Below are positions 1-64,000 of a DNA stretch of 64,000 bases, in pieces. The notes below the pieces were generated by a model. That model saw nothing but the letters and a program-made list of their open reading frames with translations, ran no database searches and was not told the origin of the DNA. The position numbers and the translations under genes were made by a program. The number at the start of each line of letters is the position of its first letter. Positions within the stretch are counted from its first letter, which is position 1. This stretch comes from a virus: positions 186,001 through 250,000 of IMG/VR virus record IMGVR_UViG_3300031951_000003; one strand, written 5' to 3'.

Positions 1-845
1 TTTCCCATATCACTTGGCTGCCAAGCTCTTATTTTTCCACCTTCCAAAACACCAAAGAAAGGACCATTGGTTGCTCTTTCTCCTTTTGATGTTAATCCCG
101 TTGCCCCATAAAAGAAAGCTTCTCCTGTGTGTGATGAACCAGGATAATAAATTCCAACAACATCTCCCAAATCTAAGTCGCTAAAAGAAGACTGAGATGG
201 AACAGCTTGTGAAATTAAGGACTTAATTCTACCGAATTGACCTGATGAATTAATTTGATTTTCACTTAAGCCTTTCGAATTTTGGTTGATTTGTGAAAAA
301 ATGTCAGCCATTTCATTGAGATTACCTCCTTTGAATATTTTACTAAACCCATCTCCTTTGTTTGGAAATGAATTAGACAATCTGTATGCATGCCACGCAT
401 TACCCTGTCTTACACCCGTCTGACTTGCAACATATTGAGAGCATCCTATTGGACCTTTTTTTGCAACATTTTCCTTTCCTTTACAAACATCGTTCAAAGT
501 ATCTTTAACGGTGGGGTATAATACATATCTACCACAACGTTTGGTCAACCCACTATCACTAGGAACAGTTCCTTCTTGATTTCCCTCAAAATATGGTATT
601 CCTAATTTTTTTGACGTATAAGGACCTAATACCCCCTTACCGTTACCTCCATTTTTTAATTGGAAATCCTTTATTGCAATTTTTGTCAATTTTCCTATAA
701 TCCCATCAACTCCATCCCTATTTGGACCAGATTTCCCTAAGTTGTATCCTAATTCCTTAAGTTTTGTTTGAGCGGCTTTAACGAAATCAGTGTAAGATTC
801 GTATTGTTCGAGAATGACTCTCATTTTATTTCTTAAATTTTTCAT
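1..845 (-). CDS. Tagged peptidoglycan-binding / CHAP-like cell-wall hydrolase (3' truncated by window edge)
   Basis: Read directly on the minus strand; starts at ATG 845 and runs open to base 1, so the C-terminus is missing (about 281 residues seen). Residues 1-14 form a tag-F-like helix ending VILEQ. Residues 20-82 resemble a PG_binding_1 repeat (GPNRDGVDGIIGKLT, then FQLKNGG and LGPYTSKKL). The second half has Cys135 in GCSQYVAS and His239 in SSHTGEA, the Cys/His order of CHAP and NlpC/P60 amidases. An AATAAAT-type box lies just upstream. The likely role is cutting peptidoglycan on entry or at lysis. The PG-binding call is firm; the catalytic class is inferred. Confidence 0.75.
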   Translation of the reverse strand, partial: MKNLRNKMRVILEQYESYTDFVKAAQTKLKELGYNLGKSGPNRDGVDGIIGKLTKIAIKDFQLKNGGNGKGVLGPYTSKKLGIPYFEGNQEGTVPSDSGLTKRCGRYVLYPTVKDTLNDVCKGKENVAKKGPIGCSQYVASQTGVRQGNAWHAYRLSNSFPNKGDGFSKIFKGGNLNEMADIFSQINQNSKGLSENQINSSGQFGRIKSLISQAVPSQSSFSDLDLGDVVGIYYPGSSHTGEAFFYGATGLTSKGERATNGPFFGVLEGGKIRAWQPSDMG

Positions 846-890
846 ACTTTAATAAATATGTTTTTATTTCTATTCTACCATCAGTTTTAT

Positions 891-1835
891 TTAAAACTTC
901 AAACAACCAAAACTATTCATGTATCTTACTACTTTTTCCAAGTAACCAATACTTGTTTGTTGACCCGAACCTTTGTTTGGAAAATAATTGGCAATTGGTT
1001 TGTTTTGTAAAACCATAATTTTCAGTTCAGGTTTAGATTGTGGAAAGGGTTGATATAACGTTTTGTCACACGGTGCAGCATAATTCGGGTCTTTTGTTTC
1101 ACACCATCTAGTGATTAGACCTGGCATGTTGTGTGCAACTATTGCTAAATCCATTGCGTTGTTACCTGTCCCATCAATTCCCTTGATACCCTTAGTTCTA
1201 ACTGCAATCGGATTAACGGATGGACCTGTTCCATTACCTACTTTTAAGGCTCTTTTGTAATCATCATTGATTCTGTGTAATGTCCCTATTCCTTGTTTCA
1301 AAGAACTGAAAGAATCTGAATAGGAACCAACTTTTTTATCTAAACCATAATCATTCCAAGTTTTTTCGGTAAATTGTGCTGAACCCAAACTCATTTGTTT
1401 CTGAGGTTTACCTGAAATTTTATTCACCAAATTTAACCCACCCACAGCGGATTTTGGGAGAAATCCAAACCCTATCGAATGTAAAAATTCTGCCGCGTCA
1501 TCACTCCATTCACTATAAGTACGGAATAAAGTTTCCCTTCCAATAATTCCGATTGCGGCTTTGGCCATGAAAAGCAGTGTATTAGCATCAACCCCAAGTT
1601 CACTCATCAATTTTTGTTTGTTTTGAACTACGTATTCTGCAAATGGTCTTACGTCCTCGGGAATACACGGGTATTTCTTCTCTAAACTGATATTTTCATT
1701 TTGTTTACTGACTCTTGCGTTTTCACGTGAATTATCTAGCCCAAATGAAGTTATTCCTGGTCCTGTTTGTTCTTTAAGAATTCGTAAGATAATATTCTCT
1801 AAATCCGTCTCAGTTAATTTGATACTTTTTTTCAT
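891..1835 (-). CDS. Tagged lysozyme-like (SLT-type) transglycosylase
   Basis: 314 residues from the ATG at 1835. I chose this start over the in-frame one 7 codons upstream because MKKSIKLTETDL is tag A and an ATATTTAT box sits just before it. The tag ends ILKEQ. The body has a lysozyme-fold signature: Glu101 in IIGRETLF as candidate acid, and SLGSAQFTEKTW at 149-160, matching the G-x-x-Q segment of soluble lytic transglycosylases. It should cleave glycan strands in the periplasm. It lacks a signal peptide, which fits delivery in the virion rather than export. The family is inferred from motifs only. Confidence 0.72.
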   Translation of the reverse strand: MKKSIKLTETDLENIILRILKEQTGPGITSFGLDNSRENARVSKQNENISLEKKYPCIPEDVRPFAEYVVQNKQKLMSELGVDANTLLFMAKAAIGIIGRETLFRTYSEWSDDAAEFLHSIGFGFLPKSAVGGLNLVNKISGKPQKQMSLGSAQFTEKTWNDYGLDKKVGSYSDSFSSLKQGIGTLHRINDDYKRALKVGNGTGPSVNPIAVRTKGIKGIDGTGNNAMDLAIVAHNMPGLITRWCETKDPNYAAPCDKTLYQPFPQSKPELKIMVLQNKPIANYFPNKGSGQQTSIGYLEKVVRYMNSFGCLKF

Positions 1836-1967
1836 TATGAAATAAATATCCACCAAAAATGACTTTTAGTGATGAGGGAAATAATTATTATTCTTTCAGA
1901 ATAATAATAAGAATTAATAAAAATAAAAAAAAAAGAAAAAAAACTAGTAATACTAGTTCTAGGGATT

Positions 1968-2249
1968 TTAGCAAACCGCCACACAAGAATCGAAACCTAA
2001 AATATCCTCTATAATTTTTGTTACTTCATTACAAGGGTCGTCCAAGAAACCAATGTGAGAGTCGGGTTCATCTCTCCGATTGTCTTTGATGGTTAGAAAA
2101 ACAGCATGAGAATCGGGAATCCATTTATTTGATTTGTCATCATATTTTTGGGTGGGGACGATTTGTATTTCTTTGATTAAAATATCCCCTCCGAAGGAGG
2201 TGTTCAACGAAGACTCAACAAGTCGTTTTATTTTTCCAATCTTGTCCAT
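1968..2249 (-). CDS. Small hypothetical protein (93 aa)
   Basis: The N-terminus MDKIGKIKRLVES is a short basic helix with an LVE site, possibly a diverged tag. The rest is a mixed beta/alpha body (IQIVPTQKY, HAVFLTIKD) ending FDSCVAVC. The start overlaps the stop of the upstream gene by 22 bases, so the two are probably co-transcribed. No family recognised. Confidence 0.6.
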   Translation of the reverse strand: MDKIGKIKRLVESSLNTSFGGDILIKEIQIVPTQKYDDKSNKWIPDSHAVFLTIKDNRRDEPDSHIGFLDDPCNEVTKIIEDILGFDSCVAVC

Positions 2250-2614
2250 GTCATGTCAGAATTTAAAACCACAGAATAAAGATGTTTTTTATTCCATTCG
2301 TTTGGACCAATAAGTGACAAAGTCTTGGACCCATCAGGATTCTCATATAAGTGATATATCTCCCCAATAATCGGTTCAAATCTATAGTTTGACTCGTAGA
2401 CCTCTTGTTGGATAATCATCGAATTTTGGAGGTCCTGTGCTTCTTTAATGAGCTCTTCATATCGTCTCTTAACCACTCGGTCGACCTTATTGAGACCGTG
2501 TTTTTTAAAGGATGTTAAGTCTTGGGGTTCAATCTTTGGGGCACCTACATGGGTTGGGTAGGGAATTACCATTGGTTGTAGATTAACCTTATCGATATGA
2601 GATTGAGTTGACAT
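2228..2614 (-). CDS. DUF2452-like protein
   Basis: 128 residues. The core PYPTHVGAPKI (20-30), the central NKVDRVVKRRYEELIKEA helix and the FEPIIGEIYHLYENPDG segment match my recollection of DUF2452, a family of unknown function common in Bacteroidota genomes. Its presence supports a Bacteroidota host. It starts 10 bases after a terminator hairpin and has no ATATTTAT box in the usual place, so its transcription is unclear. Confidence 0.72.
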   Translation of the reverse strand: MSTQSHIDKVNLQPMVIPYPTHVGAPKIEPQDLTSFKKHGLNKVDRVVKRRYEELIKEAQDLQNSMIIQQEVYESNYRFEPIIGEIYHLYENPDGSKTLSLIGPNEWNKKHLYSVVLNSDMTWTRLEK

Positions 2615-2623
2615 AAAAAAAAA

Positions 2624-2638
2624 GTCCCTTTATGGGAC
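2624..2638 (-). terminator. Hairpin terminator
   Basis: GTCCC/GGGAC stem, followed on the minus strand by nine T. It ends the transcript of the 2669-3166 gene. Confidence 0.7.
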
Positions 2639-2668
2639 AATTTTATAAAATATATTTTGTAAAAACAA

Positions 2669-3166
2669 TTACTGACCTTTAATCATTCCGATTCCGTGTT
2701 TTAAAAATTCTTTCGCTCTTGGTGAGAGATGTTGCATTGCATATACTTTTTCAATATCCTTAACTAATTCTTCACCGTGTTCGTTCTCCTTGTAGAGTTC
2801 TATGATTTTGTCCATGGCCTTACAACACTCTTTCTTTGTTTCATCAAAATAATTGTAGGGTTTGAATCCTTTAAGATGAGTCATTATTTGGTGTGCTAAA
2901 TGTTCTCCACCATCCGTAACCTTCGGATGAAGTCTCAAGGTTTTGAGCAATTCTAACTTATCAACTAATCCCCTAACACCGTTCTTTCTTAATCTTACTC
3001 CCTCAATATAATCATCATCTTCATCATCGCCCATAATTTCTTCTAACGATTTAGTGTTACCAGCGTGACAAAACTTTCTATCATCTTTTTTCTCGTCTTC
3101 AGAAATATTATAAAATTTCCTGATTTCTTCTTTTTCAGATTCGGTTAAATAAAATCTTTTACTCAT
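2669..3166 (-). CDS. Hypothetical protein, possibly tagged (165 aa)
   Basis: Starts MSKRFYLTESEKEEIRKFY, which blends tag A (YLTESE) and tag E (EEIRKFYNISED). The body is acidic then helical (GDDEDDDYIEG; two long helices with EHLAHQIMTHLK and AMDKIIELYKENEHGEELV), with Cys in FCHAG and ECCKA. TATATTTATAG lies 5 bases before the ATG. No family recognised. Confidence 0.6.
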   Translation of the reverse strand: MSKRFYLTESEKEEIRKFYNISEDEKKDDRKFCHAGNTKSLEEIMGDDEDDDYIEGVRLRKNGVRGLVDKLELLKTLRLHPKVTDGGEHLAHQIMTHLKGFKPYNYFDETKKECCKAMDKIIELYKENEHGEELVKDIEKVYAMQHLSPRAKEFLKHGIGMIKGQ

Positions 3167-3200
3167 GTCTATAAATATAAGTTTCTTTCAAAATCTCCGA

Positions 3201-3908
3201 CTAATCAATCACACCGTGTAAAAATTGTATTTTCTCATCATTAGATAAAGTATCCTTCGTAAATGAAAATGGGTCGTAATCGAATTTGTAAAAATATGGT
3301 TTGTAAAAGTGGTAAACTAACTTCGCACTTTTTGTATCATACAAATCATTGAAGATAAAATACCTTTTATTTAAAAAAGGGTTGTCATTTAACAATTCTT
3401 GCATTTTTTGTCTATCAATTTCATTTTTTGACTTGATGAATGGTAGTTTGAGCAAATCTTGATATAAATTTTCAGCTCTTAGAGTGTAATCAACCGTTTC
3501 TTCATTGTTGAATTTCCACTTATTAAAGAACAGCTGGTCACTTCCATATTTTGGGGTCATGAAAACGTAAAATCCATGGTTCAGGAGAGACTTCTGAATC
3601 CAATTATTGAAATTTTTCCTTACGTTAGTTTTTTTCTTGGTTAGCGCTTCTGAATTATACGAGTTAACAAAGAATGAAAAGAACATATCATAGGGATTTC
3701 TACAACTTATGATTTTTTTTAAATTTTGAAATTTTTCAGGAATGAAATTTGAAAATGAATGCTCATAATACTTAAAATCCAAGTATTCCTCTTTGTCTTT
3801 TTGAGAATATCTGAAAAAATTGTAGTCTTCGAAAATTTTTTTGGTGATTCTAGTTGCACATCTTTCGTGTGCTAACCATACAACCTGATGCTCGGGTGAA
3901 ATATTCAT
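3201..3908 (-). CDS. Sulfotransferase-like protein
   Basis: 235 residues. WLAHERCATRITKKIF at the N-terminus sits where sulfotransferases carry the 5'-phosphosulfate loop (PKxGS/T in classical members), and KKIISCRNPYDMFFSFF fits the 3'-phosphate-binding segment (Arg, then Ser). It would transfer sulfate from PAPS to a glycan or other hydroxyl. It is the most diverged of four such genes here, with HERCAT replacing PKTGS, so activity is less certain than for the others. It overlaps the next gene by one base. Confidence 0.62.
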   Translation of the reverse strand: MNISPEHQVVWLAHERCATRITKKIFEDYNFFRYSQKDKEEYLDFKYYEHSFSNFIPEKFQNLKKIISCRNPYDMFFSFFVNSYNSEALTKKKTNVRKNFNNWIQKSLLNHGFYVFMTPKYGSDQLFFNKWKFNNEETVDYTLRAENLYQDLLKLPFIKSKNEIDRQKMQELLNDNPFLNKRYFIFNDLYDTKSAKLVYHFYKPYFYKFDYDPFSFTKDTLSNDEKIQFLHGVID

Positions 3909-4123
3909 TATTTTATGAAATTATTCAAATTATTCAAAGTATAAACAGAATCATAAGGGTCGTAACAATAATCCCATAAGGATTTGTTTTTGATGAAAGG
4001 GTGTGGTTGACCCTTTGACCATTTTTTTCCTAATTCATAATCATTTCTACACCAAGTTAGTTTTCTATTTGGTGTTTCTACAAAAAATGAACGAATTTTT
4101 TGAATTAATCTGAAAAAAGACAT
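3908..4123 (-). CDS. Small hypothetical protein (71 aa)
   Basis: I chose the internal ATG at 4123 because it clears the upstream stop at 4134. Sequence MSFFRLIQKIRSFFVETPN, then KLTWCRNDYELGKKW and SLWDYCYDPYDS. It directly precedes, and overlaps by one base, the sulfotransferase-like gene. No family recognised. Confidence 0.5.
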   Translation of the reverse strand: MSFFRLIQKIRSFFVETPNRKLTWCRNDYELGKKWSKGQPHPFIKNKSLWDYCYDPYDSVYTLNNLNNFIK

Positions 4124-4133
4124 GTAAAACGAA

Positions 4134-4325
4134 TTATCTATATAAGTTTTTTGTATTATTAAATATTTTTTTTGCCTCAACCTCCAATAATCTTATTTTT
4201 TGTTCGTCTGAAGGGGAAACCTCAAAGTTTTGAGCTTTGATTTGTCTAATCTGTTCTTGAATTCTTTCATATTGAAACAAATATTGGTTATAAAGTTGAG
4301 CTTTTTGGTCGTTACTTAAATTCAT
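4134..4325 (-). CDS. Small coiled-coil protein (63 aa)
   Basis: MNLSNDQKAQLYNQYLFQYE followed by a Gln/Lys/Glu-rich helix (RIQEQIRQIKAQ; QKIRLLEVEAKKI). It looks all-helical and may be a small structural or scaffold-type protein. No family recognised. Confidence 0.5.
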   Translation of the reverse strand: MNLSNDQKAQLYNQYLFQYERIQEQIRQIKAQNFEVSPSDEQKIRLLEVEAKKIFNNTKNLYR

Positions 4326-4369
4326 AGTTCATTTTTTTTTAAAGGTAGTTTTTTTTCACTCTAAGTAAA

Positions 4370-4654
4370 TTAACTACTGGTTTTTGTTTCATCGTATACC
4401 TGGTTGACCTTATCCAATATTTTGAAAAAATTGTTTTTTGTTGAAGACTTGGTCTTTTTTCCACCTTTGAACAAGGAATTGAGTTCTTTGAGTTTATCTA
4501 TTGAATCCTCAATTGAATCTTCAACACTCGAGTTACCGTTGTCAGTATTGTAATTTACTGGTTGAACATATATGTCTAAATCCATAGCAGCACTGTTGGA
4601 ACCAGTCTCAAATAAACGGTTGTATTGTTCTTTGGTGATGAGTATTTTTTTCAT
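4370..4654 (-). CDS. Tagged low-complexity protein (94 aa)
   Basis: ATG at 4654. MKKILITKEQYNRLFETG is tag B with an LFE site. The rest is Ser/Asn/Lys-rich (NYNTDNGNSSVEDSIEDSIDKLKE, GGKKTKSSTKNN) and probably disordered. Small tagged disordered proteins are what T4 internal head proteins look like, but that parallel is inference. Confidence 0.6.
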   Translation of the reverse strand: MKKILITKEQYNRLFETGSNSAAMDLDIYVQPVNYNTDNGNSSVEDSIEDSIDKLKELNSLFKGGKKTKSSTKNNFFKILDKVNQVYDETKTSS

Positions 4655-4659
4655 CAATA

Positions 4660-5025
4660 TTAGATGACTCTCAATATTGTGTTAATTACAGTATCTGAAT
4701 TTAATTCAGACCAATCAAGAAGTTTTTCTTCTCCGTCCGATGAGACAACGATATGATTAGCATAATCAATATCCCCATATAGTTCAACTCCTGTAACATT
4801 TGCTAAATTCAAATAAACACCGTCATTAGCTCTGAAGATTACTTTGAAGTCTCCTACAAGGTTTGAGCATTCAACATCTGAAAAAACGTTGAATGATTTG
4901 TCTGTTGACACATTCAGAATTTCGAGAGTGATGTCTTCAGTTTCACCTGAAGGATTATGGATGAAGTCCTCACCAACTTGCTTGATGAATTTATCTGATT
5001 CGTTTCTTGAAAAAATTGTTGCCAT
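4660..5025 (-). CDS. Hypothetical beta-rich protein (121 aa)
   Basis: MATIFSRNESDKFIKQVGEDF, then alternating strands (DITLEILNVS, FKVIFRANDGVYLNLANVTGVELYGDIDY, IVVSSDGEEKLLDW). ATATTTATA occurs about 20 bases before the ATG. No family recognised. Confidence 0.6.
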   Translation of the reverse strand: MATIFSRNESDKFIKQVGEDFIHNPSGETEDITLEILNVSTDKSFNVFSDVECSNLVGDFKVIFRANDGVYLNLANVTGVELYGDIDYANHIVVSSDGEEKLLDWSELNSDTVINTILRVI

Positions 5026-5049
5026 TTTAAAATGTTTTCTTTATAAATA

Positions 5050-5262
5050 TCATTGTTTTACTTTGGAGTTATTATCCTTGGACTTAGAGTCCATCCATTC
5101 GAACCAAAAAGCCATAAAAACTATGAAATTTAATCCAAATGACATGAATATTTCTATCAAATCATCATATACGTTCATAGTCAAATGAACATGACCTACC
5201 ATCCAAAAAGGAATGGATAGTTTGGATGCAACATATTTTATGAAAAATCTCAGAAAAGCCAT
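5050..5262 (-). CDS. Small membrane protein (70 aa)
   Basis: One strong membrane segment (IFMSFGLNFIVFMAFWFEW, residues 38-56) and a possible amphipathic N-terminal helix (FLRFFIKYV), with a charged tail rich in Lys, Asp and Asn. Divergent from the metallopeptidase gene at 5299. No family recognised. Confidence 0.5.
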   Translation of the reverse strand: MAFLRFFIKYVASKLSIPFWMVGHVHLTMNVYDDLIEIFMSFGLNFIVFMAFWFEWMDSKSKDNNSKVKQ

Positions 5263-5298
5263 TAATAATAACTATTGTATTTATTATATAGAATAATC

Positions 5299-6369
5299 AT
5301 GCAAAGAACAGAAATAAAGAAGGTTTTAAGGGAAGCACTCGGGGTTCCTCACAACATTGTTGAGGTGAGTAAAAATGCCTACCAAAGAATCTTGAATTGG
5401 GTTAAGAGATTAGATTCAAAAGATTTTGAATATGGTCAAGGTGTCTCAATGAATTTCAGAGTTGATTATCAAATTGCAGACTTCAGGTTTACAACACTAA
5501 AAGTGAAACTCGGGGTTGATGAGCACCCAAAAATCAAAACACCCGAAATAATGTCTATGGCAATCCGTAGTCAATCAAGAAAAACCGAGGATATGAGACT
5601 TGAACCAATCAAGAATAAAACCGTGGATTTAGTAATCGTGATGTTGGTTCCGACTGATTTCAATTACGAAGAATTACCAGTATATTTTGAAAAAAATAAA
5701 AACGAGATTATTGAAAATCTTTCACACGAGTTCAAACATGCCTACGACCACTTCAAAAAACTTTATGACAACCCCATTCAGAGGGCAGAATATCAATCAT
5801 CTATAAATTTAGGTTTCAATTTTGAACCCTTAGATATTTTTGTTCATGATATATATTTTTCCTCCGCAAATGAAAATTTGGTCAGACCTAGTGAAATATC
5901 TGCAGCAATACAAACAGGTCAAATTTCGCAGAAAGACTTCTTAGAGTTTTTGAGAAGTAATGATACCTACAAGAATTTGAAAAGAATTAAAGACTTTAAT
6001 ATTCAGGACTTTGAAAATAGAATACTGAAAGATGAGAAAGGTCTGAACAAATTACTAAGGAAAGTTGGTGAAAAACCCAAGTTGATGACACCTGAGGAAA
6101 AGTTAGAAAGTATATACAAACTTCTTTATTCTGTAATTTCCCAAAAGAAAATAATAAGTTTTGCAGAAATGATTAAGACTAATTTTTTAGAGGAACTTTT
6201 GGGTTTTCAAGATGAAAAAAAGAAAGTTTTTGATAAGTTTGTATCGAGAGTTTCGAGATTCGAAAATCCCAAAGACTTTGTAAAGTATTATGAGAAATTC
6301 TTCAATTATATTGGAGACAAAATGATTCGTAAAATATCCAAACTTTACGCCATCACTCAGAAAAAATAA
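5299..6369 (+). CDS. Tagged HExxH zinc metallopeptidase
   Basis: 356 residues from ATG 5299; the in-frame start 8 codons upstream is rejected because MQRTEIKKVLREALG is tag F. HEFKHAYDH at 143-151 is an HExxH zinc site inside a predicted helix (IIENLSHEFKHAYDHFKKL). The C-terminal 150 residues are Lys-rich helices. It is one of few plus-strand genes in the left part and still has TATTTAT upstream. Likely a packaged peptidase acting on host or virion proteins; the substrate is unknown. It converges with and overlaps the 3' end of the 6353-6811 gene by 17 bases. Confidence 0.68.
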   Translation: MQRTEIKKVLREALGVPHNIVEVSKNAYQRILNWVKRLDSKDFEYGQGVSMNFRVDYQIADFRFTTLKVKLGVDEHPKIKTPEIMSMAIRSQSRKTEDMRLEPIKNKTVDLVIVMLVPTDFNYEELPVYFEKNKNEIIENLSHEFKHAYDHFKKLYDNPIQRAEYQSSINLGFNFEPLDIFVHDIYFSSANENLVRPSEISAAIQTGQISQKDFLEFLRSNDTYKNLKRIKDFNIQDFENRILKDEKGLNKLLRKVGEKPKLMTPEEKLESIYKLLYSVISQKKIISFAEMIKTNFLEELLGFQDEKKKVFDKFVSRVSRFENPKDFVKYYEKFFNYIGDKMIRKISKLYAITQKK

Positions 6370-6811
6370 AATTTTCGACAACGACAAATTTATTATTTTT
6401 CTGAAGGTTTAAGAACCTTTTTACGACATCATAACTGAAACCGAATCTATTACCCAAATTCCAAGTTCCCTTTTTTTTCTCGTTGGATTCGAGAATAATT
6501 TCAACAATATAAGAAAGGTTTGAGGTTCTTCTCATTGAACTGTGAATTCTGATACCGAATTTTATTTCAAACCATTCCTTCAATATTTTCGATAGAATTT
6601 TCATGTCGATAGAAAAAAGGTTAGAATATAACGTAAAAAATTTTTGATTGAATTCTAAAGAACCCGCCGAGGTAACATTGAAAAACCAATCCTGATTATC
6701 GGGGTCAACAATCCATAAATTCATTCCATTCGGAACTACTACTTTATTACCTAAGTCTTGTTCAAGTTTTTTGAGAATTATTCTCTTAAGTTTAACGTTG
6801 ACATCCGACAT
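6353..6811 (-). CDS. Hypothetical small alpha/beta protein (152 aa)
   Basis: ATG at 6811. Opens with a basic helix (NVKLKRIILKKLEQDLG) that could be a diverged tag, then strands (WIVDPDNQDWFFNV) and ILKEWFEIKFGI, a WF...F element also seen in small tag-B proteins at 12.6-13.3 and 54.4-55.1 kb. No family recognised. Confidence 0.55.
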   Translation of the reverse strand: MSDVNVKLKRIILKKLEQDLGNKVVVPNGMNLWIVDPDNQDWFFNVTSAGSLEFNQKFFTLYSNLFSIDMKILSKILKEWFEIKFGIRIHSSMRRTSNLSYIVEIILESNEKKKGTWNLGNRFGFSYDVVKRFLNLQKNNKFVVVENFIFSE

Positions 6812-6839
6812 CAAATTAAATGTAATAAATTTTTGTAGA

Positions 6840-7556
6840 TTAAGTCAAATCAGTTGAAATCTTTTTACTCAATGTTGCATAAATCGGGGATGCAATATTT
6901 TTTACTTGATTTGCAATCTGCCCAACTAACGCCTCATATTTACCACCTGTAGCGTATCTAAGACCCCTCTTGTTTACAAAATTTTTAATCAAATCAGCAC
7001 CTGAGGTTGTATCTGTCAAATAACTTCTTGCAATCAAATCAAAATATGCTTGAATTCCTGATTGAACTGTGTTATGAAAAATGTTTTTACCGCTATTAAC
7101 GTTCCCTACATTGAATGGATTTTTTGTTCGGATTGGTCTTGAGGATGGATTTTTATCGAACCCTCCTTCTGCCGCTAATTGAGAAAGTGCCAATTCCACG
7201 GGAACGTATCTTCCGTATTTGGTTTGAGCATTTTTTGCTCCGTCGGCTAACATTGAACCTGTTATTCCCAAAAGGTTGTGTTTCCTTGTTGAAATAAATT
7301 TATCTGCAATACTTTTATAAGTTTCATATTCTGCAGGATTATTTAAATTCATCACAGGGAATTCACCTGTAGGCACGTTCAAATTTGTTTTGGTGTCTAT
7401 ATTTGATGAAGGGGAAGATGACGTATCAGTTTGATTTGGTTTTGTTGTCGAGAGAAACGTATCTAAAATCCCTTTACTGTCTTTTGAACCTATCAATGAT
7501 TTAAGAATCAAGTCTGTAAGGTCTTGCTCCGATATTAAAAATTTCTTTTTTCCCAT
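6840..7556 (-). CDS. Tagged glucosaminidase-like muramidase
   Basis: 238 residues. MGKKKFLISEQDLTDLILKSL is a tag A/B variant without the final Glu. A Ser/Thr linker (TKPNQTDTSSSPSSN) leads to a glucosaminidase-type domain: VPVELALSQLAAEGGFD at about 138-154 (candidate catalytic Glu), then TKNPFNVGNVNSG and a tail resembling GH73 enzymes (YFDLIARSYL, RYATGGKYEALV). It should cut beta-1,4 bonds in peptidoglycan. ATATTTAT lies 5 bases before the ATG and a terminator just upstream isolates it. Confidence 0.72.
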   Translation of the reverse strand: MGKKKFLISEQDLTDLILKSLIGSKDSKGILDTFLSTTKPNQTDTSSSPSSNIDTKTNLNVPTGEFPVMNLNNPAEYETYKSIADKFISTRKHNLLGITGSMLADGAKNAQTKYGRYVPVELALSQLAAEGGFDKNPSSRPIRTKNPFNVGNVNSGKNIFHNTVQSGIQAYFDLIARSYLTDTTSGADLIKNFVNKRGLRYATGGKYEALVGQIANQVKNIASPIYATLSKKISTDLT

Positions 7557-7577
7557 GTTTATAAATATAATAAAAAA

Positions 7578-7593
7578 CCCTCTTTTCAGAGGG
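7578..7593 (-). terminator. Hairpin terminator
   Basis: CCCTCT-TTTC-AGAGGG with a T-run on the minus strand; follows the 7600-8010 gene. Confidence 0.75.
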
Positions 7594-7599
7594 TAATTT

Positions 7600-8010
7600 T
7601 TAATCGATTACTTCAGTTAGAAAATATCTTAGATTATATCCCTCTGAGACATTTATAATTGAAATGACAGCGGTTTTCGTTTCCTTGTGGACTAAAACAT
7701 CTACCTTAACCATTTGGTCTTCTCTCAAATCTTTTGCAGTGTATCTGTATCCCGAAAGACTTTTAGTATTCATCTCTTCCTTGGTGTTTTCATATACTTT
7801 GAAAATCGAAGGTTTTTTTGCTTGAAAAGAAATAAATTGGGGTTCCACAACAACTGTTATACTTACATCTGAATTTTTGGAATATAAGACCCATTCCTTA
7901 TTTGTATTATCATATGTATACATCTCGGTGAGAGTTGCTTTGTAATAGGTTTGTGCAGTCAAAATGAAGGTAGACAAAACCAAAATTAGTGTTATGAAAA
8001 ATTTTCTCAT
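7600..8010 (-). CDS. Secreted protein with Bacteroidota-type signal peptide (136 aa)
   Basis: MRKFFITLILVLSTFILTAQ is a Sec signal peptide with predicted cleavage after TAQ or before it. The mature part is beta-rich (YKATLTEMYTYDN, DVSITVVVEPQFISFQA, MVKVDVLVHKETKTAVISIINV). It should act in the host periplasm. It follows the cyclophilin gene by 2 bases, so the two may work together on the envelope. No family recognised. Confidence 0.65.
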   Translation of the reverse strand: MRKFFITLILVLSTFILTAQTYYKATLTEMYTYDNTNKEWVLYSKNSDVSITVVVEPQFISFQAKKPSIFKVYENTKEEMNTKSLSGYRYTAKDLREDQMVKVDVLVHKETKTAVISIINVSEGYNLRYFLTEVID

Positions 8011-8012
8011 TA

Positions 8013-8444
8013 TTAGATTATTGAAATTGAATTTATTTTGTCTCCTGGTTGGATTTGGTCGACAATATCGAGTCCCTCAACAACTTTTCCGAAACAAGTG
8101 TGGTTTCTATCAAGATGTTGGGTATTTTGTCTATTATGACATATGAAGAATTGAGAACCTCCTGTGTTTCTACCTGCATGTGCCATAGATAAAACACCTT
8201 TGTCATGAAATTGATTTGGAGCCGAGACTTCACAGTGGATTGAATATCCAGGTCCACCAGTTCCATCCCCTTTCGGACATCCTCCTTGGATAACAAATCC
8301 TGGAATAACTCTATGAAAATTTAGACCATCATAAAACTTCTTTTCGATTAAATCTATAAAGTTTTTTACGGTAATTGGTGTTGCGTCATCATACAATCTG
8401 GCAACCATGTCCCCTTTTTGGGTTGAAATTTTTACTTTTGTCAT
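8013..8444 (-). CDS. Cyclophilin-type peptidyl-prolyl cis-trans isomerase
   Basis: 143 residues, the size of a minimal bacterial cyclophilin. It carries FHRVIPGFVIQGG (catalytic Arg), SMAHAGRNTGGSQFFI and HLDRNHTCFGKVVEG, all in order. It has no signal peptide, so it is cytoplasmic or packaged. It would speed proline isomerisation during folding, perhaps of phage proteins. Some motif positions are non-canonical (Cys in GGCPKGDG and IHCEVSA), but the active-site set is intact. Confidence 0.95.
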   Translation of the reverse strand: MTKVKISTQKGDMVARLYDDATPITVKNFIDLIEKKFYDGLNFHRVIPGFVIQGGCPKGDGTGGPGYSIHCEVSAPNQFHDKGVLSMAHAGRNTGGSQFFICHNRQNTQHLDRNHTCFGKVVEGLDIVDQIQPGDKINSISII

Positions 8445-8485
8445 AATATATAAAATTTAAAAAATTGTTTGGAGATTGACAAGTT

Positions 8486-9118
8486 TTACTTCAAAATAGG
8501 TTTATAATCTAACTCATCAAAGTATTTTTGAAACCTCTGATAAACATCACTAACCATATCCGTTGTAAAAAAATCTTCAATGTTATAATTTTCAATTTTG
8601 GTTGGATTTTTCTTTTTTCTACAAAGCTCTTCTAAAAATCCTGATTTAGCAAATTTACTTTCGGATATAAACGAAATCTTCATGTAGTCGGAAAACAAGT
8701 GTTCGAGCCTTATAAAGTAATCAGGTTTTCTCTCTGTAAAATCCATTCCCGAAAACCATAAACTTTCTGTATCGTCGATGTTCGTGATATAAAATTTATA
8801 AAACTCACTTTTTGTAATCAATTTTTCTCTTTGTCTATAGGTGTAAAGAAAAGATGAAAAAATTCGATTTAAGGGATTACGAGCAGTACAAATCAATTTA
8901 TAATTCTGATGATTTTCAAAAAGATTTAAATTGTGGTGATGAACAGGAAATTCTGAATAATCGTGATTTATTTTCCTATCGTAATTTGATAAATAAGATA
9001 CAAAATTCAAACAGGAAAAAATTACATTTGCATGGACTGAGCCTGTTTTTGCTGGAGACCAAAAGAAATATCCATGTTCTTCAGAAATGTTAATCCAATA
9101 TTTTTTATCGTTTAGCAA
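8486..9118 (-). CDS. Sulfotransferase-like protein
   Basis: 210 residues. FFWSPAKTGSVHANVIF holds a PSB-loop (AKTGS) and LICTARNPLNRIFSSFL the 3'-phosphate-binding Arg/Ser pair. HHHNLNLF lies between them at the place of the usual catalytic His. Strongly alike in layout to the genes at 40384 and 41004: ISEE start, KTGS, ARNP, RxEHL/RxESL (FIRLEHLFSDYMKI). It should sulfate a carbohydrate or similar acceptor. Confidence 0.75.
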   Translation of the reverse strand: MLNDKKYWINISEEHGYFFWSPAKTGSVHANVIFSCLNFVSYLSNYDRKINHDYSEFPVHHHNLNLFENHQNYKLICTARNPLNRIFSSFLYTYRQREKLITKSEFYKFYITNIDDTESLWFSGMDFTERKPDYFIRLEHLFSDYMKISFISESKFAKSGFLEELCRKKKNPTKIENYNIEDFFTTDMVSDVYQRFQKYFDELDYKPILK

Positions 9119-9123
9119 TTGAT

Positions 9124-9468
9124 TTACTTTGGGAAAATATAGGCTCTTTTTTTCAAAATTGAAATATCTGGTTTATTAAATTCATGATTACTTTCCCATT
9201 CGAGAATGAACAATTGATTCATAAAAAAATCAAATTTCACTTTATCAATTGATAGATATTGCAATGCATTGAATAAATCTTCACTCACACAATTATTGAA
9301 TTCTCTTATTAAAACTGTGGACATTTTGTTTGAAAGGAATATGTCTTTACGAGTGGAGAGCAATTGAATTTTTCCCAAGACATTACCGTCTGTGGATAGA
9401 GAGATAATTGTAGGTCCTATTGTAATTGGACCAATTGAAAAAAACTTTTCAAAATTTTGTCCTATCAT
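9124..9468 (-). CDS. Hypothetical protein (114 aa)
   Basis: MIGQNFEKFFSIGPITIGPTIISL then a beta hairpin and LFNALQYLSIDKVKFDFFMNQLF. Six bases upstream of the sulfotransferase gene in the same direction, so probably co-transcribed. No family recognised. Confidence 0.5.
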   Translation of the reverse strand: MIGQNFEKFFSIGPITIGPTIISLSTDGNVLGKIQLLSTRKDIFLSNKMSTVLIREFNNCVSEDLFNALQYLSIDKVKFDFFMNQLFILEWESNHEFNKPDISILKKRAYIFPK

Positions 9469-9490
9469 ACAATAAAAATAAAAAATAAAT

Positions 9491-10486
9491 TTATTTTTTC
9501 AAATGATTAAATTCGTATTCTATAAGGGAAGATTGAGGTAACTCCTTATTATATGTATACCTTGGACCTATGAAAGACCTTAACTGACCATTCAATTTTG
9601 TTTTTACGACTTTCTCCACATCTTGAATTGTTACATCTCCCATTTCCCCTTTAAGATAATTTTTTGTGGTCTTCTGACCTTTTCCACCAACCAAATCCAA
9701 TACATCGTATATGTCAACAATTACTTTTAACTTATCGGATGAATCATCAATTGAATTGATTTTGAATTTTGCGATAAAAGGGGTATTTTGCATTTCTTCA
9801 TCCCACGCCCACGAATATTGTTTGGCTGAGGACATTCTTTTATTCTGAAATTCTGATTCCTTAGATTTGAGTGATTTTTTTTTGTTTCGAATAATATCAT
9901 CATGGGTCCCATCTCTTTGCAACGTTTTCATTTCTTCTTTTGTAAGTAAAAAAACTTTTCCATCCAAATTTTCATTCCATGCAACTGGATTCGAATTACT
10001 CATTTGTCTACCTGTTGAAGACGAATAATGTTCAGCAACCTCATACCATCTATCATTTTTGTAAATATAAATCGGATACCACCCATATGATTTTACAATA
10101 TAATAAGGAGTTCTGTTGTCATCGAAAGACCAAAAACCCTCAAGATTCGTACCTTTGAAGGGGAGTTGGGCTATGGTATATGAATTGGCTTTTGTGTTTG
10201 AAGTCCACTTTCCTTTCATTTTTCTTGGGTCAACAAAATTTTCTTTCGTAAGATTTTTATAATCGCCGTCTTTTCTGTAATTAAGAAGATAAAGTTCGAG
10301 GAGGTATAATTCATGTCCTTCCGGTAGACCCATGTATTGAGAAACATTTTTGATTACATCCAAAAGTTTAGCACGTGTCTTGTGTTTTTTCTTTTCCTCG
10401 TTGAGAAACTTAAATAATTTTATAACTTTTGGTTCGAGAACTTTATCAAATTGTTCAAAAAGTCTATTTGAAATTTTATACTTCAT
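9491..10486 (-). CDS. Tagged hypothetical protein (331 aa)
   Basis: Starts MKYKISNRLFEQFDKVLE, tag B with an LFE|Q site, 10 bases after a TATTTATATTC box. An N-terminal helical part (to about 85) is followed by a Trp/Tyr-rich region (FWSFDDNRTPYYIVKSYGWYPIYIYKNDRWYEVAEHY) and a Lys/Ser-rich segment. Gly-rich KGQKTTKNYLKGEMGDV is near the end. The aromatic-rich centre could bind sugars, but no family is recognised. Confidence 0.6.
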   Translation of the reverse strand: MKYKISNRLFEQFDKVLEPKVIKLFKFLNEEKKKHKTRAKLLDVIKNVSQYMGLPEGHELYLLELYLLNYRKDGDYKNLTKENFVDPRKMKGKWTSNTKANSYTIAQLPFKGTNLEGFWSFDDNRTPYYIVKSYGWYPIYIYKNDRWYEVAEHYSSSTGRQMSNSNPVAWNENLDGKVFLLTKEEMKTLQRDGTHDDIIRNKKKSLKSKESEFQNKRMSSAKQYSWAWDEEMQNTPFIAKFKINSIDDSSDKLKVIVDIYDVLDLVGGKGQKTTKNYLKGEMGDVTIQDVEKVVKTKLNGQLRSFIGPRYTYNKELPQSSLIEYEFNHLKK

Positions 10487-10550
10487 AGAATATAAATACC
10501 ATAATCCCCCACAAATAAATTATGGTTAAATAACCGAAAGGGGTTTAAGA

Positions 10551-11003
10551 TTAATTCGGAAACTTACAGTTGAATGTTTCACCAACCTTAATTGCCAATT
10601 CTTTAGAATATAGCTTAGTTTTTTCGTAATCGAAGGAAGAATCTTTTTTTAAAATTCTATTACAATCGGTATAAACTTTGAAAGAACCCAAATCAAGTTC
10701 AATGAGTTTGTTTGTAGTTTGAACGGCACTTCTTACCGGATAATTACCTGCGAATTTTTTTTCATCTGTATCATAAAAAAATTTAATATTAACAGGTTCT
10801 AATTTAGGTTGTGACGGTGAGGATGTGGTGGATTGAGTTGCCGTAGTTGCAGATGAACCACCCAACTTTATTTGTTGACCATATTCATATCTTGGGCTAG
10901 TTGTGGATTGTGTTGTTGATTTGATTTGGTCACCATATGTTGTGGTTGTTCCTTGTTCGGAAATCAATTTTTTATATTGTGCCTCAGTAATTATGTATTT
11001 CAT
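10551..11003 (-). CDS. Tagged protein with Thr/Ser-rich linker (150 aa)
   Basis: MKYIITEAQYKKLISEQ is tag B with an ISE|Q site. Residues 18-75 are a low-complexity Thr/Ser/Gln linker with a repeated YG(D/Q)QIK element (TYGDQIKSTTQS, EYGQQIKLGG). The last 75 residues are compact (NIKFFYDTDEKKFAGNYPVRSAV; two Cys in YTDCNRI and FNCKFPN). Unknown function. Confidence 0.6.
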   Translation of the reverse strand: MKYIITEAQYKKLISEQGTTTTYGDQIKSTTQSTTSPRYEYGQQIKLGGSSATTATQSTTSSPSQPKLEPVNIKFFYDTDEKKFAGNYPVRSAVQTTNKLIELDLGSFKVYTDCNRILKKDSSFDYEKTKLYSKELAIKVGETFNCKFPN

Positions 11004-11007
11004 ATTT

Positions 11008-11874
11008 TTAGTATTCTACTCTAATTTTTTTATAACCTGAATCATTCAACAACTTGGTGACTTGTTGTTTGAAATCACTTTTACTGGCATTCCAAGGTGC
11101 TGTTGATTTGAACACAATTTTCAAACTACTCATAGTTTCTTTAGGTTCAAACTTCATCGAGTGAACATATTTACCGTAAGGAAGTGAACGAATTTTTGTT
11201 TTAATTTCTTTATTCAGAACGGTTTTGACCCAAGAATCCAAGTTTTTGTATTCTGTTCCCAATCTATCAATATCTAAATGACCATGGTTTGGATTTCCGA
11301 ATTCCACACCCAAAAAACTCTCGGCAAATTTTGTAAACTCTCTCTCGAGGTTGCTAGGATAAACACTTCGAGTCTCTTCACTTTTAACCATTTCAGGAAA
11401 ATCTAAGACCACTTTGAAGTTAACTTTATAAGGAGAATTTTCTATTAATTCGATGTTTGCCCATGGAGGTAGATTCAATTCATCAATGAAATACTTGATG
11501 GGTCTTTTGAATCTTTCGGTAAATTTTTCATATTTTCTTTTCGATGGTAATTTGTATAAACCCTTTTTTACGATTGATTGAACAATACGAGGTATACTCC
11601 ATCTACTTATTTCAAAATTGTCATTGGAAAACATGGGGTCATCACCAATTAGTTCTTGGATAAATTTCTTTCCATATTTTTCTAATAGATATGATATTGG
11701 TGCATCTTTTTCTGAGTCAGGAAGATTTGTGTTTACCCAATTTCTGAACATTATGAAAAGAGCATCATAATAATCTAAATCGTCCACATAATTGAAATCG
11801 ACGGTATTGTTTTCTTCCATAATTGAATGAATCAAAGATACAAGTTCTGACTCAGATAACCTTAACTTCTTCAT
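11008..11874 (-). CDS. Tagged hypothetical protein (288 aa)
   Basis: MKKLRLSESELVSLIHSIMEE is tag A with an IME|E site. The body is alpha/beta: KFIQELIGDDP, IPRIVQSIVKKGLYKLPSK, then paired strands near the end (GKYVHSMKFEPKE, SSLKIVFKSTAPWN). TATTTATTTAATATG-type spacing at the start. No family recognised. Confidence 0.58.
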   Translation of the reverse strand: MKKLRLSESELVSLIHSIMEENNTVDFNYVDDLDYYDALFIMFRNWVNTNLPDSEKDAPISYLLEKYGKKFIQELIGDDPMFSNDNFEISRWSIPRIVQSIVKKGLYKLPSKRKYEKFTERFKRPIKYFIDELNLPPWANIELIENSPYKVNFKVVLDFPEMVKSEETRSVYPSNLEREFTKFAESFLGVEFGNPNHGHLDIDRLGTEYKNLDSWVKTVLNKEIKTKIRSLPYGKYVHSMKFEPKETMSSLKIVFKSTAPWNASKSDFKQQVTKLLNDSGYKKIRVEY

Positions 11875-11887
11875 ATTAAATAAATAC

Positions 11888-12178
11888 TCATAAAATCATC
11901 CATCTTATAGACCTCGTGAATAATTCAGGAAACCCGAAAGAGGAAATAACCTGTCTTATGTTGTCTTCATGTTTATTTAAAAGTGAATCCATGTCCCCAT
12001 CATATTGTTTTTTTACTTTACCTGGAACTCCTAACATAATTGTAACCATACTTGGTCTACCACCCATGGTTAAATGGTCAACTATAAAATCAAAATCTAT
12101 AATTTCACCATCTGTGATAGTTTGAATCATTTTTGCGATTTTTTCTCTTTGTTTCAATATGTCATCGAAAGTATTCAC
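11888..12178 (-). CDS. Small hypothetical protein, GTG start (96 aa)
   Basis: Starts with GTG that overlaps the upstream TAG (TAGTG), implying translational coupling to the 12178-12579 gene. Helix then strands (IDFDFIVDHLTMGG, MVTIMLGVPGKVKKQYDGDM), helix (VISSFGFPELFTRSIRW). The layout resembles the protein at 24647. No family recognised. Confidence 0.55.
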   Translation of the reverse strand: MNTFDDILKQREKIAKMIQTITDGEIIDFDFIVDHLTMGGRPSMVTIMLGVPGKVKKQYDGDMDSLLNKHEDNIRQVISSFGFPELFTRSIRWMIL

Positions 12179-12579
12179 TAAATTTCTTTGGCTTTTGCAT
12201 TTAAGGTTCCACCGGCATCAAAACTACTAAATTTCAATCCGGCATATTTCATCAACTCGGTCATTTTTGCCCTTAGTTCGTGGAAATAAAGTTCACCGTA
12301 TGCTTTCTTTGTCATTTCTGCACTTATGTTTCCGCCATCCCATCCTAAATCAATTAATGGTTGGTTATCAATCGTCAGAGAACAATCATAGTCTATAAAA
12401 TTTTCAACCATGGAATATGGTCCTATACTCCTAACTTGTTTAACTTCAACTACCTTATGAGTTTCAAATTCAAGAACATATGGATATGACGTGGGCATCA
12501 GTGAATCCCATATCTTTTTCAATGGCTTTGTATAGTCTGCAACTATTTCTTCCTGTTTATATTCACTATTCCAACCCAT
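12178..12579 (-). CDS. Small hypothetical protein (133 aa)
   Basis: MGWNSEYKQEEIVADYTKPL, central beta strands (VLEFETHKVVEVKQVRSIG, YDCSLTIDNQPLIDLGWDGG) and a C-terminal helix (AYGELYFHELRAKMTELMKYAG). Sits 11 bases after the 12591-12923 gene in an apparent operon with the next. No family recognised. Confidence 0.55.
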   Translation of the reverse strand: MGWNSEYKQEEIVADYTKPLKKIWDSLMPTSYPYVLEFETHKVVEVKQVRSIGPYSMVENFIDYDCSLTIDNQPLIDLGWDGGNISAEMTKKAYGELYFHELRAKMTELMKYAGLKFSSFDAGGTLNAKAKEI

Positions 12580-12590
12580 TTTGTTTTTTT

Positions 12591-12923
12591 TTAAAAAGTA
12601 ACGCTTTCTGCATCTTGTTTAAATTCATCATTAAACCAATCGATAATGAATGTCATTCCCTCACTTCCGAAATAATCCTCCAACGTTATAAATAAATCTT
12701 GGTCCAATACCAATTCTTTTTTCCAAACATAATAACGGGCAAAAGTTTCAGGTTGACCATTGTGATATGATTTTTTGTCCTTGTTATAATATCTGATGTA
12801 TGTATCATCCCCATCACTATAGGTGGCAACCTTAGCATTTTCGTCACTAAAATTTGGTCTAACTAAATTAATCATAGTTTTAATTAGTCTTACCAATCTA
12901 TCTTTTGATATTGTATAATCCAT
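12591..12923 (-). CDS. Tagged acidic small protein (110 aa)
   Basis: MDYTISKDRLVRLIKTMINLV is tag B without the terminal Glu. The body contains DGDDTYIRYYNKDKKSYH and ends FIIDWFNDEFKQDAESVTF. Its neighbour 12923-13297 has the same plan (tag, acidic/aromatic middle, WF...F helix, short final strand), as do 35864 and the genes at 54.4-55.1 kb; a duplicated family. Start and stop overlap that neighbour (TAATG). Confidence 0.6.
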   Translation of the reverse strand: MDYTISKDRLVRLIKTMINLVRPNFSDENAKVATYSDGDDTYIRYYNKDKKSYHNGQPETFARYYVWKKELVLDQDLFITLEDYFGSEGMTFIIDWFNDEFKQDAESVTF

Positions 12924-13297
12924 TAAAAATCAATTTTTTTTACAGGTAATTCGAATCTTTCTTTGAACCATATCTTGAATGGTGCTCTCCAAGTATCTCC
13001 GAAATATCCATCTAGTATCCTTTCATATTGGGTTTCAAGTGAAACTGTTGGACATATGTCACGTGCATTACTTCCTTGTGTGAAATACTCACAGAAATAA
13101 TATCTAAAACATATGTCATCACCCGCATCAAAATCACCTCGATAATATTCTATTAAAGTATCAGATTCAAATTCTTCACCCGTCTCATCATCATATTCAT
13201 ACGGATGATGCCAATTGATGTCCTCGAGTGGAAACAATTCATCTAAGTAATTGATGATTGTTTGTTTGAGTCTTGATTCAGAAATAGTGTATTTCAT
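12923..13297 (-). CDS. Tagged acidic small protein (124 aa)
   Basis: MKYTISESRLKQTIINYLDE is tag B with a YLDE end. Then WHHPYEYDDETGEEF, CFRYYFCEYFTQG and the shared closing element FKIWFKERFELPVKKIDF. An ATATTTAT box lies 10 bases upstream. Paralogous in layout to 12591-12923. Very acidic middle, possibly DNA-mimic-like, but that is a guess. Confidence 0.6.
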   Translation of the reverse strand: MKYTISESRLKQTIINYLDELFPLEDINWHHPYEYDDETGEEFESDTLIEYYRGDFDAGDDICFRYYFCEYFTQGSNARDICPTVSLETQYERILDGYFGDTWRAPFKIWFKERFELPVKKIDF

Positions 13298-13330
13298 AAT
13301 TTATAAATATCCATTAAAAAAAACTAAAAT

Positions 13331-13349
13331 CCCCACCTTGTGAGTGGGG
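13331..13349 (-). terminator. Hairpin terminator
   Basis: CCCCAC-CTTGTGA-GTGGGG, the same hairpin as at 13770-13788; the two copies flank the 13373-13729 gene. Confidence 0.75.
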
Positions 13350-13372
13350 ACCTAATTTATCTTAATTAATCA

Positions 13373-13729
13373 TTAATTATATTGACCTCTTTCATCCCAC
13401 ATATTCAAACACTCATAACCTTGTTCCTCAAAATTGTTTTCAGTGTCTATTAAGTTCACATTCTTTAATTCATCAAATGAACATAAATCAATACCATCAA
13501 AATCAGCGAAATCACAATCCCTCAGGGATAAGTATGTCAAAGTGCTTGGTAAGTTTGTTAATATTTTTCTAACTTGTTTTGAACTTGCACCCACCATCAA
13601 AACAAGCCCATTTTTTTTATCGAACTGATAATGTGGCTCATCTAATCTATACTCATCTTGTTCTTTAATTACCTTTTTTACTAATCTTATCATGTCAGAT
13701 TCTGTTAATCTTACTATTTTCTTCGACAT
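13373..13729 (-). CDS. Tagged protein with a leucine-rich-repeat-like core (118 aa)
   Basis: A clear tag A (KKIVRLTESDMIRLVKK then VIKEQ). The body has LPSTLTYLSLRDCDFADFDGIDL and SFDELKNVNLIDTENN, which look like two leucine-rich repeats, and ends CLNMWDERG. LRRs usually bind proteins, so a partner-binding role after ejection is possible. It is a single-gene cassette between two identical terminators. Confidence 0.65.
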   Translation of the reverse strand: MSKKIVRLTESDMIRLVKKVIKEQDEYRLDEPHYQFDKKNGLVLMVGASSKQVRKILTNLPSTLTYLSLRDCDFADFDGIDLCSFDELKNVNLIDTENNFEEQGYECLNMWDERGQYN

Positions 13730-13769
13730 ATTATTATTTTGATAATAAATATCTCAAATAAATAAAAAT

Positions 13770-13788
13770 CCCCACCTTGTGAGTGGGG
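13770..13788 (-). terminator. Hairpin terminator
   Basis: Same CCCCAC...GTGGGG hairpin as at 13331, followed on the minus strand by a T-rich run. Confidence 0.75.
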
Positions 13789-13798
13789 ATTAGTTAGT

Positions 13799-14050
13799 TT
13801 ACTCTTCAGTAACGTCAGGTTTGCCCTTGTTAATCCATTTGTCGATTGAACCGATTCCGAAAGAACCGAGAACCAACCATAAAAATGCATTGAAGATGAA
13901 TTCATTGATAACAAGGTCTTTTCCTAAAGAACCAGTTACGATGTCTGCAATCGCAAACCCTGTCATCATTACAAAAGCTAAAAATCCAACGACACTTTTT
14001 TCATTGATTGAGTTGTTGTCGTTAAACAACTGTGAGAAAAATTTTTTCAT
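13799..14050 (-). CDS. Two-pass small membrane protein, holin-like (83 aa)
   Basis: Basic N-terminus (MKKFFSQLFNDNNS), two membrane segments (VVGFLAFVMMTGFAIADIV, residues 20-38; FIFNAFLWLVLGSFGIGSI, 52-70) and a charged tail KWINKGKPDVTEE. Size and topology fit small phage holins, but many other small membrane proteins look alike. AATATTTATTGG lies upstream and it has its own terminator. Confidence 0.5.
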   Translation of the reverse strand: MKKFFSQLFNDNNSINEKSVVGFLAFVMMTGFAIADIVTGSLGKDLVINEFIFNAFLWLVLGSFGIGSIDKWINKGKPDVTEE

Positions 14051-14115
14051 ATTTTGGTAATTTACTTACCAATAAATATTTTTGTATTGACGAAGGACAA
14101 TCATTTAAATAAAAA

Positions 14116-14140
14116 ATCCCCTCAAGATTTATGAAGGGAT
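14116..14140 (-). terminator. Hairpin terminator
   Basis: ATCCC...GGGAT stem with one internal mismatch, A-run on the plus side. Confidence 0.55.
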
Positions 14141-14160
14141 TACAATTACAATTTCTTATT

Positions 14161-14478
14161 CTAAAAATATTTTTTTGCTTCAGTTCTTGCCAAATTGTCA
14201 AAATAGTTATCAACATCTTTATTATTACCCAAATAAGCTAATATACCATTTTTTATAGGCACAACCTCATTTCCCTCATCGTAAGTAATTTTACCATTTT
14301 TAATAGTATAACAGTGATATTGTAAATAATTGGTCTTACCCTTTAATTTAACTTCAACTTTCATACAAACCACTTGATTGCCTTGCCTGTTCATATATCG
14401 TCTTTCCAGTTCAATATTGACAGTTGCACCAATTCGATTTAAAAATTTAATTATTGATATGACAAAATCTCTATCCAT
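14161..14478 (-). CDS. Hypothetical protein (105 aa)
   Basis: MDRDFVISIIKFLNRIGATV helix, then a strand-rich core (QVVCMKVEVKLKGKTNYLQYHCYTIKNGKITYD) and a C-terminal helix DNYFDNLARTEAKKYF. An AATATTTATTT box precedes the ATG. No family recognised. Confidence 0.55.
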   Translation of the reverse strand: MDRDFVISIIKFLNRIGATVNIELERRYMNRQGNQVVCMKVEVKLKGKTNYLQYHCYTIKNGKITYDEGNEVVPIKNGILAYLGNNKDVDNYFDNLARTEAKKYF

Positions 14479-14491
14479 GAAAAAATAAATA

Positions 14492-14842
14492 TTAATTGTA
14501 GTCCTCTTCTGGACAGGTCATACGATAAATTTCGAATAGATATTCACCAAACCAATCTTTAACAACATCAGTAACATAACTATAAACATCATCATAATCA
14601 TCCCCTAAGGAATCGACAAAATCTTCATCTTTGGTCAGGAAATCATCTATCGCTATTCTAATTACATTATCTGCATAATCGAACTCATCTCCGAAATCAT
14701 CACACAATGTTGGAAAATCTAATTCTGCATTACGAATGAAGGGTTCGATATTATCTTTAGATAATCGTCTCCTTAATCTTATTTGATAGTCTTCGATTAA
14801 AAAATTGTATTGGGTTTCGGATATGATAAATTTTTTGGACAT
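14492..14842 (-). CDS. Tagged acidic small protein (116 aa)
   Basis: MSKKFIISETQYNFLIEDYQ is tag B with an LIE|D site. The rest is strongly acidic and helical (LCDDFGDEFDYADNVIRIAIDDFLTKDEDFVDSLGDD, then VVKDWFGEYLFEIYRMTCPEED). Shares the WF...F closing helix of the small tag-B family. Acidity could mean DNA mimicry, untested. Confidence 0.6.
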   Translation of the reverse strand: MSKKFIISETQYNFLIEDYQIRLRRRLSKDNIEPFIRNAELDFPTLCDDFGDEFDYADNVIRIAIDDFLTKDEDFVDSLGDDYDDVYSYVTDVVKDWFGEYLFEIYRMTCPEEDYN

Positions 14843-14859
14843 TAATTATAAATATTCAA

Positions 14860-15681
14860 CTAAAAATTAATACCCGCTCCGAACTGTCCGTATTTTACCA
14901 CGGGGTCATAATCTAATTTCAGAGTGAAGTTTTTAAAATCCTTCATACCACCAAATTTGAATGTGACAAAGTTGTCTTTCGATTTGGGAAAAGTTATTTC
15001 CCCAACATCATCTTTTCCTCTATAGAGTATTCTTTCATTTGCAAGTCCAACCATAGCATGAACTCCAAATCTATTAATCCTCTTTCCTGCTCCGATATAA
15101 AAACTATTTTGTTTGACTAAATCTGAGATGAGAGGGAAATCTACTAAATTAATGGTCCCATACGGAAAATATGTTGAACGGTCTCTTCGATATGTTGTGT
15201 TGAAATCAAAAACGAAATAACCTTTATTACCTATTGTAAAAAACGCACCCATCTGATTATTTGTGGTATGGTGAAGACCAAAACTCATGATTGGTTTTTT
15301 TCCTCTAATTGTGTCACGCCTTCCGTCGTTGTAGTAATAAATTCTTGCTGGTTGTCTATAACCCCAATCATTAAAATACCACATAGGTGAAAAACTATTC
15401 CACCCAAATGTCGGTGCTCCCCACATATTCCATCTATTCCATCCCCATCCATCAAACCATGGGTCACGAACCACAACAGGCTGGTTAGACCTTGGTTTAT
15501 TGAATTCAGTTGGAGTAGAGTTTCTCCAATTACTTGTTGTATTCGATGATGTTGTCGAAGTTCTCGAAGTTGACTGTGTACTTGATTGTGATGGCGGAGA
15601 TGTTCTCCAAGATGATGTTTGAGAGAATACGAACAATGGCATCAATAATACCATTTCAAAAATCAGAATAAGCTTTCTCAT
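14860..15681 (-). CDS. Secreted, probably outer-membrane-associated protein (273 aa)
   Basis: MRKLILIFEMVLLMPLFVFSQ is a Sec signal peptide. A Ser/Thr/Gln linker (SSTQSTSRTSTTSSNTTS) leads to an aromatic segment (WFDGWGWNRWNMWGAPTFGWNSF) and a strand-rich C-terminal half (MSFGLHHTTNNQMGAFFTIGNKGYFVFDFNTTY, ending FGAGINF) resembling small beta-barrel outer-membrane proteins. It may alter the host surface during infection, for instance blocking adsorption; that role is inference. Confidence 0.6.
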   Translation of the reverse strand: MRKLILIFEMVLLMPLFVFSQTSSWRTSPPSQSSTQSTSRTSTTSSNTTSNWRNSTPTEFNKPRSNQPVVVRDPWFDGWGWNRWNMWGAPTFGWNSFSPMWYFNDWGYRQPARIYYYNDGRRDTIRGKKPIMSFGLHHTTNNQMGAFFTIGNKGYFVFDFNTTYRRDRSTYFPYGTINLVDFPLISDLVKQNSFYIGAGKRINRFGVHAMVGLANERILYRGKDDVGEITFPKSKDNFVTFKFGGMKDFKNFTLKLDYDPVVKYGQFGAGINF

Positions 15682-15731
15682 AGTAAATTGATTTTATATC
15701 TATAAATATAATATAAAAAAATCAATTTTGA

Positions 15732-16196
15732 TTAATTACATGAATTCATAAAATCTTTAGCCTGTGAAATCAAAGATTTTACTTTGACAGAATAAGTGCC
15801 AGCCTTACATTGTGGTTTAGGACAATAAACTCTATCTAATAATTTATAATAATCTTCCTCACCACCTATACTTTCAATTTTTCTAAAATCCTGCCATAAC
15901 TTGTAATCTTCAACAGATTGTTTCCAATTGTCATATCTTGCGTGACCCCTATATTCACCAGTAGCCGTCTTCGGTCTAATTTTGGCGTATTTCATACCAA
16001 AACAATTATTATTGGCTTTGAATATTTCACTTTCGAAATGACCTGTTTCTAATATTGCTTGGGCAATTGCTATTTCAGGAAACCTGATTCCTGAATTCTT
16101 CACATAACATGCAAATTCTGATGGAGAAAAGTTCTCCACTTCTGAATCAACACCCATGATTTCTTTAATTCTTGTTATGTCCTCGTAAAGATTCAT
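15732..16196 (-). CDS. Tagged glucosaminidase
   Basis: 154 residues. MNLYEDITRIKEIMG is tag C. The body is a compact GH73-type N-acetylglucosaminidase: AIAQAILETGHFES (about 43-56, catalytic Glu in LETGHFES), NNNCFGMKYAKIRPKT (62-77) and the ARYDNWKQSVEDYKLWQDF repeat with Tyr. It should cleave the glycan backbone of peptidoglycan. No signal peptide, fitting virion delivery. ATATTTATTTTT is directly before the ATG. Confidence 0.82.
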   Translation of the reverse strand: MNLYEDITRIKEIMGVDSEVENFSPSEFACYVKNSGIRFPEIAIAQAILETGHFESEIFKANNNCFGMKYAKIRPKTATGEYRGHARYDNWKQSVEDYKLWQDFRKIESIGGEEDYYKLLDRVYCPKPQCKAGTYSVKVKSLISQAKDFMNSCN

Positions 16197-16207
16197 AAAA
16201 ATAAATA

Positions 16208-16534
16208 TTAGTCTAAACTACTGTTGATAACATTCCCGTCAGTTCCCACTACAACGAATCCGACCCTGTAATTTCGTGGGATATCAAAATAAGGAAGATA
16301 CTTCATCGTATGATAATCAACCAAATAATGGGGGTCTAATTCCCTCTGGTACATATTATCTTTTGTCATCTCTGAATCATTTACATAAATCCTTAATATC
16401 AATCTATTGATATCCCCAATCTCATAAACTTCAATATGGTCAATCATTGGATAGATACTCATAATGACAGATGAGTTCAATAACTTTGTTATTGGTTTGT
16501 TAATGTATTTTTCCAAAAATTGTTTATCCACCAT
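16208..16534 (-). CDS. Hypothetical protein (108 aa)
   Basis: MVDKQFLEKYINKPITKLLNSS, then IDHIEVYEIGDINRLILRIYVND and VGFVVVGTDGNVINSSLD. Tag-like first helix without a Glu site. A TATTTATTC box lies 5 bases upstream. No family recognised. Confidence 0.55.
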   Translation of the reverse strand: MVDKQFLEKYINKPITKLLNSSVIMSIYPMIDHIEVYEIGDINRLILRIYVNDSEMTKDNMYQRELDPHYLVDYHTMKYLPYFDIPRNYRVGFVVVGTDGNVINSSLD

Positions 16535-16563
16535 ATAGAATAAATAGAAATAAAAATAAAAAA

Positions 16564-16582
16564 CCCCTCCTTGTGAGAGGGG
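16564..16582 (-). terminator. Hairpin terminator
   Basis: CCCCTC-CTTGTGA-GAGGGG with an A-run before it on the plus strand; ends the 16589-16996 transcript. Confidence 0.75.
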
Positions 16583-16588
16583 TTTGTG

Positions 16589-16996
16589 TTAAAATCTTTT
16601 TTTTGTTCGAAGTTTTATTGGACCATCTTTTTGATATCTGTTCCAATAATCTCTTCCTGGTTTAGAAACATCCGAACCAATCCTGTCTTCTTGTCCGAAA
16701 CTCCATTTATTTCTCGGTACATCCCTTTGGGTAATGTTCTTATACATTTCAAAGTCATCTGGTCCAAACTCAATTTCTTCATCATAATCAAATTCTTCAG
16801 GGTCAACAGGTCTATCGTCTTCATCAAACCAACTGTCTCTGTGACCTAAAATACCCCTGTTTTCAGGTTTCATTTTCATGAAGTGTCTTTTAGGCATTTC
16901 AGTTCCCATATCCAACGAATCAAGTTCATGTTCTTTTAAAACTCTTTTAACCAATCTTATCAAATCAGATTCGGTCAATCTTACTATTTTTGACAT
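16589..16996 (-). CDS. Tagged disordered, charged protein (135 aa)
   Basis: ATG at 16996, chosen because tag A (KIVRLTESDLIRLVKR then VLKEH) begins there; the upstream extension is AT-rich leader. The body is hydrophilic: MGTEMPKRHFMKMKPENRG, WFDEDDRPVDPEEFDYDEE, RKNKWSFG-like basic end with KLRTKKRF. Likely disordered, like a small internal head protein. Unknown role. Confidence 0.6.
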   Translation of the reverse strand: MSKIVRLTESDLIRLVKRVLKEHELDSLDMGTEMPKRHFMKMKPENRGILGHRDSWFDEDDRPVDPEEFDYDEEIEFGPDDFEMYKNITQRDVPRNKWSFGQEDRIGSDVSKPGRDYWNRYQKDGPIKLRTKKRF

Positions 16997-17039
16997 ATAA
17001 ATTATTTTATTATAAATACTATTTGAAATAAAAAAAAAT

Positions 17040-17057
17040 CCCCTCACTTAGGAGGGG
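17040..17057 (-). terminator. Hairpin terminator
   Basis: CCCCTC-ACTTAG-GAGGGG, T-rich on the minus-strand 3' side; follows the 17079-17474 gene. Confidence 0.75.
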
Positions 17058-17078
17058 GGTTCTTAAAATTATGTTTGA

Positions 17079-17474
17079 CTACTTCCAACTATCCAAATTT
17101 AATGTCCTAATTTGAGAAATTATTTGGTCATTTATTTTGTTGTAAGAATTGAAATGATAAATTGAGTTATCAATTAAATTCATGAGAGCTTGTTTTCTTG
17201 GTTGTGGCATGTTCAGACCAGATACCTTATTTTTAAGGGATGCCAACTCAGTCATAACTTTGACATTCGGCTCATCTAATTTTTTTAATTTCTTAATCAG
17301 TCTATCGAGTCTTGACAAGTTCTGAAAATAATCCATTCCATATCCTCTTTTAACACCCTTAACACCTCTATAAAAATCACCCAATGCGTCGAACGGACCT
17401 TCGTTTGTTTCTTGTTCTTGTAAAACTTTCTTTACAATTCTATTTAAATCTGATTCAGTTAGTTTTTTTGCCAT
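17079..17474 (-). CDS. Tagged helical protein (131 aa)
   Basis: MAKKLTESDLNRIVKKVLQEQ is tag A. The rest is all helix: ALGDFYRGVKGVKRGYGMDYFQNLSRLDRLIKKLKKL, VMTELASLKNKVSGL and KQALMNLIDNSIYHFNSYNKI. TATATTTATC is upstream. Possibly a small scaffold or internal protein; no family recognised. Confidence 0.6.
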   Translation of the reverse strand: MAKKLTESDLNRIVKKVLQEQETNEGPFDALGDFYRGVKGVKRGYGMDYFQNLSRLDRLIKKLKKLDEPNVKVMTELASLKNKVSGLNMPQPRKQALMNLIDNSIYHFNSYNKINDQIISQIRTLNLDSWK

Positions 17475-17487
17475 GTAGATAAATATA

Positions 17488-17787
17488 TCAGACTTTTGAC
17501 TTTGTCATGTCATCGACAAACTCGGGAAATTTTTTTCTAATACATTCATCCAATTGTTTAGCTTCCTCTTTGAAAGATTTACTTGAGGGAAGAAATCGTG
17601 AAATGAAATTAACGATAAGTCTAATGAAACCTCTATTTTTCTTCCCGTCCATATTGGTCAAAGATGCCATCTTTTTTAGATTCAAATCTCTGATGCAATC
17701 GTTTATAACATCTTCCATGTTATGGTATTTCTGCATCATATCTACTGAAGGTGTGGTGATGAGACTATTGGATTCTTTATTTTTCAT
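17488..17787 (-). CDS. Hypothetical helical protein (99 aa)
   Basis: MKNKESNSLITTPSVDMMQK; basic centre (KKNRGFIRLIVNFISRFLPSSKS) that might be a short membrane-associated helix; acidic end. Five bases after the 17793-18383 gene and co-directional. No family recognised. Confidence 0.5.
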   Translation of the reverse strand: MKNKESNSLITTPSVDMMQKYHNMEDVINDCIRDLNLKKMASLTNMDGKKNRGFIRLIVNFISRFLPSSKSFKEEAKQLDECIRKKFPEFVDDMTKSKV

Positions 17788-17792
17788 ACGTT

Positions 17793-18383
17793 TTAAATTA
17801 CTTCATAATCAATGTTACCGTAATTGTCATAGTCATCATTTTCATCATGAGTTGAACCATCGAGGTCTTCTTGAACTTTTCTATATGCTTCACAAGATGA
17901 CCTAGCCATCACAGTATGAGTCCAAGTTTGAACACATGTTCTTGAAGCTTGAATTGTATATTCTTCTTCTTCGTTATCCTCCCAACCTTCTTCATCCTCA
18001 CAGTCGTCAGTGATAATTTCTTTTGTTTCCTCAGGAACTCTTTTGAAGTTATCAATTGCCTCTGTTAGTTTGTTTCTAAATTCAATGAGTTCTTTTAGAG
18101 AATAAAACTTGAATGAATAACTTGAAGCTTTGGAACCGTCCATTCCAATTTCAATATATTCTTTTGAACCTTCCTCTGCCCCATCGTAGTGATAGACAGT
18201 AAGGTTTGCCCCATTGTCATATTCAAGTGTTCCATTATCCACGAATAGATAGTTTAGGTCCCACTCATCAGGATTGGATTCAACCATTTCTTTATACTCG
18301 GTCTCGAGTTCTCTAATTTGATTCAGAGCTTTTGAGAATTTTTTCTCAAAGGAGGTTTTCCATTTTTTTGAATATTCTGCCAT
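17793..18383 (-). CDS. Acidic hypothetical protein (196 aa)
   Basis: N-terminal coiled coil (FSKALNQIRELETEYKEMV), a strand-rich centre (GTLEYDNGANLTVYHYDGAEEGSKEYIEIGMDG), helix (LKELIEFRNKLTEAIDNFKR) and an acidic patch DDCEDEEGWEDNEEEEY leading to a C-terminal domain with CVQTWTHTVMARSSCEAYRK. No family recognised. Confidence 0.58.
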   Translation of the reverse strand: MAEYSKKWKTSFEKKFSKALNQIRELETEYKEMVESNPDEWDLNYLFVDNGTLEYDNGANLTVYHYDGAEEGSKEYIEIGMDGSKASSYSFKFYSLKELIEFRNKLTEAIDNFKRVPEETKEIITDDCEDEEGWEDNEEEEYTIQASRTCVQTWTHTVMARSSCEAYRKVQEDLDGSTHDENDDYDNYGNIDYEVI

Positions 18384-18385
18384 AA

Positions 18386-18700
18386 TTAAAAAATTAAATC
18401 GTTTGATTTTAGTTCATCCCACTCTTCATTATCAAGAATCTCTACCTCGTCTTCTTGATTATCGGATTCATATCTTAAAATATTTTTCTTCTCACATAAT
18501 TCTCTATAATCTTGACCATAATAAGTATTAACGAACCATTCACGGATTACTTCATCCCAGTCTCCACCACCGTGACCTTCTAAAATATCATCGATTGTTT
18601 CGAAACCATAATCTTTGTAAAATTCCAAAAGTTGTTCTTCGGTTGGCTCTACAGCAAATGATGTATTAACATGGACTAACGCTTTGGGTATTGTGCTCAT
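18386..18700 (-). CDS. Acidic hypothetical protein (104 aa)
   Basis: MSTIPKALVHVNTSFAVEPT followed by helices (EEQLLEFYKDYGFETIDDILEGHGG, WDEVIREWFVNTYYGQDYRELCE) and an acidic end (NQEDEVEILDNEEWDELKS). Immediately upstream of the 17793-18383 gene. No family recognised. Confidence 0.55.
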   Translation of the reverse strand: MSTIPKALVHVNTSFAVEPTEEQLLEFYKDYGFETIDDILEGHGGGDWDEVIREWFVNTYYGQDYRELCEKKNILRYESDNQEDEVEILDNEEWDELKSNDLIF

Positions 18701-18746
18701 AGTGTTTTTATTTTCAATAATATTATAAAATTTAGAATTTTCAAAT

Positions 18747-19103
18747 CTACTCGTAAGATTTTACGGATGGAAGGCTAGAATATTCACAATAAAGCTCTTC
18801 TCGTTTCTTTATGAGCTCTTTTTTTACCTCATCAGGAAAATACACTCCATCAGATTCCATGTCCGCAATAGTCCTATAAACGGTTTCATACACGTCTAAT
18901 TTTTTATCGGCCTGTTCTTTCGTTAACGGAGGGGAGTCAAAAAGTTTACCCATAAACTTTGTTAGGTTTGCTCTTGGTCCTGACTCTTGTGATGGGGTTA
19001 TCCCCATTTCTGCTCTATTAAGTTCTTTGATTGTAAGACCAATGAAAATTGCAAATAAAGTAGTTACAATAGTCGAAAGAATTACAATGTCTAAGTTTTC
19101 CAT
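18747..19103 (-). CDS. Single-pass membrane protein with coiled tail (118 aa)
   Basis: Residues 5-26 (DIVILSTIVTTLFAIFIGLTIK) are an N-terminal membrane anchor; the rest is a hydrophilic domain with LTKEQADKKLDVYETVYRTIADM and EVKKELIKKREELYCEYSSL. The N-anchor/soluble-tail plan resembles phage spanin or endolysin-regulator parts, but nothing in the sequence proves it. First of four co-directional membrane genes. Confidence 0.5.
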   Translation of the reverse strand: MENLDIVILSTIVTTLFAIFIGLTIKELNRAEMGITPSQESGPRANLTKFMGKLFDSPPLTKEQADKKLDVYETVYRTIADMESDGVYFPDEVKKELIKKREELYCEYSSLPSVKSYE

Positions 19104-19104
19104 T

Positions 19105-19278
19105 TTATTTTCTTTTTGAATTGATGAAATTTAATAATCCCAACATAGTTGGAGGCCATAGTCCGATGAAAATTGCTTTAAGTTGGTCTCCGTTAGTGAG
19201 ATAGATATACTCAGAGACAAAAATACACACAACACACAGAATTAGGATTCCGAGTTCAGAGACTGAAAATTTATTCAT
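19105..19278 (-). CDS. Two-pass membrane microprotein (57 aa)
   Basis: Translated from ATG 19278 to TAA 19105. MNKFSVSELGILILCVVCIF gives one membrane helix, LKAIFIGLWPPTMLGLLNFI a second, with a basic end (NSKRK). It overlaps the upstream gene by one base (TAATG) and sits 1 base before the 18747-19103 gene, so translation is probably coupled. Holin-sized; role unknown. Confidence 0.5.
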   Translation of the reverse strand: MNKFSVSELGILILCVVCIFVSEYIYLTNGDQLKAIFIGLWPPTMLGLLNFINSKRK

Positions 19279-19382
19279 TATTTATAGTTTTTAATTGAAT
19301 TGTTAACATCTTCGATTGTTATGATGACCAAGTAGGTAACAATCAAGATTACAAAAAGTTTTGTAAGTCCTATACCAATCAT
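19278..19382 (-). CDS. Single-pass membrane peptide (34 aa)
   Basis: MIGIGLTKLFVILIVTYLVI then TIEDVNNSIKNYK. One membrane helix. Start/stop overlaps on the downstream side and a 3-base gap upstream mark it as part of a four-gene membrane cluster; that tight packing is the main support for it being real. Confidence 0.42.
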   Translation of the reverse strand: MIGIGLTKLFVILIVTYLVIITIEDVNNSIKNYK

Positions 19383-19385
19383 ATA

Positions 19386-19559
19386 TTATTTTTTTTCTTG
19401 TAAAGCCTCAACTAAAACCCAACCGAAAAACATAATTCCGATGGGAAGATTCAAAGATACACCAAAAGAAACAGATAATCCAATCCCGATGATTATTTTT
19501 ATGAATCGAAGACCATCACTGATAATCCGTTTTGCCCAAAAGTTATAAAAGTTATTCAT
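19386..19559 (-). CDS. Two-pass membrane microprotein (57 aa)
   Basis: From ATG 19559: MNNFYNFWAKRIISDGLRFI, then a hydrophobic stretch (KIIIGIGLSVSFGVSLNLPIGIMFFGWVLV) and a charged end EALQEKK. Probably two short membrane segments split by NLP. First gene of the membrane cluster. Confidence 0.45.
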   Translation of the reverse strand: MNNFYNFWAKRIISDGLRFIKIIIGIGLSVSFGVSLNLPIGIMFFGWVLVEALQEKK

Positions 19560-19607
19560 ATATTTTCTTTTAATTATAAAAAATATATTTTAGAATAACA
19601 AATAAAA

Positions 19608-19629
19608 AACCCCTCACAATGGAAGGGTT
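19608..19629 (-). terminator. Hairpin terminator
   Basis: AACCC...GGGTT stem with one mismatch, downstream of the 19652-20677 gene. Confidence 0.55.
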
Positions 19630-19651
19630 CAATTTTTTTTTTATTGAATAC

Positions 19652-20677
19652 TTAAACGTTATAAGTTGTATTTTGATTGTTCGGCGGATTGTTTTTTGCG
19701 TATGCATTAAATCTATTTAAAACATTTTGAATAGTTTGACCTGAATTCATAATACTCATCATTATCCAGAACGCGTTTACATCACCTGTATTAACTATTT
19801 TTACGAAGTCTTCCACCGTGATATCTTGACCAGGTTTTACCCCTATTATGTTTCTTATCCCATATAATCTTGATAAGATTTCAGTATCTTCATAGATATA
19901 TTCTTTTTTATTATTTCTCAACAATCGTAGGTAACTGTTTATTAGGTCGACAGGTTTTTTTATCCCCTGCGCTCTTAAATCATACGCGTATTTATACCAT
20001 TTATCTTTCTCGGCTTTAGTTAATTCTGACTTACGGGCTTCAGTTTCTGAACCGAAAAGGGACCCCAAACTTGTCCATATAGATTCTTTTTTGTTTCTAT
20101 CAATTTTCAAATCAACATCTATTTTTTGTTTAGGGTGGAATGGTTTCACATTATAAAGAATGTGTTGAATTTCATGAATTAAAATTCCGAGAGGGTCTTC
20201 GGTGTTGTTTGCACAATTAATATAAATAATCCCTTCAAAAGGGCTATAACCCATCACTGTATTTGGTCTAACGTGGGCAATTGAATCACTTCTCGGGTCT
20301 GAATAATATTGAAATCGCAAATCAGACAAAGCCTCGTTATAATCTTTGAATATCTCAGAGGCTTCGTTTGTAGAAATTTTCCAATTTTTTGCAAATTTAT
20401 TTAAAGTGACAGGACTTCTCAACCAATCTTTCCACCAATTTACCGCCTGACTTAATGTTGTTGTATTGTAACTCTTCATACAGTTGTCTCTTTCTTTTGC
20501 AAAATCCGCACGTCCTGCAATATTATTGTTTACATAAGTAGAACTTGCTGGTAAACGGGGTTGACCAAATTTCAAAGGTGGTATAGATGGGGTTGGTTTT
20601 TTTTGTTCGTCCAAATTATTGGATATTGCACCACCCATGAGTTCTTTAACTCGTGATATATTTTCATTCAAATTCAT
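19652..20677 (-). CDS. Tagged HExxH zinc metallopeptidase
   Basis: 341 residues from ATG 20677. MNLNENISRVKELMG is tag C. HEIQHILYN (168-176), preceded by GIIYINCANNTEDPLGIL, is an HExxH zinc site of the gluzincin/SprT-like layout. A second half is helical with KKEYIYEDTEILSRLYGIRNIIG, where Glu may be a third ligand. The cleavage target is unknown; packaged proteases could process host proteins on entry. The nucleotide sequence coding the tag is nearly the same as in 22406 and 22986. Confidence 0.7.
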   Translation of the reverse strand: MNLNENISRVKELMGGAISNNLDEQKKPTPSIPPLKFGQPRLPASSTYVNNNIAGRADFAKERDNCMKSYNTTTLSQAVNWWKDWLRSPVTLNKFAKNWKISTNEASEIFKDYNEALSDLRFQYYSDPRSDSIAHVRPNTVMGYSPFEGIIYINCANNTEDPLGILIHEIQHILYNVKPFHPKQKIDVDLKIDRNKKESIWTSLGSLFGSETEARKSELTKAEKDKWYKYAYDLRAQGIKKPVDLINSYLRLLRNNKKEYIYEDTEILSRLYGIRNIIGVKPGQDITVEDFVKIVNTGDVNAFWIMMSIMNSGQTIQNVLNRFNAYAKNNPPNNQNTTYNV

Positions 20678-20720
20678 CAATTATAAATATTACAACAATA
20701 AATTATGGCGGAATGAGATG

Positions 20721-21713
20721 TTATATCAAACGTTCGAATGAATTTTTTACCCTTTGTTTAAAAGAAGGGTTTTCCATATCAGGTGGAATTTGAAGTTCAC
20801 CGGAACCTATCGTAATTATACTTTTACCATCAGAGGGTAACCAAATACTTTTTTGGTGGGGCTTTATAAATTTTTCAATTTCAAAAATATCAGGTTCCTT
20901 GAAATTAATACAACCCTTACTCATTTTCCTTCTTTTACAACTCTGAGGGGAAAGGTCCGCGGTTGTTAAAGCATCTATTCTTGGTCTTTTTTTCGTTCCA
21001 TGAAATGCAGTTACAGTTTCGTTACCATCAAAGGTTTCAAATGACATGTATTTCTCTCCATAAGTTGCAATGTCTGATTGTCTCGCAATCTCATCTTCCA
21101 AAGTATCTTTGATTCCTGCAGTTCTTCTGAATATTCCAGCAGGGGTACTTTGTTCAGGCCATCTATCCTCTGTAGGAGCAAAACATTGCTCCATTCTCTT
21201 AACAAACCCTTCCATCCCTTCTTTTTTCAAATTTGCAACACTGTCCTTAAATTTATTCCAAACCTGTTTATAAAAATCTTGAACAACAAACTTGTCGCTT
21301 TGGTCCTCTTTACCTGTTAAAACCAAAAATGTTCTAACAAGTTCATATCCAGGATTGAATAGATAAATTCTGGCTTGAGAATCATCCAATATGGTAAATT
21401 TCTCATTTCCCATTATTTTATTTTTTCTGAGATAATCAACTTGGTCTTGAACTTGTTTGGATGCACTTGGTATTTTGTTAGTGAATAGTCGTTCAACCTT
21501 AGACTTTTCGGCAAACGCTTTACTAACAACAGACGGGTCTATCTTTTGGGGATACTTTCCGTCTTTTATTCGAGGGAAAACCCTCGAGGCTTCTACTGAA
21601 CCCATAGGTGATGACACGGGTCCACCTTGATTGAACAAACCTTCTTTTGTATAAAAAGGGGAAGTTTGTTCCAATAAAAAATTGTATTGTGATTCTGTGA
21701 TTAGATATTTCAT
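20721..21713 (-). CDS. Tagged L,D-transpeptidase (YkuD-type)
   Basis: 330 residues. MKYLITESQYNFLLEQ is tag B (LLE|Q). The catalytic domain follows a long helical middle: DSQARIYLFNPGYELVRTFLVLTGKED (111-137) is the usual opening strand pair, AFHGT holds His238 and SKGCINF (265-271) the catalytic Cys268. These enzymes form or exchange 3-3 cross-links in peptidoglycan. In a virion protein it may reseal or remodel the wall after DNA entry. The insert between the opening strands and the His is much longer than usual. Confidence 0.75.
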   Translation of the reverse strand: MKYLITESQYNFLLEQTSPFYTKEGLFNQGGPVSSPMGSVEASRVFPRIKDGKYPQKIDPSVVSKAFAEKSKVERLFTNKIPSASKQVQDQVDYLRKNKIMGNEKFTILDDSQARIYLFNPGYELVRTFLVLTGKEDQSDKFVVQDFYKQVWNKFKDSVANLKKEGMEGFVKRMEQCFAPTEDRWPEQSTPAGIFRRTAGIKDTLEDEIARQSDIATYGEKYMSFETFDGNETVTAFHGTKKRPRIDALTTADLSPQSCKRRKMSKGCINFKEPDIFEIEKFIKPHQKSIWLPSDGKSIITIGSGELQIPPDMENPSFKQRVKNSFERLI

Positions 21714-21717
21714 CAAC

Positions 21718-21746
21718 AATAAATATCACGACCCCATTGTCTGAGA
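21718..21746. repeat. Intergenic repeat, copy 1 of 5
   Basis: AATAAATATCACGACC followed by CCATTGTCTGAGAT. The minus-strand reading places GGTCGTGATATTTATT just before the ATG of the 20721-21713 gene. Confidence 0.8.
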
Positions 21747-21753
21747 TTTAATT

Positions 21754-22368
21754 TTAAACTTTTGATATTGTTTGATTAAATTGGTCTGAATTAATTTGTT
21801 GAGAAATATAATTAGAAAGAAGTTGCTTGTATTTTTGTTCACCGAATTTTTGAATGTATCTATCTTTGTATTTGGTTATTGATGGTTCCACGGATTTTAA
21901 TAAACCTTCGATAGTTTTTAGTTCTGCTTGGATGACATTTTTATTTGTTGCAACCTTTTTCACCACTTGGACCTCAACTGGAGTTAATCTTGTTTTGGAA
22001 AGTAATTTTTCTGCCAACGCAACCGACCCTCTAACACCAACCTGATTTAGTTCAGGTATGAGACCCAAAAGTTTACCCGATAAAGGGATTAAAGAAAATA
22101 GAGTAATAATGGTTGCAGCTTTCTTATTTCCTTCTTGGAAATGTCTTGCAGCATCTCCAAGCCCAACCATAGATGATATAAATGGTCCAATAACAGGAAT
22201 TAGAACAGAAACAATACCCAAAAAAACATTCATGTCATGACTCGTCAAAGCTTTGTCCCAACCTTTTACAACGCTTTTTTGTTGACCTTGGGGAACATAA
22301 TTTCCCCAACCCGTCATGCTCTGTTCTGAAATTAATTTTAATTGTCTTTCAGTTATGATGTACTTCAT
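21754..22368 (-). CDS. Tagged hydrophobic, pore-like protein (204 aa)
   Basis: MKYIITERQLKLISEQ is tag B (ISE|Q). Residues about 50-115 are hydrophobic helices with Gly/Pro turns (FLGIVSVLIPVIGPFISSMVG, then ATIITLFSLIPLSGKLLGLI), like the pre-toxin or pore-forming regions of colicins and polymorphic toxins. The C-terminus is a long amphipathic helix set. The 26657 protein has the same plan. It could insert in the host inner membrane during genome delivery; this is inference. Confidence 0.62.
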   Translation of the reverse strand: MKYIITERQLKLISEQSMTGWGNYVPQGQQKSVVKGWDKALTSHDMNVFLGIVSVLIPVIGPFISSMVGLGDAARHFQEGNKKAATIITLFSLIPLSGKLLGLIPELNQVGVRGSVALAEKLLSKTRLTPVEVQVVKKVATNKNVIQAELKTIEGLLKSVEPSITKYKDRYIQKFGEQKYKQLLSNYISQQINSDQFNQTISKV

Positions 22369-22372
22369 AACA

Positions 22373-22405
22373 AATAAATATCACGACCCAATTATATGAG
22401 ATGGT
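22373..22405. repeat. Intergenic repeat, copy 2 of 5
   Basis: AATAAATATCACGACCCA, then ATTATATGAGATGGT. Confidence 0.8.
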
Positions 22406-22945
22406 CTATTTAAGGACATACACCCAAGCGTTTTGCTTGTAATTACCGAATTTTTTGAGTGCTGCGGTTGTTCTGTGCCAACCTTCCAATAAGTCATACT
22501 TTCCGTCCTTTGTTTCAACCACGATAATTGGTTCAGAAGACAAACCACCCTTTTCCAAATTAGATTGTTGAAAATCGTGTCTTTCGGTGTCTTTGGTAAT
22601 GTCAGTTCTTCTGAAACCTTCAATCTTTTTTCTCAAATCTTTCTGAACAAACTCTGTGAATGATTCCAACGACAAATCCAATATTTTATTTTCCCAATGA
22701 CCTTTACCGTGCCCTTCAACAAAACTAACGAGATAACTTCTCACAAGGTCTTTATATTCTTCAGGACTTTCATCTTTTATGTCTTTTGTGTTTCTATACA
22801 ACCAATCTCTTAAAACATATTCAGGCCAATCAATTCCCGTAATTTCTTTACTCTTATTTCTAAGATAATTCATATAACCTTCACGAGTTTCAACAATAAT
22901 CCCCATCAATTCTTTTACTCGTGATATATTTTCGTTCAAGTTCAT
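22406..22945 (-). CDS. Tagged ParB-like domain protein
   Basis: 179 residues from ATG 22945 (two earlier in-frame Met are possible). MNLNENISRVKELMG is tag C. The C-terminal 45 residues fit the ParB/Srx nuclease-like core: PIIVVETKDGKYDLLEGWHR (with GWHR for the usual G-x-H/R-R) and TTAALKKFG. The middle is helical (WLYRNTKDI, SFVEGHGKGHW). ParB-like domains bind CTP, or act as nucleases or kinases in different families, so the reaction is uncertain. Close paralogue of the next gene. Confidence 0.68.
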   Translation of the reverse strand: MNLNENISRVKELMGIIVETREGYMNYLRNKSKEITGIDWPEYVLRDWLYRNTKDIKDESPEEYKDLVRSYLVSFVEGHGKGHWENKILDLSLESFTEFVQKDLRKKIEGFRRTDITKDTERHDFQQSNLEKGGLSSEPIIVVETKDGKYDLLEGWHRTTAALKKFGNYKQNAWVYVLK

Positions 22946-22949
22946 CATC

Positions 22950-22982
22950 AATAAATATCACGACCCACTTGTCTGAGATGGT
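22950..22982. repeat. Intergenic repeat, copy 3 of 5
   Basis: AATAAATATCACGACCCA, then CTTGTCTGAGATGGT. Confidence 0.8.
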
Positions 22983-22985
22983 CAA

Positions 22986-23546
22986 CTAATTGAAAAGTCT
23001 TTGGATATTATCAACGTATGGAGAATTATTTGGCTCATTGACCCAAACATACGCTTTTAATGGCTTGTTTTTCATTTTTGCCAAGAAAACTCTATGAGCG
23101 CCGTCAACAACTTCATAACCCTTATCATTTTTTCTTAACGTTATTGGTGGGAGTTTACCAAAATTGACTTTCCTCGGGTCTGACGGGTTTTCTCTGAAAT
23201 ATTTATCTGATTTACCTGAAACATAGTCATCAAATTTTTGTTGTCTATCAATAACAAATTCATCTTCTAAATTAATTTCATTTGGGTCAACAAGTATCGG
23301 TCCCGTTAAAACCCAATCTTTGATTTCGTAAATTGTTCTTCTCCATTCTGCAAACGGTAACCCCATTTCATCATTATATTGATAGTCGATTATTTCCTTT
23401 TGTTCAGGAAACATTTTCAAAAGCAAATTATAAATCTCCTCAGATTTTTCTCGGGTAACAATTTTATTGACAAAGTCCCAATCAAATTCTTCAGATACCA
23501 AACCCATCAATTCTTTTACTCGTGATATATTCTCGTTCAGATTCAT
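22986..23546 (-). CDS. Tagged ParB-like domain protein
   Basis: 186 residues from ATG 23546. Tag C is identical at protein level to that of 19652 and 22406. The C-terminal core LPPITLRKNDKGYEVVDGAH, then RVFLAKMKNKPLKAYVWV, is a ParB-like fold with the DGAHR motif (D-G-x-H-R) well kept. The N-terminal helical region differs from that of 22406. With its neighbour and the P-loop protein it forms a run of tagged effectors. Confidence 0.72.
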   Translation of the reverse strand: MNLNENISRVKELMGLVSEEFDWDFVNKIVTREKSEEIYNLLLKMFPEQKEIIDYQYNDEMGLPFAEWRRTIYEIKDWVLTGPILVDPNEINLEDEFVIDRQQKFDDYVSGKSDKYFRENPSDPRKVNFGKLPPITLRKNDKGYEVVDGAHRVFLAKMKNKPLKAYVWVNEPNNSPYVDNIQRLFN

Positions 23547-23550
23547 CAAC

Positions 23551-23583
23551 AATAAATATCACGACCAATTTGTTTAAGATGGT
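23551..23583. repeat. Intergenic repeat, copy 4 of 5
   Basis: AATAAATATCACGACCAA, then TTTGTTTAAGATGGT. Confidence 0.78.
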
Positions 23584-24470
23584 GTCTGAACAATGTCTTT
23601 GAACTTGTCCAAATACACAGTTCTTTCAGAATCAACATTTATTAGTTGTGTGTTAGGTGATAAATAATTATCCTTCACTTTAATATAATACTGACCGTCA
23701 TCTACTATACCGAGTTTTGAAATAAACTCATCAATAAACTTTTTGTTCGAGGTCGACTTCGACAACAAACCTTCCAACCCTTTCTTGGTCAAAATTGTGG
23801 AAGGGTCTCCTGTCTTTTCTGATGGTCTTTCTTTCGTGGCTTCATACTTTCCCAAATATTGTTCCAAAACCATTTCAATATCTCGGCTGTCGTATTTAAA
23901 GTTGGGGTCTGTTTTTGCTATTTCATTTCTCTTAGAAACATTTTCCACCAATAGATAAATTGGGGTATGTAATAGAATTTCTTTGAAGGTTACATTCGGT
24001 AAATATTTTTGCAATTGGTTGTCGACAGTATCCACAAATATCTTTTTCCAAGGCCCTGTTTTGATTTCTTGAGCGACATACCATAATCTTGCGTCAGTTC
24101 CCTTAAGATATTCCTTTTCGAATGGATTTTCAGGAACAGTATCACCATTTTCACGATAAATACCCGAAACAATTCCAGCATCTTCTCTTTCTTTTGCCCA
24201 CTGTCTTATATTTGGATGGTCCAATTTAAGTCTTCTTTCCTCACCTTCTCTCCCTTCTTCACCCGTCCCACTAAAATCATCAGAAGCAATCACAACCCAT
24301 TGATTTGGGTCCTTGGATTCATAATAAGGAACAGCATTCATTTGTTTCAACAAATAAGATTTACCCGCAGAAGAAGTTCCATCCAATAAGACTACCGATT
24401 TATCATCAGCTTGTTCAACCAGCAATCCCATCACTTCCTTAATTCTTTTTATATTTTCGTGTAAATTCAT
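23574..24470 (-). CDS. Tagged P-loop kinase, zeta-toxin/CPT-like
   Basis: 298 residues. MNLHENIKRIKEVMG is tag C and a second site LLVEQ follows. LLDGTSSAGKSYLLKQM gives a Walker A (GTSSAGKS, 31-38), closest in style to chloramphenicol phosphotransferase and zeta-toxin kinases. WVVIASDDFSGTGEEG has the Asp pair expected at the phosphate-acceptor side, and KKIFVDTVDNQ a Walker-B-like strand. It may phosphorylate a small molecule or sugar nucleotide. A toxin-like effector is plausible but not shown. Confidence 0.7.
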   Translation of the reverse strand: MNLHENIKRIKEVMGLLVEQADDKSVVLLDGTSSAGKSYLLKQMNAVPYYESKDPNQWVVIASDDFSGTGEEGREGEERRLKLDHPNIRQWAKEREDAGIVSGIYRENGDTVPENPFEKEYLKGTDARLWYVAQEIKTGPWKKIFVDTVDNQLQKYLPNVTFKEILLHTPIYLLVENVSKRNEIAKTDPNFKYDSRDIEMVLEQYLGKYEATKERPSEKTGDPSTILTKKGLEGLLSKSTSNKKFIDEFISKLGIVDDGQYYIKVKDNYLSPNTQLINVDSERTVYLDKFKDIVQTPS

Positions 24471-24473
24471 AAC

Positions 24474-24505
24474 AATAAATATACCGACCCATTTGTTTAG
24501 ATGGT
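24474..24505. repeat. Intergenic repeat, copy 5 of 5 (diverged)
   Basis: AATAAATATACCGACCCA, then TTTGTTTAGATGGT; the most diverged copy. Confidence 0.7.
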
Positions 24506-24543
24506 GATAATGAGGTGGTCACAATGAAGGGACAAGGACCGAA

Positions 24544-24605
24544 CCGACGAAGTCGGTCGGGGACCGTCGGCCGAAAAAACGGGGGAAAATACCGACGGAG
24601 TCGGT
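24544..24605. other. GC-rich hairpin cluster
   Basis: CCGAC-GAA-GTCGG (24544-24556), CGGTC-GGG-GACCG (24554-24566) and ACCGAC-GGA-GTCGGT (24591-24605) in a strongly GC-rich island between two genes. The first and second overlap and would compete. Could be a small structured RNA, a terminator or a recombination remnant; I cannot tell which. Confidence 0.6.
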
Positions 24606-24646
24606 TTCCGTTTGCGAATATCTGGTTAAAATAAGAAAAAAAGATA

Positions 24647-24940
24647 CTACATCTTAAATGCATCATGACAAAGGAGCTCATCCTCAAAATAAATGTCCAA
24701 GCTGCAAACACCACCCCCACCAAAGTACTGAGAAAGTTCGGTCATTCTTGTCATAAGTCTTCTCATAAGATGATGACAAGAAATCATTCCTGTTTGCTTG
24801 TCAGCAGGTTTCAAATAAACTTTAACAGTTATTATACCCAATGCCCAATTTTTACCGACCCAAATGTTTTCAATTTCGGGGAATTCATCAATTAAGATGG
24901 AATCAAATAATTTCTGATATGAAGATGGGGGAACTTTCAT
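24647..24940 (-). CDS. Hypothetical small alpha/beta protein (97 aa)
   Basis: MKVPPSSYQKLFDSILIDEFP, then strands (IWVGKNWALGIITVKVYLKP), KQTG and a helix (HHLMRRLMTRMTELSQYFGGGG) and a final strand LDIYFEDE. The order helix, strands, KQTG, long helix recurs in 31446-31940 (LILK... FILQKQTGWPMVSYLRYYL). AGTATTTATTATTG box upstream. Function unknown. Confidence 0.58.
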   Translation of the reverse strand: MKVPPSSYQKLFDSILIDEFPEIENIWVGKNWALGIITVKVYLKPADKQTGMISCHHLMRRLMTRMTELSQYFGGGGVCSLDIYFEDELLCHDAFKM

Positions 24941-24967
24941 CAATAATAAATACTACACGCACATGTC

Positions 24968-25195
24968 TTATATTTCGTGAACATCACGATTACTCATATT
25001 TTGCAAATCTCTAAATAATTTGTCATACTGCTCCCTCCCCAACCTAACATACATGGCTTTCATAACATCAGACATTTTTCCAAGCTTTATAACTTCCTGT
25101 TCATACTTGTCCATAAATCCCTCGGGGAGACTATATGATTTATTAATCTTCGGTTCCATGTATTTTATTTTTTCCTCCCAATAACTCTCTTTCAA
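24968..25195 (-). CDS. Microprotein ending SNRDVHEI (75 aa or 63 aa)
   Basis: Helical, charged; ends LQNMSNRDVHEI, a relaxed version of the GGxxxIH tail of its neighbours. The start may be 25159 (MEPKINKSYS), which cuts the overlap with the next gene to a few bases. No family recognised. Confidence 0.42.
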   Translation of the reverse strand: MKESYWEEKIKYMEPKINKSYSLPEGFMDKYEQEVIKLGKMSDVMKAMYVRLGREQYDKLFRDLQNMSNRDVHEI

Positions 25196-25340
25196 GTTTT
25201 AAATTTTGTTCCTTCACCAATTTATCAATTATTCCTTGAACACCTTGTTTTGAGACCTTAGTAGATTTCATTACTCTTTTCATAAGCTCAATATCAATTT
25301 CGTTGGATATTTTCCTCGTCAATAATTCCTCTATTGTCAT
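25143..25340 (-). CDS. Microprotein with GGxxxIH tail (65 aa)
   Basis: MTIEELLTRKISNEIDIELM helix, basic centre, and LERELLGGKNKIHGTED at the C-terminus. The tail matches three other small proteins in the next kilobase. Overlaps the genes on both sides. Confidence 0.5.
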   Translation of the reverse strand: MTIEELLTRKISNEIDIELMKRVMKSTKVSKQGVQGIIDKLVKEQNLKLERELLGGKNKIHGTED

Positions 25341-25645
25341 TTTATAATTAATTTTAATAAGTCAGATAAAACCTTTATATTATTCCTTTCTCCAAACCAA
25401 TCTCTAACATATTTCCATGACTCCGTGTTTTCAACAGGAAAATATCCTTCGATTTTTTTACATAAAGAATCAGACCTATAAACTTTAACTTGGTCACTTT
25501 TGACTTGAAACCATAATATCAAAACACCACTATCCGACTTTATCTCATAGGTGTCGGTCCACGTCCTAAGTGGACTATACATAATCTCACAAGTAGTCCC
25601 TCCCCCAACATAATCATCCAAAAATTTATAAATCTTTTCTTTCAT
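25337..25645 (-). CDS. Small hypothetical protein (102 aa)
   Basis: ATG at 25645 (MKEKIYKFLDDYVGGG). Strands (CEIMYSPLRTWTDTYEIKSDSGVLILWFQVKSDQVKVYRS) then helix with YVRDWFGERNNIKVLSDLLKL, the WF element of the small tag-B family but without a full tag. No family recognised. Confidence 0.5.
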   Translation of the reverse strand: MKEKIYKFLDDYVGGGTTCEIMYSPLRTWTDTYEIKSDSGVLILWFQVKSDQVKVYRSDSLCKKIEGYFPVENTESWKYVRDWFGERNNIKVLSDLLKLIIK

Positions 25646-25841
25646 ATCTCGAATGTATCTGATTATTTGACCCAAGTTCGAGCCTATTTGAAATTGATTC
25701 CATTATTTGTGTATATTCAAATTGAAGTTCCTCCTCGTGGTCCTCATAATACTCCTCACCCTTGGCGGAATATCTTCCACCAATAATTTTAAGAGCATAA
25801 GCATGGGGGAATCTACCCTTGTTGTGAATTGTTAATTGCAT
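25626..25841 (-). CDS. Microprotein with GSxxxIH tail (71 aa)
   Basis: MQLTIHNKGRFPHAYALKII, acidic helix (EEYYEDHEEELQFEYTQIMES) and the tail LELGSNNQIHSRYERKDL. Overlaps its neighbours by 20-30 bases. Confidence 0.48.
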   Translation of the reverse strand: MQLTIHNKGRFPHAYALKIIGGRYSAKGEEYYEDHEEELQFEYTQIMESISNRLELGSNNQIHSRYERKDL

Positions 25842-26004
25842 TTACCCTATGAATATGTTTATTCCCTCCCATTTTACCCCTTTCAATGTCTCGTCTCATG
25901 TTTTTCAAAGTGGTATAATATTTTCCGTTGATGGATTTATTATACCTTGCCTCAAGAACCTCGACCTTCGAATACTCCTCGTATCTTGTCTTCGCATCTC
26001 TCAT
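25813..26004 (-). CDS. Microprotein with GGxxxIH tail (63 aa)
   Basis: MRDAKTRYEEYSKVEVLEAR, basic helix, then RGKMGGNKHIHRVNAINN. The ATG overlaps the stop of the 26004-26102 membrane peptide, pairing the two. Confidence 0.5.
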   Translation of the reverse strand: MRDAKTRYEEYSKVEVLEARYNKSINGKYYTTLKNMRRDIERGKMGGNKHIHRVNAINNSQQG

Positions 26005-26102
26005 TACTTTTCAATTTTCATTTTCCATATAATATAAACAATTCCCCCAACAACCACAAGACATGCAATCCCAATCAACATATAAAATATTTCACTATCC
26101 AT
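26004..26102 (-). CDS. Single-pass membrane peptide (32 aa)
   Basis: From ATG 26102: MDSEIFYMLIGIACLVVVGG, then IVYIIWKMKIEK. One membrane helix, positive-inside tail. It overlaps the following GGxxxIH microprotein, the same order as 26298/26104. Confidence 0.42.
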   Translation of the reverse strand: MDSEIFYMLIGIACLVVVGGIVYIIWKMKIEK

Positions 26103-26103
26103 A

Positions 26104-26301
26104 TCATTCTATTTTATGAATTTTTTTATCTCCCCCTAAATTCAGTGCCCTACATTCAATGAGGTCCAACCTTTTTTTATATTCCTTCCAAAGAAGTTCA
26201 TTGAAGTCTTTTCTGAAATCATAACTTTCTTGTTTGAGACCTAACTCCTCCAATCTCTGAAGCTCATAAAGATAAGGAAAGATATTTCTTGGAAATTTCA
26301 T
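26104..26301 (-). CDS. Microprotein with GGxxxIH tail (65 aa)
   Basis: MKFPRNIFPYLYELQRLEEL, charged helix, then LNLGGDKKIHKIE at the very C-terminus. Its ATG overlaps the stop of the membrane peptide at 26298 by 4 bases (ATGA). Confidence 0.5.
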   Translation of the reverse strand: MKFPRNIFPYLYELQRLEELGLKQESYDFRKDFNELLWKEYKKRLDLIECRALNLGGDKKIHKIE

Positions 26302-26396
26302 TTATCATCTTTTTTATCAAACAAATACTCATGAAGTATTGTCCCCCCAAATATGAGAATAGCAACCCCAAAGAAAATTATCAATGAATAATCCAT
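26298..26396 (-). CDS. Single-pass membrane peptide (32 aa)
   Basis: From ATG 26396: MDYSLIIFFGVAILIFGGTI, then LHEYLFDKKDDK. Same size and position relative to a GGxxxIH gene as 26004-26102. First gene of the microprotein block. Confidence 0.42.
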   Translation of the reverse strand: MDYSLIIFFGVAILIFGGTILHEYLFDKKDDK

Positions 26397-26573
26397 ATAC
26401 TATTTTTTTGCAAACATAGACCTTTTACAAAAAATTTCCAAAAATTTTTTTTTGACTATAAAGGGGTAAATAAAAAAAGAGGGGTCTTGTCTATGGAACG
26501 TAGTGGAATACTTGTTTTAGAAACATATTTCCAATTTTACAAAATAGAAGGTTTCCATTTTACATATTATAAA

Positions 26574-26599
26574 GGAATTGGAAATATAATTCCAATTCC
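26574..26599. promoter_or_regulatory. Perfect inverted repeat, candidate operator
   Basis: GGAATTGGAA-ATATAA-TTCCAATTCC, 10-base perfect arms, in the 260-base gap before the microprotein block. A related half (TTTCCAATTTT) lies about 45 bases to the left. It would suit a dimeric repressor upstream of the minus-strand genes ending at 24.9 kb. Confidence 0.6.
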
Positions 26600-26610
26600 C
26601 ACAAATAAAA

Positions 26611-26635
26611 AACCCCTCTGTATGAAGTAGGGGTT
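26611..26635 (-). terminator. Hairpin terminator
   Basis: AACCCCT...AGGGGTT, T-rich on the minus strand; ends the 26657-27307 transcript. Confidence 0.72.
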
Positions 26636-26656
26636 TAATAAGTATAATTGTTTTTA

Positions 26657-27307
26657 CTATGCCAACATTGTTTGAACATCTTTGATTTGTGTATTGAAGT
26701 CATCAATATAAGGTTTCAACTCTTTTGATTTATTTGATAAAGCTGCGAGTTTGCTTGAGACAATAGCGAGAGCATCTGCGGCTTTTGATTTGAATATTTT
26801 TACAAGAGCAATCATGAAGGAATATTTCCAAGGTTCTTTTGCTAAGTTGAAACCTGCAGATTTTATTATACCCATGTTTTTCATAATCACACGAAGTTCA
26901 AACGGTGTCTTTTTTAATAAAGATTTTACTTCCACTCTCGCAGCAATGTTTGAGGCATTACCTCCAACAGGAATTAGTGACGAAGCAAATGTAACAACCG
27001 CCAATAAAGACATTTCAATTTTTTCTTCAGTTGTCTTTGCAAAGAAATACCTAACAACATATGTGAGAGCATGTGTAACATCAATACCAATTGATATTAG
27101 ATTACCAATTCCTGGTACAGCATCAACCAAACCTGAAACAATATCAGCATAATCATCAGCATCCAAATTTGGACCCAACTTACCCAATTTATTCTGAGCT
27201 GCGACTTGATTATCAACCTTCTTTAATTCACGTCTTTCGTAATCTGTTGAATAACCTTGTTCCATCATGATGGTCTTCAATTGAGATTCTGTGATAATGT
27301 ATTTCAT
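26657..27307 (-). CDS. Tagged hydrophobic, pore-like protein (216 aa)
   Basis: MKYIITESQLKTIMMEQ is tag B (MME|Q). The middle holds Gly/Pro-kinked hydrophobic helices (ADIVSGLVDAVPGIGNLISI, ALTYVVRYFFAK, LLAVVTFASSLIPVGGNASN) in the same order as the 21754 protein: V-PGIG..IS, a spacer with Lys/Glu, then SLIPVGG/SLIPLSG. A long C-terminal helix follows. Suggests a membrane-inserting or toxin-delivery-like domain. Confidence 0.65.
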   Translation of the reverse strand: MKYIITESQLKTIMMEQGYSTDYERRELKKVDNQVAAQNKLGKLGPNLDADDYADIVSGLVDAVPGIGNLISIGIDVTHALTYVVRYFFAKTTEEKIEMSLLAVVTFASSLIPVGGNASNIAARVEVKSLLKKTPFELRVIMKNMGIIKSAGFNLAKEPWKYSFMIALVKIFKSKAADALAIVSSKLAALSNKSKELKPYIDDFNTQIKDVQTMLA

Positions 27308-27336
27308 ATTACAATAAATACTTTGGGAAATAAAAA

Positions 27337-27360
27337 ACCCCCTTCGTGAATGAAGAGGGT
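27337..27360 (-). terminator. Repeat-family terminator 1
   Basis: ACCC-C-CTTC...GAAG-A-GGGT, with a C/A bulge that recurs in all seven copies between here and 30790. Confidence 0.75.
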
Positions 27361-27384
27361 CTTGTTATAGAAATTATTTTTTTT

Positions 27385-27858
27385 TTAAATCCCAATACAA
27401 CTTAACAATGCTTTTACATCTTTCGCTGGGTCAGAACCTAAACCACCTTGGTCTTCAGGTAATCCTGTTAAAAAGATTACAATTAGTGAAGATAATGCCA
27501 ACACACCTCCAGCAACCAATCCAACAGGGTTTGCAATTAACATAGCAACGATTCCAAGAGCATAAGCTCCAGCACTTGTAGTTAAAAACATTAAACTTGT
27601 GAGTTGTTTTGATGTGATACATTTTTTGATTTTTTCCTGTATTTTAGGGTCAGGTTTTGCACCACTTTCAAATTTTTGTATTGCCGCATCAATCATTGAT
27701 TGTGCTTCAGCTGATTCGGTCAAATATGGTTTTACATCACCTTGTTTAGTTTCAACCAATTGTTTGAACTTCTCGTTGTAAACTCTCATTCCACCTTTAT
27801 GTTGTTCACGGATGGCGTTTTTTTCTTCTTCAGAAATATTGTTTAAAATGTGTTTCAT
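27385..27858 (-). CDS. Tagged two-pass membrane protein (157 aa)
   Basis: MKHILNNISEEEKNAIREQH is tag E (IRE|Q). A basic/acidic helix region is followed by two hydrophobic helices (SLMFLTTSAGAYALGIVAML, residues about 90-110; PVGLVAGGVLALSSLIVIFL, 114-133). Ends KDVKALLSCIGI. A packaged membrane protein could help form an ejection channel; inference. Confidence 0.6.
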   Translation of the reverse strand: MKHILNNISEEEKNAIREQHKGGMRVYNEKFKQLVETKQGDVKPYLTESAEAQSMIDAAIQKFESGAKPDPKIQEKIKKCITSKQLTSLMFLTTSAGAYALGIVAMLIANPVGLVAGGVLALSSLIVIFLTGLPEDQGGLGSDPAKDVKALLSCIGI

Positions 27859-27896
27859 AATTTTAATTTTATTATAAATATATTCGGAAATAAAAA

Positions 27897-27920
27897 ACCC
27901 CCTTCGTAATTGAAGAGGGT
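27897..27920 (-). terminator. Repeat-family terminator 2
   Basis: Loop variant GTAATT; stem as at 27337. Confidence 0.75.
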
Positions 27921-27942
27921 CTTGTTATTTTGAAATGTTTTA

Positions 27943-28449
27943 TTAGAGCGGACCATATTTTCTCATTCTTCTTGATGCTTGTCTACATTCCTTACTCGTT
28001 CTTGTGTTGCCACCAATCAATTTGATTAGTTTAACAACCAACATTAAAATGATAATACCTGCAAACACCTGAATGAAAACAACAGGGATTGCCATTGCAC
28101 CAATTGTTACAATCTCTCCCACTTGTTCACTTTGAGTTTTTCTTTTGAAAATTGATTTAACCTTTTTGATTAACTCCTTAACATCTTTGGCTGAAGTCAG
28201 ACCATCGATTTGTTCTTTGATTTTCTGAAGCATTGTCTTTTGTTTCTCATCCGCAGTTGGAGGAGTTTCAAGTGGACAATCGTTCAACGCAAATTCAATA
28301 TCTTCAGTCGATACGGGTTCTTCCCCAACTGTTGATAGTTCATTATTAATCACGTCAAGAACTTGAGATTCATCTTCTTTCAATAATCTCTTTTCCAATC
28401 TGATGTTGGCTTCTTGTATGTGTCTGATTTTACTATAACTTCTATTCAT
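27943..28449 (-). CDS. Tagged membrane protein (168 aa)
   Basis: MNRSYSKIRHIQEANIRLEK, then RLLKED, is tag D. After a helical acidic section come VGEIVTIGAMAIPVVFIQVF and AGIIILMLVVKLIKLIGG (about 115-150), one or two membrane helices, and a basic Arg-rich end (CRQASRRMRKYGPL). Shares tag D only with 30111-30407. Confidence 0.6.
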   Translation of the reverse strand: MNRSYSKIRHIQEANIRLEKRLLKEDESQVLDVINNELSTVGEEPVSTEDIEFALNDCPLETPPTADEKQKTMLQKIKEQIDGLTSAKDVKELIKKVKSIFKRKTQSEQVGEIVTIGAMAIPVVFIQVFAGIIILMLVVKLIKLIGGNTRTSKECRQASRRMRKYGPL

Positions 28450-28502
28450 AATTTGATTTTATAATAAATACAAAATTTTCCCAAAAATTTTTAAATGAAA
28501 AA

Positions 28503-28526
28503 ACCCCCTTCGAAATTGAAGAGGGT
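28503..28526 (-). terminator. Repeat-family terminator 3
   Basis: Loop variant GAAATT. Confidence 0.75.
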
Positions 28527-28550
28527 CTTGTTCTATAATTCACAATGATG

Positions 28551-28850
28551 TTATTCATCAAACATTGATTCCAATTCTTTAACAACCTCCTTTGCATAAT
28601 CAATAATCTCATCGGCTTGTTCATCAGTCAAATCGTCGTCTTGATAAGCCTCATGCATTATTTTATAAATTTCATTAATACATCTTTCAACCTCATCCAA
28701 ATCCTCCTCCTCATCCATTGCGTGATTTGCAACCATATCAATTACTTTAAAATAATCTTCAGTAGGGTCATCCTCTCTTCTTTGTTCCTTTACTATCTTA
28801 TTAACCAATCTTGTTAAGTCAGATTCTGTGAGTTTTACTATCTTTTTCAT
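28551..28850 (-). CDS. Tagged acidic helical protein (99 aa)
   Basis: ATG at 28850, where tag A (MKKIVKLTESDLTRLVNK then IVKEQ) begins. The body is nearly all acidic helix: RREDDPTEDYFKVIDMVANH, DEEEDLDEVERCINEIYKIM, DLTDEQADEIIDYAKEVVKE. Net charge is strongly negative. Possibly a DNA-mimic or small internal head protein. Confidence 0.6.
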   Translation of the reverse strand: MKKIVKLTESDLTRLVNKIVKEQRREDDPTEDYFKVIDMVANHAMDEEEDLDEVERCINEIYKIMHEAYQDDDLTDEQADEIIDYAKEVVKELESMFDE

Positions 28851-28886
28851 ATGAAATAAATATCCCAAAAATTTTAAAATGAAAAA

Positions 28887-28910
28887 ACCCCCTTCGTAAT
28901 TGAAGAGGGT
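28887..28910 (-). terminator. Repeat-family terminator 4
   Basis: Loop GTAATT. Confidence 0.75.
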
Positions 28911-28940
28911 TTTGTTCTATAAATTAAGATTATTAGTATC

Positions 28941-29381
28941 TTACAAACTTTGTATCAATTTGAATACTTGACCCCTATTCATATTTTCAGTTTTAATTAA
29001 TTTGGGTTTCTCGTCCCCAACCCTTGTATAATATTCAACTTTGTATGGTCCATTAATGTCTTTTAGTCCACTAAAATATATTTTTTTGAATTCATAATTA
29101 GGGTGATTATTTTTACTCAATTGTATAAAATCCCCTTCATCATCCGAAAAATTTTCAACTTTGTTGTTTCCTTTTGCCATACTAATAAGGTTCTCGGTAT
29201 AGATATTTAGTTTCTGTTTTTTTACATTATTATATCCCTTTTCTCTAAGTATATTTTTAATTTTATTTAAAAAACCACCATATATATCATTTTCACCATC
29301 AGTCTTTGTATTTTGTTCTTTAATAACTTTATTAACCAAACGAATCAAATCGTTTTCTGTTAATCTTATAATCTTTGACAT
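28941..29381 (-). CDS. Tagged hypothetical protein, paralogue of 30815 (146 aa)
   Basis: Tag A (SKIIRLTENDLIRLVNK then VIKEQ). The body is Lys/Asn-rich with strands; the last 45 residues (NGPYKVEYYTRVGDEKPKLI, KTENMNRGQVFKLIQSL) align with the end of the 30815 protein (FGPFVVEYFKGGKKIKTEKL, DGYKIGQLLQNFG). A duplicated pair with no recognised family. Confidence 0.6.
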   Translation of the reverse strand: MSKIIRLTENDLIRLVNKVIKEQNTKTDGENDIYGGFLNKIKNILREKGYNNVKKQKLNIYTENLISMAKGNNKVENFSDDEGDFIQLSKNNHPNYEFKKIYFSGLKDINGPYKVEYYTRVGDEKPKLIKTENMNRGQVFKLIQSL

Positions 29382-29447
29382 AGAATTTATTTTCCAATAA
29401 ATATACCAAAAAAGGAGAATTTTTTCCCAAAAATTTTAAAATAAAAA

Positions 29448-29471
29448 ACCCCCTTCTTTTCAGAAGAGGGT
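29448..29471 (-). terminator. Repeat-family terminator 5
   Basis: Loop variant TTTTCA. Confidence 0.75.
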
Positions 29472-29491
29472 CTTGTTTTAAAAAAATATAA

Positions 29492-30007
29492 TTAAATTAA
29501 AGAGAGCTTAATTTTTACACCATTACCCGCGTCAATAGTTGCACTTTTTCCTTGATTACCAGCCAAAGATTGTAATCCCGCATTTAGTTTGTCTTGAGGT
29601 ACTCTAAATTTCATCCATCCATCGGAGGTCAGAGCGTCGGTAGGAATTAATTCTTTCATGATTTTTTTCATAGCATTACCTGATGGTTGAGCTTCTCCCA
29701 GTAATGTTCCTTGTCTGTCTCTTCTAACATTTCTCAAAATTACATTAAAAGGCACGTTAGGTAAAAATGAACCTGGGTCATACACCCCTTTTACACTGTA
29801 TTTGTAAGTTGTGTTTGGAATGTTCTGTCCTTTGTTGTCTCTTTGTGAAAGATAAATTGTACCAGTTCCGTCGCTTGAAGCATTAACCAAAGCTGGAGTT
29901 GCAAGAACAGTTAACAAAGGAACTTGAGCCATAGGTGCTTGTTCTTTTATAACTCTCTTAACCAAATTCAACAAGTCGGATTCAGTTAATTTTATAATTT
30001 TCGACAT
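29492..30007 (-). CDS. Tagged beta-rich protein (171 aa)
   Basis: Tag A (SKIIKLTESDLLNLVKR then VIKEQ). The body starts with a small-residue stretch (APMAQVPLLTVLATPALVNA) and continues as strands (GTGTIYLSQRDNKGQN, PFNVILRNVRRDRQGTLLGE, ATIDAGNGVKIKLSLI). No family recognised. Confidence 0.58.
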   Translation of the reverse strand: MSKIIKLTESDLLNLVKRVIKEQAPMAQVPLLTVLATPALVNASSDGTGTIYLSQRDNKGQNIPNTTYKYSVKGVYDPGSFLPNVPFNVILRNVRRDRQGTLLGEAQPSGNAMKKIMKELIPTDALTSDGWMKFRVPQDKLNAGLQSLAGNQGKSATIDAGNGVKIKLSLI

Positions 30008-30075
30008 ATAACTTATTTTACTATAAATAGACCCAAAAAGGACAATTTTTTCCCAAAAAATTTTTTTAAGAAAAA

Positions 30076-30099
30076 ACCCCCTTCGTAATTGAAGAGGGT
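30076..30099 (-). terminator. Repeat-family terminator 6
   Basis: Loop GTAATT. Confidence 0.75.
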
Positions 30100-30110
30100 C
30101 TTATTTCAGA

Positions 30111-30407
30111 TTAACTTTGACCGAATCGTCTGTAGTATCTTATTTCATAATATCTTTTATCCTTACAATCTATTCTTGTTCTAGAACCATACTCATATGA
30201 GGGAATACAAAAACCTGATTTAATATTTTTTATTAGTTCTTCAGTTGATTTAACCGCATTAGGGTCTGATTTTATTGTTTGAGGAGTTGATTGTTCAGAA
30301 AGATTGTGCATACCAAATCTACTTTCAGGTTGTTCCTTCAATAATCTTTTTTCCAACATTAAATTTGATTCCTGAATATGTCTTATTTTACTGAAACTTC
30401 TATTCAT
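30111..30407 (-). CDS. Tag D protein (98 aa)
   Basis: ATG 30407, 5 codons inside the longest reading, because MNRSFSKIRHIQESNLMLEK, then RLLKEQ matches tag D of the 27943 gene. After the tag the body is short: a Ser/Thr-rich stretch and SGFCIPSYEYGSRTRIDCKD, KRYYEIRYYRRFG, with two Cys. No membrane segment, unlike its tag-mate. Confidence 0.55.
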   Translation of the reverse strand: MNRSFSKIRHIQESNLMLEKRLLKEQPESRFGMHNLSEQSTPQTIKSDPNAVKSTEELIKNIKSGFCIPSYEYGSRTRIDCKDKRYYEIRYYRRFGQS

Positions 30408-30462
30408 AAAATATGTTTCCAATAAATACTCCCAAAAATTTTTTTCTCAGTTGAAGGATAAA

Positions 30463-30714
30463 TTAAATCAAATGGTCGTGTTTTAGAAAAAGAATATAAC
30501 CTTCAATATCTCTCAATACTTGGTTTACATTCCTACCCGACAAATGATAAAACCCATGTTTACTTTTTTTGATTGTTATAAGTTCCCCATTTGAAAAATA
30601 TATTCTTTTCGGTGACCTTCTAACAACCGAGACCTTATTACTCCCATTCATATAATGGTCCCCAACATTACAATCCAAAATAAACTGATGTGATTTTATC
30701 CATAAATTTTCCAT
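30463..30714 (-). CDS. Hypothetical protein (83 aa)
   Basis: MENLWIKSHQFILDCNVGDH, strand-rich basic centre (NKVSVVRRSPKRIYFSNGELITIKKSKHGFYHL) and a helix (VNQVLRDIEGYILFLK). Looks like a small SH3-like or OB-like barrel. Untagged, and lacks the ATATTTAT box. No family recognised. Confidence 0.5.
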   Translation of the reverse strand: MENLWIKSHQFILDCNVGDHYMNGSNKVSVVRRSPKRIYFSNGELITIKKSKHGFYHLSGRNVNQVLRDIEGYILFLKHDHLI

Positions 30715-30766
30715 AACACAAAAATAAGAAATGTTCTTTTTTTTCCCAAAAATTTCAAATTAAAAA

Positions 30767-30790
30767 ACCCCCTTCGTTTCGGAAGAGGGT
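30767..30790 (-). terminator. Repeat-family terminator 7
   Basis: Loop variant GTTTCG. Confidence 0.75.
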
Positions 30791-30814
30791 CATGTTTATA
30801 GTTAAATTTCTTTA

Positions 30815-31198
30815 TTACCCAAAGTTTTGGAGAAGTTGCCCAATTTTATATCCATCCAATTTTTCTGTTTTGATTTTTTTTCCACCTTTAAAATATTCTA
30901 CAACGAAAGGTCCGAACATACTATAGTTATTCAAATAAATTATTGTAGATTCTGGACTTGTCCCCGTGTCACTTAAAATCAATTTTTTTTGACCTCCTTC
31001 ATCATAAAAATCAACCGTGTAAGGTCTCTTGTACATTGATAAAAGTGAATAATTGCTTTTAATAAGTTTGAATCCTTTCTTTAAAAAATCTTTTTTTACC
31101 ATTTGTAAAAAAGATTCTAAAGTCTCTGATTGTTCTTGAATTACTCTTTTCGCCAAACGAACCAAATCTTGTTCTGTAAGTTTTATAACTTTTGACAT
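30815..31198 (-). CDS. Tagged hypothetical protein, paralogue of 28941 (127 aa)
   Basis: ATG 31198, where tag A (SKVIKLTEQDLVRLAKR then VIQEQ) begins. Helix (LESFLQMVKKDFLKKGFKLI), strands (PYTVDFYDEGGQKKLILSDTG) and a final FGPFVVEYFKGGKKIKTEKL shared with 28941. TATATTTATAATAA box upstream. Function unknown. Confidence 0.6.
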   Translation of the reverse strand: MSKVIKLTEQDLVRLAKRVIQEQSETLESFLQMVKKDFLKKGFKLIKSNYSLLSMYKRPYTVDFYDEGGQKKLILSDTGTSPESTIIYLNNYSMFGPFVVEYFKGGKKIKTEKLDGYKIGQLLQNFG

Positions 31199-31308
31199 AT
31201 AAATAATTTTATTATAAATATACCGAAAAAGGACAATTTTTCCCAAAAATTTTTTTTGCGTTATTCAAGGTATTATCCCCCCCAAAACTGACATTTTGAC
31301 CTACATAA

Positions 31309-31368
31309 GGGGGGATACGGGGGGAGGGGGGCCCCCATAGGGGGGTATGCCCCCATGCCGAAGGGGGG
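31309..31368 (+). other. G-run cluster, G-quadruplex candidate
   Basis: Five six-G runs on the plus strand (31309, 31319, 31326, 31340 and 31363) within 60 bases, with C-runs interleaved, in an AT-rich genome. A TGTGGATAA (perfect DnaA-box reverse complement) follows at 31372-31380 and TGTGGAAAA at 31422-31430. I see no gene here. Confidence 0.7.
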
Positions 31369-31445
31369 TGTTGTGGATAAATAGTTATTCCCACCCCCTA
31401 TACATTTATCAACAGATAGGATGTGGAAAAGTTAATTTGGTTTTG

Positions 31446-31940
31446 TCAGAATGTCCGATTTCGTTCAGTGAATACTGCGTCAGATGGTATCTCTTTTATC
31501 TCGGGGATAATCCATGACCCCACCACGAAGCTTCTACCTTTACGTATCTTAAGGTCTTCGGGGATTGCGTTAGATGTGGATACAGATTTCATTGTCTTCT
31601 CCACGTCGGCTTGTATATCTTGTGTCTGTTCTCTATCCACATTAAACATTGTGGCGAGGTATGAGGTTTCATAAGTGTTTGGGAGGTGATGACCAAGTCT
31701 TTTATCCAAATAATATCTTAGGTATGATACCATTGGCCACCCCGTTTGTTTTTGTAGGATGAAGGGGTCCACGAACACGTCGAGGAAGATGAGGTTATAT
31801 TGGTTTATCTCCTCATCACTTGGGACCCTGATATCTATAATCCATGGGTATTCCCTTTTAAGAATCCTTTTGATTAACTTATACTCATAGGAGCTTTCCA
31901 CTTCATCTTTGGTTACATAGTTATGTTGTTCGACAGGCAT
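31446..31940 (-). CDS. Hypothetical protein (164 aa)
   Basis: MPVEQHNYVTKDEVESSYEY, helix (LIKRILKREYP), strand (WIIDIRVPS, LIFLDVFVDP), KQTG and helix (WPMVSYLRYYLDKRLG), then a Thr/Asp-rich tail. The helix-strand-KQTG-helix order matches the 24647 protein. GC content is higher than its left neighbours. No family recognised. Confidence 0.55.
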   Translation of the reverse strand: MPVEQHNYVTKDEVESSYEYKLIKRILKREYPWIIDIRVPSDEEINQYNLIFLDVFVDPFILQKQTGWPMVSYLRYYLDKRLGHHLPNTYETSYLATMFNVDREQTQDIQADVEKTMKSVSTSNAIPEDLKIRKGRSFVVGSWIIPEIKEIPSDAVFTERNRTF

Positions 31941-31985
31941 TAAAAAAAATAAATTTGGTTATATCATAAATACTTCGGACCTTTG

Positions 31986-32186
31986 TTATGTCTGAAGCGG
32001 GAGTGTATGGACGGGCTGGGGAATAACCCTTGGAGCTGAATCAGAGGTAGCTTGCTTATACCCCATGGATAAGATTTCTTTTGGTGGAATGAAATAATTG
32101 TCGTATCTTTGCCTTATGTTATATCTTAAAACCCCGACCATCACGATGACCACCCCATATATTAGGGACGTGGTTGGTGAGACCAT
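31986..32186 (-). CDS. Possible single-pass membrane protein (66 aa), doubtful
   Basis: MVSPTTSLIYGVVIVMVGVL is a plausible membrane anchor and the tail (RQRYDNYFIPPKEILSMGYK, VIPQPVHTLPLQT) reads like protein. It overlaps the likely 5' end of the divergent 32146 gene by 40 bases, which counts against one of the two starts. Confidence 0.35.
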   Translation of the reverse strand: MVSPTTSLIYGVVIVMVGVLRYNIRQRYDNYFIPPKEILSMGYKQATSDSAPRVIPQPVHTLPLQT

Positions 32187-32514
32187 TATGTGGTGTGAGA
32201 AGAACATGGGAAAAAAAAGGAAGAGGACCAAACTTAAGTTTAGGGTTCTGACTCAGACCCATGGGGAAAATTGTTATGGGATGTATGACCCCAAAAAGAA
32301 TACCATCATCGTCCACAGAAATATGTGTCAGTCGGTGAGAGATGTGGTGAAGGTTGTCATTCATGAGTATACCCATTTTCTTCAGGACCTTCGTGGATAT
32401 TCGAAGGTATTAAGGGAAGTTGGATATAGAAGACACCCACAAGAAGTTGAGGCGAGGGGGAATGAAAAATTGTTTTCGAAATGTTGGACCGATATAAAAA
32501 ATAACTTATGTTAA
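32146..32514 (+). CDS. HExxH zinc metallopeptidase-like protein (122 aa)
   Basis: Start taken at 32146 (MTTPYIRDVVGETIMWCEKN), since that helix precedes the conserved core in SprT-like proteins. KVVIHEYTHFLQD has HExxH at 73-77; CYGMYDPKKNTIIVHRNMCQ is the strand pair before it; HPQEVEARGNEKLF may give the third ligand (Glu). Short SprT/minigluzincin-type peptidase. Untagged. Two membrane microproteins follow with coupled starts. Confidence 0.65.
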   Translation: MTTPYIRDVVGETIMWCEKNMGKKRKRTKLKFRVLTQTHGENCYGMYDPKKNTIIVHRNMCQSVRDVVKVVIHEYTHFLQDLRGYSKVLREVGYRRHPQEVEARGNEKLFSKCWTDIKNNLC

Positions 32515-32639
32515 GAATTATTTATTTTCTTATTCTTGGGTTTCTGTTTGTTTGGGGTTGGAATCATATCCCGAACTTTATGGCTTACCTTTTCGTGGGA
32601 GCCCTTGTTGCATTTTTCATCAAACAAACAAAAGATTAA
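32508..32639 (+). CDS. Two-pass membrane microprotein (43 aa)
   Basis: ATG 32508 overlaps the metallopeptidase stop. MLRIIYFLILGFLFVWGWNH and MAYLFVGALVAFFIKQTKD give two membrane helices. Its TAA is directly followed by the next ATG (TAAATG), so translation is coupled. Confidence 0.45.
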   Translation: MLRIIYFLILGFLFVWGWNHIPNFMAYLFVGALVAFFIKQTKD

Positions 32640-32723
32640 ATGAGACGATTTTTAAAAGCCCTTCTTGTTGGCTACATTATCCTTGGTGTGTGGGATATTC
32701 TCTTTGGAAAAAAGAAACCTTAG
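32640..32723 (+). CDS. Single-pass membrane peptide (27 aa)
   Basis: MRRFLKALLVGYIILGVWDI then LFGKKKP. Basic ends flank one membrane helix. Converges with the 32720-33001 gene, overlapping by 4 bases. Confidence 0.4.
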   Translation: MRRFLKALLVGYIILGVWDILFGKKKP

Positions 32724-33001
32724 AGCCCCGCCCCTCTTATTAACTCCCTACACTTCTCTATTATCTGAGTTGGGGTAATGGACTCGTCTTTCGTATAGAG
32801 TCCCTCCACTTTTGCATCCACGCATGCCCATGCGTTTAGTCCGATAGGTTTTCTTACAAACCCCGTCTTTGCCTTCTCGAAATATAAAATCCCTAAGTGT
32901 TCCCTCAGGTCCCCGAGCTTGAAACTTACCTCCACCGATATTCGGTCAGGGGTAATCAGTGTGATATCAAATGACAGTTTGTCCATGGTCCCATTAAACA
33001 T
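32720..33001 (-). CDS. Hypothetical protein (93 aa)
   Basis: MFNGTMDKLSFDITLITPDR, strand (ISVEVSFKLGDLREHLGILYFEK), AWACVDAKVEG and a C-terminal helix (PTQIIEKCRELIRGAGL). No family recognised. Confidence 0.52.
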   Translation of the reverse strand: MFNGTMDKLSFDITLITPDRISVEVSFKLGDLREHLGILYFEKAKTGFVRKPIGLNAWACVDAKVEGLYTKDESITPTQIIEKCRELIRGAGL

Positions 33002-33733
33002 AGTTTAGGAACATATAAAAATAAAGAATGTGGAAAACTTCTTTTGGTCCTGACGCTATGTCAGTGTGGAAAACTTTTCTTTCGTTGGGGGTAAATGTGG
33101 ATAACTTTTTTTGATTTTGTCATAATGTCAGGGGAGCGTTGCATAGGGGATAATCCCCTCGACCCATTTTCCCCCACTTTTCCCCACCACTCATTCCCAC
33201 ATTTTCCCACCACTTATGGTCATGTAGATAGTGTAAAGACCACTTTTTCCCCTCTCACGGTATCAGGAAGACCAGTTTTTTAATATGTATGTTTCTTAGC
33301 AAAAAAAGGAAGATTAAGTATGAGACGGGGGGAGTGAACGTAGTGAACCTTTAATGTGTATTAATTAACCTTCAACGAGAGGGACATTTTGTCTCCCTGT
33401 AGCGATGGACAAGTAGTATATGGTGGTAAAATGTGGAGGTAAAAAGTTATAGATATGATTATAGTTTATCACGATAGTGTTGTATATTGTAATCATGTTT
33501 ATAACTTATCATATATCGTTTCGTTATACGATATGTCATTATATCGTGTGAATATACGATTGTCTATAATATCGTTTCATTAGACGATTATGTAATCACC
33601 ATCTCATCTGTCCCCTCACTGAGTGGGGGGAACTTATGGGTGGGGGAAAAGTCAAGTTCATATACTGTGTAGTCTTACTTTTTTATGTAAAAGTAAAGTT
33701 ATAACTTTACTTAAATGGGTGATACTTATTACT
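33002..33733. other. Non-coding hub, candidate replication origin / control region
   Basis: 732 bases without a credible gene. It holds three TGTGGA(A/T)AACTT boxes (33029, 33065, 33096), the last containing a DnaA-box-like TGTGGATAA, a hairpin AGGGGA-TAA-TCCCCT (33145-33159), a G-poor stretch (33163-33220), and three dyad iterons (33513-33588). Strand bias of genes also loosens here. Origin function is inference from these signs together. Confidence 0.5.
33513..33588. repeat. Three dyad iterons with exact 28-bp period
   Basis: ATATCGT-N8-ACGAT at 33513, 33541 and 33569. Each unit is a dyad with the same 8-base spacer length; the spacers differ. Degenerate halves lie upstream (ATATTGT at 33484, ACGAT at 33471). 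Lies 145 bases before the GIY-YIG/XRE gene, whose HTH could bind it. Confidence 0.8.
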
Positions 33734-34192
33734 ATGATATACTTTATAGAAAATTTAGAAACCAAACACATTAAAATTGGTTTCACTACAGATATTAAAA
33801 ATAGACTAAGTAACTTACAGACATCTTCACCATATGAGTTAAAAGTGTTAGCGGTTTGTGAAGGAAATGATAAAACCGAAAAAGAATTACATATTAAATT
33901 TAACGATTACCATACCAGAGGAGAGTGGTTTAATCCTAATAAAGAATTGATTGACTATATCAGTCAGTTCCCCCCATATAAGTCAGATAACAAACAACAC
34001 GGTAATTTAGCTAGTCTAAGAAAACAGAAGAAGATGAGTATGGAAGAAGTTGGTAAAAAAATGAAGATAAGTAAACAAGCTGTTTCAGATATCGAAAAGA
34101 GATACGAATATGGTAATATAACAATCAAAAACCTTAGGTCATATCTTGATGCTATTGGTTATGATGTTACTATAGTTTTCTCGCCGAAATAA
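33734..34192 (+). CDS. GIY-YIG nuclease (MUG113/T5orf172 type) fused to XRE helix-turn-helix
   Basis: 152 residues from ATG 33734; earlier in-frame starts add a hydrophobic leader that I reject. MIYFIENLETKHIKIGFTTD and RLSNLQTSSPYEL, then ELHIKFNDYHTRGEWF match GIY-YIG proteins of the T5orf172/MUG113 group. Residues 91-145 (LASLRKQKKMSMEEVGKKMK, ISKQAVSDIEK) are an XRE HTH. The pairing suggests a site-directed nuclease or a self-regulating initiator. Iterons lie upstream, a structured element right downstream. Confidence 0.82.
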   Translation: MIYFIENLETKHIKIGFTTDIKNRLSNLQTSSPYELKVLAVCEGNDKTEKELHIKFNDYHTRGEWFNPNKELIDYISQFPPYKSDNKQHGNLASLRKQKKMSMEEVGKKMKISKQAVSDIEKRYEYGNITIKNLRSYLDAIGYDVTIVFSPK

Positions 34193-34284
34193 GATTATAC
34201 AACAAGTGAGTGAATGAAGGACACTCCCGAACCTTTAGGTGAGGGATGTATTGTGTCCGTAGTGAATGAACTTGTTGTATAATC
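34193..34284 (+). ncRNA. Structured RNA element, copy 1
   Basis: Closing stem GATTATACAACAAG (34193-34206) / CTTGTTGTATAATC (34271-34284), perfect over 14 pairs. Inside: GGACAC/GTGTCC (34219-34224 / 34253-34258), TCCC/GGGA, a symmetric GA/GA internal loop, and an ACC-TTTA-GGT hairpin. It follows the GIY-YIG/XRE stop directly. Copy 2 at 35176 keeps the fold with compensatory changes. It also could terminate both converging GIY-YIG genes. Confidence 0.72.
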
Positions 34285-35036
34285 TAAACTTGATAAACTT
34301 CATATGAGATAGGGATAGATAGTGATTGTTTGATGTTATCAATCATGCCCGTTCTTTGTTTAACATTTCCCCATGTAATGAAGAAAAGACCATTTTCTAA
34401 CTGAATGAAGCTATTTCTGTTCATTTTTTTTGGGTCTGAAGTCATAGACGAAGGGAGTTCATCTTTTGTCTTTTTGAAGTAATTGGGTAACTTGGTAAGT
34501 AAAACTTCAGGTGAGAAATTGGTTGAGAGATACTGACCAAGAAGAACATATCTATCAATAGTTGTATCCGCGACAAATTCAGTATTATCAATAAAGATTT
34601 TGATTGAAGACCTGACTTTTTTGATATTTTCTAAAATCTCAATTTTTTGAGTTTGAGTGGTCCCTGAATCTGAGACAATTGATTCAGTTAAATCAAGTTC
34701 AAGTGTTTCGGGAAAATAATTGGTAAGTTTAGTAATTTTTTTGTGTAATAAATCCTCATCATCACAATCAAACCATTCAGTGGTAATACTTTTTCTATCG
34801 TTATATTCTTTAGTAACTCTATATTCTTCGAAACATGCGTGGAGGGCCTTTTCTAAGGAACTCATGTGATTAGTTTGGAATATACGTATAAACACAACGT
34901 CCACAGGCATGTGTGTAGAATTTAACGCGGTTTCTCGGGATTTATAATCTATGGACCGACCTAACTTATAATAATTCGTTATAAAATTACCAAGATGGTC
35001 AACCATTCTTCCAATGTAACAATAACCTTGACTCAT
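34284..35036 (-). CDS. T5orf172-type GIY-YIG nuclease-like protein (250 aa)
   Basis: GYCYIGRMVDHLGNFITNYY, KLGRS and RETALNSTHMP, then SSLEKALHACFEEYRV and TTEWFDCDDEDL match a GIY-YIG family core of the T5orf172 type in the first 120 residues. The second half has helical and strand parts (KVRSSIKIFIDNTEFVADTT) and no recognised domain. Convergent with 33734; both end on copy 1 of the structured element. Phage T5orf172 proteins may be homing or host-attack nucleases; role not shown. Confidence 0.75.
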   Translation of the reverse strand: MSQGYCYIGRMVDHLGNFITNYYKLGRSIDYKSRETALNSTHMPVDVVFIRIFQTNHMSSLEKALHACFEEYRVTKEYNDRKSITTEWFDCDDEDLLHKKITKLTNYFPETLELDLTESIVSDSGTTQTQKIEILENIKKVRSSIKIFIDNTEFVADTTIDRYVLLGQYLSTNFSPEVLLTKLPNYFKKTKDELPSSMTSDPKKMNRNSFIQLENGLFFITWGNVKQRTGMIDNIKQSLSIPISYEVYQV

Positions 35037-35092
35037 AAATTATTTTATGAGCTAAAATAAAAAATATTTTTCTTCTTACAAAAAATTATTTT

Positions 35093-35115
35093 ACCCCCTC
35101 ACTTATGCGGGGGGT
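35093..35115. other. GC-rich hairpin
   Basis: ACCCCC/GGGGGT stem with a 11-base loop upstream of the 34284-35036 gene start; GGTGGGGGG follows. Terminator-like, but no transcript clearly ends here. Confidence 0.45.
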
Positions 35116-35175
35116 TTATTAGGTGGGGGGTTATCTTTAATCTTGTATGAATCAACAAGGATTACTTAACAGTTC

Positions 35176-35276
35176 GATTATACAATTAAAGAGTGAAGTG
35201 AATGAGGACACTTCCGAACCGAAGGTGAGGAATGTATTTGTGTCCGATATGAACTGAACGAATTAATTGGATAATC
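35176..35276 (+). ncRNA. Structured RNA element, copy 2
   Basis: Closing stem GATTATACAATTAA / TTAATTGGATAATC (35176-35189 / 35263-35276), 13 of 14 pairs. Inside: GGACAC/GTGTCC, TTCC/GGAA, GA/GA internal loop, ACC-GAA-GGT hairpin. Compared with copy 1, TCCC/GGGA became TTCC/GGAA and the distal closing stem changed on both sides. Followed by a T-run (TTTTTTT) and the 35293 gene. Confidence 0.72.
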
Positions 35277-35292
35277 TTTTTTTACTATATTT

Positions 35293-35547
35293 ATGGATAT
35301 GGGAGAAGCACTTCAGAAGATATTAGAACAATTGATTGTAAAGAAGTATAATTCACTTATTGGAGTGGATGTTTCTAACTTTTATATGAATGAGGATTGG
35401 TATAGAATTACTTATTATTTTAATCCACCACTTGAGCATAAAGATGCTATTGAGATTATGGAAGAGACCGCGACTTTATATAAAATGCTTGGTCCGAGTG
35501 GTAAGGGAGACATAATCGTTGATTTTAAAAAAGTTGAGGATAAATGA
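35293..35547 (+). CDS. Hypothetical protein (84 aa)
   Basis: MDMGEALQKILEQLIVKKYN is a tag-F-like helix (ILE|Q). Strands follow (WYRITYYFNPPLEHKDAIEI, KGDIIVDFKKVEDK). Overlaps the next gene by 4 bases (ATGA). No family recognised. Confidence 0.55.
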   Translation: MDMGEALQKILEQLIVKKYNSLIGVDVSNFYMNEDWYRITYYFNPPLEHKDAIEIMEETATLYKMLGPSGKGDIIVDFKKVEDK

Positions 35548-35861
35548 CCGTCGAACAAGAAGTAAATAGGATTGTTAAATTTGTTAAGGAATTATATTCC
35601 CCCTATGATGTTTATGTTCAGGGCAGTAAAATGGGTAAGTATAGTATCATATTTTACTTCGAGGAAATCGACGACAGGTATATTGTTAATCCGCAGCATA
35701 AGGACCAAAAACAACATAAAGCCAACATGTTTAAACGCGAAATTAGAGACCAAATATATAACTTCTTCGGAATCAAAACCACGGGACTGCAACCAAATGA
35801 TTATTTTTCCCCACACGAAGAACACCCTATAACAATCGTTGTAACCTATGTAAATAAATAA
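35544..35861 (+). CDS. Hypothetical protein (105 aa)
   Basis: MTVEQEVNRIVKFVKELYSP helix, strands (YDVYVQGSKMGKYSIIFYFEE), HKDQKQHKANMFKREIRDQI helix and a final strand TIVVTYVNK. Similar helix-strand-helix-strand plan to other small proteins here. No family recognised. Confidence 0.55.
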   Translation: MTVEQEVNRIVKFVKELYSPYDVYVQGSKMGKYSIIFYFEEIDDRYIVNPQHKDQKQHKANMFKREIRDQIYNFFGIKTTGLQPNDYFSPHEEHPITIVVTYVNK

Positions 35862-35863
35862 TC

Positions 35864-36247
35864 ATGAGATATATTATAACACAAACACAACTTCATTCTT
35901 TGATATACAGATACTTGAATGAAATGTTCTCTAACAAAGACTTTAGAAAAGAAATTAATCCATATGTAAAAGACGGTAATACATGGAGGATTAATATGTT
36001 TGATAATGATGGTAATGAACTCATGAACTATTTTTGGTTTGGGCCAGGTAATTCTTGGGACGACGACGAAGATACTCCTCCACACAATGGTGTTGGTAGT
36101 CTTCACATCCACCACAGAATTGTTGATGCACTGAAAAAGACATTCTCCATTAGAGAAAGCAAGGTTCTTGATATCGTTGCTGATTGGGTTAGTGAGACTT
36201 TGGGTGGTGATATTGATGAGATTGACATTTACCCCACCAAAAACTAA
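35864..36247 (+). CDS. Tagged acidic small protein (127 aa)
   Basis: MRYIITQTQLHSLIYRYLNE is tag B. Acidic/aromatic body (MNYFWFGPGNSWDDDEDTPP) and the closing helix VLDIVADWVSETLGG with a short strand. Plus-strand member of the small tag-B family at 12.6-13.3 and 54.4-55.1 kb. Converges with 36244-36540. Confidence 0.6.
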   Translation: MRYIITQTQLHSLIYRYLNEMFSNKDFRKEINPYVKDGNTWRINMFDNDGNELMNYFWFGPGNSWDDDEDTPPHNGVGSLHIHHRIVDALKKTFSIRESKVLDIVADWVSETLGGDIDEIDIYPTKN

Positions 36248-36540
36248 TATTCTAACTTCTTATTAAAATCTAATACCGTAGAGACTTCTCCTGTCCATCC
36301 ATCGGCAAGATAACCGTTTTTCAAATTCTTGATTGCATATATTGCTTCCGATTCTGTTTTGAATACAATTGCTGTGGTGTGACAATCACCCCATCCACAA
36401 ACCATTTCTTTGATTGTATACCATCTTTCCCAAAAGAATAAAAACTTCTTCTTAACTTGTATGGTATATTGTTCTTTTTGGACATCACACCTTTCATAAT
36501 AAGTGTGTTTTACGGTTCTAAATAATGGAATGTTTTTCAT
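36244..36540 (-). CDS. Hypothetical protein (98 aa)
   Basis: ATG 36540 (MKNIPLFRTVKHTYYERCDV). Strands (QYTIQVKKKFLFFWERWYTI), MVCGWGDCHTTAIVFKTESE and AIYAIKNLKNGYLADGWTGE. The GWGDCH and YAI...LKNG elements suggest a small alpha/beta fold; no family recognised. Confidence 0.55.
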   Translation of the reverse strand: MKNIPLFRTVKHTYYERCDVQKEQYTIQVKKKFLFFWERWYTIKEMVCGWGDCHTTAIVFKTESEAIYAIKNLKNGYLADGWTGEVSTVLDFNKKLEY

Positions 36541-36573
36541 ATGTTCAAATCTAATATTGAATATGAAAAAGAA

Positions 36574-36597
36574 AACCCCCACATTTCTGTGAGGGTT
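36574..36597 (-). terminator. Hairpin terminator
   Basis: AACCC-C-CACA...TGTG-A-GGGTT with the same C/A bulge style as the repeat-family terminators. Confidence 0.65.
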
Positions 36598-36601
36598 AAT
36601 T

Positions 36602-36976
36602 TTATTGATGTTCGAAAGTAAGAGTTATATCACCCCCATCTTCGAATTCATTCCACGCTAATAGTGTTTCCCCGCCGTTTGATGTTTGGGTCCACGACTT
36701 GCCATTTGCAGTTGCTGTCATTTTAAGTGTTTGAACTCCATCAGCCATCCATCCTCTATCGACATAGACTCCCGCCTCAGGACCAAATGAAAGATTCCCT
36801 TGCATATACCATACGTTTGGTTCCACCCAAAACAATAATGATTTGGTATTATGAACTTCCTGAGATGACCATTGTGTCTCTGAGTTTGCTCCGATGGTTG
36901 TATTACCAAGACCCACACCGTCTATGGTTAAATTATATTCGGTGTTGTTTTGAATTGTTACATTTGCTTGCCACAT
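36602..36976 (-). CDS. Beta-sandwich-like protein (124 aa)
   Basis: MWQANVTIQNNTEYNLTIDG, GNTTIGANSETQWSSQEVHN, LLFWVEPNVWYMQGNLSFGP and NGGETLLAWNEFEDGGDITL alternate as strands; Trp-rich, no Cys. It resembles small lectin-like or aegerolysin-like sandwiches, but no signature is decisive. Part of a close run with the next two genes. Confidence 0.5.
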   Translation of the reverse strand: MWQANVTIQNNTEYNLTIDGVGLGNTTIGANSETQWSSQEVHNTKSLLFWVEPNVWYMQGNLSFGPEAGVYVDRGWMADGVQTLKMTATANGKSWTQTSNGGETLLAWNEFEDGGDITLTFEHQ

Positions 36977-36977
36977 A

Positions 36978-37085
36978 TTATTTAAAGTTTTTTAGAACCT
37001 CATGGTTCTTGTTTATTCTTTTCATCGTTTTAATCCCTGAGCGTTTGCTTCTCATAGGTCTCGGTTTTTTCTTTTTCTGTGCCAT
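36978..37085 (-). CDS. Basic microprotein (35 aa)
   Basis: From ATG 37085: MAQKKKKPRPMRSKRSGIKT, then MKRINKNHEVLKNFK. Highly basic, probably nucleic-acid binding. The ATG overlaps the stop of the C39 peptidase gene by one base. Confidence 0.42.
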   Translation of the reverse strand: MAQKKKKPRPMRSKRSGIKTMKRINKNHEVLKNFK

Positions 37086-37759
37086 TATTTTTTTATTTTT
37101 ACACAGTTTGGGTATCTTTTCCCAAACATCGTTTTCATACCCTTTTGGGTGTATCCTTTCCAGCATCTCTCTTTCAGTTCTCCTTCTGTTTGTTCCATCT
37201 TTTGACCCGACTTAGGTCTTATGACAATTATTTGTCCGACGTATAAGTTTTGTGGATTGATTGGCGTTTCGTAAAAGTCAAACCAACATCTTCTGAAGTC
37301 AGTTTTACTGACAACCCTCATTTCTTCTAAGTAAGGGTCAAGTATGAATAAGTTATCATCATTATACCCTATAACAACTGAAGAGTGACCTTCAGGTGGG
37401 TCACCACAAAACCAATCAACAATTACAGGGACGTTAGCATCAACCAACTTAATAACTTCATCAATTGTAGAATTATTTTTAAGATAAACATCAAATCCGA
37501 GTGCCTCTGCAGCACATGCCATATCTTCACTTTTACACCCCAATTCATAGGTATGGTCACAAATCTCCGCAATATCTTTTTCACTCATGTTTTTTCCGTA
37601 GTAACCAAATACCATCCTGAGTGATGCGGGTCCACAGGTGCTATCATCTGATTGCAAAAAATGAGGAACCTCCAATAACTTTGTTGGTTGTTGATTAACT
37701 TGTTCAACAATTTCAGTTATAATTTGGACTAATTTTTCTTCAGTTAATCTTATCTTCAT
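37085..37759 (-). CDS. Tagged C39-like cysteine peptidase
   Basis: 224 residues. MKIRLTEEKLVQIITEIVEQ is tag A (IVE|Q). VPHFLQSDDSTCGPASLRMV has the Gln/Cys42 pair; EGHSSVVIGYN has His125 and FILDPY Asp141: a complete C39-type triad. The last 40 residues (LKERCWKGYTQKGMKTMFGK, RYPNCVKIKK) form a separate Cys-containing module. C39 enzymes cut Gly-Gly leader bonds in bacteriocins; here a packaged peptidase for a host or phage target. Confidence 0.78.
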   Translation of the reverse strand: MKIRLTEEKLVQIITEIVEQVNQQPTKLLEVPHFLQSDDSTCGPASLRMVFGYYGKNMSEKDIAEICDHTYELGCKSEDMACAAEALGFDVYLKNNSTIDEVIKLVDANVPVIVDWFCGDPPEGHSSVVIGYNDDNLFILDPYLEEMRVVSKTDFRRCWFDFYETPINPQNLYVGQIIVIRPKSGQKMEQTEGELKERCWKGYTQKGMKTMFGKRYPNCVKIKK

Positions 37760-37769
37760 TCCTTTTTAT

Positions 37770-39107
37770 TTATAACATACCATCAATACTCGAACCAATA
37801 GATTGATAAATAGGATGATTCGAATGTGGCTCAATTTTACCTATCGGTGGTTCAATCAAGGTTGCCCCCTGTTGTTTAAATTGTTTATAGTAATTTCTCA
37901 CTTCTTTTTCTGTTATGTTTTTCAATCCACCCCATCCCCAAGAACCTTGAACGACGTAAAAGTTAGCGTTTGGAAACTTTGATTTCAGAACGCTAAACAA
38001 TCTGGGTATATCATCCTTGGTAAATTTACCAAATCCCCCATTAGTCCCAATTACTATAATTACATTGGAAACGTCATTACTCTTGGGATATTGTGAAACT
38101 GCGTCTGTCAACCATGAAACAGTTTTTCCACCTTCCCAAAGACCATCAATTCCACCTGATTTGGTCAACCTCGACGCTTTAGTTGTATTCATATCAACAT
38201 ATGGGACTTGTGAATCCCCAATAATGATATTTTTACCTTGAGAAATAGTATTCTTACCTTTAGTTATCGTCTTTTTGTTATTGGCTAAGTCTATGGCTTG
38301 TTCTAAATCCTTCACACCGAATTTTTGTGCTTGTGGTAAAAACCCTGTCATGACAAAAAGTTTTGGATTAGACATTAGCATTCGGTTCCAACCATTGTAG
38401 TTAGTTGTATAATCCCATATTTTTTTAGTGTCACCCCAACCGTTTTGGTAAAGGTAACCTCCAACATTTCCACCTGTTCTATCGGCACCGTGAGCACAGT
38501 GTATGAGAACATTACCTTGGCTAAGTAATGAATTAACTTTATCTTGGTCTTTAGTAGATGAAAGTTTAAAGAATTTAACCCCTTTTGATTCTGCTAAATT
38601 CTTTTCTGATTGTATTGTTGTCATCGGGTGTGTCGAGTAATGTCTTGAATCACGACCGTCTCCGTTGAATCTGATGATAGTTTTTATTCGGTATTTGTCG
38701 ATAAGCTCTGACAAATAATCTTTACCATTAAGTGTTACAGGTATCTGTGCAGAACGGTAATTATTTTTCCCATCAGGAATCAAGTGAAAATTGAACTCTT
38801 TACTGAGTGTCTCATCTTTTACATCACCAATATATTTCTGCGCAATTTGTTCTCTTCGATTGTTGAAAACCTCTGGTTTCATTCCAGCTTTAAATGCCTC
38901 GTGTGCCGCCTTTGTGAATGGACCATACTTCCCGTCAACACCATCCTTGTTCGGACCAAACTTTCCAATGTAATATTTCTTTGATGTTAAGAAATTTTGT
39001 AAATCCTTAATTTTAGGGTCAACGTCATAGGATATTTCGAAACTTTCGTCTTCGACCGCTTCCCCCATGAGAACTCTGATTCTTCGTATGTTTTCTTGCA
39101 GATTCAT
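37770..39107 (-). CDS. Tagged PG-binding / tyrosine phosphatase / SGNH hydrolase fusion
   Basis: 445 residues from ATG 39107 (tag C, MNLQENIRRIRVLMG). Residues 32-75 are a peptidoglycan-binding domain (KIKDLQNFLTSKKYYIG, DGKYGPFTKAAHEAFK). Residues 120-260 contain a dual-specificity-type phosphatase with HCAHGADRTG (203-212), the CX5R loop. Residues 293-445 form an SGNH/GDSL-like hydrolase: GDSQ (297-300), IGTNGG (353-358) and HSNHP (428-432). Each site looks intact. It may target a wall or capsule modification and a phospho-substrate together. Order is seen; the joint role is inferred. Confidence 0.8.
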   Translation of the reverse strand: MNLQENIRRIRVLMGEAVEDESFEISYDVDPKIKDLQNFLTSKKYYIGKFGPNKDGVDGKYGPFTKAAHEAFKAGMKPEVFNNRREQIAQKYIGDVKDETLSKEFNFHLIPDGKNNYRSAQIPVTLNGKDYLSELIDKYRIKTIIRFNGDGRDSRHYSTHPMTTIQSEKNLAESKGVKFFKLSSTKDQDKVNSLLSQGNVLIHCAHGADRTGGNVGGYLYQNGWGDTKKIWDYTTNYNGWNRMLMSNPKLFVMTGFLPQAQKFGVKDLEQAIDLANNKKTITKGKNTISQGKNIIIGDSQVPYVDMNTTKASRLTKSGGIDGLWEGGKTVSWLTDAVSQYPKSNDVSNVIIVIGTNGGFGKFTKDDIPRLFSVLKSKFPNANFYVVQGSWGWGGLKNITEKEVRNYYKQFKQQGATLIEPPIGKIEPHSNHPIYQSIGSSIDGML

Positions 39108-39171
39108 CCAAAAATAAATATCTGAGGTCCAAACAATTGTTTTGAATATTTCTTTGTTATATTTATTAATA

Positions 39172-39447
39172 ATGGAAAACAAACATGATAAAATTGTTTC
39201 GGTTCTCGAAAACTTCCTCAATCAATGGGATGTTGAAGGGATATGTGGTTTCTTCATTGATAAGGAACTTGATGAGCACGATAATATTTGGGTATACATT
39301 ATTCTGAACATCGACTTTGTCCAATCAATTCAAACAAAACCTGAATTTGTTGCAAAGAGAATGAGAAACGGTGTCAAAGAATCTATAAAAAATTTTACGG
39401 GAATTGATGTGATGGTCGGTTCTACGGCAAAAAAGTGTGACGAATAA
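39172..39447 (+). CDS. Hypothetical protein (91 aa)
   Basis: ATG 39172 with ATATTTATTAATA upstream. MENKHDKIVSVLENFLNQWD helix, strands (VEGICGFFIDKEL, WVYIILNIDFVQSIQTKP) and helix. Divergent from the fusion gene. No family recognised. Confidence 0.55.
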   Translation: MENKHDKIVSVLENFLNQWDVEGICGFFIDKELDEHDNIWVYIILNIDFVQSIQTKPEFVAKRMRNGVKESIKNFTGIDVMVGSTAKKCDE

Positions 39448-39455
39448 GTATTGAT

Positions 39456-40205
39456 ATGTTAATTTACGAAAAAAAAGATATAGAAATAAATGAACTTCAC
39501 AGGTCTAGAGGCCATTTCGAAACTCAACCATTAGAGGATTTTTTAAAGATGATGAGTGAGAAATTGAAGTTCAAAGAATTTTCCAAATTAGCAAAAAAAT
39601 ATTACATTGATAAATTGGGTTATCAGCCTACAAAAATCACCGATTACAAACTCCTCGACTTATACAATTACTTCGGATTAAGGCAACAAACCAAGCCAAG
39701 AGAACTTACTCGATACGACTCATTAACGGGTTTCGCTTACTACTTAGCAAAAAAAATATTCAATCTCAAATCAGCAGGATTAGGTTTGAGTTATTTTATC
39801 AATAAAAACGGGAGTGAGAAAGAGTTTTATTTTTTTGACCCAATGTTTCAAATTTTTGTAGGTAAAATTTCGACAGATGAGGCGAATATGAAAGGTAATT
39901 CATTAACTGTTCAAACATCTGCAGCCGAGAGAAAATTAATCGGGATGGGTTATGGTCTTAAAATGTATCTTTCGATACTTGAGAACTGTGATTACCTTAT
40001 GAGTAGTTCGGTGTTGTTCACAGGTTCATTCAGAATATGGTCGAAAGTTTTACCAAAATATTCGAATGTTTGGTATAAGGATAGTTCAAGTGATACTGGT
40101 AAATCCAAAAACGATTTTGTAAAAATAAATCCTGAGGAGGAATTCAAAAAATCAGGTGGAGATATCGATTACTTTGTTGCATCGATTTATCACAAAAAAA
40201 TCTAA
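39456..40205 (+). CDS. GNAT-like acetyltransferase (249 aa)
   Basis: N-terminal 120 residues are helical and basic (LEDFLKMMSEKLKFKEFSKL). The second half fits GNAT: strand FYFFDPMFQIFVGKI, then AERKLIGMGYGLKMYLSILE, where R/K-x-x-G-M-G-Y-G is the acetyl-CoA pyrophosphate loop, and a final strand pair. It likely acetylates a protein or small molecule. The helical N-terminus is not typical. Moderate confidence. Confidence 0.55.
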   Translation: MLIYEKKDIEINELHRSRGHFETQPLEDFLKMMSEKLKFKEFSKLAKKYYIDKLGYQPTKITDYKLLDLYNYFGLRQQTKPRELTRYDSLTGFAYYLAKKIFNLKSAGLGLSYFINKNGSEKEFYFFDPMFQIFVGKISTDEANMKGNSLTVQTSAAERKLIGMGYGLKMYLSILENCDYLMSSSVLFTGSFRIWSKVLPKYSNVWYKDSSSDTGKSKNDFVKINPEEEFKKSGGDIDYFVASIYHKKI

Positions 40206-40387
40206 TCTTTTTTCTCCTTATTCGTAATTTTGAAATTACAAACCCGCTTTCCATTGATTGTTGGCATACCAAATTCATCAACACCGATTGTCTTGACCGT
40301 GGTTCTTCTATTTCTAAATCTACCCGTGTAAATTATATCACCAACCTTAATCGGAATAAAAATTCCTGTTTGTTTCTTATCACTCAT
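40202..40387 (-). CDS. Small SH3-like protein (61 aa)
   Basis: IFIPIKVGDIIYTGRFRNRR, TTVKTIGVDEFGMPTINGKR and VCNFKITNK form five short strands typical of an SH3-like barrel. It overlaps the sulfotransferase gene upstream by 4 bases and is the last gene of the UmuDC-containing operon. Function unknown. Confidence 0.55.
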   Translation of the reverse strand: MSDKKQTGIFIPIKVGDIIYTGRFRNRRTTVKTIGVDEFGMPTINGKRVCNFKITNKEKKD

Positions 40388-41001
40388 ATTTTTGGTTCAT
40401 AACCCAATTTATCAAAATACCAACGATTTTTTTCGTATAAGTATTCAATCATATCATCTGTATAACATTCTTTTAAATCCAACTCCCTGTGGGACTCATT
40501 TTTGAGTTTTCCACAAAGCTCTTTCAATAAACCTGATTTGGAAAGATTACTATCTGATATGAATGGAATTTTTACGTAATCTTCATATAAACTCTCGGTT
40601 CTGACATAAAAATCAGGAACTCTAGGAACTTCGACAGTCCCTGAAAGAAAATAATCAAATGATGTGCTCCTGATGTAATTCGAAAAAAATTCCTTGAATC
40701 CTTTTGGACTGATTTCCTTAACTTGGTTTTGGAATTTGTAGGCTGAGACCAATCTTGTGAGTGGGTTTCTAGCCGTGCAAATGAGAGAGTAGTTTTCGTG
40801 ACCGTCAAACAAATCCGTGTTGTGGAAATGACCTGGAAAATTGGATTTCCTCTTAACTTCAGACCTATCTGAACTGCACTCCATGAAAGTGAAAGGTAGA
40901 CAACTGAATACTGTTACCGCATGGTGTGAACCTGTTTTGGGTGGTGTCCAAAGAAATGATTTCATTTCCTCAGATATATTTAACAATTTAGTTGTTCTCA
41001 T
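40384..41001 (-). CDS. Sulfotransferase-like protein
   Basis: 205 residues: NISEEMKSFLWTPPKTGSHH with the PKTGS loop, GHFHNTDLF (candidate catalytic His) and LICTARNPLTRLVSAYKF with Arg/Ser. FYVRTESLYEDYVKIPF is the shared downstream motif. Closest to the 8486 gene. Operon member downstream of the polymerase gene. Confidence 0.78.
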   Translation of the reverse strand: MRTTKLLNISEEMKSFLWTPPKTGSHHAVTVFSCLPFTFMECSSDRSEVKRKSNFPGHFHNTDLFDGHENYSLICTARNPLTRLVSAYKFQNQVKEISPKGFKEFFSNYIRSTSFDYFLSGTVEVPRVPDFYVRTESLYEDYVKIPFISDSNLSKSGLLKELCGKLKNESHRELDLKECYTDDMIEYLYEKNRWYFDKLGYEPKI

Positions 41002-41003
41002 TG

Positions 41004-41588
41004 TCAGAATGGATAATCATAGTTTAACATACTACAGTAGTCTTGAGAACAGGAAAAAATAATATCTTTGATTTCCTGAGTGAAATATTTGTCAACGTCA
41101 TTTATGACATCGGTATCATTATCTTTAATAGAACATAAATTTCTAATTTGAACTAATTTATCGAAATCGGAATTTGCTATGAAAGGTATTTTATTGTAAT
41201 CATCATAAAGATTTTCGATTCTGATAAAATAATCCGGAGTCCTTTCCTTAAATGGCCAAATTATACATCTCAATGTTGTTTTAGGAAAGTTCATATAAAA
41301 ATAGTTCTGAAAACTTTCAGGACTCCAAATATTCGGATTTTTGTGATTAAATTTATAAAAAGATAAAATTCTTGAAAATGGATTTCGAGCCGTAGATAAA
41401 AAAATATAATCTTTGTGTCCGCTTGGATAATCGAAGGAATGGTTATTGTTTAACGGGATTACTTTCAAACCATCAGGCGTTTTTTTGTAAGTTGAAAATC
41501 CGTAGTTTTTCAAAACTTTTACACAATGAACCGAACCTGTTCTAGCTTGTAACCAAACAAATGATTTATTAATTTCTGATATGTTCAT
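41004..41588 (-). CDS. Sulfotransferase-like protein
   Basis: 194 residues: [20 protein letters not shown] (loop is ARTGS) and [18 protein letters not shown] (Arg/Ser). [12 protein letters not shown] may hold the catalytic His. [17 protein letters not shown] is the shared motif. The ATG overlaps the polymerase stop by 4 bases, and the next sulfotransferase follows 2 bases later. Confidence 0.75.
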
Positions 41589-42793
41589 ACGAAAACTTTG
41601 GGTATTTCATCCCAAGATGTGGTATACTTTTGGGACATGAAATCTTGTCTCATCTCCCACTCTTTTTTTTTGTTTATGGGTGCCTGAACTAACTGTATTG
41701 AAGTTGTAAATAAAGTGGGTTGTTCTATATTCTCGGGCATAAGTTCATTAAATATAATTCCACATTTTTTATAATTCTTACTTGAGTTATAAATTTTCTT
41801 TAAGTGTGGATATACCTGGCTCCATATTTCATCCACATCTCTTGTTTGTTTTTGAAATGTAATCTGTTTACTCGAGTAATGTTTTTCACCTTTATGAACA
41901 TTTCCACTTAAAAATATGGTTGCTCGGTTTGGTGATATTTCATTATCAATAAGTTTTTTCACCCCGTTTTTAATATATGTATACATGGCCTCAGATAATT
42001 GATTAAAATCATTTACGTCTTGTCCGAATGACCTTGTTGATGCTATGTTCTTTTTTAACTTTGGTAATGGTTTTACAGGATGACAATACATACCAAGAAG
42101 TTCACACTTTGTTCTAAGTCCATTTACATTCATCATTTTTCTGACAATACTATCAGACATCATAACAAATTGACCAACACTCTCAACTCCTAAGTTTTTT
42201 AATTTTTTATTCCACTGTCTACCAATACCCCAAACCTCATCTACAGATATTGTGTAAAGTGATTCCCTAAAATCATGCAAACTCCAATATGAACAAACAC
42301 CATCGTATGATTGTTGTTGTTTGGCTATATGTGATGTAAGTTTGGCTAATGTCTTATTTGGACCGACACCTATTGAAACAGGAACTCCTGTAAGTCTTTT
42401 AACCTCATTACGAATAAGATGTAATCTATCTAAAAGTTCATCATCGGGTATATTAGAAAAATCCACAAAACACTCATCAATAGAATAGACCTCAACTTCT
42501 TTAGCATACTTCTTTATGGTTGTCATGACTCTGTCTGACATATCTCCATACAAGTTATAGTTTGATGAATAAACACAGAATCTATGTTCTTCCATGAAGT
42601 CTTTTTTCATAAAGAAAGGTTCACCCATTTTGATTCCAAGGGCTTTGGCTTCTTGAGAGCGGGCAATAACACAACCATCGTTGTTAGATAAAACAACTGT
42701 AGGTCTCCCAATGGAGATTGGATTGAAAACTCTTTCACAACTAACGTAAAAATTGTTACAATCTACAATACCGATTTTTTTATTGGACTGCAT
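41585..42793 (-). CDS. umuC: DNA polymerase V catalytic subunit UmuC (Y-family)
   Basis: 402 residues, close to the usual 420. [18 protein letters not shown] with catalytic Asp11, [11 protein letters not shown] with Asp106/Glu107, [20 protein letters not shown] and the HhH region [20 protein letters not shown] are all present; the little finger ([20 protein letters not shown]) follows. It synthesises past DNA lesions with a processed UmuD. Overlaps the thioesterase gene by 14 bases. Promoter presumably at 44050. Confidence 0.95.
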
Positions 42794-43160
42794 TTTTATC
42801 TATTTTAGGTTTTCCGTGTGGTTTTGGTTTTCCATTCTCATCTAAATTAACAAAAACAATTTTGTCAATTTTGATTACAGATTGTTTTGTCATTTTGTTT
42901 CTAACATCACACGCAATTGTAATTGAGGTATTTCCAACATTAATCAGTTCCATACCAAATTCCACTATATCACCTACCACTGCGGTTGAAACAAAATTTA
43001 TTTCACTCATCGCTTTGGTTACAATGTTTCTTTCTCCTAATTGACAGACAGCAAATATTGCAGCCTCTTCGTCAATCCACTTTAAAACTTGTCCTCCAAA
43101 TAATGTTCCCCTAGCATTCAAATCACTCGGTTTAATTAACTTTCTTGTTCTATATTTCAT
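42780..43160 (-). CDS. Hot-dog acyl-CoA thioesterase (YciA-like)
   Basis: 126 residues. [20 protein letters not shown], then [14 protein letters not shown] and [20 protein letters not shown] match the YciA/BFIT-type acyl-CoA thioesterase fold (GTLFGGxxLxWxDE). It would hydrolyse acyl-CoA. Sitting inside the UmuDC operon, overlapping genes on both sides, it is an odd neighbour and may alter host lipid or acyl-CoA pools. Confidence 0.85.
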
Positions 43161-43726
43161 TTTTTTAAATCTCCTCTTACATCTGATTTTACTTTATCGA
43201 GATAGACCAATCTCTCATTTTGACTCACGAATGGAACACTCCAAAACTGACGTGTCTTTGTTCTGAACCAACCAAAAACAAATGAATAAACCCCCATTAC
43301 TAATCTTAGTTTAACTGAGTTTAGATATAAAGTAAGGACGGGTAATGATGGTGCACCATGAGTCAAATAAGTTCGAACCTTTTTATCCTTCAACAAAGGT
43401 TTTGGATATCCGTATTTTTTTGTGACTGGTATGAACTTGTATGCAAACCCTGGTGTGAATATTTGGTCAAAGAACGCCTCTAACATTGGTGTTGTCCTAA
43501 ACCACCAAACAGGAGATATGAAATATATTCTATCTGTCCATGTAATTAAGTCTTTATATTCCCTAACTTTATCTTTACCAAAATCAAATGTCTTGTTTTC
43601 CGCATAGAGGTCTACAATATAGAAATCTTCTTTATTAGATTCTAAGGTATCTGCAATTGTTTTTTGTATTCCGTTGTAACAAAAACTCTGTTTGTCAGGA
43701 TGTGCAATGATAATTAAATTCTTCAT
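43157..43726 (-). CDS. Flavodoxin-fold NAD(P)H oxidoreductase
   Basis: 189 residues. NLIIIAHPDKQSFCYNGIQK, DFYIVDLYAEN, DRIYFISPVWWFRTTPMLEA, FFDQIFTPGFAYKF and KKVRTYLTHGAP are diagnostic of the Flavodoxin_2 (MdaB/KefF/NQO-type) quinone reductases. FMN/FAD-dependent two-electron reduction is expected. It starts 2 bases from the UmuD gene stop. Confidence 0.85.
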   Translation of the reverse strand: MKNLIIIAHPDKQSFCYNGIQKTIADTLESNKEDFYIVDLYAENKTFDFGKDKVREYKDLITWTDRIYFISPVWWFRTTPMLEAFFDQIFTPGFAYKFIPVTKKYGYPKPLLKDKKVRTYLTHGAPSLPVLTLYLNSVKLRLVMGVYSFVFGWFRTKTRQFWSVPFVSQNERLVYLDKVKSDVRGDLKK

Positions 43727-43727
43727 C

Positions 43728-44045
43728 TTATAACTTGTTTAAAATCCAAGAGACTCTCCCCCAAACATTCTCTTGTCCTTCGTATTTTCTAATTTTAAAA
43801 TGGTCTTTCTCTGTGAGGACAACTAACTCACCTTCTGTAGGGTCAATAGAACGGTCTATGACGAGGATATTTCCTGTCTTGACTCCAAGTGTGTTTGGAC
43901 CCATATAACGGAAATAAAAGGTCGTATACGTGTTCTGAATGATTAAATCATTGAGGTCTAAACGTTTGTCTACATAAGATTCGGCGGGAGATGCAAATCC
44001 TGTTGTTCTTGACTTAATATTTAACTCTTTCGCAGTTGTATTCAC
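43728..44045 (-). CDS. umuD: UmuD-like protein, catalytic Ser apparently lost
   Basis: 105 residues (E. coli UmuD 139), GTG start. TTGFASPAESYVDKRLDLND, LIIQ and TFYFRYMGPNTLG align with the UmuD core; GNILVIDRSIDPTEGELVVL and the HFKIRKYEG strand follow, WGRVSWILNKL closes. Thr15-Gly16 is at the Cys24-Gly25 cleavage site. GPNTLG replaces the SGDSM box, with Asn51 at the Ser60 position; the Lys97 region is IRKY. A segment before the last strand is missing. It probably cannot self-cleave. Confidence 0.85.
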   Translation of the reverse strand: MNTTAKELNIKSRTTGFASPAESYVDKRLDLNDLIIQNTYTTFYFRYMGPNTLGVKTGNILVIDRSIDPTEGELVVLTEKDHFKIRKYEGQENVWGRVSWILNKL

Positions 44046-44080
44046 GATACAAAAATAGTAAAATATTTTGTATCTTCAAA
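44046..44080 (-). promoter_or_regulatory. Bacteroidota-type promoter with overlapping palindrome, UmuD operon
   Basis: On the minus strand TTTG (44077-44080), 19-base spacer, TATTTTTG (44050-44057). GATACAAAAATAG...TATTTTGTATC (44046-44074) is a near-perfect dyad over the -7 element, with 11-base arms. Likely site of a repressor, perhaps an SOS or phage LexA-like regulator. The transcription start would fall close to the GTG, giving a very short leader. Confidence 0.75.
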
Positions 44081-44091
44081 TATATTGTCTA

Positions 44092-44709
44092 TTAAAATAT
44101 CTCTCCTATGAGAACTTGTGGTTTGATTCCCATCGCAGCTGCAGTGCAAAGTCTTGTGTTACCAGCAACTAAATGGAATCTGTCACCAAATTTGAGTATT
44201 AGTGGTCTTTTGTAGTCACCACTTTGAAGGGCTTTTTTCAACTCTCGTGGGTCTTGTTTGTTATACTTTTTTGCAAGAGCCATTACTTTTTTCATCTCAC
44301 CTTTTTTGATTTGATTACATTCCGTATTTTCAAGATTGTTCCAAACCTCGTCGGGTATTTTAACTTCGATGGCGTTGTCTAATGCACGATAAACATCTTC
44401 GACAGATATATCGATATTTTCGTCTCTATTCAAATCTTGAACTACTCTTTCTATTTCGTCCATTTCTGACTTCAAGTATCTTTTCCTTCTCTCCATAAAA
44501 TAGTTGACCTCATTTCTTAGGTCATCAAAATCTGAAATGCCAGCATCATAGACGTAATCTTCTAAGTCTTTGAATTTGTTAAATTTCAAATGTTTGAGGA
44601 GCTCAGGATGTTTTTTCACGTCATCAAGAAATTCCTGAACACCTGAAGAATCAGGTGATAACTCATTTATGAGTCTTTTAATTCTTAATATTTGTTCACG
44701 TAAAATCAC
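44092..44709 (-). CDS. Tagged ParB-like domain protein, GTG start (205 aa)
   Basis: MILREQILRIKRLINEL is a tag-F-like helix (INE|L). The C-terminal 45 residues (YKRPLILKFGDRFHLVAGNT, RLCTAAAMGIKPQVLIGEIF) are a ParB-like core with GNTR in place of DGxHR; the middle is long helices (LRNEVNYFMERRKRYLKSEM). GTGA overlap with the preceding metallopeptidase gene links the two translationally. Confidence 0.68.
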   Translation of the reverse strand: MILREQILRIKRLINELSPDSSGVQEFLDDVKKHPELLKHLKFNKFKDLEDYVYDAGISDFDDLRNEVNYFMERRKRYLKSEMDEIERVVQDLNRDENIDISVEDVYRALDNAIEVKIPDEVWNNLENTECNQIKKGEMKKVMALAKKYNKQDPRELKKALQSGDYKRPLILKFGDRFHLVAGNTRLCTAAAMGIKPQVLIGEIF

Positions 44710-45107
44710 TCTCCGAATATTTTTTTTATATGTTGAGGAAATTGTTTTTGAAACTTTTTCAAAAAGACGGATGATAGAACACTCGCCATATTTTCTTCAG
44801 GACCTCCAATATCTTGTATAGGTTCATCCTCAGGAACACCCATTGACTGATGTTGATATTCGTGAACCCATTCATGGGCTAACGTCCTTAAAATATCAAT
44901 TAAAAGTCTACCTTTACAAAGAACAAAAATCTCACTTTCGGGCATTCTAACACCTGTTGTCATATTTTCATTTCTCTCATTTTCAAAATGAATATGAACG
45001 TCTTTTTTTAATTTCAATTCATCTTGTAATAACTGACAAAAATCCTTAATTACATCAATTGAATCCGATAAATTTGATTTTGATATGTTTTTGAGACAAA
45101 CTTTCAT
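44706..45107 (-). CDS. HExxH zinc metallopeptidase (133 aa)
   Basis: ATG 45107, with a TATTTATTT box before it. LAHEWVHEYQHQSMG has HExxH at 78-82; a Glu-rich GGPEENMASVL follows and may give the third ligand. The N-terminus (MKVCLKNISKSNLSDSIDVI) has no clear tag. Co-transcribed and coupled with the ParB-like gene. Confidence 0.65.
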   Translation of the reverse strand: MKVCLKNISKSNLSDSIDVIKDFCQLLQDELKLKKDVHIHFENERNENMTTGVRMPESEIFVLCKGRLLIDILRTLAHEWVHEYQHQSMGVPEDEPIQDIGGPEENMASVLSSVFLKKFQKQFPQHIKKIFGE

Positions 45108-45329
45108 GTAAATAAATATCCATGAAAGGGAAAGGTCAGGGAGAAAGTTCAAAAATCAAAAAGTTATATGAATTTTGATTGGATGAGGGTTGGTCTGTTT
45201 TTGAATACTTGAGATTTGAATCTTGATTAAACAAAATCTTCATCGGATATCACATACTATAATTGTTGCTGGTTGACATGAAGCCAACTATCTCTCTGAT
45301 TTTATCACAATCCCACCCGACCTTATAAC

Positions 45330-45758
45330 TTATATCTGAGTTGTTGCGTTGTGAGCATCTAACTCATCCTGTAACATTTCGATTTGGTCCTCGATATTTT
45401 TTATCATATTATCCCTTGAGATAATATTGATGACACTTGTCTTATATTCAGTCTCATCGCTGTATCGGTTTTTACTTTTACCCTCTTCACAACTTAGAGC
45501 GGCTAGTTTTTGAGCCTGAGACTTGAGTTCGGACATCAAAAAAATCTTACCATATATTGGTTGGTTGGCAAGGTGTATTTTTTCTTTTAGACTTACCAAC
45601 TCTGAAGACAATTTGAAATATTCCATAAGCGCATCGTTAACATCATACGGTCTGTTCTGACCATCGGTAACAGTATTGTATGTATACACTTTTTGAAACG
45701 CGTCTCCGATTTTTTTTACAAGTTTGTTCTTGTATTTCAATGCTTGTTTAATATTCAT
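45330..45758 (-). CDS. DIP1984/septicolysin-like helical protein (142 aa)
   Basis: Nearly all helix: MNIKQALKYKNKLVKKIGDA, DALMEYFKLSSELVSLKEKI, HLAN, LKSQAQKLAALSCEEGKSKN, RY and MIKNIEDQIEMLQDELDAHN with TTQI. The order, the RY-turn and a closing N-x-T-T-x-(I/L) match DIP1984-family proteins as I recall them; function of that family is not established. No tag. Confidence 0.58.
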   Translation of the reverse strand: MNIKQALKYKNKLVKKIGDAFQKVYTYNTVTDGQNRPYDVNDALMEYFKLSSELVSLKEKIHLANQPIYGKIFLMSELKSQAQKLAALSCEEGKSKNRYSDETEYKTSVINIISRDNMIKNIEDQIEMLQDELDAHNATTQI

Positions 45759-45799
45759 AAATTTGTATTTAGTTCAGAAGTATAGTGTATAAAGACATC

Positions 45800-46906
45800 T
45801 TAGTCAAGTTGCTTAACCAAATTTAACGCTTGTGCAATTATTTGGTGCATGTCGTAATAAACGTATGTTGCTAATCTACCACCAAAATAATAATTTGGTA
45901 AATCATTCGTCAATTCTTTATACTTTTCGTAAATTAGGGTATTTCTATCGTCTCTTATTGGATAGTAAGGTTCATTCTCACCATTATAATCTGCAGGGAA
46001 TTCATAACTAATAATTGTTCCTTTTTGATTTTGTGGGTCAAACCACTTATGTTCTAATATTCTTGTGTATGGTGTTTCTCGGTCAGTATAGTTAACCACG
46101 GGAACCCCTTGAAAATTATCTTTTTCCAAACGTTTTGTTTCCCATTCCAAACTTCTATATTCTAAATTTCCATAAAGGTAGTCAAAAAATCTATCTATGG
46201 GACCTGTGTAGATTACCTTTTGAGCTAGCGAATCATGATATAACTTCGATTCGAAGTAGTCTACCCCTAATTCAACATCACATTTCTGTAACATCTTTTC
46301 AAATATTTGAGTATAACCTCCAATTGGCATCCCTGTATATTTGTCATTGAAGTAATTACTATCCCAAGTAAACCTTAAAGGTAATCTTTTGATAATTGAC
46401 GGGGGTAGTTCCTGACAGTTTTTGTTCCATTGTTTTTCAGTATATCCCTTGATGAGTTTCTGATAAATTTCATCACCCACCATTGACATTGCCTGTTCTT
46501 CGAGATTGGTTATCTTTCCCTTATATTTAATCTCCTCAATAATTTGTTTCGCTCTTTCAGGTTCGTTGACTTTCCAAAGTTGATTGAATGTCCACATGTT
46601 GAATGGTAATGTAAACATTTCGCCCTTGTAGTTCGCAATTACATTATGTGTGTATTGTCTAAACTCGGCAAATTGATTCACGTAATCCCAAATATGTTTG
46701 TCGTTGGTATGGAAAATATGTGCACCATATTTGTGAACGTGAATACCGTCCACGTTTTCAGTATAACAGTTTCCACCTATTACAGGTCTTTTATCAATTA
46801 CCAAACATTTTTTTCCTTTCTTAGTTAGTTCGTAAGCACAAACGGAACCGAATGGTCCCGCCCCTACTATCAAATAATCATATTTTGGAAAATTCAATAA
46901 AATCAT
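45800..46906 (-). CDS. glf: UDP-galactopyranose mutase
   Basis: 368 residues, typical length. YLIVGAGPFGSVCAYELTKK (FAD-binding GAGPFG at 15-20), KKCLVIDKRPVIGGNCYT, HKYGAHIFHTNDKHIWDYVN and PFNMWTFNQLW are signature Glf motifs. It makes UDP-galactofuranose for surface glycans in the cytoplasm. Stop-start overlap with the glycosyltransferase upstream (46903) shows an operon with two transferases that could use the product. Confidence 0.97.
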   Translation of the reverse strand: MILLNFPKYDYLIVGAGPFGSVCAYELTKKGKKCLVIDKRPVIGGNCYTENVDGIHVHKYGAHIFHTNDKHIWDYVNQFAEFRQYTHNVIANYKGEMFTLPFNMWTFNQLWKVNEPERAKQIIEEIKYKGKITNLEEQAMSMVGDEIYQKLIKGYTEKQWNKNCQELPPSIIKRLPLRFTWDSNYFNDKYTGMPIGGYTQIFEKMLQKCDVELGVDYFESKLYHDSLAQKVIYTGPIDRFFDYLYGNLEYRSLEWETKRLEKDNFQGVPVVNYTDRETPYTRILEHKWFDPQNQKGTIISYEFPADYNGENEPYYPIRDDRNTLIYEKYKELTNDLPNYYFGGRLATYVYYDMHQIIAQALNLVKQLD

Positions 46907-48057
46907 TTGAAATCAAAATTGAAACTTTCAGAATCAATAACATGTTCCTCAGTTTTTCTTGTCAATCTCTCTTTGTATTCAACAAGAAAATTCCCTGTGT
47001 TGGTATAAGCCCTACTTTCAATTAAAAAGGATTTGACAGGGAAAGGGTTTTTTCTTTCAGGTTCCATCATCTTGTCGATTACCTGAATTGCTTCTTGAGT
47101 TTTACCTAATGAATCATAATGGAATGCAAGATAAAGTAAGTTTTCATTTCTATCTTTACTAAACTCGCTCGCTAACTTGAAAACCTCCTCGGCTTTCGCA
47201 TGTTCACCCAAGAAATCATAAGACCATCCCATAACAATCAAACCAAAGTAAGCCATCTCATCTTCATATTTTGGTTTTTTCTCAACACCCCAAACATGTG
47301 TCAATTCCATGAATCTTTCATAATACCACAAAGACCTTCTAGCATATTCTTCTGAGTGTTTTCTTCCGAAAGGTAATTCGCTCGAGTTCCCATAACAATC
47401 AGCATAACTCTTAGCAATATACCAAAGGTGATAGTAATCTTCATGAACCTTGTTTCCTACAACTTTATCAATTTCCAGTTCGAGTGCATCTCTTAAAAAC
47501 TTTCTTGGTGCCGCCCAAGTATCACCATCTTGTGAAACGATGTGTCTGAGCCCATAGGGCATGTTAATTCTTTGAAAATCTTCACCAATTTCAGGAAGAT
47601 GAATTGTTTCGTGTCTTTTGTCGTGTGCAAAAAACCAAGGTAATTTAGCATTCCAAAACCAAGTTCTGAAATAATTTGTATCGCCGGCTTGTGCTGCAAT
47701 ATTGTAACTTTGTATTTGTGTGTTTTCTAAAATTGACCAATCGAAATCTGAATCAACATGAAGGGTCTCATCCGCATCCATCCTCAAAACCCAGTCACAA
47801 CCATGTTCTGATGAAAGACATTTTTGTAGGGTATGGTCTCTATTCCAACCAGGAAAATTCCAATCGATTTTATAAGTGAAACCTGGAATGTTTTTGGTTT
47901 GAAAAAAAACATTAATTTTGGACTCTGTGTCATCGTTTCCATTACATTGGATTACATAGTAATCAATATAAGGTGCCACTGATTCTAACATTCTCATGAT
48001 GGTTTTGGATTCATTTCCAACCATCGAGTTCAATACAATTTTTGCTTTCTTATTCAT
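46903..48057 (-). CDS. GT2-fold glycosyltransferase with TPR-like C-terminus
   Basis: 384 residues. KIVLNSMVGNESKTIMRMLE opens a GT-A fold; DWVLRMDADETLHVD has the DxD motif (about 91-105). Residues 240-350 are TPR-like (FGLIVMGWSYDFLGEHAKAE, LLYLAFHYDSLGKTQEAIQV). Similar bacterial proteins glycosylate peptides or lipids (SunS-like). Overlaps the genes on both sides. Confidence 0.82.
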   Translation of the reverse strand: MNKKAKIVLNSMVGNESKTIMRMLESVAPYIDYYVIQCNGNDDTESKINVFFQTKNIPGFTYKIDWNFPGWNRDHTLQKCLSSEHGCDWVLRMDADETLHVDSDFDWSILENTQIQSYNIAAQAGDTNYFRTWFWNAKLPWFFAHDKRHETIHLPEIGEDFQRINMPYGLRHIVSQDGDTWAAPRKFLRDALELEIDKVVGNKVHEDYYHLWYIAKSYADCYGNSSELPFGRKHSEEYARRSLWYYERFMELTHVWGVEKKPKYEDEMAYFGLIVMGWSYDFLGEHAKAEEVFKLASEFSKDRNENLLYLAFHYDSLGKTQEAIQVIDKMMEPERKNPFPVKSFLIESRAYTNTGNFLVEYKERLTRKTEEHVIDSESFNFDFK

Positions 48058-49297
48058 AAGTGTAGTTCATTACTCCTTCTTCGTCGAAGTATTTTTTTAT
48101 TGGAACGTGGTTTTGAAATTTGTGGGAGTGTCCTCTCTCTTCATTCCAATACCAATCATCGAAACCAAGCTCTTTGATTCTATCATGAATCCTTTTGTCG
48201 TAGTGGTCTCTGATTAATCTCGCCCTTCTGTTTATATCATAAGCATTGTTATCAACAGTGCTATTACGATTGTTGTATTGTAAGTATAACATTCTTTTCA
48301 CGTGAATAAACCTTGTATGTAAGAATGTTCTGACAATCATTTCAAAGTCATCGGCTACCGGGGTTAGTTTGTTGTGACCACCGAGTTCATGATAGAGCTT
48401 TCTTTCCCACATTCTTATGTGGTCGGGCATTGAGATGTTGAAACGGATTGTCAATGGATTGATATCTGGATACCAATGTGCCAGATACTTTTGTCCATCA
48501 GCATAAACCCACGAGTGTCCTGCATAACCGAAGTCAAAAAAGTTATCAGGTCTAGCATACCAATTACCTGACCAATCATGGTCATAAGACTTCATTTCAC
48601 CATCATCGTATAACTCACATACATCAGTATACAAGAAACCAGCATCAGGGTATTTTTCGATTGCGTCATTACAAACCTCCAAACAATCACTTATGAGTGC
48701 ATCATCGTGGTCCAATTCACAAAGCCAATCTCCATCACACAACATAGCCGCCCTGTTTTTAGCTAACCCTACATTACCCCCTGAAGTGGGATATATTTTG
48801 TGTATCTTTACTCTGTAATCAATGTTCGAAAATTCCTTCAACAAGTTCCAAGTCTCGTCATCTGGCGAATCATCAACAACAACCCATTCCCAATTTGTGA
48901 ATGTTTGATTCTTCAAACTTTCATAAGTTCTCCTTATTCTCTCTCCTGTTTTATATGTTGGTGTAAAAATTGAGAATCTCGGTCTTTGATAGTCAGTATT
49001 TTTGAATACCGTTTGACAAACAACTATGTTTGCTAAAACGTTATCCTGAGGTAAGAATTCGTAATGAACATGTTTTTGTTTTAAGAAATAATGAGGAACT
49101 TCGATTTCATCTATAAAGGACAGGATAACATCAGGTTGATATTTCGTATAATCCCCCGCCACATCATTGGTATAGGGTAATGCATAAATGGTGACTTCAT
49201 CATAAAGTCTTTCCTCGAAGTAAATATCAGATTCTAAAATGAATTTCCCTGTGGAAACCCAACCGTAAACTATCGCACTAGGTTTTTTTGTCTTCAT
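48050..49297 (-). CDS. Family 2 glycosyltransferase
   Basis: 415 residues. About 100 N-terminal residues resemble a nucleotide-sugar or accessory module (SAIVYGWVSTGKFILESDIY; PDVILSFIDEIEVPHYFLKQ). RPRFSIFTPTYKTGERIRRT, WVVVDDSPDDETW and WLCELDHDDALISDCLEVCN are classic GT2 motifs (DDS, DHDD). RARLIRDHYDKRIHDRIKEL forms the tail. Acts in the Glf operon, probably building a glycan on host or virion. Confidence 0.88.
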   Translation of the reverse strand: MKTKKPSAIVYGWVSTGKFILESDIYFEERLYDEVTIYALPYTNDVAGDYTKYQPDVILSFIDEIEVPHYFLKQKHVHYEFLPQDNVLANIVVCQTVFKNTDYQRPRFSIFTPTYKTGERIRRTYESLKNQTFTNWEWVVVDDSPDDETWNLLKEFSNIDYRVKIHKIYPTSGGNVGLAKNRAAMLCDGDWLCELDHDDALISDCLEVCNDAIEKYPDAGFLYTDVCELYDDGEMKSYDHDWSGNWYARPDNFFDFGYAGHSWVYADGQKYLAHWYPDINPLTIRFNISMPDHIRMWERKLYHELGGHNKLTPVADDFEMIVRTFLHTRFIHVKRMLYLQYNNRNSTVDNNAYDINRRARLIRDHYDKRIHDRIKELGFDDWYWNEERGHSHKFQNHVPIKKYFDEEGVMNYTYE

Positions 49298-49598
49298 CTA
49301 AGTGGTGAATTGTTTCTTTGGATGGTCTATTCTTTTTATCTGAAGCTTTTTTCATCATTTTTTCAAACTGTCTTGCTTGGTCTTTGACCATTTCAGAATC
49401 AATTTTGTAAATTCGACCATCCGTTCCATCTAAATTTAATCTTACACCTTCGGTTGTAAAGATGGAAATTGATTCATATCTACATAAATTATCGAAGTCC
49501 CATACCGTTGTGGAATGAAGTCCTTGAACCTCTCCTTTGTTGATTCCACCATATTTTGTGAAGTGAATGAATTTATCACCTTTTTTAAACATCTCCAT
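49278..49598 (-). CDS. Hypothetical protein (106 aa)
   Basis: KKGDKFIHFTKYGGINKGEV, HSTTVWDFDNLCRYESISIF and TTEGVRLNLDGTDGRIYKID form a beta barrel-like core, then a charged helix. Overlaps neighbours by 13-20 bases in the glycan operon. No family recognised. Confidence 0.58.
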   Translation of the reverse strand: MEMFKKGDKFIHFTKYGGINKGEVQGLHSTTVWDFDNLCRYESISIFTTEGVRLNLDGTDGRIYKIDSEMVKDQARQFEKMMKKASDKKNRPSKETIHHLDEDKKT

Positions 49599-49917
49599 CT
49601 GAATCCCAATCTGTTAATACGAATTCTAATCTAACTGCCTCGATATGTCCATACCTATTTACCCAAGCATTTCCCTTGAGTCCACCACTCGAAGAAAAGT
49701 AAGTTGCTTTCGAACATTTCCCTTTTTTTGCCAATTCCATAGCATCTCTCAGCCTACCGACAGCAGATGATTTCAACATTTCGATTGTGGGTGTATTTGA
49801 ATCAAAAGCCCAAGTCCATCGAAGAGTCTTCATAGCGATTTCACATTTACGGAAATCGAAATTGTCGAGAATCTCGGCAATCATTTTGTTTTCTTGCTCA
49901 ATGATTTTGTTACTCAT
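49585..49917 (-). CDS. Hypothetical protein (110 aa)
   Basis: MSNKIIEQENKMIAEILDNF helix, LRWTWAFDSNTPTIEMLKSS, GRLRDAMELAKKGKCSKATY and GGLKGNAWVNRYGHIEAVRL. The WxW...TP...LK and GG-G-W pattern suggests a small enzyme-like or binding fold found in phages. First gene of the glycan operon. No family recognised. Confidence 0.55.
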   Translation of the reverse strand: MSNKIIEQENKMIAEILDNFDFRKCEIAMKTLRWTWAFDSNTPTIEMLKSSAVGRLRDAMELAKKGKCSKATYFSSSGGLKGNAWVNRYGHIEAVRLEFVLTDWDSDGDV

Positions 49918-49954
49918 GAGAAGAATAATAAAAAATAAAATTTATAAAGGAAAA

Positions 49955-50626
49955 TTACGGTTTTATGTATACCTTGGTGCCTGAAGGAATTGAGTTCAAC
50001 ATCCATTGAATTGCATTGTTTGAAACTCTAATACAACCGTTGGAACGAGGAGTTCCTAAGTTTTTCTCTTTGTTTGTTCCGTGGAAATATATGTTCCTTG
50101 AAAATGCGTTTTTGTTACATGGCTCTAACCCATCGAGTTCCAAAATACCTGTGAGAACCTCAGCCACGTGTCTTTGTCCCTTCTCATCCACTCTCATCGA
50201 GTCTTTGTCAGGACCCAAAATTTTACCTGTTGGAGTTTTAGCCACAATCACCTCATATGGTTTTGCCTCAACTTTTCCTTTTACTTGTAACAAACCTGTT
50301 GGTGTTTCCTTATTATCAGGACGATTGTTAAAACCATTCGCACCAGTTGATACAATAACAGTTTTGATTGCGGTTTTACCGTCTTGTGTGTAATACATTC
50401 TTTGTTCAGGTCCCCAAACTATCAGAAGTTTTTCTCCCTGTTTTATCATTCCCTTTTCAACCAATTCAGAATAAAGTTCTTTCCAATCTTCAGCTTCAAT
50501 TATTTCAGGACTACAATCGGTAACCTTTGGTTTCTCTTCTTCATCATCAAACCAAGTGCTCGGTTTATACCAAGCCTTTTGTTCTTGTAACTTCGCCAAC
50601 TGTGATTTGGTTATGATATACTTCAT
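49955..50626 (-). CDS. Tagged L,D-transpeptidase (YkuD-type)
   Basis: 223 residues from ATG 50626. MKYIITKSQLAKLQEQ is tag B (LQE|Q). VIVSTGANGFNNRPDNKETP, TGLLQ (strands), YFHGTN with His182, and RSNGCIRVSNN (195-204) with catalytic Cys198 form a clear L,D-transpeptidase core; the middle domain (KGEKLLIVWGPEQRMYYTQD) is the usual first strands. It should form or remodel 3-3 cross-links in the periplasm. Second tagged example, unrelated in middle region to 20721. Confidence 0.82.
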   Translation of the reverse strand: MKYIITKSQLAKLQEQKAWYKPSTWFDDEEEKPKVTDCSPEIIEAEDWKELYSELVEKGMIKQGEKLLIVWGPEQRMYYTQDGKTAIKTVIVSTGANGFNNRPDNKETPTGLLQVKGKVEAKPYEVIVAKTPTGKILGPDKDSMRVDEKGQRHVAEVLTGILELDGLEPCNKNAFSRNIYFHGTNKEKNLGTPRSNGCIRVSNNAIQWMLNSIPSGTKVYIKP

Positions 50627-50653
50627 AAAAATAAATACCTTTATTAACAAAAA

Positions 50654-50675
50654 AACCCCTCACTAAGGAGGGGTT
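50654..50675 (-). terminator. Hairpin terminator
   Basis: AACCCCTC-ACTAAG-GAGGGGTT, T-rich on the minus-strand 3' side; follows the DoxX-like gene. Confidence 0.78.
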
Positions 50676-50693
50676 TGAATTTTACGTTTCGTT

Positions 50694-51032
50694 TTAGAAA
50701 AGTCTAAGGAGATAACTTATAACTGCAGCTAAGCCAACAAGAGCTGGCATTTCTGTTTTGTTTCCACCCATCAAAGATAAGTGTAAAACAACAGCCGCAC
50801 TCATGAAACAACAAATAATAAAAGCACCGATAACAGATGTCATTGGAACTGAAAGGAGGATTGCTCCAATAAGTTCACCTACGCCTGTAATAACTCTATA
50901 CTTTTCGAGTTTCATGTAAGCAAAATTTCCAACCATTTCTTGGGTTCCAACGATTTTTTCAATTGCTCCTTTACCTAAAAAAAGAGAGGTGACAACTGAA
51001 AGAACCCACCCGATAATTGCGATAATACTCAT
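50694..51032 (-). CDS. DoxX-like membrane protein (112 aa)
   Basis: Four hydrophobic helices (IIAIIGWVLSVVTSLFLGKG, YRVITGVGELIGAILLSVPM, VIGAFIICCFMSAAVVLHLS, MPALVGLAAVISYLLRLF) with the GExxGAxxL signature of the DoxX superfamily between helices 1 and 2. DoxX-like proteins are small inner-membrane proteins of poorly defined redox-related function; a phage copy is uncommon. Confidence 0.72.
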   Translation of the reverse strand: MSIIAIIGWVLSVVTSLFLGKGAIEKIVGTQEMVGNFAYMKLEKYRVITGVGELIGAILLSVPMTSVIGAFIICCFMSAAVVLHLSLMGGNKTEMPALVGLAAVISYLLRLF

Positions 51033-51092
51033 AATGATTAATTTATTATGGGATTATAACCTGAAACCCTGAACAAGTAAAGTATTCCGATA

Positions 51093-51308
51093 TTATGAAT
51101 TCATTTGTGAAAGGAACTCATGGATTATTTCTTGACACTCATCTTCATTACCAGCTTCATCGTCCCACATAATTTCAGATGAGTCCGCAGTCCAATCATC
51201 CCACTCATCCCAAGTGGCAACGATTGTGAATTTTCTTTCATCATCAGTTTCTCCATTAAACCAAACAGTTTTGGAAGTTGTTTTCGGTGAGTCAAAATCT
51301 ATTTTCAT
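51093..51308 (-). CDS. Acidic small protein (71 aa)
   Basis: MKIDFDSPKTTSKTVWFNGE, KFTIVATWDEWDDWTADSSE and a helix (NEDECQEIIHEFLSQMNS). Strongly acidic, Trp-rich, beta hairpin then helix. No family recognised. Confidence 0.5.
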   Translation of the reverse strand: MKIDFDSPKTTSKTVWFNGETDDERKFTIVATWDEWDDWTADSSEIMWDDEAGNEDECQEIIHEFLSQMNS

Positions 51309-51355
51309 ATTATTTATATTTTCACAAATATAGGAAAATTTTGTGACAAAAAAAA

Positions 51356-51371
51356 CCCCTCTAATGAGGGG
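51356..51371 (-). terminator. Hairpin terminator
   Basis: CCCCTC-TAAT-GAGGGG; ends the transcript of the 51377-51448 / 51455 genes. Confidence 0.75.
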
Positions 51372-51376
51372 CTCTT

Positions 51377-51448
51377 TTACTTTTTACACCATCCGAAACA
51401 TACTTTACCAAAAGTTATTTTCGTGATGAAATTACAGATTTGTTTCAT
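51377..51448 (-). CDS. Possible Cys-containing basic peptide (23 aa)
   Basis: MKQICNFITKITFGKVCFGW then CKK, right before a terminator. Three Cys and six Lys. Too short to be certain; kept because start, stop and terminator are neatly placed after the 51455 gene. Confidence 0.3.
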   Translation of the reverse strand: MKQICNFITKITFGKVCFGWCKK

Positions 51449-51454
51449 GATTTA

Positions 51455-51775
51455 TTAAACTTTTCTTCTGTGTGGTTTACCATGATGTCTTTGACATTTG
51501 GAACACACAGGTTGTGGTTTATGTTGAGCCATTCTAATTCTTTGAGCCGCTCTCATTTGTTGCATTCTTTTGAATTGTTCTTCAGACATTGTTATAATGA
51601 CTTTACCGTCTTTCTTTTCAATCTGAGGTCTTTCCATTTCCCATCTTTGTCGATGGTCTATAAAGTCTCTAAATTGATTAGGAAGAGGTCTTTGGCCTTG
51701 TGGTCTCATAGGCGGTTGAGCTGCTAGTGTAAGTGTGGCAAATACACCGAGCAGAATTAATGTGATTTTTTTCAT
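51455..51775 (-). CDS. Secreted basic protein (106 aa)
   Basis: MKKITLILLGVFATLTLAAQ is a Sec signal peptide (cleavage near LAAQ). The mature part is Pro/Arg/Gln-rich (PPMRPQGQRPLPNQFRD) with a strand (KKDGKVIITMSEEQFKRM) and ends KPQPVCSKCQRHHGKPHRRK, a CxxC with several His that may bind metal. Four-base overlap with the 51772 gene. Expected in the host periplasm. Confidence 0.62.
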   Translation of the reverse strand: MKKITLILLGVFATLTLAAQPPMRPQGQRPLPNQFRDFIDHRQRWEMERPQIEKKDGKVIITMSEEQFKRMQQMRAAQRIRMAQHKPQPVCSKCQRHHGKPHRRKV

Positions 51776-53337
51776 GTTATTGCTTTAAATTTTTCTGTAC
51801 TTAAATAAGTATTTTCCCAATAAGGTGGATTAATTTTTTTTGGACTTACTTTTTTCAAAAACTCACCATTGATATCATAAACGTTTACTTTGTCTGATGG
51901 CGTCCCTAATGAGAAATCAGCCTCGAAAATATACATGTTTCCATCTTTCGATTTGACCACGTCAGTCCAAAGACCACTTCGGTAACCCCCTCGAAAACTA
52001 CCTTGGGAGCGAATAGCTCCATTTGGAAAATAATAAGTCCATTTACCTAAGTAAGACTTAGTAGCTCCGATTTTACCCATGGCTTCAACTTTTCCTGTTC
52101 TTCCGAAAAAAATAGTTTTACCATATGGGTAAGAATCCCGTTCGTCTCTCATGTTGGAAACATATCTAATTTTACCTGTACCAGTATAGCCCGTTTGAGT
52201 CATATCTGAATAATTCATATTCTTATAAACTCCGTCCCAATCACCCATCATCCATATACCTATTCGTTTTCCGTTATTATTATATGTGCCTTTTCTGTAA
52301 ATTTTTCCGTTTTTGAAATTCTCTTCATATTCACCTACTAAACCTCCACTTAAAGTGGTTCCCTTTTTCTCAATTTTTCCGTCGGAATAGTATTGAACAA
52401 AAGGCCCTTCTTCTTCACCATTTTTATAAGTCTTAATTCCCGCAAGTTGTCCTCCACCGTAAAAGTATTTCCACACACCCTGCTTTCTACCATTGTCGTC
52501 TTCGAAACCTTTATCTTTAACGGGGATTTCAAATTGGCTTGGAAAATTTTCAGCTTCGATACTATATTTTGGAACCCTATCACCAACAAATTTGAAAAAA
52601 TCTATTTGTTTTATCTTATGCGTTTCATAGTCATTTTTGTCCATAAACTGACCTGACTCATGATGTAATTGATAAGGAGACCTCCTATCATCCAAATTAA
52701 AAAGTAAAAAATAACTTGAACCCTTTGGGTCAGTCAGATAATTTTTGAAGTAACTATATTGACCTATGGTACATATATCAATTTTAGCACCTTTGTCTCT
52801 TCCTTTGCATCTTCCTAGAATGTCTCTATATAACTTCCAAACATCTTTGTTTACACCAAAAACTTCGAATACCTGATACTTGTAGTCGCCATTGTCATAT
52901 ATCCCCAAGTATTTTATTCCACCTGAGGATTCCAACTTCTCGATATCATTTTGTGAAACAAAGTTATCTTTACCCTGTATTTCATCATAGACAATATTTC
53001 CTTCTCTAAGTTTAACAATCTCTTGCAAAAATTTCTTAACATCTTCGGCGGTCCTATACAGGTGAATGTCCTTGTATTCAAACTTTTTCTTATTTTTCTC
53101 GTATAGGTCGAAGTATTCTTTATACTTGTATACATCCTCGGCTTTGATAATACCAGTTCCCACCTTCTTTGTGAGCCAACTCAATAAATAAAATTTGTTA
53201 CCCGTAACTTCAACTATTTTATTGAAGTCATCTTCTGAAATGGGCTTTCCCTCACCTACATATTTGTTTTTGAGATTGAGAACATTTTGGTCAACTTGTT
53301 CTTTTAATACTTTCCAAATGAGGGAGCGTAGTTCCAT
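51772..53337 (-). CDS. Tagged MORN-like repeat protein (521 aa)
   Basis: MELRSLIWKVLKEQ is tag F (LKE|Q). Residues 20-270 form an unrecognised alpha/beta domain with KCKGRDKGAKIDICTIGQYS-like features and HHESGQF. Residues 280-480 are MORN-type or toxin-antitoxin-repeat hairpins of about 22 residues: GRKQGVWKYFYGGGQLAGIK, GEEEGPFVQYYSDGKIEKKG, GEYEENFKNGKIYRKGTYNN, YLGKWTYYFPNGAIRSQGSF and more, with the G-x-W-x-x-x-x-x-x-G period. Ends YWENTYLSTEKFKAIT. Repeats likely bind a partner or surface. Confidence 0.7.
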   Translation of the reverse strand: MELRSLIWKVLKEQVDQNVLNLKNKYVGEGKPISEDDFNKIVEVTGNKFYLLSWLTKKVGTGIIKAEDVYKYKEYFDLYEKNKKKFEYKDIHLYRTAEDVKKFLQEIVKLREGNIVYDEIQGKDNFVSQNDIEKLESSGGIKYLGIYDNGDYKYQVFEVFGVNKDVWKLYRDILGRCKGRDKGAKIDICTIGQYSYFKNYLTDPKGSSYFLLFNLDDRRSPYQLHHESGQFMDKNDYETHKIKQIDFFKFVGDRVPKYSIEAENFPSQFEIPVKDKGFEDDNGRKQGVWKYFYGGGQLAGIKTYKNGEEEGPFVQYYSDGKIEKKGTTLSGGLVGEYEENFKNGKIYRKGTYNNNGKRIGIWMMGDWDGVYKNMNYSDMTQTGYTGTGKIRYVSNMRDERDSYPYGKTIFFGRTGKVEAMGKIGATKSYLGKWTYYFPNGAIRSQGSFRGGYRSGLWTDVVKSKDGNMYIFEADFSLGTPSDKVNVYDINGEFLKKVSPKKINPPYWENTYLSTEKFKAIT

Positions 53338-53366
53338 GTTTTATAAATACTTTGGACATAAAAAAA

Positions 53367-53384
53367 CCCCCGATTTCTCGGGGG
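53367..53384 (-). terminator. Hairpin terminator
   Basis: CCCCCGA-TTTC-TCGGGGG, the strongest GC stem among the terminators; between the 53392 microprotein and the 51772 gene. Confidence 0.8.
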
Positions 53385-53391
53385 CCTTTAC

Positions 53392-53499
53392 TTATTTCTT
53401 GATTTTAGAAACAAGCTTTAGAATATGTGGTCCCACCACAACTCCGACAACGACACCTAATAAAAAGTGCCAATGCCATAAAAATTCTAATTGTTCCAT
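53392..53499 (-). CDS. Single-pass membrane peptide (35 aa)
   Basis: From ATG 53499: MEQLEFLWHWHFLLGVVVGV, then VVGPHILKLVSKIKK. One membrane helix, two His before it, basic end. Terminator follows 8 bases after the stop. Confidence 0.42.
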   Translation of the reverse strand: MEQLEFLWHWHFLLGVVVGVVVGPHILKLVSKIKK

Positions 53500-53529
53500 A
53501 GTTTTTTAAAAGGTTTAATTTTGTTTAGA

Positions 53530-53976
53530 CTATAAATGATAGTTCAGACCCAAACCTACAAGGTTGGAATGCTTACCATCTTTTACAGTTCTTAGAATTG
53601 ATTGTTCTAAGCACCACTTCTTGTTTATCTTGTATCCAATGGTAGGGACATAAGTAAATTGCCCTTTTTGTCCATCGAACAAAGTAACACCCCCGTCAAG
53701 ACCAACATAAAGGTTCTTCTTAAGGTGCTTACGGTATCCAACTAAAACAGGCATTCTTACAAAAGACGCCTTGTCTTGCATGAACTGGAAAGATACATTC
53801 AAATTCTTTTTATGAAAGTTAACTTTCTGACCCCATGCTTTGGAATCCCAACCAACATTTCCTGCTAACGGAGCGTTCACAGTTGCACCAACAGAGATAT
53901 CCCATCCCTTTTTATCTTGTGCAAATGTTACTAGCGAACATACGAGAGCAAAAAATAACAAAAATTGTTTCTTCAT
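53530..53976 (-). CDS. Secreted outer-membrane beta-barrel-like protein (148 aa)
   Basis: MKKQFLLFFALVCSLVTFAQ is a Sec signal peptide ending FAQ. Mature strands (GWDISVGATVNAPLAGNVGW, VRMPVLVGYRKHLKKNLYVG, FTYVPTIGYKINKKWCLEQS) end in HSNLVGLGLNYHL, a terminal aromatic/hydrophobic strand like those recognised by the BAM complex. It likely sits in the host outer membrane; a receptor-masking role is inference. Confidence 0.68.
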   Translation of the reverse strand: MKKQFLLFFALVCSLVTFAQDKKGWDISVGATVNAPLAGNVGWDSKAWGQKVNFHKKNLNVSFQFMQDKASFVRMPVLVGYRKHLKKNLYVGLDGGVTLFDGQKGQFTYVPTIGYKINKKWCLEQSILRTVKDGKHSNLVGLGLNYHL

Positions 53977-54009
53977 TTTCGTTTTATTTAACGGTTTATA
54001 AATAAAAAA

Positions 54010-54041
54010 CCCATCTTCACCTACAACTAAGTTGAGATGGG
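54010..54041 (-). terminator. Hairpin terminator
   Basis: CCCATCT...AGATGGG with an inner CAACT/AGTTG stem, after the upstream 54.1 kb block start on plus coordinates, i.e. downstream of 54091-54408. Confidence 0.65.
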
Positions 54042-54090
54042 ATGGGATTTATATTCTCTTATAAATATCTTTGAAAATCCGAAAATCGTC

Positions 54091-54408
54091 TTACATGAAC
54101 CTTTTGACCCTGTAACCCATGTTACCCAAGTAATCCTTGAAAACCTCTTTTGTTCCTGTTTTGGATAGGTTAAACATGATTTTTACGAGTTCGAAAAGTT
54201 GGTCAGTAACGAATAAAATTTGGTCACCTTTCTCATATGCCATCTTGTTTTCCTTACCTTTTCCGAACAAGACTAGGTTGTTAGTTTCCTCAGGAGAATA
54301 GTCCTCAAGGTAACTGTCAAGAAATAAAAAAATCTTGTCATTTATTTTAGATTCTCCAACAATTCCAAGGAACTTGTTTAATCTATTTTCTGTGATGATG
54401 TATTTCAT
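54091..54408 (-). CDS. Tagged small protein (105 aa)
   Basis: MKYIITENRLNKFLGIVGES is tag B (VGE|S). Helices and short strands (DKIFLFLDSYLEDYSPEETN, KGDQILFVTDQLFELVKIMF) with FKDYLGNMGYRVKRFM. Last of four tag-B genes in a row; overlaps the next by 4 bases. Confidence 0.62.
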   Translation of the reverse strand: MKYIITENRLNKFLGIVGESKINDKIFLFLDSYLEDYSPEETNNLVLFGKGKENKMAYEKGDQILFVTDQLFELVKIMFNLSKTGTKEVFKDYLGNMGYRVKRFM

Positions 54409-54713
54409 GGCTCTACGAATTCCACCTTAACATTGAATTTATTTTCGAACCATAGTTTAATTAAGAGTTTCATTTTTTCTTCACTCAAAGCAAACATATC
54501 GGTCATATTTTTTTGGAAGTGGCGGTTAACCCATAATCTTCCATCTGTGTGGTCAAATTCCATAATGTCCTCCCAATCGTCTTCACCATCCCCAATTTGG
54601 TGAGATACTACAATATAAGGATGAAGTCGGTTAACAACCTTCCTTTCAATCAAATTGTTAAGGTAGTCGATAATAAACTGATTCAACCTATTTTCAGAAA
54701 TAATGTATTTCAT
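54405..54713 (-). CDS. Tagged acidic small protein (102 aa)
   Basis: ATG 54713 (MKYIISENRLNQFIIDYLNN), tag B; the longer reading upstream is rejected for that reason. Body IGDGEDDWEDIMEFDHTDGR and closing LLIKLWFENKFNVKVEFVEP share the WF...F element. Neighbour of a paralogue at 54715. Confidence 0.6.
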   Translation of the reverse strand: MKYIISENRLNQFIIDYLNNLIERKVVNRLHPYIVVSHQIGDGEDDWEDIMEFDHTDGRLWVNRHFQKNMTDMFALSEEKMKLLIKLWFENKFNVKVEFVEP

Positions 54714-54714
54714 A

Positions 54715-55068
54715 TTACTCGTCTTCATTTTGGTCTTCTTCATGCATCCACTCAAAATTATCCATTGTGAGGGATTTATCATATCTCTCATTGAACCAAT
54801 TTATTATGGTTTTGATGGCGTCGAGATTAGGAATTGAAAAAAGTTTAGTTAATTGAGTAACTAATCCATCACTAAGGTAAATCACTTCAAACTCTCTGTG
54901 TGGATGCATACTTGAATATTGAATTCTGTAAAGAATTTTGCTTGTATTATACTGTCCGTCTGCAAGATTAAACTCACCATCACCAATATCCCACTCCCAC
55001 CAATCGATTGAATCAAGATAAGATAATATCAAATTTTTTAACCTATTTTCTGTTATTACGTACTTCAT
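54715..55068 (-). CDS. Tagged acidic small protein (117 aa)
   Basis: MKYVITENRLKNLILSYLDS is tag B. WWEWDIGDGEFNLADGQYNT, strand pair (ILYRIQYSSMHPHREFEVIY) and closing IKTIINWFNERYDKSLTMDN. Same plan as 54405, 12591 and 12923. Acidic tail (HEEDQNEDE). Overlaps the next gene by 26 bases. Confidence 0.6.
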   Translation of the reverse strand: MKYVITENRLKNLILSYLDSIDWWEWDIGDGEFNLADGQYNTSKILYRIQYSSMHPHREFEVIYLSDGLVTQLTKLFSIPNLDAIKTIINWFNERYDKSLTMDNFEWMHEEDQNEDE

Positions 55069-55360
55069 GGTTAATATTTCTTATTGTTGCGGTGGCTGAA
55101 TGAACGGGAACTCCAACCATATCCTCAACGAACTGTGCAAGTTGGTGTTTAAAAAAATGAAAATCAGGACCCATAGTTCTTTCGGTAACATAAAATATTG
55201 GATGAAGAATATAATAGGTTCCACCCATCATTGCTTTACCTTCTTCAATCGCAACCTCAGTTTTCATAACAGAGTTGTTTGTGAAAGTCTCAGCAACCTG
55301 TTTGATAATTTCTTTTATCCTATCGTTTTGTTGTTCTGTAATAATATATCTTTTCATCAT
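55043..55360 (-). CDS. Tagged small protein (105 aa)
   Basis: MMKRYIITEQQNDRIKEIIK is tag B-like (IKE|I). Strands (YYILHPIFYVTERT), FHFFKHQLAQFVEDMVGVPV helix and a final strand ATATIRNI. The helix-strand-helix-strand plan resembles the 24647 protein. Overlaps the 55357 gene by 4 bases. Confidence 0.58.
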   Translation of the reverse strand: MMKRYIITEQQNDRIKEIIKQVAETFTNNSVMKTEVAIEEGKAMMGGTYYILHPIFYVTERTMGPDFHFFKHQLAQFVEDMVGVPVHSATATIRNINHEVRNNRK

Positions 55361-55785
55361 ACTTTTGTCCAGGTCATTTCAAAAACCTCATATTCGAGTG
55401 GTGTTCCATAATAGGCAATATCCAAATTGAAATAAGATTTGAGGTCCTTATATACTTCCCTCTTGGCAAGTAAAGACCAATTCCTATCCTTCTTTTGTTT
55501 GCTGAAGTCAAAGTAAAATTTGATGTTTGGTCTTTGAATGGAGAAACCTTCATTTCCATAATGAGTTCCTTTCTCCCCAATCTCAATCTTCACCAACTCA
55601 TCCCCAAACTTAACTTTAAAAAATTCTATAATCTTTGGAAGTATACGTTCGATACGAACTTTGTAGTCCTTAATAAATTGAATTCTCTCCTCTTTTGAAA
55701 GTTCATGAAACTTCTCCACCCAATCAGGTGTGTCTGATGTCAAAACAATTGCCTCCCTTAATATTTTTTTGATGAGTTCTCTCAT
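55357..55785 (-). CDS. Tagged small protein (142 aa)
   Basis: MRELIKKILREAIVLTSD is tag F (LRE|A). Helix, then RILPKIIEFFKVKFGDELVK and strands (HYGNEGFSIQRPNIKFYFDF) and FNLDIAYYGTPLEYEVFEMT. First of the tag B/F run and preceded by TATTTATAATC. No family recognised. Confidence 0.6.
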   Translation of the reverse strand: MRELIKKILREAIVLTSDTPDWVEKFHELSKEERIQFIKDYKVRIERILPKIIEFFKVKFGDELVKIEIGEKGTHYGNEGFSIQRPNIKFYFDFSKQKKDRNWSLLAKREVYKDLKSYFNLDIAYYGTPLEYEVFEMTWTKV

Positions 55786-55811
55786 GATTATAAATACAAA
55801 ACAAAATAAAA

Positions 55812-55834
55812 AACCCCTCCTGATTGGAGAGGTT
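55812..55834 (-). terminator. Hairpin terminator
   Basis: AACC-C-CTCC...GGAG-A-GGTT, with the C/A bulge seen in the repeat family at 27-31 kb. Confidence 0.68.
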
Positions 55835-55839
55835 TGAAA

Positions 55840-55998
55840 TTAATTGGATGGTTTGTCTGATTCGATTTTATTAACAACGTCTTTGAGGTGTCTTAGTAAA
55901 AGCTCGTGGTCATAATCGTTTTTCTCACCATAAACTTTCAATTGCCCTGAGACGTAGTCTAAAGAAAAAATCGCATCTTTTACTTCTTGTTTTGTCAT
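55840..55998 (-). CDS. Small helical protein (52 aa)
   Basis: From ATG 55998: MTKQEVKDAIFSLDYVSGQL, KVYGEKNDYDHELLLRHLKD, VVNKIESDKPSN. Two charged helices. Flanked by terminators on both sides, so an independent unit. Confidence 0.5.
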   Translation of the reverse strand: MTKQEVKDAIFSLDYVSGQLKVYGEKNDYDHELLLRHLKDVVNKIESDKPSN

Positions 55999-56042
55999 AG
56001 TTTAAAATTATAAAAAATTATTTCAAATAAACCAAATAAAAA

Positions 56043-56065
56043 AACCCCTCCTTATTGGAGGGGTT
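56043..56065 (-). terminator. Hairpin terminator
   Basis: AACCCCTCC-TTATT-GGAGGGGTT, perfect 9-base stem with T-run; ends the 56070-56819 transcript. Confidence 0.82.
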
Positions 56066-56069
56066 CTTA

Positions 56070-56819
56070 TTACATTGCTCGAAGGATTGCTTCAGTCTCA
56101 CCATCCCACTTTTTGATTTGGGATTTAGGAACCCAAAAAGTCAATTCACCAATTTCTTCCACCCGACGAAGATAATCTTGACGGAATCTTTCTGCTTCTG
56201 AAGCGTCCTTGATATATTCCACACCCATATGACCCGCACAAATCTTACCGAGACCAGTCAACATAGAGAACTCATCTGTGAGAGTCTTCATGCAACATGT
56301 ACAAACCTTACCACGCTTGATAGTCAACTTACCTGTGAACTGTACCGCCTTTGGTGACACCGCCTTCACACGAGTGATGTCGATAAGGATGGGGTTAAAC
56401 TGAAGACCGTAGGTCTCTTTGAGTTCCATACCCTTTTTACGACCAAGTTTAATGGTCTCACCTTCGGTAGGCCAGTTCATACGAATGGTCTTCTCCTTAT
56501 CTTCTTCCTTCTGAATCTGAGCCACAGCGGCTGAGATTTGCTTTGAGGTAAGTGTACCCCACTTCTGAAATTTGGAGGCGATGTCCTTTACGAAAGGGTT
56601 CTCGCCCTTGTAGTCAACGATACGCTTCACATCCTCAGGAAGCTCTTCCTTGTTGATAACCTTAACTTCAGAGTTAAGAGCCTTCTCGGTGGCTTCGAGT
56701 TGCTTTGGGGTTAAACCTCCCCACTTCTTGAGAGCGTCTTTCATGTTGAGGATGAAACGGTTTTGACCTTGGTAGTTACGAACTTTGTCTTGAACTGAAA
56801 CTTGGGTTGTGGTAGTCAT
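56070..56819 (-). CDS. Zinc-binding DUF6011-like protein with internal duplication (249 aa)
   Basis: ATG 56819 is chosen because the promoter -7 box ends 22 bases upstream, so the longer reading would start inside it. Residues 18-48 and 73-103 repeat F-x-x-(D/N)-(I/M)-x...KWG-x-LT-x-KQ, an element seen in phage and archaeal DNA-processing proteins. Residues 173-197 (CTCCMKTLTDEFSMLTGLGK, ICAGHMG) fit a DUF6011-type zinc site (C-x2-C ... C-x2-H). A nucleic-acid role is inferred. Confidence 0.68.
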   Translation of the reverse strand: MTTTTQVSVQDKVRNYQGQNRFILNMKDALKKWGGLTPKQLEATEKALNSEVKVINKEELPEDVKRIVDYKGENPFVKDIASKFQKWGTLTSKQISAAVAQIQKEEDKEKTIRMNWPTEGETIKLGRKKGMELKETYGLQFNPILIDITRVKAVSPKAVQFTGKLTIKRGKVCTCCMKTLTDEFSMLTGLGKICAGHMGVEYIKDASEAERFRQDYLRRVEEIGELTFWVPKSQIKKWDGETEAILRAM

Positions 56820-56840
56820 GGTGGATGTGTTTTGTGAATA

Positions 56841-56871
56841 CAAAGATAATCATTTCACACAATTCACCAAA
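56841..56871 (-). promoter_or_regulatory. Bacteroidota-type promoter
   Basis: TTTG (56868-56871), 19-base spacer, TATCTTTG (56841-56848), perfect consensus on the minus strand. Confidence 0.85.
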
Positions 56872-56872
56872 A

Positions 56873-57784
56873 TTATTTTTTTAAAAAACCAAGTTCATAT
56901 ACTAATGGTCTCATTCTATCTTCCAAGTTCTTATATAACTGACGAAACTCTTTGAACTCTTCTTGGAAATATTCTTTCCACACAAGTTTAAGTTGAGCAT
57001 ACCCTGCATCCCAAGAGTTGAGATGATTTTCATCGTTTGCCATAACTTGACGAAGTTCCATAGACCTTTCAACAAGTTCTGTTGCTTTATCTAATACTGC
57101 TTTTGCATCAGGAGAAAGTTTGTCGTAGATTCTTTCTTCACCAAATAGAATTTTGTGAACATAACGGTCTGAAGATGTCCTTGCGTCGTTGTAAAGTTCA
57201 TCATATCCGTTTTGGTCCGCAAGTTCTTTCATCTTGTCTAAGGACATCCAAAAGAATTCGTTTTTTATATCCCATAATTGGTCTTTGTATTCAACTTGAC
57301 GAAGAGAAGATTGATTTGATTTAGACTCGAATAAAGAATAAACAACAGAATCATACTTGAATTGATTGAACAATTCATGTTGTTCATTTGGAGCGAGATA
57401 TTCGTCCTTTTCGTTTTTCCAATCTGCAGTAATCATTCTTCGAACTGAAAATAATAATAAAGACTCTATAAAATTTTTTTGAGTAACTGAAAATCCATGA
57501 CCAACACTACAGGTGCTTGTAAACAAAGCGACATCTTCCATGCTCTTTCCTACATTGTTGGCGGTAGAAAGTAAATAACCAAAACTATTAGGTAATAGTG
57601 AACCATACCCTTTTTGTTTCACTTTCAGAGATGAAGAAAGTTGAGGAGCATCTTTCGCCCCTTTTATTTGACCTTTCGCATAATCTTTTAGTGACTTGAG
57701 TTGGTCTGTATTATAAACAAATTTGGTTGATTTATTTTCTATTTGAAAATCTTTATTTAATTCAAGTAAATCGTATGTAAACAT
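56873..57784 (-). CDS. C-terminal half or partner of adenine methyltransferase (303 aa)
   Basis: ATG 57784; the reading frame stays open to 57859 across the end of the methyltransferase gene. MFTYDLLELNKDFQIENKST, FVYNTDQ, then a helical domain (LFTSTCSVGHGFSVTQKNFI, LWDIKNEFFWMSLDKMKELA) and a Lys-rich end. The opening strand pair looks like the continuation of the methyltransferase fold, so one protein split in two, or a frameshift product, is possible. May hold the target-recognition part. Confidence 0.6.
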   Translation of the reverse strand: MFTYDLLELNKDFQIENKSTKFVYNTDQLKSLKDYAKGQIKGAKDAPQLSSSLKVKQKGYGSLLPNSFGYLLSTANNVGKSMEDVALFTSTCSVGHGFSVTQKNFIESLLLFSVRRMITADWKNEKDEYLAPNEQHELFNQFKYDSVVYSLFESKSNQSSLRQVEYKDQLWDIKNEFFWMSLDKMKELADQNGYDELYNDARTSSDRYVHKILFGEERIYDKLSPDAKAVLDKATELVERSMELRQVMANDENHLNSWDAGYAQLKLVWKEYFQEEFKEFRQLYKNLEDRMRPLVYELGFLKK

Positions 57785-57809
57785 TTTGTTTTTTTTGTAA
57801 AGATAGGAC

Positions 57810-59294
57810 TTATTTTTTATTTGAGAAAATTGAAAATGAAAGTGCCCAAGAAGACACATCCGCGAAGTTGGATGAATCCATTATGTAACCTCCTGAAAAT
57901 GAATATTCACCAAAAAAAAGTTTTCTAAATGTTTCGGAAGATGGTCCTGAAATCCATGTTAATGGAGAGAATATTGCAATATTCGTTTTGAACTCTTTTT
58001 GAATTCTATATATGAATTGAAGGTAGAGTTGTTGAGCCGAATTTCCCATTTTTTCTTTAACCATGATTTCATTTATCTTAGTTTTACTTGCACCCGCCCT
58101 ATCATGTCCCTCTTCTTTATAAGATGTTTTTTTCGAACCCGTGGTGTAGGGTGGATTCATCAATACAATAATCTCCTTACCTCCCTCAATCGCATTTCTC
58201 AAACCAATAGGGAGTTTCTCATAATCATCATTCAAGAAGTCATATTGAAACTTAACCGCTTCAGGGTTATATCCCATTTGATTTGCAGTATCAATATCTG
58301 CCTGAATTAAAGTTGAACAATAAAGTTCTTTGAACTTATAATCACGGGTAAGATTCCCCGTCCCCCAAGCAGGGTCCCAAACAATATATTTTTCTTTCCA
58401 ATCTTCACCGAACACTGATGTGATATATTCGTGGGCTTTGTCTACCCAAATTGAAGGTGTGAAGAACTCACCTTGTTTACGACGAACAGTATCTTCAACA
58501 ATGCGGTCAACAACAGCGGCTAACTTATGTTTCTGAGATGGCGTATAAGAAGACGAAAAGTGTCCGAAGAATGATTCGAAGGCTTCACGAGATACTACAG
58601 GAACCTCACCTAACGCCTTTGAAACAACTGTCTTTCTTTTCTTGACAGGGTGAAGATAGTTGTCGTCCTTGTTCACCAAAATTTGAACAAATAGATTCGC
58701 TCTTTCATTGGTAGTGAACTTATTTTTTACAAGAACTTTTTCATCAAAATAACGGAATACCTCTGTAATGTTTTTGTCCGTAACGAGAACTTTTCTTTGA
58801 ACATTATCAGTGAGGTCTTTAACCTTTTGAATACACTCAGGAAAATGATGAGAATCATAGACGAATGGTTTGATTGATTCGTCCTTCATCATGGTTAATA
58901 CTAAATCAGTAATTGAATGAGCAGATGAGGGTGGAACACTCCAATCCAAATCCATTTCTAAATACTTAATGATATCATTGACATGTAATGTTAAGCACTC
59001 GTTTCTATCCCCGATGAAAATTGTAGATGGAGGAACAATTCCTTTATCGTAGAAACGCTTTACATAGAAAACAGATTGAGCAAGAACTTTTACAAGTTCA
59101 GATTTGTTTGACAAATTCAAATCATCTTTGAACTCCATAAGAGTTCTGACCTTGTGAGATTTGGAAACTCCGAATCCATCGCATCCAAAAGGAGATGTGA
59201 TTTCCATATCCTTGAATTTCTTTTTGAATTCGTGTCGGTAGGAATTTTCAACATCTTTTTCATTGAGGGCTATTGCCAAACTTTTGGACATCAT
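57810..59294 (-). CDS. N6-adenine DNA methyltransferase (HsdM/Eco57I-like)
   Basis: 494 residues, ATG 59294 just after the -7 promoter box. GEFFTPSIWVDKAHEYI (275-291), VWDPAWGTGNLTRDYKF with motif I DPAWGTGN (307-314), LIQADIDTANQ and IVLMNPPYTTGSKKTS with motif IV NPPY (380-383) are all in order, as in type I/IIG methyltransferases. It methylates adenine in host or phage DNA, likely against restriction. The N-terminal 270 residues are specific to it. Ends SFSIFSNKK within a homopolymer. Confidence 0.88.
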   Translation of the reverse strand: MMSKSLAIALNEKDVENSYRHEFKKKFKDMEITSPFGCDGFGVSKSHKVRTLMEFKDDLNLSNKSELVKVLAQSVFYVKRFYDKGIVPPSTIFIGDRNECLTLHVNDIIKYLEMDLDWSVPPSSAHSITDLVLTMMKDESIKPFVYDSHHFPECIQKVKDLTDNVQRKVLVTDKNITEVFRYFDEKVLVKNKFTTNERANLFVQILVNKDDNYLHPVKKRKTVVSKALGEVPVVSREAFESFFGHFSSSYTPSQKHKLAAVVDRIVEDTVRRKQGEFFTPSIWVDKAHEYITSVFGEDWKEKYIVWDPAWGTGNLTRDYKFKELYCSTLIQADIDTANQMGYNPEAVKFQYDFLNDDYEKLPIGLRNAIEGGKEIIVLMNPPYTTGSKKTSYKEEGHDRAGASKTKINEIMVKEKMGNSAQQLYLQFIYRIQKEFKTNIAIFSPLTWISGPSSETFRKLFFGEYSFSGGYIMDSSNFADVSSWALSFSIFSNKK

Positions 59295-59311
59295 ATCTAT
59301 AAATATTTGTG

Positions 59312-59343
59312 CAAATATAAGACACAAACCCTATTATGCCAAA
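59312..59343 (-). promoter_or_regulatory. Bacteroidota-type promoter, also ATATTTAT box
   Basis: TTTG (59340-59343), 20-base spacer, TATATTTG (59312-59319). AAATATTTATAG lies between -7 and the ATG, so both promoter-type signals coexist here. Confidence 0.8.
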
Positions 59344-60599
59344 AGTTTTTTTCCTGCTCTTTCTCTATGAAACTTTATTGCAAACCTGTGAACCTCTTCT
59401 TGAATAACTCCGAGAACGGACCAATCCATTGGATGTTGTTTACCATCAGTTGTATGAACGGTCTGTGACCTGTGTTTTTGGTCTTTCGAAATTGATATCA
59501 AATCAATCCTGTTGGTAAGTCCAAGAGACTCAAATACCTTCTTTGCAACGTTTAATTGACCAATTCCCCCATCAATTAGAACAAGGTCAGGTAGTTGACC
59601 CTTTTCATCCAAGAGTCTCTTAAAACGTCTGTAAACCACTTCCTCGAATGACAGACAATCATTACCATTGTTTGACTCCTCACGAATGATATACTTACGG
59701 TATTCACTCTTGAGAGGTTTGTTATTCACATATCTTACAGAGGCCGCAACATTTGAGTCACCCTGATTGTGTGAGTTGTCAAACGCCTCGATAATCAAAG
59801 GAAGATTTTTAAGACCCAAAACCTTTTTTATACCAAAGGCAATCTTGTTATATTTCCTTACACGGATGGGTTCGAGTTTCTCTTCAAGTTTTTTGATTTG
59901 ATTAACCCTGTTGAGGTAGTTGTCCGCCTTTTCGAACTCCAAGTTCTTGGCAAACTCATGCATTTTTCCTGTGAGAAACACCTTTAACATCTTATAATCA
60001 AGTTCGAATATCTTTCGAACAATTAATTGATACTTCAGATATTCAAGGTTCGATTCCAAGGCAATGCAGGGTGCGTTACAACGACCAATATGATACTCAA
60101 GACATGGTTTGAATTTACCTGCCCCGATGTTTTCTTGATTCAAAGTATAGGAACAAGTTCTAAGTGGAAGGATGTCGTTGATAAGTTCCATAACTTCATA
60201 CGCCCTTTGACCTGAGGTGAAGTTGATTCCACAGGTGTCCTCACCTTTCCCATGAGTTATTTGAAGTTTGGAGTATGGTCCACCAGTCAAAGACAAATGC
60301 CAAGTTCTTGACTTATCATCTTTACCTTTGATGTTGAACTTGGGTTTGTAAATTTTGATGAGTTCTTCCTCCATGATGAGAGCCTCAGCCTCAGATGAAG
60401 CAATCTGATACTCAACGTCACGTATTTGTTCAACAAGGGTCCTTGTCTTCTTGTCATCGTGTTTCTTATTGAAATAAGACGCAACACGTTTGGGAAGGAA
60501 CTTGGACATCCCCACATATATTACCTGGTCTTTGCCATCTTTGTAGATGTAACAACCAGGGTATTTGGGAGCTGATTTTATTTTTTCTTTGATGTCCAT
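59334..60599 (-). CDS. uvrC: UvrC-like excinuclease lacking the HhH tail
   Basis: 421 residues (UvrC about 600). ATG 60599 is chosen as GIY-YIG starts there: PGCYIYKDGKDQVIYVGMSK. Cys149, 166, 174 and 178 give the Fe-S cluster spacing (FKPCLEYHIGRCNAPC). Residues 215-245 fit the UvrB-binding coil. The RNase-H-like endonuclease is complete (EAFDNSHNQGDSNVAASVRY, VLIDGGIGQLNVAKKVF, VHRFAIKFHRERAGK). The helix-hairpin-helix domain is absent; no UvrA or UvrB is present. Similar to Cho/UvrC truncations. Confidence 0.92.
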   Translation of the reverse strand: MDIKEKIKSAPKYPGCYIYKDGKDQVIYVGMSKFLPKRVASYFNKKHDDKKTRTLVEQIRDVEYQIASSEAEALIMEEELIKIYKPKFNIKGKDDKSRTWHLSLTGGPYSKLQITHGKGEDTCGINFTSGQRAYEVMELINDILPLRTCSYTLNQENIGAGKFKPCLEYHIGRCNAPCIALESNLEYLKYQLIVRKIFELDYKMLKVFLTGKMHEFAKNLEFEKADNYLNRVNQIKKLEEKLEPIRVRKYNKIAFGIKKVLGLKNLPLIIEAFDNSHNQGDSNVAASVRYVNNKPLKSEYRKYIIREESNNGNDCLSFEEVVYRRFKRLLDEKGQLPDLVLIDGGIGQLNVAKKVFESLGLTNRIDLISISKDQKHRSQTVHTTDGKQHPMDWSVLGVIQEEVHRFAIKFHRERAGKKLLA

Positions 60600-60805
60600 T
60601 CTTTTCTGTGTTTGTAAAACCAATAGGAGTGAATGATGATAACGCACGAATTTACAACAATTGTCGGACCTGCCGAAATTCCGAATCCATAAACTAACCA
60701 AAAAATTGCGCCAACCGTGTTGACCGCTCTAAGACGGAAAACGTCCTCAATTAGGAATGAACCTAAAATGAGGACGCTCCCGATATATCCATATATTTCC
60801 CACAT
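60578..60805 (-). CDS. YgjV/SemiSWEET-like small membrane protein (75 aa)
   Basis: Three membrane helices (IYGYIGSVLILGSFLIEDVF, VNTVGAIFWLVYGFGISAGP, TIVVNSCVIIIHSYWFYKH) with the G-S-x-L-x-L-x-S-F and N-x-x-G-x-x-x-x-x-x-Y-G pattern of YgjV/SemiSWEET-like transporters. Overlaps the UvrC gene start by 22 bases. Substrate unknown. Confidence 0.58.
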   Translation of the reverse strand: MWEIYGYIGSVLILGSFLIEDVFRLRAVNTVGAIFWLVYGFGISAGPTIVVNSCVIIIHSYWFYKHRKEWTSKKK

Positions 60806-61260
60806 CATTTCGCGAATGCTTTATCTGCCCAAGTCTTTGCTCCAACCAATGTCCACAAGTTCATATCACACATGTCAGGGAAACAAGTTCTCATGGTTCC
60901 AACGGTGATTACCTTTAAGAAACCAAGGTCGATTGAATACCACTTACCACCTTTTGTAGTGTAAACGTTCATCCACTGACCGTATTCGTTCTTAACTTGA
61001 ATGTTGACCAAAGAATTCTTGCCATATCCACGGATTACATCAACAGTTCCTTTGGTGTCGTGGATGTTGATAAACCCAGCTTTGCATTTGCCTGCGATGC
61101 GGAATTCATATTCTTTGTTGATATCTTTCAGGTGGTTTGAAACTGAAACGTCGAGAGATTTACCTTTAACGAAAGTTCTGAATGAACCGTAAAAAACGTC
61201 AGAAGAATAGGCGTTGTTGGTGTTGATGTTTACTGCGGGAAGGGTAGTGGTTTGTGTCAT
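60805..61260 (-). CDS. Hypothetical protein (151 aa)
   Basis: ATG 61260, since a promoter -7 box ends 20 bases upstream. MTQTTTLPAVNINTNNAYSS, then strands (FRTFVKGKSLDVSVSNHLKD, YEFRIAGKCKAGFINIHDTK, KGGKWYSIDLGFLKVITVG) and WTLVGAKTWADKAFAK. Three Cys. First gene of a host-promoter unit with the membrane protein. No family recognised. Confidence 0.6.
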   Translation of the reverse strand: MTQTTTLPAVNINTNNAYSSDVFYGSFRTFVKGKSLDVSVSNHLKDINKEYEFRIAGKCKAGFINIHDTKGTVDVIRGYGKNSLVNIQVKNEYGQWMNVYTTKGGKWYSIDLGFLKVITVGTMRTCFPDMCDMNLWTLVGAKTWADKAFAK

Positions 61261-61279
61261 ATTGTTGTGTTTTGTTACA

Positions 61280-61311
61280 CAAAGATAGGGAACCACAATT
61301 TACCAGCCAAA
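61280..61311 (-). promoter_or_regulatory. Bacteroidota-type promoter
   Basis: TTTG (61308-61311), 20-base spacer, TATCTTTG (61280-61287), perfect consensus on the minus strand. Confidence 0.85.
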
Positions 61312-61317
61312 TATATT

Positions 61318-61740
61318 TTAAACTTTATCACAAATGTGTGGTTGGAAACAAGCTTGTCCCCCACCTTCCACATATCCAATTCTTTCATTTATATTTGTTG
61401 AACGAAGGTATGGTGATTCTTGTCCACAGATTACACATCTGTCTTTCTCATCCATCTTTGGGTCTCCTTGGAGAACACATCCCAAATGGTCATATCCTAC
61501 AAGATAATCATATTCAACTTCAGAAGTATCTTTACCACAGATTGAACAAGTCCAAGGTCGAATGATTTTCTTTACACTTCCATCAGGAGCAATTTCCATC
61601 ATGAAATGTTCATCATCTTGAGGAGGACCCTCAAGGTTTCTTCTTTCTTGCCAGTATTTGTTTCTTGCAAGACCACCAAGTTCGAAGTCGTTAGGTGTGT
61701 TTAGGATTTCTTCTGCTGTTAGTGTTACAGTGATTCCCAT
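61318..61740 (-). CDS. Zinc-ribbon-like protein (140 aa)
   Basis: MGITVTLTAEEILNTPNDFE, then two CxxC knuckles: CSICGKDTSEVEYD (Cys pair about 65-68) and CVICGQESPYLRS (about 102-105), with FDHLGCVLQG and ACFQPHICDKV adding Cys/His. Two zinc sites suggest nucleic-acid or protein binding. No family recognised. Confidence 0.6.
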   Translation of the reverse strand: MGITVTLTAEEILNTPNDFELGGLARNKYWQERRNLEGPPQDDEHFMMEIAPDGSVKKIIRPWTCSICGKDTSEVEYDYLVGYDHLGCVLQGDPKMDEKDRCVICGQESPYLRSTNINERIGYVEGGGQACFQPHICDKV

Positions 61741-61800
61741 ATGATTTGTTTTTTAAAAACTAAAGGAAAATATTCAAAAGACAAATCTATTTATATTAAT

Positions 61801-62214
61801 ATGGAAAAATTTTCTAAAGAATGGAAATATAGATACAAAGAAACGCTTACGGAAAAGTTCAAGTATCTTTTCCTAAGTGAAATGCACAAACACTTTGAGT
61901 TGATAAACCTCCAAGTGACAGACATTTCATATAATGGTGATGTAATGGAGGGAATGGATGTTGATGTCGAAATTGATTATCAGGGCGCTTGTGACGGAGA
62001 CGCACACAGTGTTGGACATATGTTATCAATAATCTCAAACCAAGTGCATGAATTTTTTTTCAAACACCAAATCGACCCAGTAACCTTTAAGTTTAAAGGA
62101 GGTGATGTTGATGGTTTAATTATTAATGACCCTATGATATTAGAATTCCATTACAAATTAGATGAACTACATAAAGTTCTTTTATACATAACGATGAACT
62201 ATGACCAACAGTAA
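61801..62214 (+). CDS. Hypothetical protein (137 aa)
   Basis: ATG 61801 with ATTTATATTAAT before it; the longer upstream reading is rejected. Helix (EKFSKEWKYRYKETLTEKFK), strands (VTDISYNGDVMEGMDVDVEI, FKFKGGDVDGLIIND) and helix HSVGHMLSIISNQVHEFF. Starts a plus-strand block; the stop overlaps the next gene by 14 bases. No family recognised. Confidence 0.58.
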   Translation: MEKFSKEWKYRYKETLTEKFKYLFLSEMHKHFELINLQVTDISYNGDVMEGMDVDVEIDYQGACDGDAHSVGHMLSIISNQVHEFFFKHQIDPVTFKFKGGDVDGLIINDPMILEFHYKLDELHKVLLYITMNYDQQ

Positions 62215-63058
62215 GATTTATAGATTAGCCAAAAGGATGTTTAGTGACTTTACTAAACCACCTCAGACTCCAAATGATGTTTACAACACATTGACGGGAG
62301 AAAAAAACTATTGGGATTACTTTAAGTATATGGGTCCTGACAACTTCATTAAATTATGTATTGCCACTTGGGGTGTTTCACAAAACATACCCCAAGAACA
62401 AATAGAAGAATGGTATGATAAAGTCTTTTTTGCAACAGTCTTTTCAACGGAAGACGAAACCTACTACGATGAATGTGGTATGTGTGATGGAGGAGGACAT
62501 GTACGATGTGATAACTGTAATGGAATAGGTGATTTGGAATGTGATGAGTGTGAGGGTGACCTTGAAGTCACTTGTCATTTTTGTGATGGTGATGGTAAAA
62601 TAGATGGAGATGACGGACCTGAGGACTGTGATGAGTGCGAAGGTAAAGGACAAAGGGAGTGTGACGAATGTAATGGAACAGGTAAGGTTACATGTCACAT
62701 ATGTGGTGGTGATGGGGATGTATATTGTGATGATTGTAATGGTGATGGAAATCTCGAAACCGATGAAAAACTATTTGACATTCAATTTATAGTTTGTTGG
62801 AATAGAAACCTTTACGACTTATTCGAAATCAAAGAGGAAGAATTTGAAGAAGTTATACCAACAGATAGATTCTATAATAGTAAATCTATAATTATACTCG
62901 GAGAAGTGACACAAGAACACGCTGAACTTTCTGATGAAGTAACCCCAGACCAAATATATTGTTTGGGACTTTATAATCAACTTCCAAATGTTAGATTTGA
63001 ACCGAGAAAACCTAAATTCTTCACAACACCAAGTTGGGACATAAGCCATCTCCAATAA
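62201..63058 (+). CDS. DnaJ-type zinc-finger protein without J domain (285 aa)
   Basis: Residues 92-179 carry eight CxxC pairs (92/95, 103/106, 114/117, 125/128, 143/146, 154/157, 165/168, 176/179), several as CxxCxGxG, the pattern of the DnaJ cysteine-rich domain, which has four. There is no HPD J domain. The N-terminal 85 residues (SKIYRLAKRMFSDFTKP; WYDKVFFATVFSTEDE) are a separate helical part, and the C-terminal 100 residues strands. It could hold unfolded proteins or bind nucleic acid. Confidence 0.82.
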   Translation: MTNSKIYRLAKRMFSDFTKPPQTPNDVYNTLTGEKNYWDYFKYMGPDNFIKLCIATWGVSQNIPQEQIEEWYDKVFFATVFSTEDETYYDECGMCDGGGHVRCDNCNGIGDLECDECEGDLEVTCHFCDGDGKIDGDDGPEDCDECEGKGQRECDECNGTGKVTCHICGGDGDVYCDDCNGDGNLETDEKLFDIQFIVCWNRNLYDLFEIKEEEFEEVIPTDRFYNSKSIIILGEVTQEHAELSDEVTPDQIYCLGLYNQLPNVRFEPRKPKFFTTPSWDISHLQ

Positions 63059-63068
63059 TTTATATAGA

Positions 63069-63548
63069 ATGGATGTAAAATATTTTTTAAAGGTATTAGA
63101 AAAAGAGGGTTATCCAAATCCTGACATTCAATCTATTGCCAAGATGGTTGGATACAACTTAGATTATTTTCTCCTTGGTATAAGAGACAGAGTTGGTGAG
63201 GAAGGTGTAATCGATTTTTGTGAAAAAGCAATAAATAAATTGCAAGGTGAAGATGGAGTCAGGGTTGACTTGGGTGGAGACGAATATTGTTACATAAAAA
63301 TATTTCCACAATACTACGACGAGAGGGAATCGGAAAATGATGTGATTGCTAAAAGTAGTTGGGGCGATTCAAACATATTGAGTTCAGACCCAGAAACAGG
63401 TGATGAGAGCTACTTTACAATTCAAGTAGTAATCGACAATACAGACATGGGTGGTTGGAGTGACTTGGACGAGTTATTGGACCACATCAAAGAACAAGCC
63501 TACAACATAGTATTCCAAAACTGTGGTTTCGGTGTTTGGTGGGAATAA
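63069..63548 (+). CDS. Hypothetical protein (159 aa)
   Basis: MDVKYFLKVLEKEGYPNPDI, helix (MVGYNLDYFLLGIRDRVGEE), strands (VRVDLGGDEYCYIKIFPQYY, YFTIQVVIDNTDMGGWSDLD) and EQAYNIVFQNCGFGVWWE. Last gene of the plus-strand block. No family recognised. Confidence 0.58.
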   Translation: MDVKYFLKVLEKEGYPNPDIQSIAKMVGYNLDYFLLGIRDRVGEEGVIDFCEKAINKLQGEDGVRVDLGGDEYCYIKIFPQYYDERESENDVIAKSSWGDSNILSSDPETGDESYFTIQVVIDNTDMGGWSDLDELLDHIKEQAYNIVFQNCGFGVWWE

Positions 63549-63557
63549 AAAAAAAAG

Positions 63558-63575
63558 GGGAGACCGAAGTCTCCC
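63558..63575. terminator. Bidirectional-type hairpin terminator
   Basis: GGGAGAC-CGAA-GTCTCCC between convergent genes, preceded by an A-run on the plus strand; GGGGCTGAACGG follows. Confidence 0.72.
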
Positions 63576-63617
63576 AATAGGGGCTGAACGGTTTTGCCAG
63601 CCACTCCACCACCAAGT

Positions 63618-63917
63618 TTAACGAACTTGGAAACCTTTTGGAAATAATGTGTTGGCTAAAGAGGTAAGAGCCTCAGAACTTAAATATCCAACAACATCAT
63701 CGTTAGCTTCAGGTAAGTAATATTTTGTCACGAAATCACCAGTCTCACTGTCCATAATTGCAATTTCGAAATCATCTTTGAAATCACCATACAACCCTTG
63801 AGCACCCCCAACAATTGAGAGTCCAATTTTTCCATCAGTCATATATGTCTGACGTGCACCCTCAACCATATTTCTATGGGGTTTGGAGTGTTCTATAATA
63901 TTTTCAATCGTTATCAT
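63618..63917 (-). CDS. Hypothetical protein (99 aa)
   Basis: MITIENIIEHSKPHRNMVEG, strands (GKIGLSIVGGAQGLYGDFKD, DFEIAIMDSETGDFVTKYYL) and a helix (SSEALTSLANTLFPKGFQV). Start overlaps the stop of the next gene (ATGA). No family recognised. Confidence 0.58.
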   Translation of the reverse strand: MITIENIIEHSKPHRNMVEGARQTYMTDGKIGLSIVGGAQGLYGDFKDDFEIAIMDSETGDFVTKYYLPEANDDVVGYLSSEALTSLANTLFPKGFQVR

Positions 63918-64000
63918 AATCCTTTGAGTAATTGTCTTAATTTGATTTCTAAAAGTTCTAATGTGTTCTTATCCTTTGCGGTTTTATTTGGTTTTTTCCT
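63914..64000 (-). CDS. C-terminal end of an unseen gene (partial, 28 codons)
   Basis: Open from the right edge to a TGA at 63914; ends NTLELLEIKLRQLLKGL, a charged helix. It overlaps the ATG of the 63618-63917 gene by 4 bases. Confidence 0.55.
   Translation of the reverse strand, partial: RKKPNKTAKDKNTLELLEIKLRQLLKGL

Follow-up and report, generated by a model that had tools for sequence, protein, structure and literature searches.

A candidate structured RNA locus with hairpins built on tandem G-A pairs in uncultured T4-like jumbo phages

Introduction

The closest described systems are GOLLD and ROOL, large and heavily structured non-coding RNAs of phages and prophages whose function is unknown (PMC12286853). 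Few large structured phage RNAs are known at all, and their roles are open. At the level of single motifs, tandem G-A/A-G pairs within a helix are found in the K-turn, loop E and the SECIS quartet, where they are a usual surface for protein docking.

Here, we describe a hairpin element that occupied the same locus throughout a jumbo-phage clade in which the identity of a neighbouring protein spanned about 40-79%. The element kept its fold while nearly all of its sequence changed, and it was built on an unusually regular ladder of tandem G-A pairs. Similar to GOLLD and ROOL, the locus was large, non-coding, heavily structured and encoded by phages, and by analogy it may work like other structured phage RNAs. 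The covariance models of GOLLD, ROOL and OLE gave no match here.

Source record and relatives

The window, that is the whole 64-kb stretch of DNA that was analysed, corresponded to positions 186001-250000 of a virus record of 321,139 bases, which contained T4-type portal and tail-fibre genes. Relatives were gathered with two baits, the UDP-galactopyranose mutase gene and a conserved 93-aa gene at 32720-33001, and their whole records were scanned with covariance model R2 and then R3 (the E-values of these models were rough). R3 matched the element in 22 of 68 records, and a divergent element type was recognised by eye in three more (L126, L128 and L141). A dozen or so more contigs, of up to 291 kb, showed the same pairing in an independent scan for the ladder pattern alone. 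In total, approximately 40 contigs carried the element, some of them near-identical to each other. The covariation analysis covered 27 distinct sequences of related phages, all uncultured. Their pairing register was taken from the first element of the window and imposed on every one.

Exact core patterns searched against IMG/VR, and a protein search with the GIY-YIG gene next to the element, returned the same phage only. In bacterial and archaeal genome contigs and in cultured phages there was no match to the element, to the 93-aa gene or to the non-coding region of one relative. Several candidates were rejected: the weak matches in L098, L152 and L153, at window position 11141 and at L096 1216 were due to chance or to another hairpin, L205 and L206 were simple repeats of the GAATGAAT type, and L213 and L226 appeared to be the same as L205.

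Two copies of one hairpin in the window

A first-pass annotation had placed two copies of a structured element on the plus strand of the window, and both were present: a complete hairpin at 34193-34284 (E1), also matched by covariance models in relatives, and a second copy at 35176-35276 (E2), which differed by an additional GA step and by compensatory changes according to the pair table and the covariance-model search. E1 was composed of a 14-bp outer stem, a GA ladder, a GGACAC/GTGTCC stem, a TCCC/GGGA stem, a GA/GA step and an ACC-TTTA-GGT hairpin, with an asymmetric 3' loop (TGTATT) between the GGACAC/GTGTCC and TCCC/GGGA stems. Folding confirmed every part of the nested fold that had been proposed, namely the outer stem, GGACAC/GTGTCC, TYCC/GGRA, GA/GA and ACC..GGT. 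The RNA folding energy was -43.6 kcal/mol for E1 (z -9.2) and -32.5 kcal/mol for E2 (z -4.6); no shuffled sequence equalled these values, and the reverse complement folded more weakly.

The claimed covariation between the two copies was also borne out. Four pairs were altered on both sides between E1 and E2 (C-G to T-A, A-T to T-A, G-C to A-T and again C-G to T-A, the last of these in TCCC/GGGA), one further pair changed from G-U to G-C, and the outer stem of E2 contained a single A-G mismatch. The annotation had left the class unrecognised, and we found no match to any Rfam family either: Rfam 15 at the gathering score gave 0 matches in the whole 64-kb window, the E-value mode on 34100-35400 gave nothing that overlapped E1 or E2, and the relatives L125, L133 and L130 gave none at E<=0.5. 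The literature that we searched held no description of the hairpin element. By eye, a possible short ORF through E2 (35148 onward) was absent in E1, and therefore coding was not the reason for the conservation.

The GA ladder and its strand preference

The GTGAATGAA repeats that had been described as flanking the core were present. However, they were not loose flanks, as they paired with each other to form the GA ladder. In E1, the 5' side of the ladder (T GA GT GA AT GAA, plus strand, 34207-34218) paired with the 3' side (GTA GT GA AT GA A, plus strand, 34259-34270) in the folds and in the covariation analysis. In E2, the fold and the pair table placed the corresponding sides at 35190-35205 (AGA GT GA AGT GA AT GA) and 35246-35262 (GAT AT GA ACT GA AC GAA), both on the plus strand. 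Thus, the lower stem was itself the ladder, where steps of 2-3 bp alternated with tandem G-A/A-G mismatches, and there were three tandem GA/GA steps in E1 and four in E2. The consensus was 5'-GA-NN-GA-NN-GNA ... GNA-NN-GA-NN-GA-3' with Watson-Crick or G-U pairs at the steps.

Two copies by themselves were slender evidence. According to the first-pass annotation, a lack of further homologues with significant covariation would refute its proposal. The proposal withstood this check: our covariance-model search found homologues in other phage genomes, and the covariation among them was strong. Namely, 86.1% of the ladder and outer-stem cells were paired in the 27 sequences, compared to 68.2% after shuffling and 26-44% when the register was slid. 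Shared ancestry means that covariation cells are not independent events, yet the 83 double compensatory cells exceeded both controls (27 in shuffled and 9-22 in slid alignments). The covariation score was 0.570 versus 0.242 for shuffled sequences, and none of the 500 shuffles reached either the observed number of double changes or the observed score. The inner GA/GA step was invariant (27/27) and the outer one was kept in 25 of the 27 sequences, with covarying pairs next to them.

The wobble cells comprised 40 G-U and 1 A-C, and the ratio was 14:1 in the outer stem alone. Since G-U cells were far above A-C cells, it was the plus strand that folded, rather than its complement or a cruciform. 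The annotation had suggested selection on either RNA or a cruciform; the cruciform was disfavoured by this bias, and selection on RNA remained in agreement with it. As predicted from the sequences, the selected molecule is the plus strand, although RNA and single-stranded DNA would give the same bias. Most of the ladder steps were found in the Y[GA]R context, and the tandem G-A pairs would have sheared geometry.

Folded single-stranded DNA was the main rival to the RNA reading. It is possible that the plus strand folds when it is exposed in replication and serves as an origin, a primosome site or a processing signal, and we regard this as unlikely but deserving serious attention. Tandem sheared GA in the Py-GA-Pu context is very stable in DNA too. 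Accordingly, the Y[GA]R context at most of the steps spoke for this explanation, and the one-sided tolerance of G-T suited it as well as it suited RNA. Moreover, the neighbouring non-coding region contained DnaA-box-like TGTGGATAA motifs (around 33095). Against this, the GC-skew analysis revealed no switch at the locus, the distance between the element and the non-coding region shifted by kilobases, and whole arrays of distinct covarying hairpins are commoner in RNA.

A conserved non-coding region next to the element

The 93-aa gene (32720-33001, minus strand) was found in 33 IMG/VR relatives. At its start codon began a conserved structured non-coding region (33002-33650, plus strand), from which the gene diverged. 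The 93-aa protein (LYFEKAK...WACVDAKIEGLY; alignment A11), which stood next to the non-coding region in these 33 IMG/VR contigs, belonged to no family, and its structure model (pLDDT 80) had no PDB match at E<=0.001.

We aligned the non-coding region across 19 relatives. In the clade it was approximately 650-750 nt long and lay between the 93-aa gene and the element. The z-scores of its fold were -5.7 on the plus and -3.9 on the minus strand in the window, and -4.3 and -4.9 in L133. Six covarying helices were detected when at least 2 consecutive pairs were required, compared to 0-3 in permuted controls; a helix scan that required 4 consecutive pairs found nothing. Inside the region we identified a small GA/GA hairpin, H1 (GT GA AC GTA GT GA AC, 33334-33348, plus strand). 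Both-sided changes occurred at all 4 of its 4 pairs, 100% pairing was observed in 9 distinct sequences, 0 of 500 shuffles reached this, and the GA/GA was invariant. Separately, window positions 33440-33600 contained long AU-rich hairpins with TATCGT/ACGATA repeats that folded strongly on both strands.

Comparison with the relatives delimited a leader at the end of the non-coding region (CACCATCTCAT..CCCCTCA..GGTGGGGG, 33598-33650, plus strand), which the element directly abutted in several relatives. A second copy of the leader end was located upstream of E2 (35083-35130, plus strand) and matched the leader of L118 with 93% identity over 29 nt (E 1.6e-7). A small hairpin pair, GTAAT-GTAG-ATTAC followed by CGTAATGGCCGTTACG, was also conserved just upstream of many element copies (L133, L138, L120, L132, L124 and L125).

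The element kept to one locus. All 29 mapped copies from 21 records pointed away from the 93-aa gene, at 657-5852 nt from its start; two copies were present in 8 records and none was found elsewhere in records of up to 326 kb. The element followed the non-coding region directly or a few kb downstream, and genes intervened between the two not only in the window but also in G005, G018 and G045. In the contigs identified by the ladder only, the 93-aa gene was mostly unrecognisable. Nevertheless, nhmmer/HMM searches located the non-coding region in most of these contigs, immediately upstream of the element (E 1.8e-125 to 3e-10), and therefore the conserved unit was the non-coding region together with the hairpin. 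On the other hand, the genes downstream differed among the elements, and thus no cis-regulated target was apparent.

Two gene groups of the vicinity may be mentioned on their own account. Tandem small paralogous genes (L..KLI.K.I..KY..I.DF.V) were present beside elements at 35293-35861 of the window, at 7080-7711 of L105 and at 5632-6565 of L103. In addition, several small proteins encoded by minus-strand genes at 27943-31246 of the window had in common an N-terminal segment some 25 aa long (for example, MSKIIRLTENDLIRLVNKVIKEQ and MKKIVKLTESDLTRLVNKIVKEQ), which ended in a motif resembling the T4 prohead protease site (I/L-x-E). The segment may serve as a leader that targets packaged internal proteins to the capsid.

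Nuclease genes as probable guests

The first-pass annotation had stressed that the elements lay beside GIY-YIG genes. This was true but secondary, since the partner that recurred across phages was the conserved non-coding region. According to Pfam, a GIY-YIG (T5orf172/MUG113) gene with an HTH was encoded at 33737-34192 (plus strand), with its stop codon abutting E1, and a second GIY-YIG (T5orf172) gene was encoded at 34284-35036 (minus strand), antisense to the elements and with its 3' end abutting E1. In some relatives, GIY-YIG, HNH or endonuclease VII-like genes occupied the same place.

These genes raised the question of whether GIY-YIG/HNH genes carried a homing or mobile unit with the elements as its ends or its target site. 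In such a case, the nuclease genes would spread by cutting beside the hairpin, and the copies would flank the inserted gene. Indeed, the only two T5orf172 genes of the 321-kb record flanked E1 without spacing, HNH/endonuclease VII-like, GIY-YIG or homing genes abutted or neighboured the elements of L106, L133, L104 and L129, the leader end was duplicated ahead of E2, and chimeric or remnant copies existed (L230 and L130). However, many elements had no nuclease nearby (L102, L105, L103, L125, L126 and L131), and no element was ever found outside the one locus. Moreover, a dispensable element would not retain its pairs by compensation across such divergent genomes, and we consider a homing unit quite unlikely. 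The simplest reading was that homing-type genes invade the locus and that the element is independent of them; the GIY-YIG genes are probably guests there.

Damaged copies of the element were observed as well. The copy at 1761-1866 of L230 (about 1780-1847 of G010) was a chimera of a GATTATA-type left half and an AATGTGG-type right half, of the kind that recombination between two adjacent elements would leave. Left-arm remnants that ended near the start of the GA ladder were found at 6252-6270 of L103 and just before the element of L130 (GATTATAGACTGAG; GATTATACAGTAATAAG).

Other functions considered for the hairpin

A transcription terminator, or a hairpin protecting the mRNA 3' end of the preceding genes, would fit the position of E1 directly after a stop codon and between convergent genes, the L105 element that began at a stop codon, and the seven T behind E2. 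We nevertheless hold it to be very unlikely: a run of at least 5 T followed just 2 of the 27 elements, several elements came after the non-coding leader rather than after a gene, and an invariant GA ladder would be superfluous in an ordinary terminator.

The suggestion that the element might be a ribozyme found no support. E1 and E2 did have a compact nested fold with conserved internal loops. However, no Rfam ribozyme matched at E<=5, and the hairpin tip was very variable, ranging between a 20-nt stem-loop (L097a and L133) and a permuted form of the tip of E1 (L120). The apical domain was wholly different between subfamilies, which left the GA/GA steps as the only constant residues. A shared catalytic core was therefore unlikely, and self-cleavage is scarcely credible. 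The same holds for an attC-like site of integron recombination, which would lie between gene cassettes and fold as single-stranded DNA. Here, the imperfect palindrome right behind stop codons and its variable terminal structure were outweighed by the fixed locus and orientation, the lack of a cassette array and the absence of the tyrosine recombinase PF00589 from the 321-kb record (all control genomes were positive).

Proposed model of the locus

The fold, its covariation and strand preference, the fixed locus and orientation, and the co-occurrence with the non-coding region were all shown by the sequence analysis. Compensatory changes above the controls together with strand-specific wobble are the marks of a structured RNA in the general sense; the element showed both and is predicted to be one. 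We think it probable, with some reservation, that uncultured T4-like jumbo phages carry a structured RNA locus not described before, and that both E1 and E2 represent one of its modules.

In our model, a folded non-coding region of approximately 650-750 nt is read away from the 93-aa gene and followed by one or two hairpins, either directly or after a few small genes. The region would be transcribed as a non-coding RNA or a part of it, and the hairpin would act as RNA. A protein, or a different part of the RNA, may dock onto the constant GA/GA ladder, which would present a rigid helix face rich in purines, and the variable tip and the outer stem would merely keep the ladder in place. Homing-type GIY-YIG/HNH nucleases presumably entered this conserved intergenic locus as guests in several phages, and in the window they would have split or duplicated the leader and the hairpin.

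A bolder version is that the locus encodes a large (about 0.75-1 kb) phage non-coding RNA of a new class, universal in a broad T4-like jumbo clade, with tandem sheared G-A ladder hairpins as repeated docking modules and recurrent colonisation by homing nucleases. We put this forward tentatively, as something a little short of an even prospect. Given the genes that separate the hairpin from the non-coding region in the window, G005, G018 and G045, the two need not be one RNA. In either version, the GA ladder offers a clear hypothesis for a protein-binding platform, and the element can be tested directly in metatranscriptomes by means of the covariance models and the phage list.

Comparison with known systems

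Short intergenic imperfect palindromes, sometimes in more than one copy per genome, are also typical of REP/BIME or MITE-like repeats. However, the element was not dispersed: it occurred in one to two copies, at one locus and in one orientation in all relatives. A dispersed palindromic repeat (REP/MITE) was disfavoured, with 29 of 29 copies lying within 5.9 kb of one gene in the same orientation. As with intrinsic terminators, some of the stem-loops immediately followed a stop codon, but 25 of the 27 elements were without a U-tract.

The element shared tandem G-A/A-G pairs inside a helix with the kink-turn, loop E and the SECIS quartet. Unlike the kink-turn, its GA/GA loops were symmetric (2x2) and recurred two to four times, separated by Watson-Crick steps, and it folded without a 3-nt bulge beside the tandem G-A pairs. 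Finally, the locus differed from GOLLD and ROOL in that it was not near a tRNA island (there was no tRNA in the 64-kb window) and in that it carried a modular hairpin with a tandem-GA ladder, which could be separated from the rest or duplicated.
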